Assembly: GCA_022925895.1 (NCBI GenBank)
Contig: JAKSYS010000048.1
Span: forward strand, 99,099-163,098
DNA length: 64,000 bases
From: Fragilaria crotonensis
Lineage: Eukaryota > Bacillariophyta > Fragilariophyceae > Fragilariales > Fragilariaceae
Reading direction: 5' to 3'
The position numbers were made by a program, and so were the translations under genes. Numbering within the stretch: the stretch's first letter is position 1; the number at the start of each line of letters is the position of its first letter. Positions 1 through 64,000 of this stretch are shown piece by piece. The notes below the pieces were generated by a model. The model was not told the DNA's origin. It saw only the letters and a list, made by a program, of their open reading frames with translations, and ran no database searches.

Positions 1-2
1 CT

Positions 3-467
3 CGTAAGCTTGGAAAGGGAGTACAGAGTTCTGGTCTCGCTGTACGACTGGTCCTGAGACCAATTATGTCTGCTGACGTACTTCTGCGACAACCCTTCCG
101 TGCCCTTGATCAGTCAAACGAAGACGAAGCTAGGCTCGCAGGTGCCTTGACGAACGTCGCGGCATCAATCCGAGCGGAATTCGGAAAGAAAGTTCTAGAT
201 CTTGACTTCGAGCTGCCACCTGGATTCCACACGGAAAGTCAACTCCCGCTTCCCACGGCACTAAATGAGCTCACGAGTGTCCTTCATCAGTACGTCCAAA
301 ACGGCGCACAATGGACCCAGGAGAATAACGTCCTGGACGGATTCGCATCCCACGTGTCATTCTCCAGACTCGTGTACGACGCAGGACTCTTTGTGCTTGA
401 AGTTTCACCTCCCATAAAGCGAGCGAGAGTGAACGTTACGCCCGACGATGAATTAGCTGTCCTCTAG
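3..467 (+). CDS. 3' end of an unknown protein (5' truncated by window edge)
   Basis: The frame stays open from base 3 to the TAG at 465-467. The ATG at 66 need not be the start, and this is probably the last part of a longer gene. The visible C-terminal part is soluble, has no membrane segment, and contains an acidic, helix-prone stretch followed by a basic patch near the end (IKRARV). I do not recognise the family. Its last 15 bases overlap the last 15 bases of the convergent CDC123 gene, so the two transcripts must overlap at their 3' ends. Confidence 0.5.
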   Translation, partial: RKLGKGVQSSGLAVRLVLRPIMSADVLLRQPFRALDQSNEDEARLAGALTNVAASIRAEFGKKVLDLDFELPPGFHTESQLPLPTALNELTSVLHQYVQNGAQWTQENNVLDGFASHVSFSRLVYDAGLFVLEVSPPIKRARVNVTPDDELAVL

Positions 468-1571
468 GTCAGGAATGTCGTCCGTTTCTTCCGACGGTTT
501 CTTGCACTTGGCCATGAATTCGTGAAAAGCGGTTGCATCAAATCCGGACATGGACGCCAGATCAACTGCATCGATTGGAGCACGATAGGACGCCAATGGA
601 TCTTGATGAATTTGATTTACAGTTTCCACCACTCTTATTTCTGGTCGTCGGTTTTCCTGGCTTAAATCGTCGTGTTCTTCGGATTCCCTACGGGCGACAC
701 TCAAAAGGTCATCCCAGGAAAACAACAACGGGTCAGTTTGCTTGCCCCATACATTAAAGTCTAGAAGCCACACGCGATCCTGTTTATCAATATAAACATC
801 AAAAACAAAGTTTCCGCTCCCAGGAAAGTTCTCATACACGTAGTCCTCATAAAAGTCAAGAATTTGCGATCGATAGCGCATCATTTCAATAATGAGGTGA
901 GGGAAGTGTTGCGTGTGATTACGCTGAGAGATGGCCACGATATCACCATTCCATACAAAACAACGAAACTCCATACTGGGATTGAAGTTGCACCACTGCC
1001 TGAGAACAAGCTCATAGGATATGCTGGTTGGTTTCTCGCCGACGGAATTATCGAAGGCGTACAGCATGTCGTGCATGACAAAGTCACTGCTCTTGAGGAG
1101 AATGTAGACATCTCCGGGAGTACAACATTTGAGAGTTCCGCTATTGATCCATGTGGCATCCTTGGGGCAAGACCAGTTCAGTTTCGGCATAACCGTCCCA
1201 CCCAAGGAATCAATGGCTGATTGGATTTGTTCCGTAAGGCCTGGAAAACAAAACTCGTGGCACTCGTCAATGTCGTCCTCCTCAGCCCAGCTGTCATCAT
1301 CATCATTTTTAATGGGTATATGGGAAGATACCAACGTATCTCCGGCAGGAAGTCGCACGCCGTCGCTCATCACGTAGTCCCGAAATAGAGGGGGTAAAGG
1401 GAGAATAATAGACTTAACAGTCACACTTCTGCGCCTATATTGATCTTTTGGAAGCGATCTAAATGTGTTGTACCATTGTGAGAATTGGCAGGCAAGAATC
1501 TCATCAACCTGAGGAATCGGATCGCTGCAGGACGGCGTTGTCACAGTTGCGGTATCGACAGGGGATGCCAT
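453..1571 (-). CDS. CDC123: CDC123 (D123) family eIF2 assembly factor
   Basis: Single exon of 372 aa. In yeast and animals CDC123 is an ATP-grasp-like chaperone that promotes assembly of the eIF2 heterotrimer in the cytoplasm. Family blocks seen include PKLNWSCPKDATWI, TLKCCTPGDVYILLKSSDF, LRQWCNFNPSMEFRCFVW and VWLLDFNVWG; the last carries the Asp/Asn metal- and ATP-binding region. The family's usual length is about 330-360 aa. The frame is open for another 76 codons upstream to an ATG at 1799, but that extension is low-complexity and comes from GTAC-rich promoter-like DNA. I therefore start at the ATG at 1571 (MASPVD); an ATG at 1646 is an alternative. The tail ends in an acidic peptide, as in other members. 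Confidence 0.9.
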   Translation of the reverse strand: MASPVDTATVTTPSCSDPIPQVDEILACQFSQWYNTFRSLPKDQYRRRSVTVKSIILPLPPLFRDYVMSDGVRLPAGDTLVSSHIPIKNDDDDSWAEEDDIDECHEFCFPGLTEQIQSAIDSLGGTVMPKLNWSCPKDATWINSGTLKCCTPGDVYILLKSSDFVMHDMLYAFDNSVGEKPTSISYELVLRQWCNFNPSMEFRCFVWNGDIVAISQRNHTQHFPHLIIEMMRYRSQILDFYEDYVYENFPGSGNFVFDVYIDKQDRVWLLDFNVWGKQTDPLLFSWDDLLSVARRESEEHDDLSQENRRPEIRVVETVNQIHQDPLASYRAPIDAVDLASMSGFDATAFHEFMAKCKKPSEETDDIPDLEDS

Positions 1572-2403
1572 TGTCGATCTGAAATCGGAGTATTGAAAGG
1601 CATGGGATGCACCCTGTAGTAGACGCTGGAGTTTGTCTATATGCATAAGTACAAGTACCGTAGAATACAGTGCACACTCGTGCTCGAAACTCGGAGTACA
1701 GGTACTGGAGTACTGGCGTACGGAGTACTCTGGACATGAAACATGAGCACTGAGCACAGTAGTTCCGGTACCTGTTACTGTAGCAGTACGTGTCCACATT
1801 CTATGTGAACTGGGTGCGAAAAGGGGTTACAAGTGACAACTCGTGAGTCGTCGATGTGTCAACAATTGAAGCGTCGAAGTTTACATGAGGGGCCAATAGT
1901 ACGGTACAAGTACCTGGTACTCCAATGCTCCAGCTATGTAGTGCACAGTGAAGATTTCGAGCGACCTTGTCCTGAACACGTTTCACACAGCATCTAATTT
2001 GTTACGGCACGTCTCGACATCATTGCAGTCGTCATCATGACGTCAGATAGAGAGAATGCTCTGTTCTCACGGACTTTAATGTAAGTTCCTTCTCAGTACG
2101 GACGGCTCAATGCTGATAGGAATCGCGATCCAAAAGAGTCGGTTAGAACGTATCACACGAAGAAGGACGCACGTCAGTGATGTGAACAACAAGTTGTGGC
2201 TGAGATACGTCACTATAACGTCTGTCTAATCCATACGCCTTCGTAGGCAGCTCGAAATGTGTACGCCGAGCATATGCAAATGTTTATAGGTTTCTCCACA
2301 CTTTGACTTGCAACGAGCAGAGAGCATAGGTAGTCTCTGTGACTGTCGTTATTGAATTGCCACAGATACCGACTGCATTGAACACGAACAAACAAGGGCA
2401 GAG
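1572..2403. promoter_or_regulatory. Divergent intergenic region between CDC123 and the 2-hydroxyacid oxidase
   Basis: About 830 bp lie between two outward-reading starts and presumably hold both promoters. The first 400 bp are crowded with GTAC/AGTAC words (for example 1650-1790 and 1900-1920). A TGACGTCA-like CRE core sits at 2037-2044 (ATGACGTCAG). No gene is supported here. Confidence 0.4.
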
Positions 2404-3857
2404 ATGATTTTCAATCCTCACAAGTTCGGAATCCACAAAGTGCTGAAGTACATCCCCCTGAACGCAATCTTCGATGCTCCCTACAAGCGGGCCCTGAAGC
2501 GGGCAGTAAATATTGCTGATCTGCGTACCATTGCAAAATCTAGAGCTCACAAGGTCAGTTATCACCCCTGTTTGCGCGTCTTTCAAGCAGAATGGGCCCT
2601 GCTCAGAGTCGGTATAGAAGTCGGAGATCATTGTTAGCGTGGCCAAGGCATGGGTGTCCAATCAACTCACTCACCGGTTTACTCACTCTATGCTACACTC
2701 GACCTCTTCAGATGGTGTTCGACTACCTTGATGCTGGCGGTGATGACGAAATCAGTCTTCGTCGTGGTAAGGACGCCTTCACTGAGTTGGAAATGCACTA
2801 CAAAGTGTTGGCTGGAATCAAGCCTCCGCTTGATTTGTCAACAAAGATTTTTGGCATGGACGTCAAACTTCCGTTCTTCGGATGCCCTACTGCTGGAAAC
2901 AGAATGTTCCACTGGGAAGGAGAGACTGCTGCTGCCAAGGCGGCCCAGCACCACGGTACCATGTACGGCCTCTCATCCCTGGCGACTACCGGCATTACTG
3001 AGATCGGGACATTGCACAATGGACCAAAGGTCTTCCAATTGTATGTTTGGAAAGACCGTGAGTTAGTGAAGGAAGTCATCGCCAAAGCAAAGGAAGGAGG
3101 TTTCAACGCCCTCGCTCTTACGGTGGACTTCACCTGGTACGGAAACCGCGAGCGTGACATCCGCAATGACTTTTCTATCCCACCAAAGTACAACATTACG
3201 CAAACTCTCGGTGCGATCGCCAAGCCAGCGTGGACGTACGATTTTCTCTCCCACGAGCCTTACACCTACGCTTGCATCAACCAAGATGTCCCTGCTGACT
3301 CTCTTGCCGCCTTTGTCAACAGTCAGATCGCGCCCGAGTTCGGTTGGAAGGATGCTGAGTGGCTCCTAGGAGAATGGAATGGGCCGGCTGCAATCAAGGG
3401 TGTGGTTCGCCCTGATGATGCGAAAAAGGCGGTCGAAATAGGGTTTTCAACAATGTGGGTATCGAATCATGGAGCTCGTCAGCTTGACACGTCTCCAGCT
3501 ACGATCGATGTTCTCCCGTCGATTCGTGAGGCAGTTGGGCCAGATGTTGAGATCATCATGGATGGTGGTATTCAACGTGGTACAGACATTGCCAAGGCCC
3601 TCGCACTCGGTGCTGATTCAGTGGGAGTTGGTAAGGCGTATCTCTGGGGTCTTGCTGCCGGTGGTGCTGATGGTGTGATTAAGGCATATGACATCCTCAA
3701 AGTGGAGCTGGATCGCGCTATGGGTCTGCTTGGAACACCTACCGTTGCTGATCTCAAGAGAGAAGGACCTTCGTTGATCAAACGCAGACACCCAAGTTCT
3801 CGTGATTACCCAGACATGTACGCTTTCCAGCGTGGCTACGGAGGTGGAATCGTTTAG
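2404..3857 (+). CDS. GOX: FMN-dependent 2-hydroxyacid oxidase (glycolate/lactate oxidase family)
   Basis: Two exons, 2404-2553 and 2712-3857, give 431 aa. The intron (158 bp) starts GTCAGT and ends CTTCAG, and it restores the family block SRAHK-MVFDYLDAGG. The enzyme oxidises a 2-hydroxy acid such as glycolate or lactate using FMN. Visible residues are the active-site Tyr of FDYLDAGG, the second Tyr in FQLYVWKDRE, catalytic His in SNHGARQLD, and the FMN-phosphate loop DGGIQRGTD with GADSVGVGKAYL. The Trp that plant glycolate oxidases carry in LSSWATSS is Leu here (LSSLATTG), as in lactate-type members. The C-terminus (GYGGGIV) has no PTS1 signal. The N-terminus is about 30 residues longer than plant GOX and lysine-rich, so a mitochondrial location is possible. 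In photorespiration the substrate would be glycolate; the substrate choice is not settled by sequence. Confidence 0.9.
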
Positions 3858-3964
3858 TAACATAGTTTCGAGTTTCGACTACTCTTTCCTACCGATGACT
3901 TCGAAATCACAGCATAGTAGATACTGTAGTACAAACTAATTTTCAAGGATCTTCGTTTTCACTG

Positions 3965-4210
3965 TTACTCCTTGGGCGCTCTCTTGATCGTCTCATGCAC
4001 CGCGCGATTCGCTGGCTTGGCCGTTTCCGTTTCGTCGCGCTGAATTGCCTGGAGGATCTCCTTGGATAACTTCTCCAATATGACAACTCTATCTGTTTCT
4101 ATCATTACGGCACCGGGAGAAAGCTGGACGTAGACTGATCCCTTTGTGTTCCCACTGCATAGCTCTGCCTGCGCAACTCGTAGAGCCTCAAGACTTGCGG
4201 CGCTCGACAT
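3965..4210 (-). CDS. Small prefoldin-like protein (81 aa)
   Basis: Complete short ORF with ATG at 4210. The order is a helical N-terminus, a short beta-rich stretch GSVYVQLSPGAVMI, then a coiled-coil-prone helix (LEKLSKEILQAIQ) and a basic tail. This layout resembles prefoldin-like beta-hairpin/helix proteins, but the similarity is by eye only. It is convergent with the oxidase gene, with 107 bp between stops, and its start lies 217 bp from the copia LTR. The function is not assigned. Confidence 0.5.
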   Translation of the reverse strand: MSSAASLEALRVAQAELCSGNTKGSVYVQLSPGAVMIETDRVVILEKLSKEILQAIQRDETETAKPANRAVHETIKRAPKE

Positions 4211-4427
4211 GGTCTATTGCGTTGCAGGATGGTGCCTTAAGCAATTGAAGTTGCGTGTGACGTAGGAAAGATGTGTTACCATAAGATGAATCATGAATCA
4301 TGAATCATCTACAACTCCTGACCTTTCATCTTACTCTCATGTCGCGTAGGCGAGAGTGGGGATTGTGCGGATGGAATTCCGACTCTCCACAGGTCGCAGC
4401 TCGCAGCTGAGATTTGTGTGAGCTGGT

Positions 4428-4577
4428 TGAGTAAAAACGGGCGATAAAAGAAGGGACAACGATAACGAAGACGTTCTAACTAAGATTATAACACGAATAT
4501 AGCATGCGGGTGCACTCTTACCGCATACTGTCGTACAGTCGTACGGGACACGAATGTTACTTGAGCACCTTTAATCA
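4428..4577 (-). repeat. 3' LTR of the copia element
   Basis: 150 bp, identical to 10860-11009. Read on the minus strand it begins TGATTAAAGG and ends TTTTTACTCA. It contains an AT-rich TATATTC/GTTATAATC stretch usable as a core promoter in the 5' copy, plus several GTAC words. Confidence 0.95.
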
Positions 4578-4592
4578 GTCCCCTCGACCTAA
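4578..4592 (-). other. Polypurine tract of the copia element
   Basis: Directly upstream of the 3' LTR on the minus strand lies AGGTCGAGGGGAC. It is mostly purine and in the position where plus-strand DNA synthesis is primed in LTR elements. Confidence 0.65.
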
Positions 4593-4732
4593 TGTTAGCA
4601 CATTGGTGGGAACGTTAGGTCGTTCACATTCGTACAAATAACTCTCTCTCGACTCACAATGATATTTAGTTGACATGCAGTAGTGTCAACAAGGAAACCC
4701 GTAATAACCTTCGGACCTCGGTGAGGGGGTCA

Positions 4733-7700
4733 TCAATTGTGATCGGCGATATCATAAAGGATCAATCCAACCAGATGGTCACGCTTTTGCCCACCGGGAA
4801 TTATTTTCGTACAAATGTCGGCCGGGTTTTCATTCGTAGATACATGGCCGGTTAAACATTCACCCATCGCAACAGCTTCGCGTATAGCATGATAGCATAC
4901 TGCGTTCGATTTCTTCTTTAGGATAGACTCCGGGCGCTGAGTGTTGTGGATTACCGACATGTTATCACCATAGATATATGACGGTCCAGATAACTCAACA
5001 CCCATCATACGCAATTTGTATCGGATTCCTCGGAGTGCTTCCATTCCTTGCTTCATAGCAACGAACTCTGCGCCGAAGACACTTGTTTCAATTGTCGCCT
5101 GCTTCTTCGAAAACCAGTTGATGGGCGACATATTCAGATAGATCAGAAATCCCGTCCGTGATCTTCGAGTTCTCTTGTCGCCAGCGTGATCGGAGTCAAC
5201 GAACATCCGGAGGTCAACGTCCTTACCTCTGGGTGGTGGGGAATTAGGAGGTATCGCTTCTCTCACGTCGCCATAGAATGCTCTCCAGTCACATTCTTTA
5301 AATGCTGACATGTCCACAGTGGCGTAACTGGGATCGAAAACGATACGTGCATTATGTTTCTTCTCGAGATAGTTAAACAAATGGAAGATAGCTTCCAAGT
5401 GCCCTTGTCGTGGCAAAACCATGTACGATGCGAGCTCAGAAACTTCCGTGATGATATCAACACGTCCCAATTCCACGCACCATCGCAGCACGCCGACTTG
5501 CGACTGGTAAAAGGCCGCTTGCCCGGCATCCAACTCTGGGGTCGTATCTAACTCTGGGGCATAGTTGATAGGGAACGGGCCACTCGTGCGTTTTGCCCAT
5601 TGATAATTCGGGAAGTGCTGCTTGTGAAATTCCTTCACGTTCGCCACGGCTGCCTGAATGTATTTACTGGACGACATTGACCAGGCATTTACTCCATTCG
5701 GGAGAGTTGTTATTCGAAGTTTCGCTCCAAGGTAGAAGTCGGGTTCGCCAATCGATCCATCCTTTGTCTTAAAGAAGTGGTCAATTTCCTTGAGCGACTT
5801 CGTGCTATCATGATGTACAACAAGTATATCGTCAACATATAGCAGGCAATATGCATAATACTTGTGTCCATCCGATGGTCGGATCTCAGGCTTGAGCCAT
5901 ACATCTGGGTCGGCGATGCAGGACTGCCAGCCAAGATGTCGCATACAGTCTGCGAGGTGATTACGGAATGACGCTCCCGCAGATTTTAAGCCATACAAGG
6001 CGCGAACGATTAGTGCCTTCTTACCGGCGTCATTTCCGAACTCCGGGCCGAGTCGGCACCATATCTTTTCACCCACAGGGGCAGTTAGATAGGCGTTCTC
6101 TATATCTGCTGTCTTGACCTCGAGGTCATTTAGAGCGGCCAGAGTAAGAGCAATCCTTACGGATTCGCGAGAGACAACGCTTGCATATGTAATCGAGGCG
6201 GGCGTTTCCGTCATGTGGCCCCCCGCGACCAAGCGAGCCTTTCGTTGGAAGTTCTCCATTTTGACATCAAAAACTAGGTGGCATCGGATTTCCTGGAATG
6301 TCAGCGGTGGTGACTCGTCATCATTGATAAGTTGGAATGCCACCCGAACCTTTGACATCTCCTTACGTACCGCATCCTGCCACATCGTATTGCCGTTTTC
6401 TTTGTCCAGTCGCACACAATCATCCCAAGTCTTCGGGATTTCGATCCCGAACTTATGCGATCGTCGATGATAACGATTGTTGACCGCAGCGATTATCCTA
6501 TTACGACGTTTAAGGGTATAAGGAACCCACCAGGCGAAGGCAGGCTCCGTATCAATCCCTTGAGTCACGGCATAATCCGCGAGTTCCACCGGATTTGATT
6601 CTTTGAGGTCAGCAAGTCTCTCCCAAGAGGTGCTGCCGTCCTTCCATTCGACACAGAGTTTCCAACCCCTTGTCGTCTTTTTCAGCTGCTGATTTGACCC
6701 ATGTTTGATGTGCATGTCTGCCCGATCAAGAGCCGAATCGTCCTTCCGGTGACCCACGATGCCAGCCAGCAGAAGGTACTGGTTCCCTTCAGAGTCGCAC
6801 ATGGCATACATATTCTGCGCAATTATGTTCGCAGATACCTCGGCATACTGACCGTCGGCGAATTCAACCTCGTAGGTTCGGGTGTCGAGGATCGGATTCT
6901 TGTTGGCCTTTCCGATCACATTACCATCCAGTGACCTCTTCCGACCACGAACCTTTCCACTCATCATCGAGTCCCCTATCGGTAGGGTAACGCTGGCCCC
7001 GACATATTGATCGTACGTATCAGGGTCAGGTTCGGGTTCGTCGTCAGCATCCGCAAATTGCGTGGACTCTCCATCCACATCGTCATCGTAGCTCGGGTAT
7101 ATCGGCGTACCGAGATGTTCCAGCTCAGGATCATTGATGAAGTCTTCGTACTTAAACCCTTCCCCGAGTATTAAGTTGACCTTATTTGTGAACTCACGCC
7201 GTTTGTGCGACATGGTTTCATCCGCTAACTCGTCGTCAGTCAACGAGCGAACAGTTGATCGGTAAACCACTTTACCATTTTCTTTCAAGACTTTACGAGT
7301 CATGGCCGGCCCGATGTCAATTGCCGGTCCCAAATCCCTACCAAGGACCATTGCATCATCGGGATATGATACGGACGTATCCCGAAACATGACCCAATCG
7401 TACCATGCGAACAATGCGAATGGGGAAATATCAGCGGTTTCGCCACTAACTATCGTTTCCGGAACTTGACCGCCAAGTTTATAGATGTCGTGCGCTGTCA
7501 TCGAACGGACGTACGCTTCTCGCTCGAGGCAGTCGTCCCATAGTCGCTTCGGAGCCCCCGAGCGGACCATCTGACGCCCCACTCCCTTTTTTAACTCGCG
7601 TATCGCCGCTTCTGCCGCGTTCGACCATGGAGAGTGTGGCTCGGTTTGCTTCACGTGAACTCCAGCCTCTCGGCATTTCTTCCTGAACATTCCCTTAACT

Positions 7701-8866
7701 TGCTCTAGGGCCCCGTCCATAATCATTGTGTTGGGGACACCTTCTCTCTGGAATAGGAGCGACAGCCCCTCGTGGGCTTCAGACTTCAGCTTCATCGGGT
7801 AGGCCCGGCACCAACCATCCGCAGTCGCGAAGATCTGGGCGTACGAATTATTGCGCCTCGAAGCCGTCTTCGATATAAGAGTGTCAGTAAAACACTCAAT
7901 GGGTAATCGCCTGTATCGAAGCTGGCGATCGTTCGTCCGAAACCTTCGAGACAGGGTCGGGTGTAGGACAGTCCGGATCCCGCGTTGTGTCGTCGTGCTC
8001 ACAGTCCGTCGGGCCGTGGCCTTGTCAATACCCCAGTTGCGGGCGAGCATATCAGGGTCGAATTGGTTACCGACTGAATTACGCTTCAATACGCTAATCA
8101 TTCGGCTCAATTCAAGAGATAGTGAACGGTCGTCAAACGTAGACGATGTTGCAGCAAGAGACAATAAAGCGGCATCGTTTCCAGTGCCAATAGAAAGTGC
8201 ATGCGAAAATGTCTTGGTCACGGAGCATAGGCGTCGAGACGGAGGCGACGCTCCAATCCGGTCCCCTGTGGCCAATATCATTTTTGTGAGTGCGTCCTCT
8301 TGCGTGGCATACGAGGTGTCATGTGGGTCGTATTCCGGTTCGTCGCTCGTCAAGGTGAAATGCGGAAGCGACTCGTACTCTTCCGGTGTTGGCTTTCGTG
8401 TGGGAAAGGACGAGGTAACACCGTGAAGGGAAAGCGGAATGACGTATGGTTTATTCGGATTGTTTGTTGGAATTGCAATTGAGTGAGTCAAGTCAGTCAA
8501 GTTGTCAGTGAGAAAGCGAGGCGTGTCACTTATCGTCACGTCATTCAGACGGACTTGCATTGTCGAAAGCAAATTGTGTTCCAACTCTGGCACCAAGATT
8601 GCTTGATGAACAAGCAAGATGATAGTTTCGCCAGTATACGGGTCGTTGTAAGCCAGTGCCGCCGACACCTGGCGCAAGTTGTTGGTAATCGGTCCGCTAG
8701 GGTGAAAGCCAGACACGTTTATGGGTCGATCATAATCGTGGACTACTAATGCATTACGGCCCACAGCACATTGATCCGCGTGAGAATCCAAGTCGGTCCG
8801 AGATTCATTCGCGACGGACACGTCGATTGACCCGAGTACCCTCACAGCAGCAACAACGGACAAATG
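4733..8866 (-). CDS. pol: copia Pol polyprotein (PR-IN-RT-RH), in frame with gag across a TGA
   Basis: About 1,376 codons in the same frame as gag. After the gag TGA (8869-8867) the frame reads His-Leu-Ser-Val and has no ATG near its beginning, so it is most likely translated as a gag-pol fusion by readthrough. Domains by rough residue: aspartic protease with DSHAD (26-30); integrase around 300-430 with its Asp residues and the NAAE glutamate; reverse transcriptase around 860-1040 with YVDDILV near 1008; RNase H from about 1220 (FVDSDHAG, GAEFVA, GDNMSV) to the end. The order IN before RT places it in Ty1/copia. No internal stop or frameshift is present. Confidence 0.95.
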   Translation of the reverse strand, partial: HLSVVAAVRVLGSIDVSVANESRTDLDSHADQCAVGRNALVVHDYDRPINVSGFHPSGPITNNLRQVSAALAYNDPYTGETIILLVHQAILVPELEHNLLSTMQVRLNDVTISDTPRFLTDNLTDLTHSIAIPTNNPNKPYVIPLSLHGVTSSFPTRKPTPEEYESLPHFTLTSDEPEYDPHDTSYATQEDALTKMILATGDRIGASPPSRRLCSVTKTFSHALSIGTGNDAALLSLAATSSTFDDRSLSLELSRMISVLKRNSVGNQFDPDMLARNWGIDKATARRTVSTTTQRGIRTVLHPTLSRRFRTNDRQLRYRRLPIECFTDTLISKTASRRNNSYAQIFATADGWCRAYPMKLKSEAHEGLSLLFQREGVPNTMIMDGALEQVKGMFRKKCREAGVHVKQTEPHSPWSNAAEAAIRELKKGVGRQMVRSGAPKRLWDDCLEREAYVRSMTAHDIYKLGGQVPETIVSGETADISPFALFAWYDWVMFRDTSVSYPDDAMVLGRDLGPAIDIGPAMTRKVLKENGKVVYRSTVRSLTDDELADETMSHKRREFTNKVNLILGEGFKYEDFINDPELEHLGTPIYPSYDDDVDGESTQFADADDEPEPDPDTYDQYVGASVTLPIGDSMMSGKVRGRKRSLDGNVIGKANKNPILDTRTYEVEFADGQYAEVSANIIAQNMYAMCDSEGNQYLLLAGIVGHRKDDSALDRADMHIKHGSNQQLKKTTRGWKLCVEWKDGSTSWERLADLKESNPVELADYAVTQGIDTEPAFAWWVPYTLKRRNRIIAAVNNRYHRRSHKFGIEIPKTWDDCVRLDKENGNTMWQDAVRKEMSKVRVAFQLINDDESPPLTFQEIRCHLVFDVKMENFQRKARLVAGGHMTETPASITYASVVSRESVRIALTLAALNDLEVKTADIENAYLTAPVGEKIWCRLGPEFGNDAGKKALIVRALYGLKSAGASFRNHLADCMRHLGWQSCIADPDVWLKPEIRPSDGHKYYAYCLLYVDDILVVHHDSTKSLKEIDHFFKTKDGSIGEPDFYLGAKLRITTLPNGVNAWSMSSSKYIQAAVANVKEFHKQHFPNYQWAKRTSGPFPINYAPELDTTPELDAGQAAFYQSQVGVLRWCVELGRVDIITEVSELASYMVLPRQGHLEAIFHLFNYLEKKHNARIVFDPSYATVDMSAFKECDWRAFYGDVREAIPPNSPPPRGKDVDLRMFVDSDHAGDKRTRRSRTGFLIYLNMSPINWFSKKQATIETSVFGAEFVAMKQGMEALRGIRYKLRMMGVELSGPSYIYGDNMSVIHNTQRPESILKKKSNAVCYHAIREAVAMGECLTGHVSTNENPADICTKIIPGGQKRDHLVGLILYDIADHN

Positions 8867-10369
8867 TCACTTCTTGGGATCTGCAATCTTGGCTCTCTTC
8901 TGGCGAGTGAGCGAGGGGTTGTTACGATTTCCACCGCTACCACACTTGCCGTCGCATTCGTCAGTCGACGCGACCGAGTTCGTTGAGTCAGCCGTCTCGT
9001 CGTCAACACCGGCCTTGCTCATCTGCTTGGCAAGCTGAGCTACCTGACGATTAACGACCTTTCTGATATTGTTGATTACGTCTTTCTTCGAACCTCCTTT
9101 CGATTTGTTGACCACCTTGCTATCCTTTTCGCCGGGTTTGTGGCCGCGCTTCAAGCGTTTCGAGGCGAGATCCTTTTTCTGCTCGGAAGTCAAAGCGGAG
9201 TATTCCTCCTTGGTGTAGTACCTATCCTCGACCTGGTCAATCTTACGTTTGCCAGTCTTCAACTCTGAGATGTTGACGGTATTCGCGGCCGTTTTAGACT
9301 TCGAAGCCTGACGAATATAATCTTGGTATAACGTTACACAAGCATCGAAGTCGTTTCGAAGACGTTCCTCAGACATAATCCGAGTTTTAACCGCATCAAA
9401 CTTGTCGGTTTTGATGCCGTCGAGTAAGTACCGGACCTTCGAACGAGGGTCAATACCCGCATATCCGTGTTCGACAAGACCCTCCAACACGGAGTGTTGT
9501 TGCTTGTGGACGTTTACGTAGCGCTCGAAATCCCAACGACGCTGCTCACCATTGTAAACAGTCGACTTGAGCTTGTCCTCGGCCGTCGTGGCCATGTTGT
9601 CGACGTTGTTGGGGCCGAGAAAGTGAGTAAAGAGGTGCTGATATGCAGCTCGTCCATCACGATGCCTCTGTGCAGGGCGTACATACGTCCAGGAATCCTT
9701 CTCACGGGTGATCGATGCAATGATCTCCCACACCTTTTCTCGGTTGACGAGGTAGACAGGGTCGGGGACCCTCGCTCCACCAGGGCTAAGCGAGTAATGA
9801 GGTGCCCTTGCAATCATTTCATCCTGCTTGGTCGGGTAGGATGTTGGAGGGTCCTCGCCCTGGGGAATGTCTTCATTCTTACGAACGACGTAGGCCAACG
9901 GAATCTTACGTTCTCCAAGTATGGAACGAAGGTACTCTTCGATAGATTCCATAGTCTTTGGCCAATCTTTCGGATTAATCGTAGGCAAGTCACCCGTTGG
10001 ATGCTTATATGTGGACTCAAACTCTCGCAGTTCGCGAACGGTCCGGATCACGGGGAGGGTTATGTCAGGTGCCTGAACGGCACGACTGACCCGTTCCTGA
10101 TGACGCAGGTAGAATGCGAGGAGCTTCAAGTGTCCCTCGGCGCGCATGTTCACCTGAACTCCTGGCGCTGGAATAGGAGCGCCACCTGCGGGATTCGGAA
10201 CGGTTCCGCCAGGTCGGCGAATAACCTTGCAGAGGCTTTCGACCTCTTCGTCGCTCAAAAGTTTAATCTCCTCGAGGTCACTCATACCCTGTTCCTCAAC
10301 TAGGGCCTGAGAAGCGCTCTCAGAGAAACCGATGCGGGTGAAGACCCCGCGCATAACAGCGTTGTTCAT
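8867..10369 (-). CDS. gag: copia Gag polyprotein
   Basis: 500 aa from the ATG at 10369. It forms the virus-like particle that packages element RNA. The N-terminal third is acidic and contains a Pro/Gly/Ala linker. The middle is helical and matches the general capsid layout. The C-terminal part is highly basic (KRGHKPGEKDSKVVNKSKGG). I see no canonical CCHC zinc knuckle, only a Cys pair in CDGKCGSGG, so nucleic-acid binding probably rests on the basic tail. It ends KK-TGA and the pol frame continues directly after the stop. Confidence 0.9.
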   Translation of the reverse strand: MNNAVMRGVFTRIGFSESASQALVEEQGMSDLEEIKLLSDEEVESLCKVIRRPGGTVPNPAGGAPIPAPGVQVNMRAEGHLKLLAFYLRHQERVSRAVQAPDITLPVIRTVRELREFESTYKHPTGDLPTINPKDWPKTMESIEEYLRSILGERKIPLAYVVRKNEDIPQGEDPPTSYPTKQDEMIARAPHYSLSPGGARVPDPVYLVNREKVWEIIASITREKDSWTYVRPAQRHRDGRAAYQHLFTHFLGPNNVDNMATTAEDKLKSTVYNGEQRRWDFERYVNVHKQQHSVLEGLVEHGYAGIDPRSKVRYLLDGIKTDKFDAVKTRIMSEERLRNDFDACVTLYQDYIRQASKSKTAANTVNISELKTGKRKIDQVEDRYYTKEEYSALTSEQKKDLASKRLKRGHKPGEKDSKVVNKSKGGSKKDVINNIRKVVNRQVAQLAKQMSKAGVDDETADSTNSVASTDECDGKCGSGGNRNNPSLTRQKRAKIADPKK

Positions 10370-10859
10370 GGCGTCGAGTGTAAAAGGGAAAAGGAAATCA
10401 GGGAACCAAGATTATACAAACCCAGATCCATCACCGATTCGAATATATCCCTTTAAACGGTGTGCCAATCATCTGGCCGTTGAGTTTAACCGCTATAGAA
10501 TTTATCATGACTTAATAGTCTATATGTCACCAAACGAATCGTGGTTTAGCCTAAGATGGTCAGGCATGGAAAGGATGGCGCCCCATCAATCCCGATGGCG
10601 TCGTGTCGTTCGGTGCCATGCATCAAGGGTTTGAATCATCCATTAAGATGCACCAACCAGGCCACACGCCCATCTCGCGTGTTAAGGTCCACTGGTGGTA
10701 GGCAGTTCGAAGCCTGCCCAGGCATAGAGTGAAATTATCGGATTTCAGCAGGTACTCACATCGTCCAAAAACAATTCGGGACGATGGAATAACGAATGGT
10801 ATACGCACGCGTCAAGTGCGTCTGCAAACGATGGCAAGGGCGACATGGGTCTGATAAAC
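10370..10859 (-). other. Untranslated leader of the copia element with primer-binding site
   Basis: 490 bp between the 5' LTR and the gag ATG. The first bases after the LTR read GTTTATCAGACCCATG on the element strand. The complement contains GGTCTGATAA, which resembles the anticodon arm of a tRNA (elongator Met-like with one change, or Ile-GAT) rather than a tRNA 3' end. That suggests half-tRNA priming, as described for Drosophila copia. Confidence 0.5.
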
Positions 10860-11009
10860 TGAGTAAAAACGGGCGATAAAAGAAGGGACAACGATAACGA
10901 AGACGTTCTAACTAAGATTATAACACGAATATAGCATGCGGGTGCACTCTTACCGCATACTGTCGTACAGTCGTACGGGACACGAATGTTACTTGAGCAC
11001 CTTTAATCA
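10860..11009 (-). repeat. 5' LTR of the copia element
   Basis: 150 bp, identical to the copy at 4428-4577, with TG...CA ends. It should carry the promoter for the minus-strand gag-pol transcript. Confidence 0.95.
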
Positions 11010-13129
11010 TGGTGGGAGGGGCCTTCGGCCTTGGGACTTGGGACAGTGGATAGTGGATACTGACTATCAGTGTTTGGAAAAACCCATTTTCGGGTTTTTG
11101 GAGAATTCGTTATATTTTTCACAAAAACACTGAAAAACACCACATTTCTTAGCACTTTGCATTTTACCCAATTTGCCAGTATAATTAACATTTGATGCTG
11201 ATGATGATTGGAGCAATTTCACACATAGTAAGGGCCTAAGCTGTGGTGTTAGAATTACTAGACAGTCGTCGGACGATGGTGCGAGCGAATGCACGACGAG
11301 CAATCATAGTACGAGTAACAATTAACAACGCAACAACGGCAGCAGGGAAGGATAATATGTCGGTTTCGTGGGCCGACGAGGTCAAAGGCGTGACGACCAC
11401 CAGTTCCAGTAAATGTACGGCTGAGAAGGAAAGGAGAACTAATATGTTTCGAGAGAACATTCCTTGAAATTAATCCAGTCATTAAAGAAGTTTGATTGAC
11501 ATCTACTTCCTAACATAAATATCTCCATGAGAATCACCACAAGAACACGGACACCAGCACGGTCCAGGACCCTGGGGGAACCACCAATTAATGAATGGTT
11601 GCTGAAAAATGTATAGAAAGCTTGCCAAATCCTTCCATACCTGTGCCTCTTGTGGCATCAAGAACAAGCGAATGACGTGATACAGCAACAATGACAAACG
11701 GCTTGTGATGATGTGGACACGTTTTGACACAGTGATACAATCATGACTGAAGTACAGCATGTAGCGTTGGAGCACGAGCGAGCTTGTCCATAAACCTTAT
11801 CTAGCTACTACTACTGTAGTAGCTCAAAAAAGGAAAAAAGGAACCAAAAGATTTTTTGAAAAATCGCAGCTAAAGACACCTCCTGCTTGTCAAGAACCTG
11901 CTGATCACGGCCACACACATTATTGCATAGTTGGAAGCTGGAATTGTCAGCATTCCGTCATACCTGGAGGAGCTCAAGCATATGACTCCTGCTGTACATA
12001 GTGTTTCGATGCAACTAGTAGTCAGCACGACACATTTTCATTTCACGTGAAGTTCGGTTTGTATCAAAATTTTATCTTGAAAAGCATCAACAAAATGCAT
12101 GTGGCTGATTGCTAGGTTCTATTGGATGTCAGATGAATTTGTTCCTCCGATCAATCATCCTGCTGCAGCAACGCGACCAGTAACTTTGCATACTCCAGCA
12201 TAAAATACTTCTCCACAATTCATCAATGATTATGCCTAGAATCATACTCTCTGTATGATGCATAACATGACAACAAGCAATAATTTCTCCGACATGGGTT
12301 GATTTCATTGACAGCAGCAGCAGTTAATGTGGAACAAAATGAGCAGTGCTGAGCCTCAAATATGACCTTCAATTGTCACAAAAAAATGTTGATCAACAAA
12401 GTGCTAACGAAGAACCACCTCATGTCAAAATCAAGTTGCACATGTTCTTGAATCGTCTGTCAAACCAGGAAGTCATTCATCAGAGACAATATCCTTCTGT
12501 CCTTGATGGCAATGGTTGGTGGTATCAAGAAGTGGGCTGGTGGTCAATTTGAATTTTTACACCATGCAACATTGCAGGCATCAACAAAAGACGTTTTCAA
12601 AAGAATATGTTAGCAATTACTACTACGTTGGGTCTCAGTCTGGCAAACTTCAAGATTCCCAGGGGCATTTGAGAAGAAGAAATATCCACCCCTGGTGTTG
12701 AAGAACTGGTGCGGCAAGCCAGAAATATCTCTGTAAAATCACACATTTTTCTGATAAATTGGAAGACATTCACTATGAAGAAGCCTGACAATCATTGCTA
12801 AGTTATGATAAGGTATCAGTTGACAATGTTATGACTGGTGCAGTGGTTTGAAATAATGTGTCACAGGCAGCTGTCTCAAGCTCATGATTGTCCACCAGCT
12901 ACGTTGCTGCGTTACACTCCAGTATTCTTGGAAGCAAGCACAGGAGCAGTACCAGGTACTAGTAGTGGAACATTCCTTTATTGCTTGGGAAGTCTTTAAA
13001 CAAAAGAAATTTGCTATAAATTGTTGATGAGAAGCGATTGTTAGACGTATAACCCTAAAAGGACCTATGTTTTTGGGGTTAAGATAGATAATTCCGGGTG
13101 TCTCTGATGTGTGACTTGTGACTTATGAG
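11010..13129. other. Gene-poor AT-rich stretch
   Basis: About 2.1 kb without a supported gene; open frames are short and unrelated to anything I recognise. A small hairpin AAACCCATTTTCGGGTTTTT lies near 11079-11098. The texture resembles 36.6-37.7 kb and 34.9-35.4 kb and may be old, decayed repeat DNA. Confidence 0.4.
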
Positions 13130-13450
13130 CAGAGACGGGAATTTCAAACCCAGCCCACCCAAACCCACGGCCCACCCAAACCCATTGGGTTAAGGGTGGG
13201 TTTTGGGTGAGCTCAGGATTTCATGGGTGGGTCTGGGTGGGCCGGCAAATCATAGCAAAAAATGACTGTAGATGTTTGCTACCGGTAGTAGTAGAGCCAT
13301 CTAGTCCAGTACTAACTACTGGGTTTGGGTGGGTTTGGGTAGGTCTTGGTAGATCGTATGGGTTCTGGGTGGGTTTGGGCTGGTACTTCCGTGAGCGTAG
13401 CTTTACGTGGGTACCCATGGGTTTGATATTTTCAGAAATTCCCGTCTCTG
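13130..13450. mobile_element. hAT-type foldback MITE
   Basis: 321 bp bounded by perfect 16-bp inverted repeats CAGAGACGGGAATTTC (13130-13145 and 13435-13450) and flanked by a perfect 8-bp duplication CTTATGAG (13122-13129 and 13451-13458). An 8-bp duplication and ends starting CAG are hallmarks of hAT transposons. The interior is built from CCCAAACCCA on the left and TGGGTTTGGG on the right, so the element can fold into a long hairpin. It codes for nothing. Confidence 0.88.
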
Positions 13451-13915
13451 CTTATGAGTGTTCGAAATCTCGATTCACTACCTTGATGCTCCTGGCTTAC
13501 TGTTACTACTCTAGGGACTACGGACTCGATTCGGGGCAGAAGCATGAATGCATTGTGACAATCAGCAACACAAAGGAATACCAACTGCAGTCTTTCTTTC
13601 TCTTCGTAACGTGCGTGTTGGGGAGAGCAAAGGCTAACACTTGTCCCCCTTTGGTCGTCAACGTTTATTCCTGTACTACTAGGACGAATCGACAATAAAC
13701 GAGAGAAATTCTCCATTGTGAGTTGCAGGTGTTACGTAATAGATTGATAAAACAACGCATGGATAGAATGACATCCAATTGTTGATACCGAGCCAAACAC
13801 CTGCAGGTTGTATTTCACAACATGATCAGTATGGGCATGTTATCGTGCGACTGAGTCGTTACAATTGCGGCAAATGCGCCAATGATGAATTGCGTCCCCT
13901 GCTTCTCCAAAGGAT
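13451..13915. other. Intergenic stretch after the MITE
   Basis: About 460 bp with nothing recognisable beyond the 8-bp MITE target duplication at its left edge. A short frame across 13207-13698 is mostly MITE-derived and is not taken as a gene. Confidence 0.4.
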
Positions 13916-14756
13916 TTAGAAACAGCAACTTTGTCGTCTGTTTGTCATCTTCTTATTCAGATGCGTATCATCTTTCACCAGTTTCGGTGGCATCATTAAA
14001 GATGCCAATTCTCCAAGGCTGAGGAGGGGTTCTGATAAATGGCTGTCCTGTCGTATCATTTGATGCTTCTCGTGCGGTATTTGCAATGCATCGAGATCAG
14101 CAGCGAGAGTATCATCATCCTCAACAGCTGTCTCGGGTTCATCGTGCGTACTCTGATTGTATGTGAGCACAATAGGCGACGCAATCGAATGTCGGCGTCC
14201 GAGCTTGTGTTGCGGCTTCCTTCCCGTAGTGGTTGTCTGTTCCGCGGAATGAGTGGATCCTGATATTTCACCACCATCAGTAGGGATATTGATGCGCATT
14301 CCAATAACGAACTTCTTGGTTGATGTTGGCATGGGCATCGTAGTCTTGGATAGCGAAAATTATGTTACCACCACAAGTTACTTTTTTCTTTTTCCAATCC
14401 ATCGATTCTGTAGAACAGACGTCGGTCATCTGAGGTCCAAAGTTCCTTTGTATCTCTGTGTGGGGATCGTGGTCCTGCGTGTGAGCATGACCCCATTGAC
14501 GAAGAAACTCCCCAATGAGAAACTCTGGTTTGGCAAAATACTTAAATGGCATCTGATAATCTTGAAACGAATCGTCATCAGTCAGTACAACAACTTTACA
14601 CGCAATTTGTGATGACCCCGTAGAAATCACCGTTCGTTCGACACCATTTTTCAATGCCATGCAAAATTCTTCTGTCACACCTTTTTGAAAAACATTTTGC
14701 ATATCGCCAGCTATTCCTGTAGCACTATAGTACGATAGTACCAGAATCGGACCCAT
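13916..14756 (-). CDS. Hypothetical protein, possibly two exons with a 37-bp intron
   Basis: The frame from the ATG at 14756 runs to a run of Lys codons. A GTAACT...CCAAG segment of only 37 bp (14381-14345) could be spliced out to join the frame ending at 13916, giving 267 aa. Without splicing the first frame stops at 14277 (159 aa). The N-terminal part has a hydrophobic start (GPILVLSYYSATGIAG) and mixed alpha/beta character. The C-terminal part is basic and Ser/Thr-rich, ending RRQSCCF. I do not recognise a family. The gene lies between transposons and may be a fragment. Confidence 0.3.
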
Positions 14757-15455
14757 CGAAAGTCGTTGTCAAGTAGTAGAATCTACGTGACACCCAACAC
14801 AAGGCAGACGTGCCTGATCGGATGTCCCCAATAAACAATTCTACGAGTATCTTGAAAAGTGGACTGACGACGAAGTCCGAGGTAAATGACCGTAGTGTGT
14901 GTGCCCGTCTCAGACCAGGGAGAACGTCGGGAATACGCCTCGGGTTGGTAACGAGTGAGGTTTCGATGTAACTCATACATAAATCATCAACTGGGGACAT
15001 CCGGAAACGCACCTTACATGTATTGATTCCACGTAGAAGCCAAATGAATAAGACGGATTTTCGGGATGTCGCTTCAGGACATCGATTTTCCGGATGCCTA
15101 CCAGTATCGGTAGTCCTATTTATTCTGGTTCATTCGGAAACGCACCGCTGGACCGCTGTGATGGCGTTCGACGATTCAACTGGATTTCGGGCTACAAGCC
15201 ATTTCTTTAGGGAGTGTCCATACAAGAAACTTCGATCCAAGTTTCGATCCAAGTTCCAAGGGCGCATAACCAGATAATTAAAAGTTCGATTGTCTTCTCT
15301 CGAAGTGTTGTCCATACAAGAAAACTTGGATCGAACTGTCCAAGTTCTGAACTCCCAAGTTTCAACTTGAGGATCGAAGGCGAGTACTTGTACCACTGAC
15401 GTGCATCATTTCGTAGCAAGACCATAAATGACATACTAACTTGCTGAAAATCACC

Positions 15456-16664
15456 ATGCTAGTATCTGAGACAATTTGGAAGAGAGGACTGTTGTCGTAT
15501 GCGGACGAAATGGAACAAACGGCTTCCTTGCTTGCGAATGCTTTGGCAAATGTGGCTGCTGGGGTTGCAGTTGACGTTGCAGGAAAGAAGTCATCTTCCT
15601 CTGCAACTAGAACAAGGACACGCGGTGGATCAGCCCCTGGACGTTCATTTCGACGTCGTATCCGACGTTCGGTTGAGGACATTTACCGACAGCTAGGTGA
15701 TGTGTACTTCAGGAGGGCATACAGAATGAAGTACACCACCTTCAAACGTCTTGCTAATGACCTTCGGCAGAGTATACTAGACGTATCAGGTCAGAAAGAT
15801 GGAGGTCAATCCAGGCATGTTCCGAATGGCCGTATCTCACCTGATGTACGCCTTGCGTGTGCCATACGATGGTTTGCTGGAGGCTCTCCGTATGACATAA
15901 TGACGACGTTTGGTATTGGTCACACCGACACATTTAACAGTTTTTGGTACGTTGTTGAGGCAATAAACAAACATCCCAACTTTGTCATAGCATATCCTGA
16001 AGATCATGATGTGCAGAGGGCCATCGCTGAAGGCTTTTTCAAAGTGTCAAAGGCTGGTTTCAAGTGCTGTGCCGGTGCAATTGATGGAATACTGATATGG
16101 ACACATAAGCCCTCCAAGAAAGACTGCAGGGAGGCTGGTTGCGACGAGGGAAAGTTCAACTGCTCACGAAAGAAGAAGTATGGCTTAAATTGTCAGGCAG
16201 TGTGTGATGTCCGCGGACGAATTCTGGACATTTCTATTCAATACCCTGGTTGTACTTCCGATTGTCTTGCCTTTGAAGGCATGTCACTTCACCAAAAGCT
16301 AGAGGATGGCATCCTAGCTCCTGGACTATGTATCTTCGGCGACAATGCTTATTTAAATACAGCGTACATGGCGACACCCTATCCTGGCGTGTCTGGTGGG
16401 ACACGAGATTCTTATAACTTTTATCACTCCCAATTGAGGATACGAATTGAGTGTACATTCGGTATGCTTACGATGAGGTGGGCAATACTGCGAAGTGCAA
16501 TCCCTGTGAATGTCACAATAAAAAAGACAGTGGCTCTCGTTCTTGCACTCGCAAAACTTCATAACTTTGCATTGAAGTTGAGGATGGACGATCTGATCTC
16601 ACGTATATTGCTAATGATGAATGGAACAGCGAACTCAATGGCAGTGTGCCGTTGGTCCCAGTAA
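15456..16664 (+). CDS. PIF/Harbinger DDE transposase
   Basis: 402 aa from the first ATG; the frame is open 15 bp further to a TTG that I do not use. The nuclease carries the DDE triad as GAIDGILIW (Asp near 209), FGDNAYLN (Asp near 294) and RIECTFGML (Glu near 331), the layout of the DDE_Tnp_4 family. An N-terminal basic helical region (TRTRGGSAPGRSFRRRIRR) precedes an all-helical segment with the typical LACAIRWFAGGSPYDIMTTFGIG block. The frame has no internal stop, so the protein may be functional. Confidence 0.93.
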   Translation: MLVSETIWKRGLLSYADEMEQTASLLANALANVAAGVAVDVAGKKSSSSATRTRTRGGSAPGRSFRRRIRRSVEDIYRQLGDVYFRRAYRMKYTTFKRLANDLRQSILDVSGQKDGGQSRHVPNGRISPDVRLACAIRWFAGGSPYDIMTTFGIGHTDTFNSFWYVVEAINKHPNFVIAYPEDHDVQRAIAEGFFKVSKAGFKCCAGAIDGILIWTHKPSKKDCREAGCDEGKFNCSRKKKYGLNCQAVCDVRGRILDISIQYPGCTSDCLAFEGMSLHQKLEDGILAPGLCIFGDNAYLNTAYMATPYPGVSGGTRDSYNFYHSQLRIRIECTFGMLTMRWAILRSAIPVNVTIKKTVALVLALAKLHNFALKLRMDDLISRILLMMNGTANSMAVCRWSQ

Positions 16665-16974
16665 CAGTGCGAGACTTGTCGGAAGAGAGTTCGTCGTCTG
16701 CAAACAACGAGGATGTCCTTCCAATACAATTGTTGCATGGTGGCGAGCATTTTGATGATATTGGTGGTATGATTGGTCGATATAACAGACAGCGACGATA
16801 CAACAGAAATACGAGTGGACCTCTCCCGCGCGACCGATTGCACTCGCATGTTGCATCCATTGGCATCACGCGACCGACGCCACTGCCACGACGGTAGAAC
16901 TAGTATCCGCGGGCCCCACCGACTCGACGTCTCCTATCTGAAATCTTATAGGCAGTGTAAACTAGTACTAGAAA

Positions 16975-18719
16975 TCAGCTGGTGCTGGCTGCTGGTGAAA
17001 GAACATCGGACAATTCATCTAGCTCCTTCATAATGAGTTCGCATTCTTCGTCAAAGAATGTCAGAAGCGAAGCAGCTCTTGGATCATTCATGTCAAGTTC
17101 CGCTCTCGCTCGGCGAAACTCACGGGCTTTATCAGTGAGCTGCGATCGACGTTCAAACTTGCGTTTCCTGTCTTGCTCACTCCTTTCAACCATAAATCTG
17201 TTTTCCTCCATCGCCTTTTGATGCTCGCGATCTATAATGCGTTGCTCCACCATTGTTTCTTGTATACTCGCAATCCTGTTCAGGCTTTCTGCAAGTGGTT
17301 CGAACAATCCTGGCGGGCTCACATGTTGATCAGCAGCATCCTGTCGACCACGAAGCCTGGCGGTGACTGTAGTTGGAGCATCAGAAGCGTCTGCGGCACC
17401 AGTGCCTTCTGTGAGACACTGCAAAGACGATTGGAGAAGTTGGTGAGAATCAGCGACTTCCCAGAAATACAAAAGGTAGGATGGTCTACCATTCAGAAAG
17501 GATTGGCGAAGATGCAATGCACGAGCTGGACGGTTCCTGAGTCCACCGATTGTATCATTCGTACCATGCCTGGGATGACAATTGGATGTTAAACTGCTCG
17601 TAGTCATCATGGAGACATCCGCCTCCTCCTGCTGCTCATTGTCATCAAGAATGTCAATGTTGTCCTGTTCCTCGTCCTCTTCAGTGCTCCCACCCTCACC
17701 TTGTCCGCTTCTTTCCCAATCCCTAATGATGCGAAGGAGATCTGTTCGCATAGATGTGAATGAGTCCAATACCTTCTTGGGCGTTGCCGGTGTGAAATGA
17801 GCAACGCAGTGGTAGGAGCAATCAATGGAGCTTACGTAATCAGAATGACAAGATGACGATGGAGCTCTCGGGTTGTAGTCTTTATCATTCCATAAATTTG
17901 AAATTAGTTCAAATACAGTTAAGGATCTGTGAACAAGAGCAACGCATACTAGTGTGAGTATCCAAAATACAAATGGGAAGCAATGACAGGCAGGAGCATA
18001 CCACATACGTACCTACGCTCACTATTGCGAGCATCTAATTCAGCACGTGATGGTGCGTCAGCTCGTCTCAAAAATGCAGCTTTTATGTTGTCTTGTGTAA
18101 AGCACATGATCAATCGAAGGTACGGCACGATTCCACGCCAGTTCGATCCTCCTCTGGTATTACCGCCGCCACTCGCATCAGTACTACCACCACCACCCGC
18201 TAGATCAGAGGGCAACACTTGCTGTTCCCGAGCCCTTCTTAGAAGCATCTGCTTCAGCCGGAGTGTTTCGGCGGTCAAAAAGGCAATGTCTGCTTGGTCC
18301 TTGATTGGATGGCTCTCCAGCCATTGGATCTGGCGTGTCCTTGGCCAGTTGACAGGGCGAGGCAAGGGAGAAATCGCGAAGAGGGTAGCACGTCGCACGA
18401 TTTCAGTGACGTAATCCTTGCTCTGAGGACGCATTACGGTTTTTGGGAGAAGGGACCATGGCTCATCGTCAAAGGAGAACAATGGTTTATCCTCCTCCTC
18501 GTCTGCACAACTGGAACGACTGCTGTCATCGCTATCATCAACACCAGATGTACTACGACCATACAGTCCAACAGACAAAAGGTATAAGACCTTTTTCTCG
18601 TTGCCTGAGTCAATGTATACCTGTTGAGAAACACAGGTGCCGTTGTCGTACATTGATTCAAGAGTGGTATCTGTATACCCTTCTTCAGCAACGACATTGT
18701 CATTGAGAGAAGAACTCAT
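16975..18719 (-). CDS. Harbinger second protein (DNA-binding partner of the transposase)
   Basis: Two exons, 18719-18013 and 17926-16975, joined across an 86-bp GTACGT...CACAG intron, give 552 aa. I start at the ATG at 18719 because the upstream extension begins at GTG. The N-terminal region is acidic with Ser/Asp runs. A helical block follows (ADIAFLTAETLRLKQMLLRRAREQ), then a Gly-rich linker. Next comes a conserved-looking block SLTVFELISNLWNDKDYNPRAP with SSIDCSY and a stretch VLDSFTSMRTDLLRIIRDWERSGQGEGG. The C-terminus is a long charged coiled coil. In Harbinger elements the partner protein (often Myb/SANT-like) brings the transposase to the DNA ends and the nucleus. Its position and orientation fit that role; the domain type is inferred. 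Confidence 0.75.
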
Positions 18720-19161
18720 AGTAGAGGAGAGAAGATGCACGTCTGCTTCTCCCCCCGCTGCCAAAATACTCAAAGTACCTGCTAGTAGAGTACCAAGCAA
18801 CTGCAGCACCACCAGCCTAGTCGTTGTCCGTGCTCCTTGTTGAAGTCTGAAATTGACGTCACAACAATTGCAGTAATCCCTTCCTCAATTGTCAATACGT
18901 ACTGGATGGTACCCTATTGACAAGTGAAGGAAAGGAACAACTGAATGGAGCAAAGATCAACAAAATGAAATGAGAACAGCACTACTTTGACTGCGAACAT
19001 GTACTCTTGCAGTATGGTGTTTGCGAAAGTGGAGGGAAGATTGTGGGAAGATTGTGGGAAGATTTTTATGATCCTCCAGTTCAACATGTCAGAACGAATG
19101 GTCAAAACTGTAGCAATTCAATAGGATATGAAACTTGGATACTTCGACTTGGACAAAAAGT

Positions 19162-19193
19162 TGAGGCGGACTTGGACATCCAAGTCCGCCTCA
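19162..19193. repeat. Perfect short palindrome inside the Harbinger right end
   Basis: Two perfectly complementary 15-nt arms (TGAGGCGGACTTGGA and its complement) separated by only CA. It lies about 105 bp inside the right terminus and embeds the CCAAGT motif of the terminal repeats, so it may be a transposase or partner-protein binding site. Confidence 0.8.
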
Positions 19194-19298
19194 GATGAGT
19201 CCCGCCAAAGGGTCGATCGAAGTTGAGTCACGAAGAAACTGGTGATGAGCCCTTGGAAACTTGGGAACTTGGATCGAAAAATTCTTGTATGGACACTC

Positions 19299-20100
19299 AA
19301 GCTTGAGCGTGAGGTGTGAGGTTATGTACTGGGGACTTAAACAGGTGAACAGTCCCAGCCCCATAGCGAAATCTCAACTATCCGGTAGAAGCAACCTGAC
19401 ATATTGGCCACACGAAGTTTCCAAAAATCATATGTATCTCTGTAGGCGAAAATTTCAATTTCTGAATAGGCCATTCGATACAGCTTGTTGAGTTTAATCT
19501 AAAACATATCTTCACTTTTCATTTTGAATCGACAGATTTCTCAATATTTTGAGTACCGTTTTTTGGGGAATCTTGGCCCAAATTCAAGATGCTGAATTGC
19601 TTGGCACCGCGGTGAATTTGCTAGTTAAAAAATTGACACCATCTCATGGTTACCCTGTCACCCAAGTTCATGATTTTATTGCAGATTTGGAGAGGAGAGA
19701 TGCTGTCCTTGAATAATGTCACTAAACAAAACATAAATCAAGCAACTCTTCATTGTGAACTACGATGAAAACAAAGGGAGTATTTGCGCCTGTAGGTTCT
19801 ACGTATGGTCATATTGACCGTACGAGCCTAGTACAGTACCTCCTACTATTACTGAGTATGGGAGCAACACAAATCAACGAGGGACGAATGAAGGGCGACA
19901 GATAAATGTCAATTATTATTGCATAAGAATAAATGAATAGATCTTCATCAGGGGATTCGAAAGACACCTCTACTTTTGTTGTTGATTATAAACTGAACGA
20001 GTAAAAAAATAATCAAATCCTACGGGGGTTTCTACAGAGCATATACCACAGCCATTTTGGCCAATATGTAAGATGTCCAATGATGTCAGGTTGCTTCTAA
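19299..20100. other. Intergenic stretch without a supported gene
   Basis: About 800 bp, mostly AT-rich. I see only short unrelated frames and no clear repeat or RNA structure. Confidence 0.4.
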
Positions 20101-20590
20101 TGCTGTCCGGTAATGCTTTTCAATGACTCTGAAAGCTGGGACCATCATCAGGTTGAGGGAATCCAGGGACCCACTGGGGGGCAAATGTACCCTCCAAGCA
20201 GCTCCGATATTCAGACCATATCCGCCAACGCCCTATGGACAGGCAAATACTTGACCGGCGGCGCACCAGCAGTCCATTGATGGATTTGCATTTGCTGCAT
20301 CCGCATAGGACTGCAGATGCCGGTCGTCGAATTGGGCTGCTGTTAATAGCGCCGACCATGCCTGGCGTGACCGGTCAAAAGCCAGACAAAGCCTTTCCAT
20401 GAAAGGGTGCGCCAGGGACCACAAATGCTGCATGGAAGGGGACACTCCATCTGGCTGATGAAACTTGTTGGCCGCTGGACTGTGGTCAGCCGCTTTTCAC
20501 ATGAATGGTTCCAGACACGCGCTACTCTCCTTAGGTCAAAATGTCGAGCCTGCATAACATTACCCAGAATTTCCAGAAACGCCATTTTGC
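20100..20590 (-). pseudogene. Degenerate DDE-transposase fragment
   Basis: Overlapping minus-strand frames can be read as one broken protein: FMERLCLAFDRS, then FDDRHLQSYADAANANPSMDCW, then GQVFACP. This resembles the region leading into the first catalytic Asp of Harbinger-like transposases (pattern LQRYADAI...NCWGFIDGT..P). The Asp itself and all downstream motifs are lost or shifted. No terminal repeats were found. The base composition is GC-richer than its flanks. Confidence 0.45.
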
Positions 20591-20787
20591 AGAATAATGT
20601 AACTGCGGCTATGAAACAGTCTTTCCAACTTCATGCGGTTGCCTAAACGTAAATGAACCTACTCTCACAGAACCGCCATGTCTTCCTTTCGTACCCAGTA
20701 CCCAGAAGTGTCAACGTACAGATGATATCCCTATCTATTCTTCATAAACTAGCAAAAACAATCTGGATCCTTTCGATTCGTCCTGCC

Positions 20788-22681
20788 TTAAGCATATTCA
20801 CTACAAAAGGTCTCGTAGTGGTTCCGAATGGCATCGACACAGCGTGCCATCTCCTCTTCAGACGGCAGAAATGTTGTCCGAAATCCATAACGTCCCACTC
20901 GCTGTTCGAAGCCGGATGCGGGCACCACACAAATACCGGTAGCTTCAAGTAATGACACTGCATAGAGTGCATCTGGCGTGGTCTTCATGTCCTTTGCAGC
21001 CTTGATGGCTCCCGCTGGCATATCGACTTTGGGGAAGCAATACATAGCGCCTTGAGCTGGTTGACACGAGAATCCATCAATGGCGTCCAATCCTTCCGAA
21101 ACTAACTTTGCGCGGCGCTTGAGAGATTGAAAAATTGCTTCCTTCTCTGCCTCATGCGAGTCATAAGATTCGTCCCCAGGCTCTGGTCCCCGAACCATCA
21201 ACGAAGTGATGATTTGACCCGAGACTGTACTGCAAAGCGATGATGATGCAAGCTTATAAATATGACCTTTCACGGCTTCGTCAAAGCCAAATAGTTCCAT
21301 GTATCCGCCGCGACGACCTGTGCAACAAGGACTGTCAGTTATCAAGATGAAGACGGACAACACAAAGCATGCTCGTCACCAACGTACCACATTCTCCGTA
21401 CAACCCTTTGCTGGTCGAATGGAAGGAAGCCAACTCGATGACATCATTAACACCAGCATCATACGCAGCCTTCTTGCAAGAGTTGAATTTCAAGTCATCG
21501 TCGTAGATGTTAGCTTGATATACTTCATCAGCCAACAGCACCAGCTTATGTTTCGCGCAAAACTTTACGATGTCCTGGACTGCACTCTCAGATAGAACCT
21601 GACCAGTGGGGTTGCCGGGGTTGATCAGGACCAAAGCACGAACATCGATGCCCTTGGCGGTAGCCTCCGCTAGTGATCGCTCGAGCTCTTCGAGGTTCAA
21701 ATCCCAGTTCTTCTCTTCGTCCAGAAAATATCCAACCTTGTGGCCATCAAGTAAGTCAATTGTCGCGGAATATATTGGATATTGTGGAATGGGAATCATG
21801 ACACCACTAATACAGAAACGCGGTAGAGCAATCCGTTAGTCCTGTCACCCACCATTCTTTCGAGTACTGAGCTCACTTTCACAACACTTTCATACTCACC
21901 AGTTTGAGTTTGCAATCAAGCACGTCAAAATCATTTCAATACCAGACGAAGCACCATTCGTCATGAATATGTCCTCAGGGTCGCAGGGAATACCTCCATC
22001 TCTGTCCTCGATGAATGCCGCAATGTGTTTTCTAAACAGAAGAGCGCCCTGTGAGTGACTGTAGGCCCCAGAACCTCCACCACCGAGTCCCTCTTTGATT
22101 TCCTTAGCACGTTTAATCGCATCTTTTGGAAACAGCTTCGTCGCGTGTTTATGGTTTACTCCCAAATGATCCGGCAGATCGACCAAGGCAAGGACTTGTC
22201 TTGGCCAGGTGAGGGGTTTCTGACCAACCGAATGGGGATTCCCAATATTGGTATAGACAATGTGATCAAACGGGCGGCTGCGATCTCCGGCCGTCAGCTC
22301 GGCATGGATGCGATCGGCAGCAATCACCACTTTTCCGCGGACGGCGTATTCCATTTTGCGAAGTTTCTGTGACATGGTTTCTTCCGTCAAGCGTTTGACA
22401 TGCTTCTGTTCTTCCGACGGCAAATCCACTTGAATGGTCTTGGTAGTGGCTGGGAAGAGAGCAAGCAGGGGTCAGATGTGTCGTGTGTCTGGAGGTGCGT
22501 TTTGGAGAGGAGGTCCGTTCAAACATGGCGACGAAATTCGTCGTCGCACTTTTGGACATTTCGACTCGGTTGCCCTTCCGTTCTTACCAGTTGTTGTAGT
22601 AGGATACATTGCCGATTCGCCCCCAACAGATCCTGCGAGGGTCGCCATTGCGAGGGCAAGGTATTTCATTCGCAACATCAT
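20788..22681 (-). CDS. ALT: Alanine aminotransferase, four exons, with N-terminal leader
   Basis: Exons 22681-22588, 22449-21900, 21806-21388 and 21317-20788 (introns of 138, 93 and 70 bp, all GT-AG) give 530 aa. The enzyme interconverts alanine + 2-oxoglutarate and pyruvate + glutamate with PLP. Family blocks are NIGNPHSVGQKPLTWPRQVL, YSHSQGALLFRKHIAAFI, GVMIPIPQYPIYSATI, NPGNPTGQVLS, LLADEVYQANIY and FHSTSKGLYGECGRRGGYMEL, with the PLP-binding Lys in STSKG. Every splice restores a known block. The leader MMLRMKYLALAMATLAGSVGG is a hydrophobic signal-peptide-like segment, unusual for cytosolic ALT. It could direct the enzyme to the secretory or plastid route, though the residue after the likely cleavage site is Met rather than Phe. 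Confidence 0.93.
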
Positions 22682-23268
22682 TGTCGTAATTGTTCGTTTA
22701 CTCGACAACCGCAGATTTTTGGCGTGTCGTTGGAATGATCATACAGTATAGTACGTGATAGTCTCCCGCATATTCAAGTTTGTTGTCTGTGACTCGACCC
22801 GTCGATCGCAGGTGATGGAGGGATGACGACCTCAAAACTGATTTGGTGACGTCAGATATCAGCGGAACCGCAAACGCACCCCTCAATGAGTTAGTATTAT
22901 ACGTAAATGTACGTCATAAGTCATATTCCGAGATGGGCGTATGAGACATACGTTCGCAGCATTTGATTGCATGTCTTTCTGTATGCATACATACAAACTC
23001 GTGCAATCCCCCGGTAGTTTCTGTATGCGGAGTAAGGCTAAGATTACAGTGCGACGTATGAACGTAATGTACAGTGTACAGTACTACTACATGCATATAC
23101 TCGCGAGTATTTCTCCTCCCTCCGAGCTACAAGTAGTAGCACGTAGCACATACGACGTATATGGTATATGACATTCGTGCATACAGGTACTGTACGCTGG
23201 TATCACGTCATCACGTCGCTCCAACCCAGGATCCAGGCGAGCACAACTGTCGACACAGAGAAGATTGC
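22682..23268. promoter_or_regulatory. Divergent promoter region between ALT and the FAD oxidoreductase
   Basis: About 590 bp between two outward-reading starts, with many GTAC/TACGT words from 22890 to 23190 and a TGACGTCA site at 22847-22854. No coding sequence is supported. Confidence 0.4.
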
Positions 23269-24742
23269 ATGATAATGGGAGTTCTTTCGTTGAGTCTCAT
23301 CCTTCTGTTGACATTATCATTCCCATTGACTTCCATGGGATTCTCAGCTCCAAAGAATATTGTTGTCGTGGGCGGTGGCATTCAAGGCACATCAGTGGCC
23401 TACCACCTTTCCAAGAAATGTGACAAGAGTACGCGTATTACTATTCTGGAATCCAAGGAACCCGCAGCTGCCGCCTCGGGCAAGGGAGGTGGTTTCATGG
23501 CACGGAGTTGGGGTAATGGTTCTCCAACGCAGCGATTGCACGAATTGGCCTTTGATTTGTATCCCACAATTTGTCAGGAAATTGGTTGCACGTCCTATCG
23601 GAAACTACCCGTTCTGAGCGTGTCGCCCGGATATAAGGGGACCCAAGAGGGACGTAAGAAGTATGGCGACCTTATGCCAGATTGGTTAGATGGCGAAGTT
23701 GGCCGCATTTCTCCTATGGGTCGGGGTGATGATACGGCTCAAGTGACCCCTCATGAGTTTGTGCACAAAATGTTGGACGCAGCTGGTGATCGCATTCAAC
23801 TTGTTTTGGGAACGTGCACCGGTGTGGAAACCAATCAGGGTCCGGGGACCTCTCGTAAAATCACTGCAGTCAAGTACCGACCGCGAAGGAATGCGAATAC
23901 GAGCATGCAGGAAGACGAGGCTGAGGTTCTCCTTGAAGCCGATGCTGTGGTTGTATCGGCTGGCCCTTGGTCATGTGCGGGCGAAGATTGGTTTCAAGGT
24001 GCCGTTGAGCTTCCGATGGAAGGCATCAAATCCACAAGCATAGTATGGAAAAAGCCGGAAGGTGTAGACGATGTTGACGCTACAGCGCTCTTCTGTGGTG
24101 AAGATGATCGCTATGGAACACATTGTAAGTTGCCTATTCTGGGTCTCTTGTGTTCTGTTGCATCGTTGCTGACATTTCATCGGTGCAAATCACAGTGGAA
24201 GTCTATCCTCGGCCTGACGGTACCATTTATCTATGCGGAATTGGTGGGTCGGATTACATCTCCAAGGATGAGTTGAAAGCTGGTGCCTTTCGTGAAGAAT
24301 GCCTTGCGAAAGAATCGAGAGTTCAAGCAGCAACCCAAGCATTTCAGAGCATGTCCTCTGCTTACCGGACCAACGGGGAGCTAGATCGCACGCAGGCGTG
24401 CATGCGGCCTTGTCCGCCAGACGCCATGCCGTACATGGGAAAGGTTCCGGGTTATGTAGGTGCCTACATGAATGCCGGGCACAATTGTTGGTGAGTGCTG
24501 TCGAATTGTTTTCGGCTTAATAAATGACTTCCTTCTTCTCGCGTACGCTGCTAACTTTTTCTTTTACAACAAGGGGAATCGCTTGGGCTCCCGCCTGTGG
24601 TGTTGCAATGTCAGAATTGGTCATGGAGGGAGAGAGCAAAAGCGTGAACCTGGCACCCTTCGATCCATCACGGTTTACAGAACGCCTGAAAGCTGGACGA
24701 GGGCGAAAAAAGCAAGGCGCCGATGTGGGTGAACAATGGTAG
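23269..24742 (+). CDS. FAD-dependent oxidoreductase, DAO family (TDA3-like)
   Basis: Exons 23269-24124, 24196-24490 and 24574-24742 give 439 aa. The introns are 71 and 83 bp, GTAAGT/GTGAGT to CACAG/ACAAG. The Rossmann motif VVVGGGIQGTSVAYHLSKK sits near residue 25, ESKEP ends the second strand, and ADAVVVSAGPW is the second FAD contact. The C-terminal YMNAGHNCWGIAWAPACG and APFDPSRF match the TDA3/plant FAD oxidoreductase group. The in-frame ATG at 23269 is chosen because upstream codons lie in GTAC-rich promoter DNA. The N-terminus is a signal peptide followed by SMG-FSAP, which resembles the plastid-import cleavage motif of diatoms (Phe at +1). The FAD motif begins only a few residues later, so there is little room for a transit peptide. 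The substrate is unknown. Confidence 0.85.
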
Positions 24743-25395
24743 ATGACCCAAATCTTTTGTAGTTTTAATAGATGAAGTTGCTGCTGAGTCGATGGTTGCG
24801 GTCTGTTCCCCCACAAATACTACTCCGAGTATACGATGTGGACTCCTTTCTTGCATTTCGATGCAGAGAGGCAGGACTGTTTTCTGTCTACTGTCTACTC
24901 GGAGTGCTAATCAGTTATCAGCACACTGTACTCTCACCACCGCCAAATTCTACGTGGTACTGTAGTATGAATAACACGTATTGGAGCACACTGAAACTGA
25001 CAAGCATAAATTCCAGATTCCATTTATTAGGATTTGTCTGGTTTGCCATGTGGACAACACTTGGCAATTTCTATTTCAGTCGATCGCCCGCAAAGGCATT
25101 GGGCATTTGAATTTGCGGTGTTGGTACTTGGTACCAGGTATCATTTAAATAGTTGTCATCATTGCTGAGAAGCCTGAGACTGACGGACCCTTGAAATTGA
25201 CTTGCTTCTGTCATCCGTACAACTCCAAGAGCTCTGACCTCTGAGAATACTACGCATTACGCTCATCACTCATCACTCATCGGTTTCCACGCCTCCTCCG
25301 CACAGCAGAGCGACACAACTGTCATCTGGAGGGAACAAGAGATATTCTACCAAGATACTTTTTAGCAAAGTGCGTGCAGCCCGTCGCCTTTCATC
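24743..25395. other. Intergenic stretch without a supported gene
   Basis: About 650 bp. One open frame (24772-25110) contains a hydrophobic stretch but lacks other support. The 3' part presumably holds the promoter of the PHO88-ankyrin gene. Confidence 0.4.
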
Positions 25396-26534
25396 ATGGT
25401 TGAGTTTAATAAAATGTTCGTGATGCTTCCGCTGATCTTGGCCTCTCGGTACATTGATGGCGAAGACCCGAAAGTCATCCTTTACCTTCGAATTGCGTAT
25501 TTTTCCGTCCAATCGGTGATTGTGCTCTTTACCATTTACACCTACATCCAAGCGACCGTCGCAGCGCAAGGAAAGGATGATAAGGTCATATTCGTGCCTC
25601 CTGCCGCACAGGTACGTTAGGAATGTCACGTATCGACTCATCATTGTTCAACACCAAAGGGTGCAACGTCTTACACTTCTTTCAATCAATGTTGCACACA
25701 TACACACAGCCATTTGCCGATCCCAATGCCAAGAAAAAGTACACCGAAACTACCTTTGGAGCCCATCTCATCAGTCAAGCTCGCAATCTGTTGGGAAGCA
25801 CTTTGTTTGGCATTTGCCTAACGTCTGGATTGCATTATTATCGTGGCATGGTGGTTGGCTTGGCCATTCAGTCCATTATGGGACCACTCACGTTGGTGGA
25901 AAATCCATTGGTCAAATCGCTCCTTTTTGGAAACGGCATGAGAGAACAAGATAAGATTTTCCAGGAAAAGACGGCAGCCGACCTGACGCCCGACGATGAA
26001 GTGGTGGATGCATCCGGCAACCCCATTGTTCGAACTCTTACGGGAGCAACTTCTACAACAGCCAATGCAACATCTGGTTCTAATAACAAGGGCAATGGGG
26101 CTTTTGAAGAAGTCTTGTTGGACACGTGGGATGCTGGCGCAAAGGCGGATTTGGGCCCGTTGATGGCGATTATTGACAAGAAGAACTGTAATTACAAGAC
26201 CAAGGAGAATGGATGGACTCCACTCATGATATTGTCAGGGTTGGTGGGAGTCAAGGGCAACGAAAGTGCCATTCGCCACCTTTTGGCCATTGGTGGAAAT
26301 CCAGCTGTGACTGATGTGGAAGGGTGGAATGCGATGCATTGGGCCGCCTTTCATGGAAGCATTGAGGCAGCCACAATCCTTAGCAGTGAGAATAAACTGT
26401 GGGTTGTGGCCGATAAGGAGGGCAAGACACCCTTGGAGCTGGCCAAGGCTGAAGGCAATGCCGATGTAGCGAAACTCTTGGAAGAACTTGAAGCCGAAAC
26501 AACTGCATCGACGGAACCTAAGAAAGACAGATAA
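25396..26534 (+). CDS. PHO88/SND3-like membrane protein fused to ankyrin repeats
   Basis: Exons 25396-25611 and 25710-26534 (98-bp GTACGT...CACAG intron, phase 0) give 346 aa. Residues 1 to about 145 match the PHO88 family, known in yeast as SND3, an ER membrane component of the SRP-independent targeting route. Features are a first hydrophobic strand, DPKVILYLRIAYFSVQSVIVLFTIYTYIQ, a loop ending VPPAAQPF, then a helix pair ending GLAIQSIMGPLTLVENPLVKSLLFG. After an acidic Asn/Thr linker come about three ankyrin repeats (NGWTPLMILSGLVG, EGWNAMHWAAFHGS, EGKTPLELAKAEGNADVAKLL). Fungal PHO88 proteins are about 190 aa and lack ankyrins. The repeats would face the cytosol and could bind a client or ribosome-associated factor; that is inference. 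Confidence 0.82.
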
Positions 26535-27769
26535 AATTGGAACAACGACGTAGGCGACGATGGTGTTATTAGATAGTGCGTTTGTGTATTTGAGAGTGTA
26601 GGTGTTGGTGGTCTTTCGGTGGAGCGCCTTACATATTGTTCGCGGAGTTGCGCGTAGTATGTACTACAGTAGCATTCTCAGTGGAAGGACCATGTCAGCG
26701 GAGCACATTTCCGATTTTGTTCTCGTCGTTCACCACCACACCACGAACCACATTACTAACGTTGTTAGTACGAAAGACTATGGCGATTAACTCCTGTAGG
26801 ATACGATCAATTGGCATCCACCACTTTGGTAGGCGACGAAAAACAAGCTCCGGTGGTGGAGAAACACAATTATTGTCTCGCTTGTTCGCACTCCCAGAAA
26901 TGTTTCGTCTGCTCGGAATCATGTCATGGCGGGGAGGATCCAGATAGTTGTGTTGACAAGGATTAGGGTAGCTCTGACGTGGTGTTCCATCAATTGAGAA
27001 AATGATGAACTTTTATTGATTTGGACACTGGAAAGAATGAGGTCAGAAGAATATTTCGTTGAACGTCCTGCACATCGCGACCAGGTTGCAGCAAGGTTGT
27101 TAGGCGTCGAGGTTTTGACCGTCGCCATGCGCAGAATGCCGGATAACGGAACCATGATCTCAAAAACGAACCCAGTTGAGTAGGCCTAATGATCGATACT
27201 AAGTCGCACTAATTAAAAAGTGCCGAGGAAATTGTTTGGTCCCAGATCAAGCGGTATACCCTCCAAGGTACCAAAAGTGGCGTCTCCGCTGCAAAGGATA
27301 ATGCCGAGAGTACTCGTCGTTGCTTACAATGTCGGTAACTGGGTGGATGGTCGCGTTTGTATGCACCATAATTGGACACTCAATTTTTAATTCAAGATCA
27401 AAAGCCGGAAGCGCTCGTGTAGGAAGGCTTAGAGAATCCGGAGACATTGCGAACAGTCTTCGCCAAACGATGAATAACAAGGTATAAGCACCCAAAGCAG
27501 ATGTACAATCGTGAATTTTCGTGGTGTCCCATCTCAAGGCCGCAGGCTTCAGGGAAGTCATGTGCAGTCGTTCGACACAGACAGAACGCAAACCACAAAC
27601 TGGGATGGATAAGATTTTTGGTAGCACTTACTTTTTGCAGCACTACACGAAAAACTCAACAGGCAGCAGTACGTCGGCGAACGAAGCGTCAAGAAAAGTA
27701 CTCAGAGAATGCAAAGAAAGCACACAGTCTCAACGTAGAAACATCGTGACTAAAGTTCCATGCGCGAGC
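26535..27769. other. Intergenic stretch with only weak open frames
   Basis: About 1.2 kb between two host genes. Minus-strand frames at 26919-27155 and 27247-27627 and a plus-strand frame at 27521-27750 do not resemble known families and do not join by clear splice sites. A small spliced gene here cannot be excluded. Confidence 0.35.
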
Positions 27770-30056
27770 CTATCGCATCAACCGTTCCTCCTTCAACACT
27801 TTCAGCAATTCAGGGCCCAAAAACCAAGCTGCGGCACTTTCATCGACATGTTTCGAACGCCTCTTTCTGCCACGCAGCTTCCTCTGGTTTCCAAATTGAG
27901 GAAAATGCAGCTGGTATGGGCTTTTCAGTGGTTCAACCATGGGGCTCTGCGGACGGAGACCAAAGTGGCTCTTGATCGTACGCAAACATTCTTGAGTTTT
28001 CTGTTCGGTCCACTCCGACACCAAATCTTCTGCAGACAACGTTTTCTTGGATTTCATATCGATTGGAGGCTGGCCTGTGCTGGAGTTGACGATGGTTTCC
28101 CGGGCTTCTTGCTCGAAAGTTGTTTTGTAGACCAAATTAGACACCCGCAGTTTGGATGCCATGTGATCCACAAACGCTCGAATATCTTCTTCGGTGTAGT
28201 TGTTACCTCCGCGAGGTATTCGTAGATTCCACCTCCCGCTGTCCGCCGCCGCATCGTCATCCTTGACAATGGCAACTAGCCAAAGACAGCTGGTACTGCT
28301 GAGCGATGCAACGTGAAAGTACGATTCAGGTGCCGCTGGAGCGCGAGCCAAGAAATCAGGCGCAGTGGATGCAGTCGTCGGCGGAGATTCATCCACTCCC
28401 TTGGCTCGGAAAGTCATGGCGGGTCCCAGTTCTTCTGGATTGACTTCGTTGCGCAGAACTGTCGTCAAATCATCCCACTCTGTATGTGGCCATTCTTGAG
28501 TGTTCTTGTATGGATCTTGCATTTGAACGTCGTCGACCTCCTCGTCTCGTCGACCCAGCAAAAGTCGAGTCGAGAGACTCCCCGCCGACGTGGATGAACG
28601 AGTCAAACTATCCAGCGATGACCGCAGATACATGGCCGACCACGTGTCTTTGGCTTTGTCTTCAAAAACGATGCAAACTGCAATGGGACTATCATTCTTG
28701 CGAAGGAAATCCAGTACTTGTCCGTCGTAGTCTGCGTTCATAATCGGACTGCCCAACTTCGCGGGATCAAACCCGAAGGACGGTAGAGCATGCGTTTTCA
28801 GTCTATCAAAATACAGAGGCAGAATCGAATGTATTTCTTTCAAAGCAATACCAAACCATTCGTGAAGCTTCGTTTTCGAACTGATCGAATCCAATTTGAC
28901 CTTGATGCGTCGGACAGTCAAGATTGTTTCCATGAATCTACAGCAACAAGAGTCGACACACACGCACATGGTGAGGAGCACAATAGATGTTGGCTAGAAC
29001 GACGGCTCGTCGGACAGTGGTTCAATGTCAGTCACAACAAGTGCTTTTTGTCCGCCATTTAAAACTCTATTCTTGGCATCGATGATTTGAGAAACGATCA
29101 TGGGAATTTGACTTCGTGCCTCACAGTATTCAATGCCAAAACAAACATGTGCGAACAATATACGACGAATCAGGTACATACCGACAATCTTGAAGATACC
29201 AACAAGCCTCACTAAGCCACGACCACAGTTGGACTTCCGTTTGCAGGGACTGCATCATGAAGTCTCCATCCGTCATCGAGGACAAGATGCCGTCCAACAG
29301 TTCCTGAAATTCCGAACGAACGCGCGGCAGCGGCTCTCCTTGCAAGATCAATTCAAGCAACCGGCATCGCATGGCCGCCCATTTCCGCAACGCCAACAAC
29401 TGTTGTGCCAGGGAGGTTGCCTTGGGATAATGTCCACTCTCGCTAGTAACAGGATCACATAGAATTTGTTCGACAACTATCAGGTCGTCGGAGATCTTAA
29501 CGTAGAGGGCCACTAATTTGGGTGTGCGCTCTTGTGCATACAATGCCTCAGCAGCAGCCAAGAGCAAGAATGGAGAAACGTAGGTTTCCCAGCATGATTG
29601 CAGGGCTTGCTGAGACACAGACACCGACCGGGGCGAGGAGGGCGACGATGATACACTGTTACTCGGCGAGGATATGGATGTTGAAGTGATCCTATTGTCC
29701 AATAAAGCAGCAGCCGACGCAGCACTCTCCATAGTAGGAAATGCTAACTTCTGACAGTACAGCGGTATTGTTTCTTCCAACTTGATCATGAGCAGAGTTA
29801 AGGCTGGTGTTTTTGGTAGTAAAACTTTGGTTGACGTCTGCACCGTCGCCATTGTTGGCGTCATGATCCACGCCTTGACCAAAGACCCCATCGAGTTCTG
29901 CACAGTTTCAGCTGGCGCCAAGAGGCGACGGCGAGGCCCCTTTGAAGGCGGTGGTGAATGTGAGGGTGATTTTGACGAATTTCTGCGAGGAGAGAGTGAA
30001 CGCGCTCTATTTGATAGAATGGAGTTCCATCGTTTAAGGTTTTCCTGGCGCGACAT
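27770..30056 (-). CDS. KICS2: KICS2 (C12orf66)-like subunit of the KICSTOR complex
   Basis: Exons 30056-29182, 29111-29004 and 28937-27770, with introns of 70 and 66 bp, give 716 aa. In animals KICSTOR holds GATOR1 at the lysosome and links amino-acid and glucose supply to mTORC1. The match is by pattern. A helical N-terminal domain ends LQTEVQLWSWLSEACWYLQD. Next comes KLHEWFGIALKEIHSILPLYFDRL, then QVLDFLRKNDSPIAVCIVFEDK (human counterpart around SFIRKYDAANVSLIFDNRG). WPHTEWDDLTTVL follows, and a final strand-helix unit. Family-specific inserts make it longer than the human protein (about 445 aa), including a Ser/Pro-rich N-terminus. The second donor (GTCGTT) is non-consensus but keeps the frame. 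Confidence 0.65.
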
Positions 30057-30377
30057 TGTTGAAAGCTATTTGTGTTCAGGAGCGAAGTCAAGACGACAAA
30101 CGAACGCAGGACTATGCAAGTAATCAACCAGGGTCCATCATCGTCTTTATTCAACGGTTTGTTGTCAGCCTTCGAACTAATTGTATGGCTGGTAACTGTA
30201 CTGTAGTACTGTGTACTGTGGAGTACAACCAGTAGGTAGTGTTGTAGTTCTACCGGTACTGTATCCTAGATTTTGATATGTGGGTGTGCGGGACCCGAGA
30301 CCAAGACCCGCAAACAAGAGACAGGAGACAGAAGACACCATGGTGGATGGCCGCGACAGAAAATCACAAGAACGAAC

Positions 30378-31655
30378 ATGATGAAAAGCCCAGCCTACGC
30401 CGTCGTTGCAGACTCTGAGAGCAGTCTTCACAACGATATCGTTGTCCATGGAAAAGCCATAGCTCCGCTTGTAGACCGCAGAAAGCGTGAATTGGGTCTA
30501 GCGTTCGTCACTGGAACCGTTCTCGGAGGTCTTTTGCTTTGGTTGCTGCTCCTAGCCTCCGGTAGTTTTGATCCGCAGGCGCCTGCGCCATCGCTACTAC
30601 CGGTAGATGTGCCAACCGTGAGCCATTCCGAAGCAAATGGGACTGCAATTCATCCCCTGAAACCTCCTCCACAGAATGAAACTCAGTCAGCGCAGCAACA
30701 ACAACAAGACAACGATCAACAAACCCACCACGACCAACAAGGGACTCACGGGAACGAAAATCCGGAGTCATCATCGTGGTGGTCAGCGGCCACTAGTACG
30801 GTTTCGGGATGGTTTGGTGGTGGCGATGCACACCATCCCACGAAACTGGCGGGAGGCGGACGGGATTGGCTCGTTGACGCTCAAACAGGTACAGTGGCAG
30901 CCAAATTGAATCCTACATTCCGCTTGGCTGTTGGTCCTGCTCTCCTAGTTTTAGTCCCATCCGATTCTGAACGTGCCCTGTTCTTCTTGCAGTCGCCGAC
31001 TGCTTCCGTGCATAACGTTGATTTAGTTGTTGATCCCAATGGTGAGTTTGTTGGATTCCCCAAGGAAACACCAGCGACATTGGAGGGCTTTGAATATTTT
31101 GATACGGTTGTGTCCCCCTTTGTCGAACCACTATCGATCACGTATAAGGAAGATAACTTTCTCGTCTATGATGATGAGTACGTGTTGGATGTTTCCTTTT
31201 GGAAGATTGTGGAAGGACAGACTGTGAACTTCGTGAAGGCCTTGGATGGATCGACGTTTACCACGCATGGCGGTCGCGACTGGATCTGGAATGAGAATGG
31301 AAGTCTAAGTCCGAAACTGAACAAGGCATTAGTGCTGGGAAGAGGACCGCAGACACTTATCATTACGCAACGAGAGGACCAAGCTTTGCATCTTTCTCAT
31401 GCTCAGGAGTTGGCTAACGGTGAGACTGTTCCAATGGAGTTGGCTGGAGCGCAGCAGGGGATTGATGCCAAAGAAGTACAAACAACAAGTGATGGTTGGC
31501 TTTACCGCGAGACAGTTCTTGTGAACAAAAATCCCATTCGCATCAAGTATGATGGGAATTTCATTCTCACTTCCGATGAGAACTTCGCCTTGGATATCGC
31601 TGAATGGAAACTGGAACAAGACAACGTTGTCACATTCGTTGGCGGAAATGACTAA
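30378..31655 (+). CDS. Signal-anchor protein with two repeated beta-rich modules
   Basis: 425 aa from the ATG at 30378 (a second ATG follows directly). The upstream frame begins only at TTG. A short cytosolic tail precedes one membrane helix (about residues 41-61), then a Gln/His/Asn-rich linker, then two related modules. Each opens with GGRDW followed by a KLN motif and a strand-rich region (GGRDWLVDAQTGTVAAKLN and GGRDWIWNENGSLSPKLN). Each also has an NFLVYDDEYVLDV/NFILTSDENFALDI segment ending in a W-K pair. The W..NGSLSPKLN...VLGRG pattern recalls beta-trefoil (ricin-B-like) lectin units, but the QxW signature is absent. It is likely a type II membrane or Golgi/cell-surface protein; the function is unknown. 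Confidence 0.75.
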   Translation: MMKSPAYAVVADSESSLHNDIVVHGKAIAPLVDRRKRELGLAFVTGTVLGGLLLWLLLLASGSFDPQAPAPSLLPVDVPTVSHSEANGTAIHPLKPPPQNETQSAQQQQQDNDQQTHHDQQGTHGNENPESSSWWSAATSTVSGWFGGGDAHHPTKLAGGGRDWLVDAQTGTVAAKLNPTFRLAVGPALLVLVPSDSERALFFLQSPTASVHNVDLVVDPNGEFVGFPKETPATLEGFEYFDTVVSPFVEPLSITYKEDNFLVYDDEYVLDVSFWKIVEGQTVNFVKALDGSTFTTHGGRDWIWNENGSLSPKLNKALVLGRGPQTLIITQREDQALHLSHAQELANGETVPMELAGAQQGIDAKEVQTTSDGWLYRETVLVNKNPIRIKYDGNFILTSDENFALDIAEWKLEQDNVVTFVGGND

Positions 31656-31737
31656 AGACTCAGGTATGCATGAGCTGGTTGTTGACGGATATTTATGTTA
31701 CCAGGAGCTTCGTACTCCAGCATTGTACTCTAGTAGA

Positions 31738-32826
31738 CTATGTTAATTCTATGGACGACTCCCGTTCGCCGTACGCGTTCAGGCCCACATCGCCAAGCGA
31801 TCTGATAGATATTGAGCTGACTGAAGAAAGTGATACATTCTCACCCTTGTCATAGGATGGCATACACACAAAATAGAATCCTTCTTGCTTGGAAAGCTTT
31901 CGAGACTTGCATCTGTCGACATCCGAATTTGTGGCGGGGGCGCTTAAACCGTTCATTGTGTTGCAAGGGTCTGTATCACAGTCTGCGGGCTTGAGAGAAT
32001 GGACAAAGTTCGCCCCACGAATAATTTTTCCTTCTTGAATCGATTGCTGCGTCGCGAATACACATCGTTTCGTAACTCTGTACACAACCAACGCCGCAGG
32101 CCCCAGCAGCGCCATCGCCAACGTCAAACATATCCACCCCACCTGTTTGTTTTCATCTGGCAGCTTTCTCACTGCGTGTATCGCTCCTGCAACACTCAAG
32201 GCGACGAAAATGCCACCCAATGCCAAAGTGATGCAAAAAATTCTCGAATGTGCCAAGGCCTCCTCCTGCTCGCGTTTATACTTGGCCTCCCAGTCGTCTT
32301 GTAACATTCCAGAGGTTGGTTCGTAGGGCAAAACAACCAACCAAACATTTGCAAAGCCCTCTTCCAACAGCTGGTCTGTGGTAAAAGCCTTGCGAACTTG
32401 AAAGGTATTCCCTTCATGTTCATAAATGTAATCAATTATCGCATGATATGCAGGTATTCCGGGGGTATCCCCTCCCGACATGTCAACTTTCGACTCTAGA
32501 ACATGACCCTGAACCGGTATCGCATCCTTTGCATAGTGCGACATGCTGGTTTGAAAGAGCGGTCGGATAGTGAAAATGGTCCAACCAAAGGCGATTCCCA
32601 TACAGAGCCAAACATCTGAGATGGAGGACGCTACCGGTTCGTCGTCCTCCTCCTCTTCCTCCGGCACTTCGATGGGAACTTCCATTCCATGACTTCGTAG
32701 GAGACGGCCGACAGTGGTTATCGCTCCCCCGTCCGTTCTCATTGTTGTTGCTATTATCATGACGACAAGGACAAGGAGAAATATGCAAAGCACTGGTGCC
32801 TTGGATTGAACTGTTCTTGTTGTCAT
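31738..32826 (-). CDS. Four-helix membrane protein with an extracytosolic beta domain
   Basis: 362 aa, single exon, ATG at 32826. Predicted membrane helices lie near residues 11-28, 75-93, 197-218 and 229-250. An acidic Glu-rich segment (PEEEEEDDEP) lies between the first two. Between helices 2 and 3 is a beta-rich domain (IPVQGHVLESKV, YHAIIDYIYEHEGNTFQVRKAF, VVLPYEPTSGM) that resembles DUF3592-type domains. The tail is Ser-rich and probably cytosolic. It is convergent with the preceding gene, 82 bp between stops. The function is unknown. Confidence 0.75.
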   Translation of the reverse strand: MTTRTVQSKAPVLCIFLLVLVVMIIATTMRTDGGAITTVGRLLRSHGMEVPIEVPEEEEEDDEPVASSISDVWLCMGIAFGWTIFTIRPLFQTSMSHYAKDAIPVQGHVLESKVDMSGGDTPGIPAYHAIIDYIYEHEGNTFQVRKAFTTDQLLEEGFANVWLVVLPYEPTSGMLQDDWEAKYKREQEEALAHSRIFCITLALGGIFVALSVAGAIHAVRKLPDENKQVGWICLTLAMALLGPAALVVYRVTKRCVFATQQSIQEGKIIRGANFVHSLKPADCDTDPCNTMNGLSAPATNSDVDRCKSRKLSKQEGFYFVCMPSYDKGENVSLSSVSSISIRSLGDVGLNAYGERESSIELT

Positions 32827-33794
32827 CGCACTTTAAGCCATGTCACGCAAATCAACGATTTCGAGAAGTCTCCAAAAAGCCCTGTAAGCTTGAACTTCTT
32901 CCGATGCTCGCTGCTTCCCGCAAGTCTAGTAGGGTCAGAGGGTGTTTTTTACGCATCCAAGTCTATATCCCAAGATTACAGCGAATGGTACTGCAGCTGG
33001 ACCTTCACGTTACCGTCTATGTGTTGCCGAAAGAGTGAGCCGTTGAGTCGTTTTGCCGCGTACTGAGAGTACACATGTACTCATAGTGCACTCCAATTTT
33101 TGTGCGCATAGCGGCTGGCTTTTGCTCCGAAATACTACAGTACATACAACCTACGTCACATGTCATACTGTATGCATCCGGATTACGTTACACGCGCAGT
33201 TGAGCGACCGGTAGACCCCCTACAGTAGTCCGTACGTCAAGTGTGACAGCCTGGGAGCCTGGTCGTCACTGTATGAACAACTCCAGTACTCCATGCGTAT
33301 GACCTTACCAGCTACAACAACTGCTACAACTATAGTATTCCAGTACAAGTACTACGGTCGATCCCATCGATCACTGCCATTGATGAAGGATTGAGAGGAT
33401 CATTTTGTTACGGCTTAGATTCCAAGTCATTAATGACGATGAGCGAAGCATTGCAAGTCGTTAGCTTAATGGGGAAGAAAAATATAACTAGCGACCACCT
33501 GAAATGTAAGACATCCATCGGATCCGGAGAATTCCTGTTGCATGGAAGCCTCCAGAATCACTCTATTCATAGGTCGAAGGAACTACCGCTAGCATCCACT
33601 CGGTGACCGAGTATTGTAACAATGGGCGCTTCAAGTTAAACATATTACTTCAGCATTCTCGGGGATGTCATGCGCCTCTGGTGCATGTATTCTATTCCGC
33701 CGTCTCCTTTTATTTGGAGTCTGATAAACTTGAGATGGCGCTTCCAATGACTGCAAAGGCTGCGAAAAAGGTACTCGGTGAGTCGTTCTCAACT
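32827..33794. other. Intergenic stretch, GTAC-rich
   Basis: About 970 bp; 33060-33360 is dense in GTAC/AGTAC words. No gene supported. Short frames at 33391-33878 have no recognisable features. Confidence 0.4.
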
Positions 33795-34433
33795 TTAGCA
33801 CATAGCTCTCATAGGCAGAGATATTCCTACCTCTTTTCCACTGCGTTTCAAATACACGGCGCTGTCGTCAGCGTCTAAGCATCGCTCCTGTACCAACTCC
33901 AACACCAGCCCATCCAAACATCTGTCTTTGATTCTTGACTGTACCACAGTTCGACAGGATGCGCACTCCGCCGCTTCGCAACACTGATTACAAAATCGAT
34001 GACCACATGGCACTAGAATCATAGCTGAAACCAAGAGCTCCATGCAAATGGGACAGGCCACATGATCAGTTAGCTTCCGTTTGGCAGCGGAGGACAGTTC
34101 GGAGGAACTCGTTGCCACTTCGCTGTATCTCACTTGATAACTGTAGCTATCTTTCCACAGAGAAAGTACATCGCCGTGATTCAATGCCGTTTCTCCAGTA
34201 AGAGGTTTATTGCCCAATCGAACATAGTGGTCTGTTTTCAGTGGAGCAGCGTAAAGAGTTTCATCTCGCCACTCGAGCCTCAGCAATTCGCGTGAAACAT
34301 GCTTCAACTCAATGATCGTATTGATATCGTTTCGCCCAATCACAATCGGACAATCGGGGTAAACGCGAAGCATGGGACGCTTATCAGTCTCATCGTCGAC
34401 ATCTAACAGCGGAACAAGCTTTGCAACAGACAT
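33795..34433 (-). CDS. FHA-RING protein, likely E3 ubiquitin ligase
   Basis: 212 aa from the ATG at 34433 (MSVAKLV). The frame is open 297 bp further upstream, but that extension is translated GTAC-repeat DNA. Residues about 15-110 form an FHA-like phosphothreonine-binding domain: IGRN, HVSRELLRLEW, and a strand pattern ending SYQVRYSE. A C3HC4 RING follows (CPICMELLVSAMILVPCGHRFCNQCC...CASC). The pairing is the one used by CHFR/RNF8-type ligases, which recognise phosphorylated partners and ubiquitylate them. Targets are not predictable here. Confidence 0.8.
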   Translation of the reverse strand: MSVAKLVPLLDVDDETDKRPMLRVYPDCPIVIGRNDINTIIELKHVSRELLRLEWRDETLYAAPLKTDHYVRLGNKPLTGETALNHGDVLSLWKDSYSYQVRYSEVATSSSELSSAAKRKLTDHVACPICMELLVSAMILVPCGHRFCNQCCEAAECASCRTVVQSRIKDRCLDGLVLELVQERCLDADDSAVYLKRSGKEVGISLPMRAMC

Positions 34434-35543
34434 GGTGCAATCAGAATCCAGATTGTGTAGCGTGTTGCCTAAATTCTCCTTGTACAAAATGTACGTAGTA
34501 CGTAGTAGATTGCCATAAACAGAGTAGTCACGTAATTTGGGAAACGGGATTCGGGATGTACAGTACGCCAGTAATTGTTTTCCATGAAACCTGTACAAGT
34601 ACCTGATACTTGTACCCTGGTACAAGGTACCAGGTACAAGTACCGGAGTTTGAAAATACAAGTATGAATACAAGAACAAGTATGCGATACCAAGTACTTG
34701 TACCAAGTATTTCTGGAGTGTACTGTACAAGGTACAAGTACCGTTGACTTAGTCGGAGTGCAGGATGCACCTACTGCTCTCTTAACTTCAAATGAAGAAC
34801 TATCATATGACCTTTGGGTTGCATACTTTAAGCCCTTTGGCATTGGAATCCTTGCCCTAATTTTGTTCAACGTCTGTTCCTTATGGGCATTTCCTTTGTA
34901 TGTTAGTAAATCTCAGGAAGGGGCTCCACTGGGTCCCATTTGAGCAGGCATTGTGAATACCTCACTTGCAGGTGGGGAGTACGGAATTGTTTATGACATC
35001 CTAAGCACTTGTTACTGAAATACATACTTGTCCTTGAAAGTGTTGATGCCCAAGTGTCCTGCATTTTGTTAACTGAATGGTAACTACGACCAAGTTACAA
35101 AATTGTATCATGCAATAACAATACCAAGCCCAGGACTCCTGATTGACAAGAACTCGTTGGCATGGCACAGTCAGGAAATACAAACCATGATAAGCATGTA
35201 ACTGATCACACCATTGACTTGGGAACAACTGATGGGCAACAACTCCAAGTTCGGGTCTCGAATGGGAGTTTCAGTGATAGTGACGACTGTTGGTAATGCT
35301 TCGATTCCTGTGAGCTACATTTGCATTGGTAGGCGTCTACTCTCAGAAATTTGTTACCAATCGCTTCCTGGATTGCGATGACCATCCGCTGGGACCTCGA
35401 AAACAGAAACTGATCGGTGTCTCGATTAAGTGGAGGCCCTTCCGACACTGATTCAGTCGCTGGTAATGGAGTCTCTTACAGTTCATGAACAAAACGTGTT
35501 CGAAATAAGCTTCATGGGCAGAAAGGACATCGGGAATCACACT
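34434..35543. other. Intergenic stretch with GTAC repeats and a membrane-peptide fragment
   Basis: 34560-34740 is one of the densest GTAC/ACAAGTAC clusters in the window. A plus-strand frame ending at 34943 encodes a short hydrophobic segment (FGIGILALILFNVCSLWAFPLYV) that may be the remnant or last exon of a membrane protein. The rest shows nothing recognisable. Confidence 0.35.
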
Positions 35544-36410
35544 CTATTTCCGAGACGACTTGCTGGCGCTGTGTTGTGCATCAACAACTCCTACGTTCCG
35601 CATGGCAGCAACGTAGACGGGATCGTTGCGAGTATCTGGAAATTCCATCAAGAGTTTTTGCAGCAGGGCGCGTGGAGTAGGCGAAGATGGCGAATAATTT
35701 TTCAGGTACTCCTTCAATAAGTCACCTCGTTTCAAGGAAGCTCGGTACTCTGCATGAGCCGATTCCAAGGCGGGCAACACTTGTTGCGGCAAGATGACAT
35801 CATGCCGAGTGGTTGAGAAGGTACTATACAGTAGTTCTGAAGAGCCCACGCCATTGTCTACAATTCGCACCACCCCTGAAGCGACTAGTAACTCAAGAAT
35901 ATCCTGCAGCGATCGACGACATGGTGGAAGATTGTATTCCAACTGAGCTTTCGAGAGTGGTCCGTACAACTGCAACAAACCAAGAACATCGTGAGTTATC
36001 TGCACAACGTGCGCGTCGGCTAACAATGCTGGGTTTGTTTTTCGTTTCTTCGGCACAGGCTGCTGCTGCAGCGGTGATGCTGCAGTCGATGCGTTCGTGC
36101 TCGGTTTTTGTGAAATGCTAGCGAAAGGTTTACCAATAGCTGCAGCTGCTATCAAAGGCGATGAAGACGGAGATGGCGACTTCCTCCCAACTACGTTTAT
36201 GGAATCCACTGATTTCGGTGGAGGTTCATTAACGACACCAAGCTCAGCTAAAGGTGCACCTATATCTGGAATCCTCGCGTCCTTTTTTTTCTCTTGTCCC
36301 TTTGACTCGGATACGACAGCAACGCTCTTGGAGCATTCATCCGAACTTAGCGAAGTCTCGGCGTGAGCCATGGATGGGTCTGCAGATGCTGAAGTAGCGT
36401 TGTTGTTCAT
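35544..36410 (-). CDS. Putative winged-helix protein, otherwise unknown
   Basis: 288 aa, ATG at 36410. The first 125 residues are low-complexity Ser/Ala/Pro/Gln with a basic PKKRKT motif that would serve as a nuclear localisation signal. A compact region follows (QITHDVLGLLQLYGPLSKAQLEYNLPP... LQDILELLVASGVVRIV). It has the helix-turn-helix-wing pattern of winged-helix DNA- or protein-binding domains. The C-terminus is helical. It may be a transcription or chromatin factor; I cannot name the family. Confidence 0.6.
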   Translation of the reverse strand: MNNNATSASADPSMAHAETSLSSDECSKSVAVVSESKGQEKKKDARIPDIGAPLAELGVVNEPPPKSVDSINVVGRKSPSPSSSPLIAAAAIGKPFASISQKPSTNASTAASPLQQQPVPKKRKTNPALLADAHVVQITHDVLGLLQLYGPLSKAQLEYNLPPCRRSLQDILELLVASGVVRIVDNGVGSSELLYSTFSTTRHDVILPQQVLPALESAHAEYRASLKRGDLLKEYLKNYSPSSPTPRALLQKLLMEFPDTRNDPVYVAAMRNVGVVDAQHSASKSSRK

Positions 36411-38151
36411 CTTGGCATGCGAATGGCAGAGGTTTCCTCATCGTCTGATCCGATGAGAAAAAGACCCGGTGAGAGATCCAAATCAATGGACGATGGACAG
36501 ACGGATGAGTTGAGTTGGAGTTCGCCTTTTTTTAACACACGTACTACTACACGCTTGCAGTTCTAGAGTGTACCATCAGGTACTACGGTAGCTACCGGTA
36601 GAGTACATAGAACTGAGACATCTCTACGCTACTGTATTACTTGGCAGTGGTGCATTTTACTAGTATAAGCAGCCTGAAGTTCCTTCCGGTATTGCAGAAT
36701 CGCACCAATAACTCAATCAAACAAAAGTTGTGGGGCAAATTGCATGCTTCCCATTGCCTCAGAATTCAGAATGTAATGAAGATCTCCATCATTTCATGAG
36801 CTGTAACATCTTCTTCAAGAAGTTCTAGACTTGTGTTTATGACCGTGCTGGGAGTGGCAAGCATTTGAGGAATTACTGCAGCAGCAAAATTCATAAAGTT
36901 TTGTCTAAATTGGAACTTGCCAAGGGACAATCAGCAACCTGAAAAAATGTGAGCAAATTACACAGGCTAACCTCTTATGGGAATATTTCTCAACAAGAGC
37001 TAAGTACTAGGTAGCTACTAACCAACCTTGGCTCGTCCTGGTGCCCACCCAGCAATGTAGGGATCAAAGGATGAGGGATATGCACTTACAGGGTTTGGCT
37101 AGCGAGTAAAATAGCTTCCCACATGATTAAACTCCATGCCCTCTTCACAGATGTGAACAAAGGTTAGCAACTTACCATTGCACAAATCATCACCATTAAC
37201 AACCTAATGGCCCTGCTCAGCCCTAGAATCAGCCATTGGTGTCTGTGTTCTGTGTTCCTGGTGCCTCACAATAGCTGTGAAAGTAATGTTTCAGCTGTCG
37301 TCATGTACCCACTTGATTACAAAGAGACCATTGGCAAGCCAATTAAGTTGATTGGCCATTCCTGATTGCATAATAGTTTTATAAAGATTGTTGTTGTTGT
37401 TTTGCTAGTAGAAACTGCTGGTGGTCTATTGTCTTGGGTAATGGTGCAACAATCTTGTCGAGCAACCTGTCCTAGCTAGTTTCTCTGTGGTGTCTTTCCA
37501 GCAAACGATCAAAGCTTGTACTCTTGGGTTTGACATGACAATGGCATGACATTCAAAGAGCTAGGCATCAATTGTATAGGGATTACAATGCTTGCTGGTG
37601 CTAAATGTACAAGAAGAAGGCTTTGCATCCTCGATAAATTACTTCGACTTATTAATTGGCAAACTTATCATATCTGAGGGGCTACATATCTTGCTAAAGT
37701 TATCTTCTTGCTGCAACCAAGTCCCAGCTGCCTATGGATTATAGACATGGCTGAAATGACATCAATCGTGACGTCGCATTGCCATTGTGCCGATGCCGTA
37801 ATGTCTACTGTCCACTGTCCAGAGTCCAGAGTACTGTACATAGTATGGTAGTATATGCGGACAGTACGACGTCCAGTCATATGACATACTCGGAGTACTG
37901 TACTATTCATCGGAAATAGGAATACGACGTGACTACGCCAGATTGATTGGGTTTGGTATGTTGTCTTTTGATCAAGTCTTTGTCCAGTGTGTAGCGTGTG
38001 GACCGGTAATCGTCCGTTAAATAAGCAATGATTAGAAAGCTCCGCGTGCGACACTAAAAAAAGCGGGTTAACAATTCTTAAGTTGTAGCCTGAGAGTATC
38101 TCACCATGTTTCTAAAAATGCAACAGATTTGCGAGTAGGATATCGCAGTTC
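36411..38151. other. Long intergenic stretch
   Basis: About 1.7 kb without a supported gene. 36530-36610 and 37800-37910 are GTAC-rich. 36630-37680 is AT-rich, has only short frames, and may be decayed repeat DNA. Confidence 0.4.
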
Positions 38152-38676
38152 TTAAGTGCCACAATACGCAGCCCCTGTGCCGCAGTATCCAAATTTGGAG
38201 CAGCAATCACCTTGATTGGGACAGACACCGATGCCGATGACACCTCCGCCACAAACTTTGATGTTAGCGCCCTGAGTAGGCTTTCTTGTCGGTCGACGAG
38301 TTGGTCGACGGGTTGGTCGACGAGTTGGTCGACGGGTTGGGCGGCGGGTTGGCTTACGTGTACCGCAATACGCTACACCAGTTCCACAGTATCCAAACTT
38401 GGAGCAACACAACGAACGATCGGAGCAGACTCCATTGCCGACAACACCTCCACCACACAAAACCGGATTATTGGGAGACGGCGTAGGCTTGCGAGTTGGG
38501 CGGCGGGATGGCTTAGGTGAGCTACCACAATAATCTGCACCAGGTCCGCAGTATCCAAACTTCGAGCAACAATATCCAGCAATCGAACAGACTCCGTCGC
38601 CGACAACACCATTGCCACACGTTGCAGCAGAAGTGAAAGCGACAAAAAATGAGGCGAGGATAACAAGGAAAAACAT
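38152..38676 (-). CDS. Secreted protein with three hevein-like chitin-binding modules
   Basis: 174 aa from the ATG at 38676, which gives a clean signal peptide (MFFLVILASFFVAFTSA). A start 48 bp upstream is also open. Three modules share the pattern C-G-G-VVG-GVC...CCSKFGYCG....YCG, the chitin-binding type-1 (hevein) fold with its aromatic Tyr and Ser contacts. Each has six cysteines instead of the usual eight. The first linker is short; the second is a run of (R/K)PT repeats, basic and Pro/Thr-rich, typical of extended O-glycosylated linkers in algal wall proteins. It probably binds chitin fibres or N-acetylglucosamine polymers outside the cell. Confidence 0.85.
   Translation of the reverse strand: MFFLVILASFFVAFTSAATCGNGVVGDGVCSIAGYCCSKFGYCGPGADYCGSSPKPSRRPTRKPTPSPNNPVLCGGGVVGNGVCSDRSLCCSKFGYCGTGVAYCGTRKPTRRPTRRPTRRPTRRPTRRPTRKPTQGANIKVCGGGVIGIGVCPNQGDCCSKFGYCGTGAAYCGT
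38287..38350. repeat. 12-bp tandem repeat encoding RPTR units
   Basis: About five copies of a 12-bp unit (GGTTGGTCGACG-like, alternating GAG/GGG) in the coding strand complement; they encode the second linker of the chitin-binding protein. Copy number is likely to vary between alleles. Confidence 0.85.
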
Positions 38677-38724
38677 CCTGCATGGCGAACTTGGCGCAGA
38701 GCGACTCCTGCAATCACCTGTCAT

Positions 38725-39324
38725 CGTTCAATTGCTATGATGCAAATTACTCTTTCGTCAGTTGAGAGTGCAACTTAGTTGATGACAGAATTTTGGCCTC
38801 GCCTTGGCATCCATGTTCCAAATGACATACTACCTGCTACTGCAGTACAACTGTACAACGCCTCTGCGCACATGGCACACATGTCGTCATATATCGAACT
38901 CCAGGTATGAATACACATCAACCCGAATAGGAGCCATATCACAAGGCGGCGGGATTCAGTTACTGCACTTAAGATATATGTGCATTTACAATATATTTAC
39001 GACAGTTCACTCCAGAAACCACAGAGTATCTAATATCTAAGATACACATGAAAATCAAACCCGGGTGCGCTAAGGACGAAGCACGGAAGGTATCATACTC
39101 GATTATAACATACTTATGCATGGATACGTAGAATCATTCCCAGAACCCACTCATGCATAATATGTACATAGCATACTGTACTCCGAGTACATATTAACGC
39201 CATAATCGGAGTATGATACATGATATACACATGCTCGTTGCTCATGTAGTATGTACCTGCTACTTGTACTGAGTCCACAATACTCGTACATACTATCTAC
39301 TATCTACCCCAGTACTACGCACTA
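38725..39324. other. Intergenic stretch left of the Stowaway-like element
   Basis: 600 bp, AT-rich with GTAC words near 39170-39310; no gene seen. It includes the TA target dinucleotide at 39323-39324. Confidence 0.4.
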
Positions 39325-40177
39325 CTCCCTCCGTCCGGATATAGCAGTCCCAACTAATATTTTAAAGGGGTTCCCATCCGGTGTCTTTCAGTCATTTGGA
39401 CGTAGGCTGTTGGTATCTTTCTACACGATGGCGAGGCATGCGCTCTCTCAACCGACGCTACTTAGAGAAATTTCCGCATTGTGACAAAAAATTCCGCATA
39501 ATTGGCATTCAATATGTCATGTCGAATGAAACACATGGAAACGGAACAGTATTCAAAGTAACGGCCACTAATAGTTACATAGAGTTTTGAATGAGCCTTG
39601 TATGAGGAAAAGTGTCCTTGCAATTCGAGACACGATTTTTAATTAACCAAATCCGTTAGTTTTTCCTATATGGTGCGATATTGATTTAGTAAGCACATAA
39701 AAGGGGTGAACAATGACCGTTAATGACTTCATGCAAAACTACCGTCAGGACTGCAACCTTTCAGGTATCACAGCGTTCTGTAAACGATTTTTTTGTTTAG
39801 CCCCAGTACGTTTTGTGTTCGTCATGTATAGTTGAAAAGTCGTAACGGAAGCTTTGGGACCGGGGAGGTCATCTGCGCGAGTTAAAGCCTTAGGCCGTTG
39901 TTATACAAGAAAATAAAACATTGAAGTTTTGAAGTTTCGAACATTCATAACCTATTATCTATCGGGTTATGAATGTTCGAAACTTCATTCGACCTTGTAC
40001 ATTATTATACGGCAAAACAAAATATTGAAGTTTTGAAGTACAATTATTTCAAGGTCACTCTCGTTGAGGCACACTTACTCGAATCTGCACTTAAACGAGT
40101 ACAAATGATGCATCCTCTCTTGTTACCTTCCTCCTTCTTCAGCTTCTGAAGCAAGGAGGTGTATCTCTACAAGCAGC

Positions 40178-40417
40178 ATGAGTCTTTTACAAGGAGAGAC
40201 AACAGTAGAGACGACGAGCGAGGACACCAGACCCGGAGACGACGAACCGTGTATCATTCGAATCCCGACTCAATTTCTTGACGTCCTCGCTGGTCGTATC
40301 TCACTCAATCTCGGTCGGATCAAGATGAAGGACATTGATTTGAGACCGGGCGATTCACACGCAACTTTCTGTCCAATCAGATTATGTTGTGGCCTTTATT
40401 TGAAGGAGTCCGAGTGA
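40178..40417 (+). CDS. Possible small ORF inside the nested element
   Basis: 79 aa from an ATG, covering the first interior repeat. The peptide FLDVLAGRISLNLGRIKMKD and DLRPGDSHATFC recurs in degraded form in later copies (for example near 40812-41033). It may be a captured or repeated coding segment, or an accidental frame. No family recognised. Confidence 0.25.
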   Translation: MSLLQGETTVETTSEDTRPGDDEPCIIRIPTQFLDVLAGRISLNLGRIKMKDIDLRPGDSHATFCPIRLCCGLYLKESE

Positions 40418-40930
40418 TATTTGTATTATCACGGTGCGGTCCGAGTCCGGACTCGATTTCTTGACGTCCTCGCTTGTCGTATCTCACTCAATCTTGGTCG
40501 GATCGAGATGCACGACATTGATTTGAGACCGGGCAATTCACACAACTTTCTGTCAACTTAGATTATGTTGCAGCCTTTATTTGAAGGAGTCCGAGTGATA
40601 TTTGTATTATCACGGTGCGGTCCGAGTCCGTACTCCGCATCTTGACGTCCTCGCTGGTCGCATCTCACTCAATCTTCGTCGGATTGAGATGAAAGGCATT
40701 GATTTGAGACCGGGAGATTCACACGCAACTTTTTGTCTCCTCAGATTTATGTTGTAGTCTTAGTTGAAATAGACGTACTAGCACTACTATTGCAATTATT
40801 GTATCATCACGGTGTGCTCGGCTCAATTTCCAGCAGTCATATCTGGTCATACCTCGCTCAATCTCGCTCGGATTGAGAAAAGTAAAGTTGATTTGAGACC
40901 GGGTGATTCACACGCAACTTTCTGTCTCCT
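40270..40930. repeat. Four diverged tandem repeats of about 180-190 bp
   Basis: The block CTTGACGTCCTCGCTGGTCG...TTGATTTGAGACCGGG...CACACGCAAC recurs at about 40276, 40457, 40637 and 40828 (spacings near 180, 180 and 190). Copies 2-4 carry substitutions and small indels that break the frame of copy 1. Confidence 0.8.
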
Positions 40931-41439
40931 CGCTCATCATTGGTTGGATCATGCTGGAGATGAGGGCTCTCCAACTTGCAGATTCTCATCGCAGTTGGTG
41001 AGTTGGAGAGATAGCCCAAACATTCCTACATGAAATACACGCAACAGGTGTACTGGAGCAATAGGTTATGAATGTTCGAAACTCCGAACTTGAATGTTTT
41101 GGCCGTGGCCACTTCAATTTTTTGAGGGGGCATGTCGACCTCATGGATTTCGAAGTTTCGAACATTCATAACCTATTGAATAGGTTATGAATGTTCGAAA
41201 CTTCAAAACTTCAATGTTTTTTTTTCTTGTATAACAACGGCCTTAAGAAAAATTTACTTCGAAAATTGAGACCTGAAAACTCAATTTTGAACATTCAGAT
41301 CGAAACGCATGCATTTGATGTTATACATAGATCGATAGTGTTCATTTAGAGCAATGCAAATGACATGACGTTTCGGTGAAATGCCAGAATTTTCTCGACT
41401 GAAAGTTTAAGTGGGACTACTATATTCGGACGGAGGGAG

Positions 41440-42107
41440 TAATAAGCACTGATATAATGCAAACTTCGAGGGAAAAAAGAAGAAGATTGCGAGTTGCAGC
41501 ATGCATCGAGACGTATGCATAGACTATTATAGCAGTAGAGTGGTACACATATAGGGAGTTCCCAAGTATGCTTACTCGTACAACACATTCCGGCAATATG
41601 CCTATTTGCTTGTCGGGGCGATATGAGTCTTCCGGATCTGGCTGCAAACGTCAGGCTGTGACAATCTGAGAGGTGGGAGCAACAGGATGCACAACATAAG
41701 CAAACTTTCAACAAGAACACAGGATATTGATCAGAGTGTTCCACGCTGTCTGCTGTGGAAGTGCCTGCAAACGTAGGTTTTTGATCATCAGGAGCATTCA
41801 TTCGGGCCGCCCGGCGATTAAGCTTATGCCCTGTAGTGGGGACATCCCTTGCGCCTTCGAGTTGCATCAAAAAATTGCGTTTGAGTAACACTGACCAAAC
41901 TTGGAGCAGCGCATCACCACTTATCTGTCACAAGCAAATTCTGCACTATACATCGGCAATGAAAGTGCGACAGTAAAGGAAAAGCACCATCCTTTAACGC
42001 CGAGAACGAGCTGAAACACTACGAGTCTGACCAGAATACCATTCAATACTGGAACTTTAACAGTTGAGCAATCATGTCTGATTTGTGATGAGTGATGATG
42101 CCATGGC
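41440..42107. other. Intergenic stretch between the nested elements and the AEC gene
   Basis: About 670 bp. A minus-strand frame (41346-41891) runs into the transposon end and begins at GTG; I do not take it as a gene. Nothing else recognised. Confidence 0.35.
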
Positions 42108-43436
42108 TTACACCAAATCAAATGCTTGCAAGGCCATGGAAGCAATAGCAATGACAGGCAGCATAGCAGTCCCATAAAGCCAAAACAAGAACTTGGCCAT
42201 GGAAGCTGCCTCCTTTCCTCGGTTGGCAACCTGCAACATGAGCACAGAATTCTGAGCTGGTGGCATGCAGCTCTCCAGTAGCATGACAAACCATAGCATA
42301 GGATTGTCGGAGGAACTTTCAATTATACCTGTTCTTGCCATAGCCCTCAGCAGAAGCACCATAGTAGCGGGGAGAGGAGAGCGACGGAAACGCAAGTCCA
42401 CCGGGAGATGAGCCTTCCACCCTGAGCATTAGTAGCATATTCGGTGGTGGTGGCGATGCTCGCCTTTGCAACACCCATGGCGAGGGCAGGTTAACACCAG
42501 CAAGGCAAGTGGGTTTGCAGCTCGACCCAAGTGTTGAAAGCTATCATAGAAGACTCCCAATGGGGCGGTCTCTTCCGATGAGGTACTAAGAAAGAGTGAC
42601 AGAAGCGGTGATACGGCTAGGATCAAACCAGTCATGACGCCAATAACTGGTGGAGGGAGGAGTCGTTTCAACCCCGCACGCATTCTTGGCGAGGCACCGT
42701 CAACTCCACATTTTTTGCTTCGAACCAAAACTGCAAATCCAAGGGACCAGAAGAATGGTGTCACGCCGACCAAATACAGCGAGATGTTTGCATTGCATTT
42801 GGCAAGCATATCGGGTTGATGACGAAACAGAGATTCGGCGAACATGAAAGGTAGCACTCCAGAATTGCCGAAGGAGCATGACATGAGTGTTGCGTCACTA
42901 TCAATTCTGAACAGTGGCAGAAGCCAGTGCTTTGATATCCAAAACATGAGAAAAGAGTGGAAGACCGCTAAGAGCGGGACACTCATGGAGCTTCTCTGCA
43001 GTCCATATGTGGTGACAGTCTTGAAGATGCCGGTGCCCAGAAAAAGCGGCAACAAAACTGTGAAAGTGGCTTGGCTGAGCGCTCGAACCGTATCGGCAGA
43101 AAGGTATTCGCAGTGGACGCACGTTGCCCCGACGCAACCTGCCACTCCGAGCTCAGCCATGGCTTTTCCAGCCGCACGCAACGCAGCACTGTTGCGTCCG
43201 CCAGGAAGACTTTCCATGATTCCCGAAATTACAAACGACATCTTTGATAGGTGGTCGTTTCGCAGTATTCCGGTGAATGTTTGTAACGTCGCATGCGACT
43301 GCGAATCTCGCTCTGGCCAACTAGATACTCGCACAAGTCCTTCTGCAATCAAGGACTGCAAAGTACTCTCATTAGATGTGAAGCGCTTCCGTTTTGGAGG
43401 GGGCAGATCCTCTGCAAACCGTTGACCACCAAGCAT
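42108..43436 (-). pseudogene. Auxin-efflux-carrier/PILS-like membrane transporter, frameshifted
   Basis: From the ATG at 43436 the frame encodes an AEC-family permease: repeated hydrophobic helices, ALSQATFTVLLPLFLGTGI, SCSFGNSGVLPFMFAESLF, LKRLLPPPVIGVMTGLIL, NPLALLVLT. It stops at 42429. The expected continuation (LAMGVAKASIATTTEYA...GRLISRWTCVSVALLSP) is in another frame. The last block (LWFVMLLESCMPPAQNSVLMLQ) returns to the original frame and ends at 42108. Two compensating indels (near 42482-42492 and 42368-42385) explain this. Either the gene is broken or the assembly has errors; I favour assembly error because the rest is well conserved. Members export small organic anions or auxin-like compounds across ER or plasma membrane. 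Confidence 0.7.
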
Positions 43437-43866
43437 CACTCCCGACTCAGGGCGTGCCAATTGCCAAATCTTTAGTTTTCCTGTTTTCCGTGATGCGTGA
43501 TGCCATCACATTAGCGAGGATGCGCCACCTGCAACGCAACAAAAAAAAAAACTGTATGTCGTATACTAGACCGACAGGTAGCACTGGAGCACTGTCCTAT
43601 GGGCTGGGGTGTATGCAAACTCAAGAATCCAGTTTCCAAGTACAGTAAATACTCGTACCACTACCGGTAGTAATAGTTGCACTATTGATCCTACGAGTAT
43701 GCATGTACACAAGTATGTCTGTTTGGCGTGGAAGCAGGCATCGCCCTCCACCCTCCGTCGACGAGGCGAGCACGGTCGAACATCAAATACTATCCTCTTT
43801 TGTAACCACTGAGGGTGCCGTCCATAGTCCATACGCAAAGCTCGTTATCTCCTTGTCAATCATATC

Positions 43867-45223
43867 ATGTCTTCACCTTTCCCCCGAATCGGCTCGATTG
43901 TCTTTGAAACGCGCTCGCGAATGTTTGATCGCACTCCGCAAGATGCGTTTCTTCCGTCGGTGGACAAACATTTGCAAGAAGTAGCTGTCGCTCGACGCCT
44001 TCGAACGCAGTACAATCAACAGATTTTCGTTCTACCTGAGAAGAAACAAGAGACTGCGCTTGTCGTCTCAACGACTGGAGAAACAACGAAACGGCCGTCG
44101 TCTCTGTCGACGGCAGGTGTACTAGCACGATTACAATTGCAAAAGGAAGCCGAAGAGAACAAGCCTCAGGGTATTTTAGTCAAGGCCAAGCAGCAGGCGA
44201 CCATTCCAACTCCCAAATGGCATGCTCCGTGGAAGTTGTCAACTGTCCTGTCGTCACATTTGGGATGGGTCCGCTGTGTCGCTTTTGATCCAACAAATGA
44301 AATGTTTGCGACAGGAGGAGGAGACCGAGTCATCAAAGTATGGGACCTTGCCAAGTCCAGTGTCGGTGCTTCGGATGCTCTCAAAATCACACTCACGGGT
44401 CACATTTCTCCGGTCCGCGGATTGGCCTTTCGGATCGGCATCCATACCTCTTTTCAGCCGGAGAGATAAGCAAGTAAAATGTTGGGACCTTGAGACGAAT
44501 CAAGTTATTCGGCATTACCACGGTCACCTGTCGGGAATCTTCGCTCTTTCCTTGCATCCAACCTTGGATGTCTTGGTTACTGGTGGTCGTGATGCTGTCG
44601 CTCGGGTCTGGGATATTCGCAGCAAGAATCAAATTCACGTCTTGTCCGGTCATGACAATACGATTGCCTCTATCCTCACGAAAGCGACCGACCCGCAAAT
44701 CATTACGGGGTCGCATGATACCACCATCAAAATGTGGGACTTGGCTGCCGGAAAGTGCTTCACCACTCTCACGCATCACATGAAATCGGTTCGCGCCTTG
44801 ACACAACCATCCTTTGAACATACCTTTGTCAGCGGTGCTCCAGATTGTTTGAAGAAGTGGCAGGGCAAGGATGGACGTTTCATCAAGAGCTACCGCGGTC
44901 ACAACGCCGTCGTCAACGCACTTGCAGTCAATGACGACGGCGTTTTATCAGTGGCGGCGATGACGGATCGCTTCAATTTCGGGATTATGAAACTGGGTAC
45001 TGCTTTCAGAACATCGACGGTCGCGCAGCCTGGCTCTCTAGAGGCGGAAAATGGGATCTTCGCGTCGGCCTTTGATTTGACTGGAACGCGATTAATAACA
45101 TGCGAGGCTGACAAATCAGTCAAAATTTGGAAACAAGACGACGAAGCGTCCGACGAGTCGCATCCGATAGATATGTCCAGCTGGAGGAAGGAGTGCATCG
45201 CCGAATCGAAAATGAGATACTAG
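43867..45223 (+). pseudogene. PRL1: PRL1/PLRG1 spliceosomal WD40 protein with indels
   Basis: The ATG at 43867 starts an N-terminal region followed by a seven-bladed WD40 propeller. Blocks include [71 protein letters not shown] and AVQPGSLE-like AQPGSLEAENGIFASAFD. This is the signature order of PRL1/PLRG1, a core subunit of the NTC/Prp19-associated spliceosome complex. Four frame breaks occur, near 44430, 44461-44466, 44951-44956 and 45008-45013. Each looks like one base lost or gained, and the protein sequence is otherwise intact between them. For an essential single-copy gene, uncorrected sequencing indels are more likely than true decay. Confidence 0.85.
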
Positions 45224-46498
45224 ATCGGTGGTCGCAGTCGAAGGAGCGAGTGCTCTTTGGAGGAGCATTGTCTCTTCGTAAGGCGACGCATAGACGGTTT
45301 AAGGATCTTGCAACACGGTCCAGCGAGTCTAGTATTGGGTCCTTAAATCAATGTTCCAGCTTTCTAGAATTACGCTTTCCGGTGGATGGGAGTTTGCGAT
45401 GCTTGCAAGTTCCAGAATGCGACAACTGTTAAGAGAACAAACGACATGTAAGCAGATGCAGATCCGACCAGTACATTGTCTATGTCATCTACAGTTCAAC
45501 CTGGAATCATGTGTACTGTTGACGAAGAATTGTGATCTTGTGTGCATTATGATCCCATTTGAATGAAGTTAACTAACATCAATCGTGAATTATTACCAGG
45601 CGTACTGTAGTACTTGTGCCAGTACTGTACTTGTACGTTGACTATCATTGCCTTGGCCCTGCTCCTGATAGTAGTGACGTACAATACTGGAGTACCAGGT
45701 TTTAGCTAGTAGTACTTCATAAAAGGATGTATGTATCATACTCTGAGTACCTGCTACAACGCACCTTAAAAAAACAAGTAGTAGTAGCGATTGTACTGTA
45801 CCTATAGACTGGGCATCCCTGGGCTTATGTCATAGTCATAGAGTATTGTCGTCGCAGTTTACTCGAGTATGACAAATGAGGGCATGTCGCGTCGCTCAAT
45901 TGCTCATATCCGGTCGATGACGACAAAGAGACAGCTTGTGTTTTCTCTCGCTCCATGCCTTGGTTTTCAGCTGCGCTGTGATGTCGACGTCATCACGGTC
46001 TGTCAATTCACTACAGCATACCAGGTACTGTACCTGGTACGAGTAGTGCTGTTGTACTGGAGCATGTTGTGCAGAATTCTACTAGGAGTAACATACTTGT
46101 ACTACCGTAGTGCTAGGGTAGAATCCGGTATCTCCGTAGCGTGTCACTTTACTACAGTACTTGTACGTACGGGTTGCTACGGTATTCCGAGTAGAAGGTA
46201 GTACTCCAGTACTAGGACTATACACTGGTAAAAAGTCATTCGTGTGGGTGGCCGGTCAAGCAGCTGCGCGCCTTCAGAAGGCCTTGTCGTTGTAAGGTGG
46301 AATACTCAGGCGTGGGAGTGACATTAAAGGGAAGGGCTTCTTTGCATTGTCGACTACGATAAGGGTAACTATGACGCCAATGCCGCGCTTGAGAGGATAG
46401 CGTGAAAAGACGAAGGATGCACTCATCACCTACCTAGCATAAGAAACCAAACTAGTCAACATGAAACGCAATTCGAACTTTATTGAAGCGAGTCTCTA
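45224..46498. other. Intergenic stretch, GTAC-rich
   Basis: About 1.27 kb. 45600-46210 is dense in GTAC, AGTACT and TACTGTA words. No gene or RNA recognised. Confidence 0.4.
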
Positions 46499-47188
46499 CT
46501 ATTTCGTTGAACCAAAGATTTGACGCGTTGACTCTTCTTGCAAAGGCTCGAGAAAACGTCTGTGTTCGAACAGGAACTTTCTCCAAGTCTGCCAATCCTC
46601 AGGGCGAGCGTAGTCAAACGGTGTGTGGCCTCGTTTGTCGCCAATCAACAATAGGGTAGGATCACGCTCCAACAAAAGCTTGGCGATATCGATTTGGACT
46701 TCGGGGTTCCAACAAATGTCGTGAAAGGGATTGCGACCACAGTCGTCGCTGATACGAACATCCAGCTTGACATCGACCAGAAGGAATACTGCAACATCTT
46801 TGAATCCTCGTCGGCATACCAAGTGCAACAGCGACTCGCCGAAACGATTGCAACAGTCCATCGTTTGTCCAGATTCATAGAGACTTTTGAGGCGTTGGAG
46901 GTCATCGTCGCGAGCTGCGTTCAAGACATGCATGTCGTACGCAGCAATTTGATCTTCCGTTACATCTGGGCAGTATCCAGGCAATGTCGACGCTGTTTTC
47001 ACTTCAGGTCGATATCCATACAAGGATTCCACCAAATCCTGGAGAAAGGCTGTGGGCTTCATGTCCTCTTCGTAATTGGGAAGAGGTTTTGACTCAAGCC
47101 TCTTGCGGATGTCTGCAGACTGATTGCTTGAGTCAGATTTCGTTCTCTTGGACGCTTGTTGTGAATCTGATGGAGAGTCTTCGCACAT
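46499..47188 (-). CDS. Ankyrin-repeat protein
   Basis: 229 aa, ATG at 47188. The N-terminal 50 residues are polar with a KRTKSDSS basic patch. From about residue 85 there are three to four ankyrin units (DMHVLNAARDDDLQRLKSLYESG, FGESLLHLVCRRGFKDVAVFLL, CGRNPFHDICW...IAKLLLERD, GHTPFDYARPEDWQTWRKFL). The C-terminal EHRRFLEPL helix resembles many small diatom ankyrin proteins of unknown role. A cytosolic or nuclear adaptor is likely. Confidence 0.8.
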   Translation of the reverse strand: MCEDSPSDSQQASKRTKSDSSNQSADIRKRLESKPLPNYEEDMKPTAFLQDLVESLYGYRPEVKTASTLPGYCPDVTEDQIAAYDMHVLNAARDDDLQRLKSLYESGQTMDCCNRFGESLLHLVCRRGFKDVAVFLLVDVKLDVRISDDCGRNPFHDICWNPEVQIDIAKLLLERDPTLLLIGDKRGHTPFDYARPEDWQTWRKFLFEHRRFLEPLQEESTRQIFGSTK

Positions 47189-48238
47189 GGTAAATTCCTT
47201 CCTTTTGCAAGAGCGCAGTAGTGCCTGATTCGTAATATTTATATCAGTGTTGCGTAAGCGGTTTGACGTATCAACTGGGTCATATGCTCAACGAACCGGG
47301 AGAAATGAGAAGGTTTAATGGAACCAGAACGGAACCAAAGGCGCGCGCTTTATAACCTTCCTGATCTCGGAATGTGGATGAACTATGCCGACTCTCGAAG
47401 ATGCTGCCGTGACCTCTTGTAATGGCTTTGGTTGTTTGAATGTCCTCGCTATTGCGATTGAGTTGCAGTTGCAGTTACTGAGCCGATTCGTGGTTTCTGA
47501 CTCGTCCAGCAGGGGTTCTCCAAAGAAGGAGTTTGTTGACTCATTCGACGAAAAGCGCAGCTGGGTGCTCGAACTTTCCTCATAGTACACATTATGATAA
47601 AGACAGCACATTCATGTTCTTCAGGTCCTAAATTGCAGTCGCTGATACTTTTTATTCATTGTGCGATTCGTGTATCTGGACAACGCGATCTGTGTATAGA
47701 CTTGACGCACAGGATCACGTCAGCATCTCACACTGGTCGGTGTTCTGTCCCCGCCTACGTGTACTGAGATGTCCTACGATTAGCTGGTAGGCGGAGTACT
47801 GTGGTCAGCTGCGAATAGCAGGTAGCAATGGCGTACTCCAGTACAGTACAGACCGTACCCACCGCACGCCCGTTGCACAGTCGGAAATTTCGTTTTCGGG
47901 AGTCTCGTACGAGGAGGACTGGTACGAGTGCTACTGTCGCTCAGAGTGATTCATACCCATGGCACGATTGGCACCACCTTCCGTCTTGAAATGCGTGGTA
48001 GACATGACGTATTGTACCTGGTACCAGGGACATCCCGAAAACCGGGTGGTCGAGGAAGTGGAGGACATAATTATGGAGCAATGCAATCAAATGACCGAAA
48101 TATTATAGAACTCTAGAAAAGAGCTCGAAAAATAATGCATCAATTGGATGGCAGATAGAACAGACACGCTGACAAAGAACGTTATATACGTATACAAACA
48201 CGGACAGTATTTGAAATCAATCGATGGAAAACGGTTAT
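47189..48238. other. Intergenic stretch without a supported gene
   Basis: About 1.05 kb. Short frames only; 47740-48030 is GTAC-rich. Confidence 0.4.
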
Positions 48239-48261
48239 TTAATTAGGAATCATTGCAATGT

Positions 48262-48325
48262 AGGCTGGCGCGCGAAGAGCTAGGCAGGCGCGCAACTGTT
48301 TATTCATCGGTCGGCCGGCGCGCAA
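48262..48325. repeat. Cluster of three GGCGCGC motifs
   Basis: GGCGCGC occurs three times within about 60 bp (in gctGGCGCGCgaag, caGGCGCGCaac and ccGGCGCGCaac), directly beside the GGTTCATT repeat array. Confidence 0.6.
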
Positions 48326-48329
48326 CGGC

Positions 48330-48680
48330 AAAAAGTTCAATAAAAATCCCGGTTCATTATTTCGGTTCATAAAGAATCCCGGTTCATTGTTCCGGTTCAT
48401 TAAGTATCCCGGTTCATTTTTCCGGTTCATTAAGAATCCCGATTCATTTTTTCGGTCATTTAGAATACGGTTATTTTCTTCGGTTAATTAAGAATCCCGA
48501 TTCATTTCTTTGGTCATAAGGAGTCCCGGTTCAATATCTGTATTCTTAACAAATCAGGTTCATGAAACCGTGTTCATTAAAAATCCTGTTCATCAAAATC
48601 GGTTCATTAAAAATCTGGTTCATCATAATCGGTTCATCGGAAATCTGGTTCATCGAAATCGGTTCAATGGAAATCGTGTT
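48330..48680. repeat. Degenerate GGTTCATT satellite-like array
   Basis: About 18-bp units based on CCGGTTCATTAAGAATCC, often paired into ~36-bp units, repeat nearly 20 times with increasing divergence from left to right. The best copies lie at 48350-48450. The minus strand can be read as repeated MNRNNEPGF peptides, but without other coding support. Confidence 0.85.
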
Positions 48681-50716
48681 CAGAGCGATGTCCTTACATC
48701 CAAACTTGAGCTTGCGGCCGGCGGCAGAAGGAATATTGGCGCCTTCCATCTTCTTATGGCGTTACATGATCGTTATAAATATCCACAAATCCCGTTAACA
48801 ACATTATTTTTTTGTTCAGGTGTCTGTGCCTAAGATATATTTTGGGACAAAATTCGAGGAGCTCTGCCTGGCAGTACAGTACTTCTGTACCGGTTCCGCC
48901 ATGCTCCCAACAAGAATCACTCGTATCCCCAAAAACTTGAAATGTTTGGGTTAACCTGAATTCCGGATGTCCCAGGTACAAGTACCGATGCAGTAGATAG
49001 TACATATGCATAGTATGACATACCGCCATAGCACCTATTCCTTGTACCTCGTACGACATACGTACATGTACCACCTACAGCACAGTACCATACGTACGAA
49101 GAGAGGGATTCTTGCGATCCTGGGTTTGAAGAAAATGTTTCAGGTCGCATACGGCATTCGGCATACAGTACAATCTAGACTACTGATAGATTCTGCGTGC
49201 GAGCGCGGAGTGGAGGCCAGACCATGGTTAAATCGGGCGCACGCCAGACCGGGGTCGCAGACAGGTGGTGACGTCACGGTGACGGTATCGGTAGCTACAG
49301 TACGAACGTTGACCGGTGCTACGGTTTCAGGACTACTGGATGCTACGCTAGCGGCAGAGGAAGCGGGAGTGCTAGTAGCAAACGCGACGGTATACGCGTG
49401 GGAGTCTACTGGACGGGTATACTGAGCTACGGTATGACTAGGCGTAACTACAGTACATGTAGACGTAGACACAGTGCTAGTAGGCGAAGCAACTGTGCTA
49501 GTATCTGTAGGTACGATGCAAGTAGATGGTGCTACGTTGCGCGTAGGTGACACTACAGTATGTGGACGTGGGTTGAGTCCTACGGTGACGTCGGTAGCCA
49601 AGTGGGTACTAGTACACTGGCTATCGCTACAGGACTGAACCATGATGACGGCGGGTAAAAAGTCGTCATGGTCAGTTACGCTGCGAGTAAAATTGTACAT
49701 TGTTAAAATCGGTGGCCGGACTAAATAAATTTACAGGTTGACAAATTTGTGAGAAAATCGTTGATCACAAGTGAGTGATCAACTTCGTTTGATGAGTGTT
49801 TCTGAGGAACACTCAGGAACACAAATGAAACGGTGCACGTCTGAAGAGTGCACGTCTGAAAAGGTGTACGTCTGAAGAGGTCGTACGAGGCCGAGCGTTG
49901 GGCGAGAAAATGGTCGTTTATGCAACGAACGACATGAAAACGATCGTTGCAATTTCTGAGTGGGATATGATTCCCGTACGACAGTAACGATACGACGTAT
50001 ACTGTTTACTAGCCTAATGTGAAGTGTCATACTGAATAATGTAGATAGTAAAAATACGTAGGAGCGGTACTAAAAGTCTGTCAACTACCAGGTACCGTAG
50101 ACAAGAACCTTCAACCTTGACGTACTCGGAGTACGACGTGTTGTAGTGTTGTAGTATCACCGTATCAACTGCAGTACCTGGTACCTGGTACCCGTAGAAG
50201 TTGTGTGAAAATGCGTCGACTACAGTAACCCTATGTCCTCTACTACGGTAGCTAGTAGGAGGGCACTGTTTCAAATTTCAAACTATCGATGCCAACATTT
50301 AAACATTTATTAAATAAGCTCTCTCTACTAGTATGACATAGTAGTAGCGCACCTTGATATGGACCAGGACTCGGGTTACAGGTTACAGGTTACAGGTTAC
50401 AGGTACAACAGTCCTGCACTGTTAAAAAATAGCACATCGAGAAACCTTCCACCAGAAAACAATTGGAGACTTGAAAAGTCGGCCACGGTGACCGTAAACA
50501 TGAGTGTTGTCACGCATTCGACAAGTATGCGCAAAATTGTATCACTCGATGGTAACCCGCAGGAATGGGACTCATCTCCGATCGGCCGAAACGAAGTTAG
50601 TTGCACACTCCGAGGAGGCATAGTTGAGCTATATGGCTCGTGGAAATGGACTACACGGATACCTACAATTATCACAACTCTGACTTTGCGTTGGGGCAAT
50701 TCTGACGCTTCTTTGT
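48681..50716. other. Intergenic stretch with low-complexity DNA
   Basis: About 2 kb. 49200-49640 is a degenerate CTACxGTA/GCTAGTAG-type low-complexity tract whose minus strand reads as Thr/Ser/Val repeats (frame 49140-49700). 49830-49885 holds three copies of a GTGCACGTCTGAAGA-like unit. 50040-50240 is GTAC-rich. No gene is supported with confidence. Confidence 0.4.
50373..50402. repeat. GGTTACA heptamer tandem repeat
   Basis: Four consecutive GGTTACA units, then a partial GGTACA. It is a short microsatellite; it differs from the TTAGGG-type telomere repeat. Confidence 0.85.
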
Positions 50717-51868
50717 TCAGCCTCCGATCTGATTCACGCTGGCGTTCTCAAAGTAATCAACAGCCTTCTCCACAACTTCCGAGCAGTATTCATGAAACGC
50801 CCAAGCTCGGTGAAGTGCCTTAGCAAGTGGGCTAAGTCCAGGTGCGAGGCTTTGATGTTCCAAGCAACTTTCACCACAACTTTGCTGAAGCACATTTCTC
50901 CAATTTGAAATGGTTGGGTCCTTGATCAAAAACCAATTCGAGTCCAAGTGCTGCTCTTTCAACAGTGCTTGTACGATCTTGTCCGCCATATCTCGTCTTA
51001 TGTGAGGAACACGCTTGTAATACTCAGTTGTCACTGGCAACGAAACGCATGTGGTGGTATCCAATATGAGACGACGTTCCGACGACACACCCACGACATG
51101 GCTTATTCTGTCACAATCGGATATGGTTGCCTGCGTCGCTAGTGCATCCCGCGGCATGGGTGCAAGGTAGATATACGGCATAGTGTTACCCATGGTAGCC
51201 AATCGTTCCCGAAGGACGGGTCCAAGACTCATTACCATGACCAGGGCCGCCTTCACAACTCCGTCAACTGCCAATTCCGCGGCAAATCGTCCCCCCGACG
51301 AGGCGCCGATCGCGATTGAGTTGGAAGGAATCAGGTCTGAATTCTTCAGGGATGGATTAAGAATGGAGTGGAACTCAATCAGCGCTGCTTCAACGTTGGA
51401 CTTATCGCGATTGGACCAACATCCCGAAATTCGATCTTGCGACGTTATCGCCAAAATGGCGTATCCTCGCGCCAACAAGATTCTGGCAATGCGAAGCTCT
51501 TCGGACAAACCCACGCACAGGGCGCACTTGGGAGATTTTGAAAAGAATTTCAGGGCATTGTGTGTACATGCATGGAGCAGCACAATGACGCCTCTTATGG
51601 GTTTGATGTCAGGGATGGCAAAGACCGTTTCTGTACTGTTGGATACGAGTCGCACTGCCGTTCCCCAGACAGGCGTCGCTCCATCATTGTCAGTATGGGG
51701 AACTTTATCATCAGATTGTGAGGTAAATGGACGGGATCCATCTTTTCTATGAATATCGGAAATTGAGACAGTGATGAATACAAGGATCACAGCCCATAAG
51801 CACAGGAACGCGCCTACGACAGTGATCACTACGCTTCGCTTCCGAATGTAAATTTTCCGCCGGTCCAT
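50717..51868 (-). CDS. Membrane-anchored alpha/beta-hydrolase-like protein
   Basis: 383 aa, ATG at 51868. A basic cytosolic tail is followed by a single signal-anchor helix (about residues 13-34). The lumenal part has alpha/beta-hydrolase features: strand GVIVLLHACTHN with the oxyanion-type His, strand GYAILAITSQDR, and the nucleophile elbow IAIGASSGGRFAAEL with Ser in G-A-S-S-G-G. Candidate acid and His residues lie in the C-terminal half, which also has several Cys that could form disulfides. It belongs to a lineage-expanded diatom type as far as I can judge; the substrate is unknown. Confidence 0.75.
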   Translation of the reverse strand: MDRRKIYIRKRSVVITVVGAFLCLWAVILVFITVSISDIHRKDGSRPFTSQSDDKVPHTDNDGATPVWGTAVRLVSNSTETVFAIPDIKPIRGVIVLLHACTHNALKFFSKSPKCALCVGLSEELRIARILLARGYAILAITSQDRISGCWSNRDKSNVEAALIEFHSILNPSLKNSDLIPSNSIAIGASSGGRFAAELAVDGVVKAALVMVMSLGPVLRERLATMGNTMPYIYLAPMPRDALATQATISDCDRISHVVGVSSERRLILDTTTCVSLPVTTEYYKRVPHIRRDMADKIVQALLKEQHLDSNWFLIKDPTISNWRNVLQQSCGESCLEHQSLAPGLSPLAKALHRAWAFHEYCSEVVEKAVDYFENASVNQIGG

Positions 51869-52607
51869 TTCAAAGCTGCTTTTATCTTCTGTACTTCATC
51901 ACAGAGAAGGAAGTATGAACATTATCATGCATAGGCGGAGGACGGAGGTGTCTTGTGGACCGTTGATGTGATGATGGTGGGTGTCGGTGTGATCTACTAG
52001 CATTTGACAAGACTGCGTTGCTAGCTAGTATTGACAGGGAGACGACGCGTTGCTGCGACGACTGTTGTCCGAGCTCAACAGTTATGCAGCATGCGCTACT
52101 CGTACTCTTGTACTGCCAGTCTGCCAGATAATGGCACAACATCGTATGGTCCGGGACTATGTACGAGCTCCGAGGTGAGAGCAAATTGCACATTATCCTT
52201 GGTCCCTGGCTTACTTCACCGGAACATTGGTTGCTTTCGATGGACCAAAATCACTGTACTACTGTAGTACAAAATACCTGTCCTGTTCAAGGAAATTTGC
52301 TATCGTCACTCACATGTATGGAGCCTTCATTTCCCACTGTGGCATATCTGCTGGTTTGTTTGTTCTACCTTAACAGATACCCGAGTATAAATAATTCACC
52401 ACAATACGGGTCGAATACGCCCTGCAAATTAGTACGACCCTTTCCGAATACATATGTACTCGGAGTATCATTTCACAGTCTTCACACAATCGCCTTTTTT
52501 CGCAAGCACAGTACGACGTACTGTGGTACTGAAGTACCAAGTAGCTGCATTTCGTCTTGGTGAGTACTCCCAGTACTACAGTATCAACTTAAACATTTAA
52601 CCTCCAC
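51869..52607. other. Intergenic stretch left of the DDE transposon
   Basis: About 740 bp, GTAC-rich from 52080 to 52580; no gene seen. Its last 8 bases are the left target duplication ACCTCCAC. Confidence 0.4.
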
Positions 52608-55600
52608 CAGGGATTGGAAGTAAATAACCACCGGTACAGGTTTTCTGTTCTAAAATCCGGGCGCACGTCCCAGTATTAATTCTACGCTAGACCGATTTCA
52701 CTGCCAATATGACGTCACGAGGGCGGGACTTTGTCGTGTTGGAAGCAAGGCTTCCACAATGAGATTTTCAAGCCGTCGTTTGCAACATTTCTATTCTAAT
52801 CTATAGATTTACCTCCTGCAGTCACCTTCCTATGTAACTCAGTGAACCTACTGTTGGTGATAAATCTATAGATACAATGGTTGACAAAGGTAAATATGCT
52901 ATTTTGACTGATGCCGTCATGCTACTTCGAACAGACATCACGTATGGTCCGAGATTGTCAAATTGCTGGCTTCCTGCATCAACTTGGGCTGAAGCTTTAG
53001 GAGATTTGATGTCAATGCGTCCTTGGCGTCATTGATGTAAGAAGGTTCAATACAGGGATGTCCAAGTCGGCTTTTTTCGGAGAATTGATGCACCGATTTG
53101 ATGGATCAAACACAACAGGAGTGTTCAGAGTCACATACAAGAACACATTCTATTACTACTTCACAGAGAAATCAAGGCAGATACGGTACCCATGTCCACT
53201 TAACAGTGCATGGAACGAAAAAGTAATGGAAGCAGCCGCAAATGTGCTAGTCATTCCAAGCACAAGATCAAGACCCGCTCTCGACACAATGATAACTACA
53301 CCTGTCAACACGGAGGCTACAACGGGAGGAAGGATCGAGACATTGTTGAGCAATCACCGAGCAAACGAGCAAGGATAGGAGATACTGGTGCGGCCGCTGT
53401 AATGATTGCTGCTGATGCTTCTAGCTCAAGTTACTGGCCATGTAGCCCAGAGGCATACCGAGTGTTCAAACCACCAAAGAAACATGGGACAACGAATTGC
53501 GAGGATGGGAATGATACTGATTTCGATTCTGAAACTCCAATGGAAGCACTTCAGAGAAGGATTGTACTGCTTCAAAGCGTTCATGAGGAAGAAAATAATT
53601 GGAGGAATGTTGTGCAAGGTAGAGATATCGACAACGTGTGTACCAAAGCTGAGATATGCGCTGTCAGGCAAAGGGCGACGTTTCTTTGTTATGCGTACCG
53701 ATTGGCTCTTGCAAAATGAATGAATGGACGTGGCAAGACTGTTGCACTGAATCTTGTAAGGTATTGAACACTGTTGGTATGACGCAAGCAACCTTCTATA
53801 AAACCATCGCAAATTGGAACATTGTGTTCCGTAATTTTGAATGCTTCCCAAACCCAAACTTGTCTGTTCAGTGTGGAAACGACCTCTTCCTCGAGTTCTC
53901 GAAGTGTTTCCATGCGCAAAGGAGCAGATTGTTGCATTTGGCGTCGAGAACTTGTCACATCTTTCAATTGAAGCAGTCTATCAATTCGTTCATTCGTCTG
54001 TAATCCCAAGGCTGGCTGCGTTGTGGAAACGTGAATCGGGTAGACGAAGATACTGCAGAAACGTCAACATTGAGTACAAGTACTACAGCCATTAATCCTA
54101 CTAGCAATCCTGTCGATGTCGATCAAGATGAGGATGATATTGCGCTATTCCTTCGCGCACATAGACTTAAAAACATGAGCTTCACAACAGCATGGCGCTG
54201 GATGCGATTACTCGGATTCAAGTATGATACGAGAAGGAAGAGCTTCTACGTCGATGGCCATGAACGTGAAGATGTTGTCGCACATCGAAATGCATTCTGC
54301 AAGAACTACCTTACCGTGCTTGAGCCACGTTGTCGGCGTTGGATTCAGCTTCCACTCAGTGAAGCTGCTACGATCAAGACCTTAGACACAGATTTCGGAC
54401 ATCATTACTATGATATTATATCTGATGAGACTCGGGTTGAGTTTCACGTTGACTATTGGAAGAATTGCATATCAAGAATCAAAAGGGGAGAAGAGGCAGC
54501 GCGAGATGTTGAAGCAAAAACAAGCATACGAGTGTCATCATCAGTCAGGCCCTTGATGATTATTGGTCAAGATGAGTCTGTCTTCGCGCAGTATCTACTG
54601 TCCTCCAAACAATGGGTTGGGCCAAAGGACAAGTGCCACTTCTGCCCAAGTCGGAGGGCGATGGGTATATGCTTTCTGCGTTCGTGTCACGCGAATTCGG
54701 CTTTGGCAGGCAGATGACAGAGGATGAGTTACAAAGAGTGAATATGGCAAGGCAAACAGCAGCTCGGCGGTGGAAATTACCTCGATACAACAGCTGCGAT
54801 GGAAATCTTGGGAACAACGAGGAAGCCGATTTTGTTGGAATCCCCTTCGTAAAATACTTGTTCATCGGAATCAATAATCAGGGTTATTGGAATTCATACC
54901 ACATGAGTCTTCAGCTTGAGGATGTGGTTGATTGCCTACGAATCCTATATCCAAGCTTCGATTTTGTATTTTTGTTCGATCATTCTCAGGACACGCTCGC
55001 AAACGTGATGGTGCACTCAGTGCGATCAACATGCAAAAGAACTTTGGAGGATCAAAACAGCAGATGAGAGACACAGTCATAATGTCACAAGAGGGTTATC
55101 TGGGCACACACTCACCAACCCTGGGCATCGGAGACACAGTCAATGGTATTCAATACTGACGACTGTGGCCCATGGTATTTGACACCAGAGCAACGTGACT
55201 TACAACGTCATGATCGAATAATGGGGAAAAGAAGCAAGCCAATTGAAAAACAAAGAAGACCCTTCTTGAAGAGCTCAACGAAAAGGGTGTGACGCTCCAA
55301 CAAAAACGCGGTACACTAAAGCCGAACTTCAGGAATTGGCAAGAAACAATTCAATCGAAACTCACAAAGAAGTCGACAAAATCCTATCTGGATGGGAAGG
55401 AAAATCTAAAGGCATGCTACAAGTTCTGTGGGAAAGAGGACTGATTGATCCAAGTGAGTTAGATAAATACACTGTCGACGGAAAGAAAGACACAATTTCA
55501 GGGAAGATTGACTTACGGTATTCCCTACGCCATCTCATCGCAGAGTGTGCTGATTTCAAGGATGAGAAACGGCACTTCAGTACCTTGGATCTCAGCTGGG

Positions 55601-56647
55601 CATCACGGTACTAACACCAAAGTTCCATGCCGAATTAGCAGGGAAGGCATTGAATTTTGCTGGGGTCACGCAAAGGCTTTCTACCGACGGGTTCCTGTAT
55701 CTCAAAAAGAGGGGACGAGAGAATTTCAAACAACTTGTGAGAGATTCAACGTGTTCAATCAAGGAGTTGACCAAAGAAAGGATGGGAAAGTTTGCTTCGA
55801 GAGCACGCGCATATATTTGTACTTACCATCATCTTTTGAGAGTCAGCAGAGAATGAGGCAGCAAGGTCGTACCCACAACTTCATCGCCACAAGTATAACA
55901 GAAGATCAAGGACTTCTGTACTCGAAATCCAACGCCTGATGAAATTGTTCAAGTCTCACAGGTGTGCATTGGACTTCGATCGTGGCTTCGTCAACAGTGC
56001 ACTCAAAGAAGCAAAGACAAGAAACGAGGAGGACGAGGTGTGATCATCATGTCGACAGAGATGGATTTTTATGGTCGCAGGAGACAGCTGCTACTAAAAC
56101 TTGATAAAGGATATGGAAATAATATGCGTGCATGGTACGAATTGTACACAACCTACGTTCGGACGCTTCAACGAAAACTGTACCGGTAACCAAATACCGA
56201 TGGTATTATACTGTACCACTACTGTGATTTTTAAAATGCCCAATAACTGGTTACCTGCGAGTTGCAATATACCAACCAGTAACCAAGACCCTTGGTTATT
56301 TTCTACTGAGTTTAGTCGGTAGTATTTTGAATTCCGGTGTTCGGGAATACCAGTCGGAATTTCCATAAATGTTCTGTCCTGCATCAGTGTGTTTACGGTT
56401 CATTTCTGTACTGTAGTACTGAAGTTTACTGTTACTGTAGTGTTTTACACCATTATACCTACCGACGAAACCAATGGAACCGAGTAAGTACTGCGATTCG
56501 AAAATGACTAGAAGTTATATTCATACCGGACTGAAGGATTTTTCAATACCAAAATACCTCCCAGTGCAACAGCACAATACCATTCTACCTACTGGAGGAC
56601 TGTAATACCAGATTCAACGTGGGACAGTATTATTTTTCCAATCCCTG
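52608..56647. mobile_element. DDE transposon with hAT-like ends and 8-bp duplication
   Basis: A 4,040-bp element. Terminal repeats CAGGGATTGGAA match at both ends in inverted orientation. A perfect 8-bp duplication ACCTCCAC flanks it (52600-52607 and 56648-56655). It contains one decayed transposase on the plus strand. The right 450 bp are full of AATACC/GGTATT-type subterminal repeats. Confidence 0.88.
52877..56045 (+). pseudogene. Decayed DDE transposase
   Basis: At least eight overlapping plus-strand frames form one protein broken by frameshifts and stops. In order: an N-terminal exon from the ATG at 52877; a helical DNA-binding-like region; SFTTAWRWMRLLGF with YVDGHEREDVVAHRN; the first catalytic block LMIIGQDESVFAQYLLSSKQWVG; ISAF-like LSAFVSREFGFG; GYWNSYHMSLQLEDVVDCL; the second Asp in FVFLFDHSQ; MQKNFGGSKQQMRDT; FHAELAGEGIEFCWGHAKAFYRR with the candidate catalytic Glu; and ARAYICTYHHL. 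This block order is one I recognise from a widespread, poorly named DDE family in fungi and algae. It is not functional here. Confidence 0.8.
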
Positions 56648-57545
56648 ACCTCCACCCCACGTCGAAAGTGTGAATTAAGCGCATAGTCATGACTTCAGAC
56701 ATACTCGGAGTACATTATTCCATATGGCTAGCACAATATACCGGTATATTGTTTCTCAAGTCACGACCCGCAATCGATGACATTTTGAGCTCGAAGTCTA
56801 CTGGTAGATACATACGAAATAGGAAGGCCGGATGCCGCATGTGCGCATGTGCTTTCTTGTTTAAACGACGCTAGTGAAAGAGAAAATCCGACTTGGAGTA
56901 TCCCAATTTGCCGATTCGGGAATGAAATAATGGAATCGCAAAACGACAAGACGCGTTTCCGTCCTGTGGTGCGATAAATGTTCATGACAAAATTGGATGC
57001 TAATCTGTTAGACTCAATCCTCGATCATCAGGAAGCCCATATCTGTGGTTTGGACATAAATCTGTGGTCATGCACCAAGAAAATATGTATTGACCGCATA
57101 TATCTAACAAAATTTATTCGATTTGAAAATCACTTAGGTTTGTTTAGGTATGTTAACATGATATCTTTGTTTTGTACATGGTTATATTTACAAAGGTCTT
57201 TTTATACTTATTTGTATCTATGATAGAAATACTTTCACAACAATATCCTATTACTGTATGATTCCTCGGAAAGTTTACATACTATCCACTCTTTTGGTCA
57301 GATGTTATGTATCTTCTACATCCTTTCCGCACGTTCGTAAGCTTGACGGACGTGCTTCCCTTTTTTCATCGGTTGTTGTTCATGCTTTTCGTGTATCTCC
57401 TACTAGTATGATACAATCTTCGCGCCATATTTTCCAACAGAAGGCTTAATTTCATTTGTGGTGTAAACCATCTTACTGACTTGGCATCATCACCAGCCAC
57501 CACTGCCATTAGTAAGCAAGACGTGGAAGTTGATCAGTTTTCATA
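56648..57545. other. Stretch between two DNA transposons
   Basis: About 900 bp, AT-rich. It begins with the 8-bp target duplication of the left element and probably contains the 5' end of the Plavaka element, whose terminal repeat I could not locate. No gene seen. Confidence 0.4.
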
Positions 57546-60482
57546 ATGGCACCAAGCAGCACATCATCAGCATCTCAAAGTGGAGCCTTCACATGTTTCA
57601 ATGTCAACTGCTATGCTACGTTCAAAACCGAACGAGGTCTTCGTCAACATTTATGGCGAAGTGCTCCATGTCGCGATTATATGTCGGAACCAAGGCCTCT
57701 TGCTGCTAGCCTTGACGTAGTTCATGAGAGTACATGGTCCCGGCGCTTGGGATACGGCGTTGAATCTTCACGTCTAAATCCTTTTATGAGTGCAGATCCT
57801 CCATCGTATGAGCCTTACGAAGTTTTTGACTACTCGGCAACTTGTAATTTTGACACAGATGATGGCATTCATGAACAGGAGGTTGAAATGAACCAGAACT
57901 TGTCTACAAGAACAGGCATCGGTGACATTGCTATATCTTGCCCAGTTTTTCATGCCATGATGGAACGCCTTCAAGCGGGTGATCGCCATGCAATCATGGT
58001 ATTGCATCATGATGTTGAACATCGAAATATTGTGAATCTCCTCAAGCTTTTGGAGGATGCCCAATGTCCTGACTACATGTTGCAGAAGGTACTGCAATGG
58101 GCATACAATGCTAAGTTAGAGGGCTTTGATTTCAACCCAAAAGCTACAACACGGAAAGCCAACATCCAGTGGATGTACAAAGCTTTGGAACACTCACACA
58201 GAGGACTTCCTAAGGTACTGACAGCGAATCTTGAAGATCACGACAAGGCTCAAGATATTATTTGCTTTGACTTTGTACCTGCATTATTGTCAATGCTGCA
58301 AGACGAGTCATTGATGGTGATGGAAAATCTTGTCATCAATAAGGAGTATCCAATGTCAATGTACATACCAACTGACAGCAAAGTTGGCGAGGCAAACAGT
58401 GGTTCACGTTATCGAGAATTGTACCAACAACTTGCACAAGGAAGGATCAGCTGCTTGTACCAATTATAATGTACCTTGATGGCACCGTCATTGACAGCAA
58501 GGGGCATATTGATATCTGTCCTGTGTCATTCACAACATCTCTTTTCACTGAGAAAGTTCGTCGTGACGTAAGCATGGCGTCTGCTGGGCTATGTTCCAGA
58601 CCTGAACTGGGCGCTCTGCAGCAATGAATAGCTTTGCAAATGCATGTGCTGAAGAGAAAGGTCGCACTACTCGTAATTTCCATAAGGTCATGGATGATGA
58701 TGGCAGGTTGGGTGAAGTGTCAAGCTGGTTTAGATGATCGTTTAAAACACGTACCACTGAAACTTGGTGACAGGTGGTTTGTTGTCGAACTTGTTTGCCC
58801 CCTGTTATTTGTCATCAACGATGGCAAACAAGGTGACCAACTTTGTTGCCGAATCAATGGCCATCACAGCAGTACATTGCGTCACCATCGTCATGTGATT
58901 GCTTGTATGAAGATCTAGATAATCCTGATGTTGAGTGCACATTCCTATCGACTGAGACAATCAACTACGCATCTCAACATGGCTCACAAGAGGAGCTCCG
59001 CCAGCTTTCAATTTACAGATGTGACAATGCCTTCAATCGTGTTCAGATGGGGCAAAACCCCACGGCATCTTCATGTGTGCAGTTATTGATGTGATGCATA
59101 CAATTCAACATGGCATCATCATGTATGTTCTCGATTGCTTCAAAAAGCCTCAGTGTTCAGTCACTGGCGACGCTTGACAAAATGGCTTTTATATTTGACA
59201 CAACGTGCAGAGTATTCGCACCTCTTTCCCCAGAACTGATTTTTCCAGAGGAATAACAAACCTCACCATGGTGGAATGCTCTGAACAGTCGGGGCGTTGT
59301 TCCTCATTTCTTTCTTCATTATGCAAGCGGAAGGTTGGGAAGTCTTCGATGAGCATTTTCTTCAATTGGATGCCGTGTTGGGGACTATGGAAAGCCTTTT
59401 ATGCTTTGAGGCCTGGCTTGATCAGTACACCTTTGGGATATTGGAGATCCAGACGGAGAGGCATCACAAGCTGAAGCAGCAATTGCTTCTCTGATGAATC
59501 TCATCACCACACATCTTCCGAGACACGCTGGCAATGGATGGAAACTGTCAAAATTTCACGAGATCAAGCACATCGTACGATTTATTGCTGCGTTTGGAGC
59601 ACCGCGTGGTTACAATGCCTCCCGTCCTGAGGAACATCACAAGGCACACGCCAAACGTCCTGGTAGACGCACAGAAGAATGTGACACCATTGACCAGCAG
59701 TGTGGCCAAAGAATTGCGGACGCACTCGTGATTGATACTATGCACGCGATGTTCCAAGAACGACCTGTTTTGAAGACATCATCACAGCATACTAACCGTA
59801 GTCAATTACTGGCTGCTGACGATGTCCAAGATCCTCTGACGAGTGAGTCAGGGTCTGGAACGTCATATTACGTAAGGTCACACATTGACCCTATGGATGA
59901 TAATCGATTGTGTCGATGTAATCTTTGACACTCAGACCAGGGAGACATCGAACTGGAAGATAATCTTGCACTGTTCATTTTGCAGACTTACAGTGACTGA
60001 TCTCGACGACAATGGGGTGGGCGGTATCTGGTGCCGCACAGAGTACCATAAGTACAACATTGAAACAAAGGAGGAGATGGTTTCTGTTCGCTGTCATCCC
60101 AACTTCAGGGAAAGGGGTATTCCTGGTATGATTGGGCTCTCATCCGCTATGAAGATGATGAGGAAATGAGATGGAGTACCCATCTCGCATTGTGAGTTGC
60201 ATACCACGCCACAGTTGCTTTGGTGGAATTGAAACCACCACGCTTGACCTCATTATTCAATGTGGCAAACCAACTGGGCGTGAGTCCTTCCTGTTCACTG
60301 AGTGGACATTCGAGAAGGAGTTTCATGTTGTCTCCTCAGAAGCCATTGTTGGCTTGTGTTTTGTCCTAAGCAACCCTGACCTCGCTGACTCTGATGTCCT
60401 TGTTGTAACAGATAGGGACAAATGGGCATCAATGTTCTACGATTCAGCAATGGTTGATTACACCATCAATGGTCAAAATTAA
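57546..60482 (+). pseudogene. Plavaka-type (CACTA-related) transposase, decayed
   Basis: The first frame (307 aa, ATG at 57546) opens with a C2H2 zinc finger (CFNVNCYATFKTERGLRQHL..SAPC) and reaches FVPALLSMLQDESLMVMENLV and GEANSGSRYRELYQQ. After frameshifts the sequence continues: LDGTVIDSKGHIDICPVSFTTS, RWFVVELVCPLLFVINDGKQGDQLCCR, a FLSTETINYA region, DNAFNRVQMGQNP, IDVMHTIQHGIIMYVLD, and a C-terminal segment with WKLSKFHEIKHI and EEHHKAHAKRPGRR. A last part reads EMEYPSRIVSCIPRHS. These are the hallmarks of Plavaka transposases. At least six indels and several stops make it inactive. Confidence 0.8.
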
Positions 60483-60494
60483 GTAGAAACAATA

Positions 60495-63002
60495 TTAAAC
60501 CATCGGTAACTGGGACATTCCATACATGATGATCCGTGTCTTTGGGGCAAAGAACGTACCATAGATATTTCCACTCCGCGAACCTGTCATGGATGTACCA
60601 TGCCTGATCAGGCGGCCATCCCATCCAATCAGGACACCATCAGACAATTTGATGGCAATTCCGTAGTCCCGATCCGATCCTGGGAATTTCCCTTCATGTT
60701 CGGAAGGACAAAGTACCAATCCTCAGTTGTCCCAGGGTGATCTTCAGTCCAGATCGTAAACCCCTGACTGGCATCGTTCACATCGTAATGTGTTGAATTT
60801 GCCAAATTAATTGACAAGTCCATGCTGTGCGTAACGCGGCATGCCTCCGTCCATGCCACCAACATGCTTCATTTCAGAATCATTTTCCAAGTCCTGCATC
60901 ACTCTGAGGGCAGCCGGGATAGTCACTGATGCAAGCTTTGCCGCAGCTTGCACAGCCTTCAACAATACCGGGGCAGCATCCACAGTTGATGATGTCACAT
61001 ACGGCACCTTGTTCCAGCATTTTGTGATGCGGCTTCCAATTGATGCATTGATCCGAGGTCTCCATTGCCAGCCCTTGCTCCCGTGCTGCTCTCTTCTGTT
61101 TTCTCACCAAGTTGCAATGCCTGTTGATGTCGGTCAGAAGGTCCTCACAACCTGATCCAACAACGTTTGGGAGGTACCGGATTTGAACCACAGAACACCG
61201 ATGGAAAGCAACTTCGCCCGCATTTGCGGGTACAGTGACATCAACGCAGCAAGTCAAGCTCACCATATTTGATTGGATTGATAACAAATGTCGTTAACGG
61301 GTCAATGGTCTTGTGCAGAAATCCCGGTGCATAATGGCGACCTCCACGTTTATTGACCTTGATCGCGAGAACGCATCTTGGAATGTCTCAGCTCGAAACT
61401 TTTGATCAGCACTCAACAACTCATCCTTCTCACCCACAACATAGTCAGGAGGAAGTCCAGGTCCTTCCTCATCCATCAGTTGCTTTGCAGTGAATAGATC
61501 TCACAAGTGATCTTGGCATCACCCCATGATCGCATTGGGAATTGGCAAGAGGTTTGTGGCGAGCGCCGAATAGTCCACTCCAAATGGAACACTTATCAGC
61601 ATTCGCAAGGTGTGAAACATAAGATCCATCACCGAAGAAGTTACCATGAGAATCATGCTGAAGTCGTAACCAGTTTATGTCCATTGGGACATGCGAATTA
61701 AGGACCCCAGTCGATCGTGAGCGCCTCTCCTGTGGCAATAGAATATGCCAGCTTGGGGAAGGAGGACAATGCATGCACGGTAGAAGTTATCGCTGTTATT
61801 CTTCCTGAAGGGCGAGAAGAAAAAGCATTTCATCTCTAACAGCGATTGCCAAATTGACAGCATCAACATCATCAAATAGACAGACATGCACGGGACTGTC
61901 ACAGGCATGGGCGTCATCTTTCCTTTCCTTTCAAATCCATAGGACCACTCGAGAGAACACAATCCATGACAATCAGGTCGAGATCGGAATGACTTTCCCC
62001 ATGACTATACATTTCATCAGGATGTTTGCAGCGCTTGAGCATGACATACTCAGTACCAAACACATGTTTCAGGGACGAGTCAACCCACTGATGGGAGTCT
62101 TGCAAATCTTCTCGTCACAAAATGCCGATGGACCTAGAGCGACGCCGCCACAACTGCAGGTGGTATTGAACAGACGCGGCGTTGCCCTTCTTCCGCTTTT
62201 GCTTCTTCCGTTTTTGGAGAGGAGGTGGTCGAAAATTGTTGAACATGACCATGAAAGGAGCAACAGACTGCAAAGGCAGACACTTGGCTACATCTTGCAA
62301 CTTGAGTGTGACTTGCCATAGAAAGTGATGGATGCTCTGAAGCAATCCAATCTCCAAACCTTTGTTTCTTTGATTATCTTCCTGCAGCCTTGACTTCTTT
62401 CCTCGTCTCTCCTGTCCCTGATGAAAATTGCTGCCGACAGCAGCATCAGCTTCTGTGGTACCGCCAAGTGTGGCAATAGGCACAGACATGGTGTTTTCCG
62501 TCAACGGAATGGTCTGTCGATTGTTCACTCTTGCCAAAATAATGGCACGGGAGAGCTCACCTGGCAGAGTGCGTTGAAATGGTCCATGAGGGCGAGCACG
62601 AATTGGGCGTTCACGCCAATTGTTTTCTGCCTTCCCACTCTTTTTTTCTTCTGCTGTGGTTTGGTGCTTTGGGATGAAGATGGCAACGTGGTCACAGCAT
62701 CATCAACAGCACTAGTCGATGAACCAGCCTCTTCAATCCACCACTCACATTTGCCATCAAGACAGCCTTAGTAGACACAACCTTCAACTCAATCTTCACT
62801 TTAACTTTGAGCTCAACCATCAGATCCTTGTCCTTCCTCAACGAATCAGACCTTCTTGCCAAAGTAGAGGTCTTTCCCTTCTTGAATAGCCGAACATGGT
62901 AGCAGTTTTGAGAAAACTCCGCCTCGTCTTCCGACGATGAATCCTCAAACCATTCCTTTGTCAACGTCGAACATGAAGTCGTTGAGCACAAAGTCTCTGC
63001 CA
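60495..63002 (-). pseudogene. Broken second gene of the Plavaka element with a dioxygenase-like C-terminus
   Basis: Convergent with the transposase (13 bp between ends). The upstream part, from the ATG at 63002, is acidic then basic (SSSEDEAEF; KPQQKKKRVGRQKTIGVNAQFVLALMDHFN in another frame). The middle is heavily shifted. The C-terminal part reads NLANSTHYDVNDASQGFTIWTED, DWYFVLPNM, then in the next frame GIAIKLSDGVLIGWDGRLIRHGTS and YGTFFAPKTRI. An H-x-D motif followed about 60 residues later by a His in a double-stranded beta-helix-like pattern is the signature of Fe(II)/2-oxoglutarate dioxygenases. TET/JBP-like members accompany some DNA transposons in fungi. At least five frameshifts inactivate this copy. 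Confidence 0.55.
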
Positions 63003-63059
63003 TCATAGACAACTGGAGCCAATCAAAGTGAATGGGCCTCACAAAATTTGTCGTCAACG

Positions 63060-63690
63060 GTGGAGCAAGGAAGCCAACAGCGAGCAACACGCGAACACGA
63101 CCGGTCGTTGTCGTAACCAACAGCCAGCCAGGAACAACCAAATCGACGTCAGCTGAGCTTTATAGATGTAAACGCAAAGCTGAACGCGAAATTGAAGCCA
63201 GCAATGGCGTGGATCCAGACAATGACAGTCTCGCAATATCTGTTATCAGTGGCGGAGCGACGAGAATTCTGCAACGTGACAGCCAACGAAGAACAAATAT
63301 GCAACGACCTGTCGTCGTCGTTGTCACCAACAGCCAGCCGTGAACAACCAAATTGACGTCAGCTGAGCTTTATAGATGTAAACGCAAAGCTGAACGCGAA
63401 ATTGAAGCCAGCAATCGGCGTGGACCAAGACAATGACAGTCTCGCAATATCTGTTATCAGTGGCGGAGCGATGAGAAACCTGCAACGTCGTGACAGCCAA
63501 CAATGAACAAATATGCAACGACCTGTCGTCGCCGTTGTCACCAACAGCCAGCCGTGAACAACCAAATCGACGTCAGCTGAGCTTTATAGATGTAAACGCA
63601 AAGCTGAACGCAAAATTGGAAGCCAGTGACCGGTGTGGATCAAGACAACGACAGTGTTGCAAAATCTGTTGCTCGATGGTGGAGCTTCCA
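63060..63690. repeat. Three tandem copies of a ~210-bp unit
   Basis: The block CGTCAGCTGAGCTTTATAGATG recurs at about 63148, 63358 and 63572 (spacing 210 and 214), inside copies that also share CAACAGCCAGCC, CAATGACAGTCTCGC and CAACGACCTGTCGTCG. Copies are about 90% alike by eye. Their position just upstream of the minus-strand gene suggests a subterminal or promoter array of the Plavaka element. Confidence 0.88.
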
Positions 63691-63720
63691 AAACATCAAT
63701 GCGATAATGAAAGGCAATGA

Positions 63721-64000
63721 GTGTGACAAGGTTGTCAGTCAGCGCCTAACAGTGAGTGTGTTGTAGTTGAGAAAATTTGACAAAAAGAGACAACCGAATC
63801 GCCCAATACATTCGTTGTAGAAAACATACCAAAACTTGTGCATCACGTTGCGAGCAGGAATGCATACAAAGCTTCACTATGCTAAGCATAATTGCAATTT
63901 GAACATATAAGTACACTAATATTTACTGATATGATTCACATGTAGAATGTGACAGTACTTTCGTGCTTGTTTTTTATTGAGAAAATTTGTCCATCCTGCG
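63721..64000. other. Right edge of the window
   Basis: 280 bp, AT-rich, no gene. The right terminus of the Plavaka element may lie here or beyond the window. Confidence 0.4.

Follow-up and report, generated by a model that had tools for sequence, protein, structure and literature searches.

A TET/JBP-like enzyme as the probable cargo of Plavaka-type and MULE-like transposons in a likely diatom genome

Transposons that carry TET genes are described in fungi, where the relevant portions of Kojima 2025 (PMC12730594) report TET+ Plavaka elements (PlavakaB) and other TET+ transposons. In those portions, PlavakaB elements end in 5'-CATCA..TGATG-3', and the Plavaka-borne TET is of the PE type with an HxE motif, its likeness to known TET enzymes being based on structure-based comparison. 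The active sites of related enzymes are compared in passages of PMC7854593, according to which Chlamydomonas CMD1 binds iron through H345, D347, and H397, and the N4 of 5-methylcytosine (5mC) is bound by CMD1 D350, TET2 N1387, and NgTET1 D234. The same passages describe an Arg that holds the C5-carboxylate of 2-oxoglutarate (2OG), R1896 in TET2 and R289 in NgTET1; CMD1 has no working one, and where that Arg would lie it has W358, thirteen residues past the first His (His+13), which is in contact with vitamin C. Here, we analyzed a stretch of 64,000 nucleotides (the window) in which a gene lies convergent with a transposase gene. We consider it probable that cut-and-paste transposons of diatoms carry, in this partner gene, a resident cargo coding for a non-haem iron enzyme of TET/JBP-like type, which most likely modifies 5mC on element DNA against silencing. 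Four computed results bear on this reading. An iron triad and a cytosine-reading Asp position are conserved throughout the family, the predicted fold is a double-stranded beta-helix (DSBH) closest to TET/JBP structures, the gene is under purifying selection, and transposases of two kinds lie convergent with it.

The window forms the terminal part of contig C438, in a genome of 62.1 Mb and 881 contigs. A Plavaka-type transposon covers 57026..64000 on the plus strand, from its left end up to the contig end; its right end (...TGATG) lies past the contig and is absent from the window, at whose end the contig stops. The left end, CATCAGGAAGCCC, was recognized as an abrupt homology boundary in four copies with unrelated flanks, and the right end, ...GGGCTTCCTGATG, was read in two copies (C487 and C30). 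The termini were CATCA..TGATG, as in PlavakaB, at the left end in four copies and at the right end in two. The full element, with both ends present in contig C487, measured 9,663 bp. The left terminal inverted repeat (57026..57051, plus strand) is 26 nt long; over this length, the C30 left end and the C487 right end are complementary at 92%. The exact 23-base left end occurred at eight genome sites versus none in the backward-read control, and all eight contigs with it carried a convergent transposase and a partner of the window-type family; in contig C117, the left end was approximately 7 kb away from the transposase match. The flanks were AT/AT in C487 and did not match in C30, i.e., a target-site duplication was present in one of the two copies.

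A 130-nt repeat occurs three times 5' of the partner gene (63065..63618), at spacings of 210 and 214 nt, and other copies have it too. The L020-L022 subfamily showed longer tandem arrays, with offsets of approximately 150 nt, on the same side; the tandem repeats 5' of the partner gene could be promoter or transposase-binding arrays. A third gene was observed on the plus strand near the right end, beyond the window (L028/L041; element positions 7732-9372 in C487); it shows one open frame of 239 aa and one of 260 aa, the latter without a credible Pfam match. To the left of the Plavaka copy, at 53000-56200 of the window, there were more broken plus-strand frames (e.g., 54004-54717), which could be remnants of a further mobile element.

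The transposase gene (57546..60482, plus strand) is frame-broken in the window and forms an open frame of 993 aa in the C30 copy. Neither of the two window-type transposases searched (C30 and L011) gave a Plavaka hit in Pfam at E up to 1; the former had zero hits and the latter a chance-level hit only. Over query residues 167-979, the C30 transposase was 35% identical to the frame at C5:57079-59442, which matches Plavaka PF18759 at 1.3e-11, above the cut-off; this family has 80 matches across the genome. Because the relative at C5 matches PF18759 and the ends equal those of PlavakaB, we placed the transposase near Plavaka, of which it is, judging from sequence, a distant relative.

The partner gene lies on the minus strand at 60495..63159, with the upper bound taken from the C659 frame, and is convergent with the plus-strand transposase gene; the protein end, MSQLPMV, is at 60498-60518. 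As the original prediction had claimed, an HxD motif of the STHYDVND type and a distal His are present on the minus strand of the window. That the two motifs belong to one protein was borne out in the near-identical copies C30 and C659, in which a single frame covers both, but not in the window, where they are in different frames and had been joined by eye. The partner was open for 622 aa in the C-terminal part in C30, the N-terminal part being in another frame, and for 898 aa from stop to stop in C659. The C659 copy has an open partner and a broken transposase, and the C30 copy has an open transposase and a partner open over the C-terminal part only; none of the subfamily copies examined had both genes open at full length.

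We compared the window copy with the C30, C659, and C487 copies. Bases were missing from the window copy at 52, 63, and 54 sites, and it carried 38, 60, and 31 substitutions, respectively; total gaps were 60-74 per pair versus 31-60 substitutions. Most single-base gaps of the window copy were within one-base runs (31/39, 32/48, and 32/47, respectively). Among themselves, the other three copies differed by 19-40 gaps and 22-79 substitutions. Because the gaps rival or outnumber the substitutions and sit in base runs, and the contig ends there, the frame breaks in the window copy may for the most part be assembly error, resembling uncorrected long-read error at a contig end. Decay of the window gene was also considered, and is weakened by the same gap excess and the gaps in one-base runs.

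Searching the genome for the partner protein gave at least 84 matches, with 71 of 413 candidates scored, which were merged into 63 loci including that of the window. The first alignment contained 15 open frames, and the second contained 21 rows, i.e., those 15 and six C-terminal pieces. Ten C-terminal pieces were fetched, of which L046, L047, L048, and L049 were omitted as repeats of used rows; these likewise carry the HxD motif and the distal His. The aligned homologues were 29 to 71% identical to the C30 protein, which we use for residue numbering. The partners of L016, L022, L031, and L032 have several hundred extra residues C-terminal of the enzyme domain, including a conserved short Cys-rich stretch.

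The HxDxxD motif (STHYDVNDASQGFTIWTED) is at 60740..60796 on the minus strand, with H524 at 60788-60790, D526 at 60782-60784, and D529 at 60773-60775. It is followed by the WDGRxxRH.TS motif with the distal His (GIAIKLSDGVLIGWDGRLIRHGTS; 60591..60662, minus strand; H588 at 60600-60602) and by the last predicted strand, YGTFFAPK, which holds K608 (60540..60569, minus strand). H524, D526, D529, W581-R584, R587, H588, and T590 were invariant in all 21 aligned homologues; the H/D/H residues on whose conservation the dioxygenase prediction depended, H524, D526, and H588, are thus identical throughout. Among the 19 rows with letters at these columns, F604 was always F, and K608 was K in 18 and R in one. 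The 21-row alignment retained row L022 though it is out of frame after H588, and K608 was invariant in a 14-row alignment leaving this frame-shifted row out.

We estimated selection using the Nei-Gojobori method. Between subfamilies, dN/dS of the C-terminal domain was 0.07-0.19 in six of 11 pairs with unsaturated dS, and that of the whole protein was 0.13-0.24 in seven of 11 pairs; the pairs have rows in common and dS is high. By these values the partner protein is under purifying selection and looks selected to work. The partner could instead be a TET-like protein without catalytic activity that binds DNA and assists transposition, as its gene sits beside the transposase within the element and no activity of the protein is known. 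However, the three metal ligands are invariant in 21/21 rows and the domain is strongly constrained, and we regard a silent protein as very improbable.

Sequence profiles did not place the partner family. With E up to 10, Pfam scans of 15 members yielded four hits in all, each to a single member and at chance level, and no fitting family; the Tet_JBP profile was not among the hits. Pfam searches with single proteins gave nothing credible either. PF12851 (Tet_JBP) had no matches in the genome, and the control genome gave none either. A PDB profile search gave no credible sequence match, and no relative was found in viral or genomic contigs searched with the 15-row alignment using two short peptide patterns per scan.

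The fold was read from two AlphaFold2 models, which were built from 20-21 rows of one genome with shared rows and are not independent. Model 1 (21 rows) had a pTM of 0.81 and a mean pLDDT of 75; over its C-terminal 260 residues, most ten-residue pLDDT means were between 75 and 95, falling to 58-59 at 421-430 and, in the HxD loop, at 521-530, and confidence was low at 527-530. Model 2 (20 rows), for a family member sharing 34% identity with that of model 1, had a pTM of 0.84 and a mean of 77, and its HxD loop at 466-474, which holds the H and both D residues, was below 50. Because this loop has low confidence, the placement of D529 in the models is unreliable. Both models contained the DSBH, whose absence from a predicted structure would have spoken against the original prediction, and the best PDB matches of both were TET/JBP enzymes. 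The 2OG dioxygenase core proposed for the locus is supported in its predicted DSBH and iron triad, with two corrections: the use of 2-oxoglutarate is putative, and the site has a CMD1-like feature, discussed below.

With Foldseek, the first 19 rows for model 1 were CcTET, TET2, and CMD1 (E 2.8e-9 to 7.8e-7), and the first five rows for model 2 were TET2 (from E 4.4e-7), followed by FTO; CMD1, CcTET, and NgTET1 were not among the best 50 rows for model 2. TM-scores were modest (target-normalised 0.21-0.54 for the TET/JBP rows of model 1), with an rmsd of 5 to 11 A. With VIA, model 1 scored 18.0 against TET2 (285 residues, 4.5 A), 15.9 against CMD1 (276, 4.8 A), 15.0 against CcTET (257, 3.9 A), and 15.0 against NgTET1 (238, 3.6 A), and model 2 scored 17.9 against TET2 (298, 4.6 A), 14.8 against NgTET1, 14.6 against CcTET, and 14.3 against CMD1. 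Identity was about 10% to TET2 and 12-15% to CMD1 in structural alignments. TET2, NgTET1, and CcTET are the best structural matches and have the iron triad in common with the partner, which has no sequence-level match to any of the three.

ALKBH3 (11.7 and 10.8 for models 1 and 2, respectively), FTO (11.2 and 10.4), and AlkB formed the next structural group. These nucleic-acid dioxygenases share the DSBH fold predicted here, and the partner could be an AlkB/FTO-like demethylase of N-methylated bases (6mA, m6A, or 1mA) in DNA or RNA; in addition, CcTET, itself a TET, acts on 6mA too, as stated in a part of PMC12730594. Their matches had a lower Z and shorter coverage than those of TET/JBP enzymes, and in both models the partner is structurally closer to TET/JBP than to AlkB/FTO. 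We consider the demethylase improbable. That the iron enzyme hydroxylates a protein, a histone or the transposase, instead of a nucleic acid seems remoter than any other reading considered here, as the nearest structures are DNA-base enzymes and the Asp at His+5 fits the base-reading position in 21/21 rows.

This assignment of D529 is by spacing only. CMD1 D350 is at His+5, and the PDB chain of TET2 reads HRDLHN, with N at His+5 where the partner has Asp. NgTET1 D234 would be at His+5 as well. The partner resembles CMD1 in a TET/JBP-type DSBH (predicted here), in the HxDxxD spacing, and, as matched by spacing, in Trp at His+13, as given for CMD1 in the passages of PMC7854593. The W537 column (His+13) was W in 19/21 and F in 2/21 rows, corresponding to CMD1 W358, whereas the solved TET2 chain has V. 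S516 at His-8, corresponding to CMD1 T337, was S in 21/21 rows. TET2 R1896 is 15 residues past the distal His and six before the stacking Tyr Y1902; if F604 is taken as the base-stacking aromatic, the same place is column 598, which holds G, N, C, K, or S and no conserved basic residue, the register again being by spacing. A canonical 2OG-binding Arg was not located by spacing in the partner alignment, i.e., TET2 R1896 has no evident counterpart.

Because W or F occupies His+13 and column 598 is not conserved, the cofactor pocket of the partner may be CMD1-like. The enzyme would then use ascorbate instead of 2-oxoglutarate and leave a hypermodified cytosine, e.g., 5-glyceryl-methylcytosine, on transposon DNA, a possibility that we regard as unlikely. 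The residues were matched by spacing, not by residue-level structural alignment; counterparts of CMD1 R244 and H249 were not identified, and CMD1 is not the closest structure. In addition, K608 is basic and may serve as a different sort of basic anchor. The HxT past the distal His also occurs in the solved TET2 chain and is unspecific; T590 was therefore dropped as a CMD1 mark.

Next to the enzyme itself, the TET/JBP-like cargo reading concerns its linkage to transposases. A window-type transposase or PF18759 match was convergent within 6 kb at 20 of the 63 partner loci, in the other orientation near one, and near none of the other 42; PF18759 matches were convergent with four partner loci (C109, C341, C502, and C529). 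At seven of those 42 loci, a MULE/SWIM-like protein was convergent; in 3/3 proteins of this family, PF10551 (E 5e-4 to 3e-3) and PF04434 (E 6e-3 to 0.03) matched, all below Pfam cut-offs. The total of 27/63 loci with a convergent transposase compares with approximately 0.4 expected by a hand estimate in which 139 listed transposase loci are spread evenly. The window-type transposase search scored 46/589 candidates and the MULE search 52/96. The other 36 loci had no convergent transposase in the listed searches, two of three of which scored only part of the candidates, and six of these 36 do have one by HMM (C466, C183:5789, C265, C124, C609, and C285). Among 20 fetched loci (L009-L028), a Plavaka-type frame was found on the convergent side by HMM in 15, some weakly (E up to 5e-4), and not in five. 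The earlier claim of a Plavaka link thus stands for the convergent transposases and the Plavaka-type ends, but the partner adjoins MULE-like transposases too.

In a tree of 21 partners with an arbitrary root, in which eight rows have no transposase label, the MULE label needs two changes, both forced by supported branches; three MULE partners were sister to the window type, and one was in a far clade. At C137, the transposase was 66% identical to the window type and the partner only 39%. Because MULE partners are in two clades and identities at C137 do not match, the partner gene seems, on this comparison of sequences, to move from one transposon lineage to another, as is reported for fungal TET genes (PMC12730594). 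A cargo gene of Plavaka only was ruled out by the MULE-like neighbours of partners in two separate clades. In the furthest form of the argument, two unrelated transposon superfamilies in diatoms would trade a CMD1-like, ascorbate-using enzyme between them and, by hypermodifying the methylated cytosines of element DNA with it, gain a private base mark that both blocks methylation-based silencing and labels element DNA; we offer this as speculation and regard it as unlikely.

The host genome contains 61 matches to the light-harvesting family PF00504 and 19 silicon-transporter PF03842 matches (best E 4e-193). The host is a photosynthetic eukaryotic alga and, with both families present, very probably a diatom. 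Silicon transporters occur in a few groups besides diatoms. The expectation of a separate algal case therefore holds as regards the host, whereas Plavaka elements with TET/JBP genes were already described in fungi, in the cited portions of PMC12730594. Like the fungal TET+ transposons of that source, the elements here have a TET/JBP-like gene, CATCA..TGATG ends, and several transposase superfamilies as carriers. They differ in the very probable diatom host, in HxD instead of the HxE of TET+ Plavaka, and in a MULE-like carrier outside the 11 lineages listed there; unlike CMD1, the partner is transposon-borne. Our literature search turned up no description of a gene like this in diatom transposons, although one may still be in print. 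The enzyme here is of the HxD type, sits in a probable diatom, is carried by MULE-like elements too, and was missed by the Pfam and PDB sequence searches made.

We propose that the partner enzyme would bind double-stranded DNA, flip out 5-methylcytosine, and oxidise or otherwise modify the methyl group on the transposon's own DNA, with 2-oxoglutarate or ascorbate as cofactor; host cytosine methylation would then no longer silence the element. The genome contains 13 PF00145 C5-methyltransferase matches, some of which are likely pieces of one gene. In the diatom Phaeodactylum, loss of DNMT5a goes along with depleted methylation and with young transposons being overexpressed, according to a passage of PMC9998398. 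If the partner oxidises or caps 5mC, it would lift silencing of this sort, and may let elements undo or change host silencing marks. The case offers a direct way of testing if mobile elements remove or rewrite the cytosine methylation of their hosts in a major algal group. The results also suggest that transposon capture of DNA-modifying enzymes is wider than annotated and that such cargo genes are overlooked because sequence profiles miss them; the family may also yield a new DNA base, or a new enzyme of use in methylation sequencing.

Two C5-methyltransferase frames, C826:11753-12919 (479 aa) and C541:2533-3699 (493 aa), have the same match span and near-equal scores, and this methyltransferase is perhaps duplicated or mobile. 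Separately, the open frames at C97:29749-33762 (1456 aa) and C771:21664-24330 (1008 aa) contain three and two silicon-transporter matches in tandem, respectively, resembling fused transporters.
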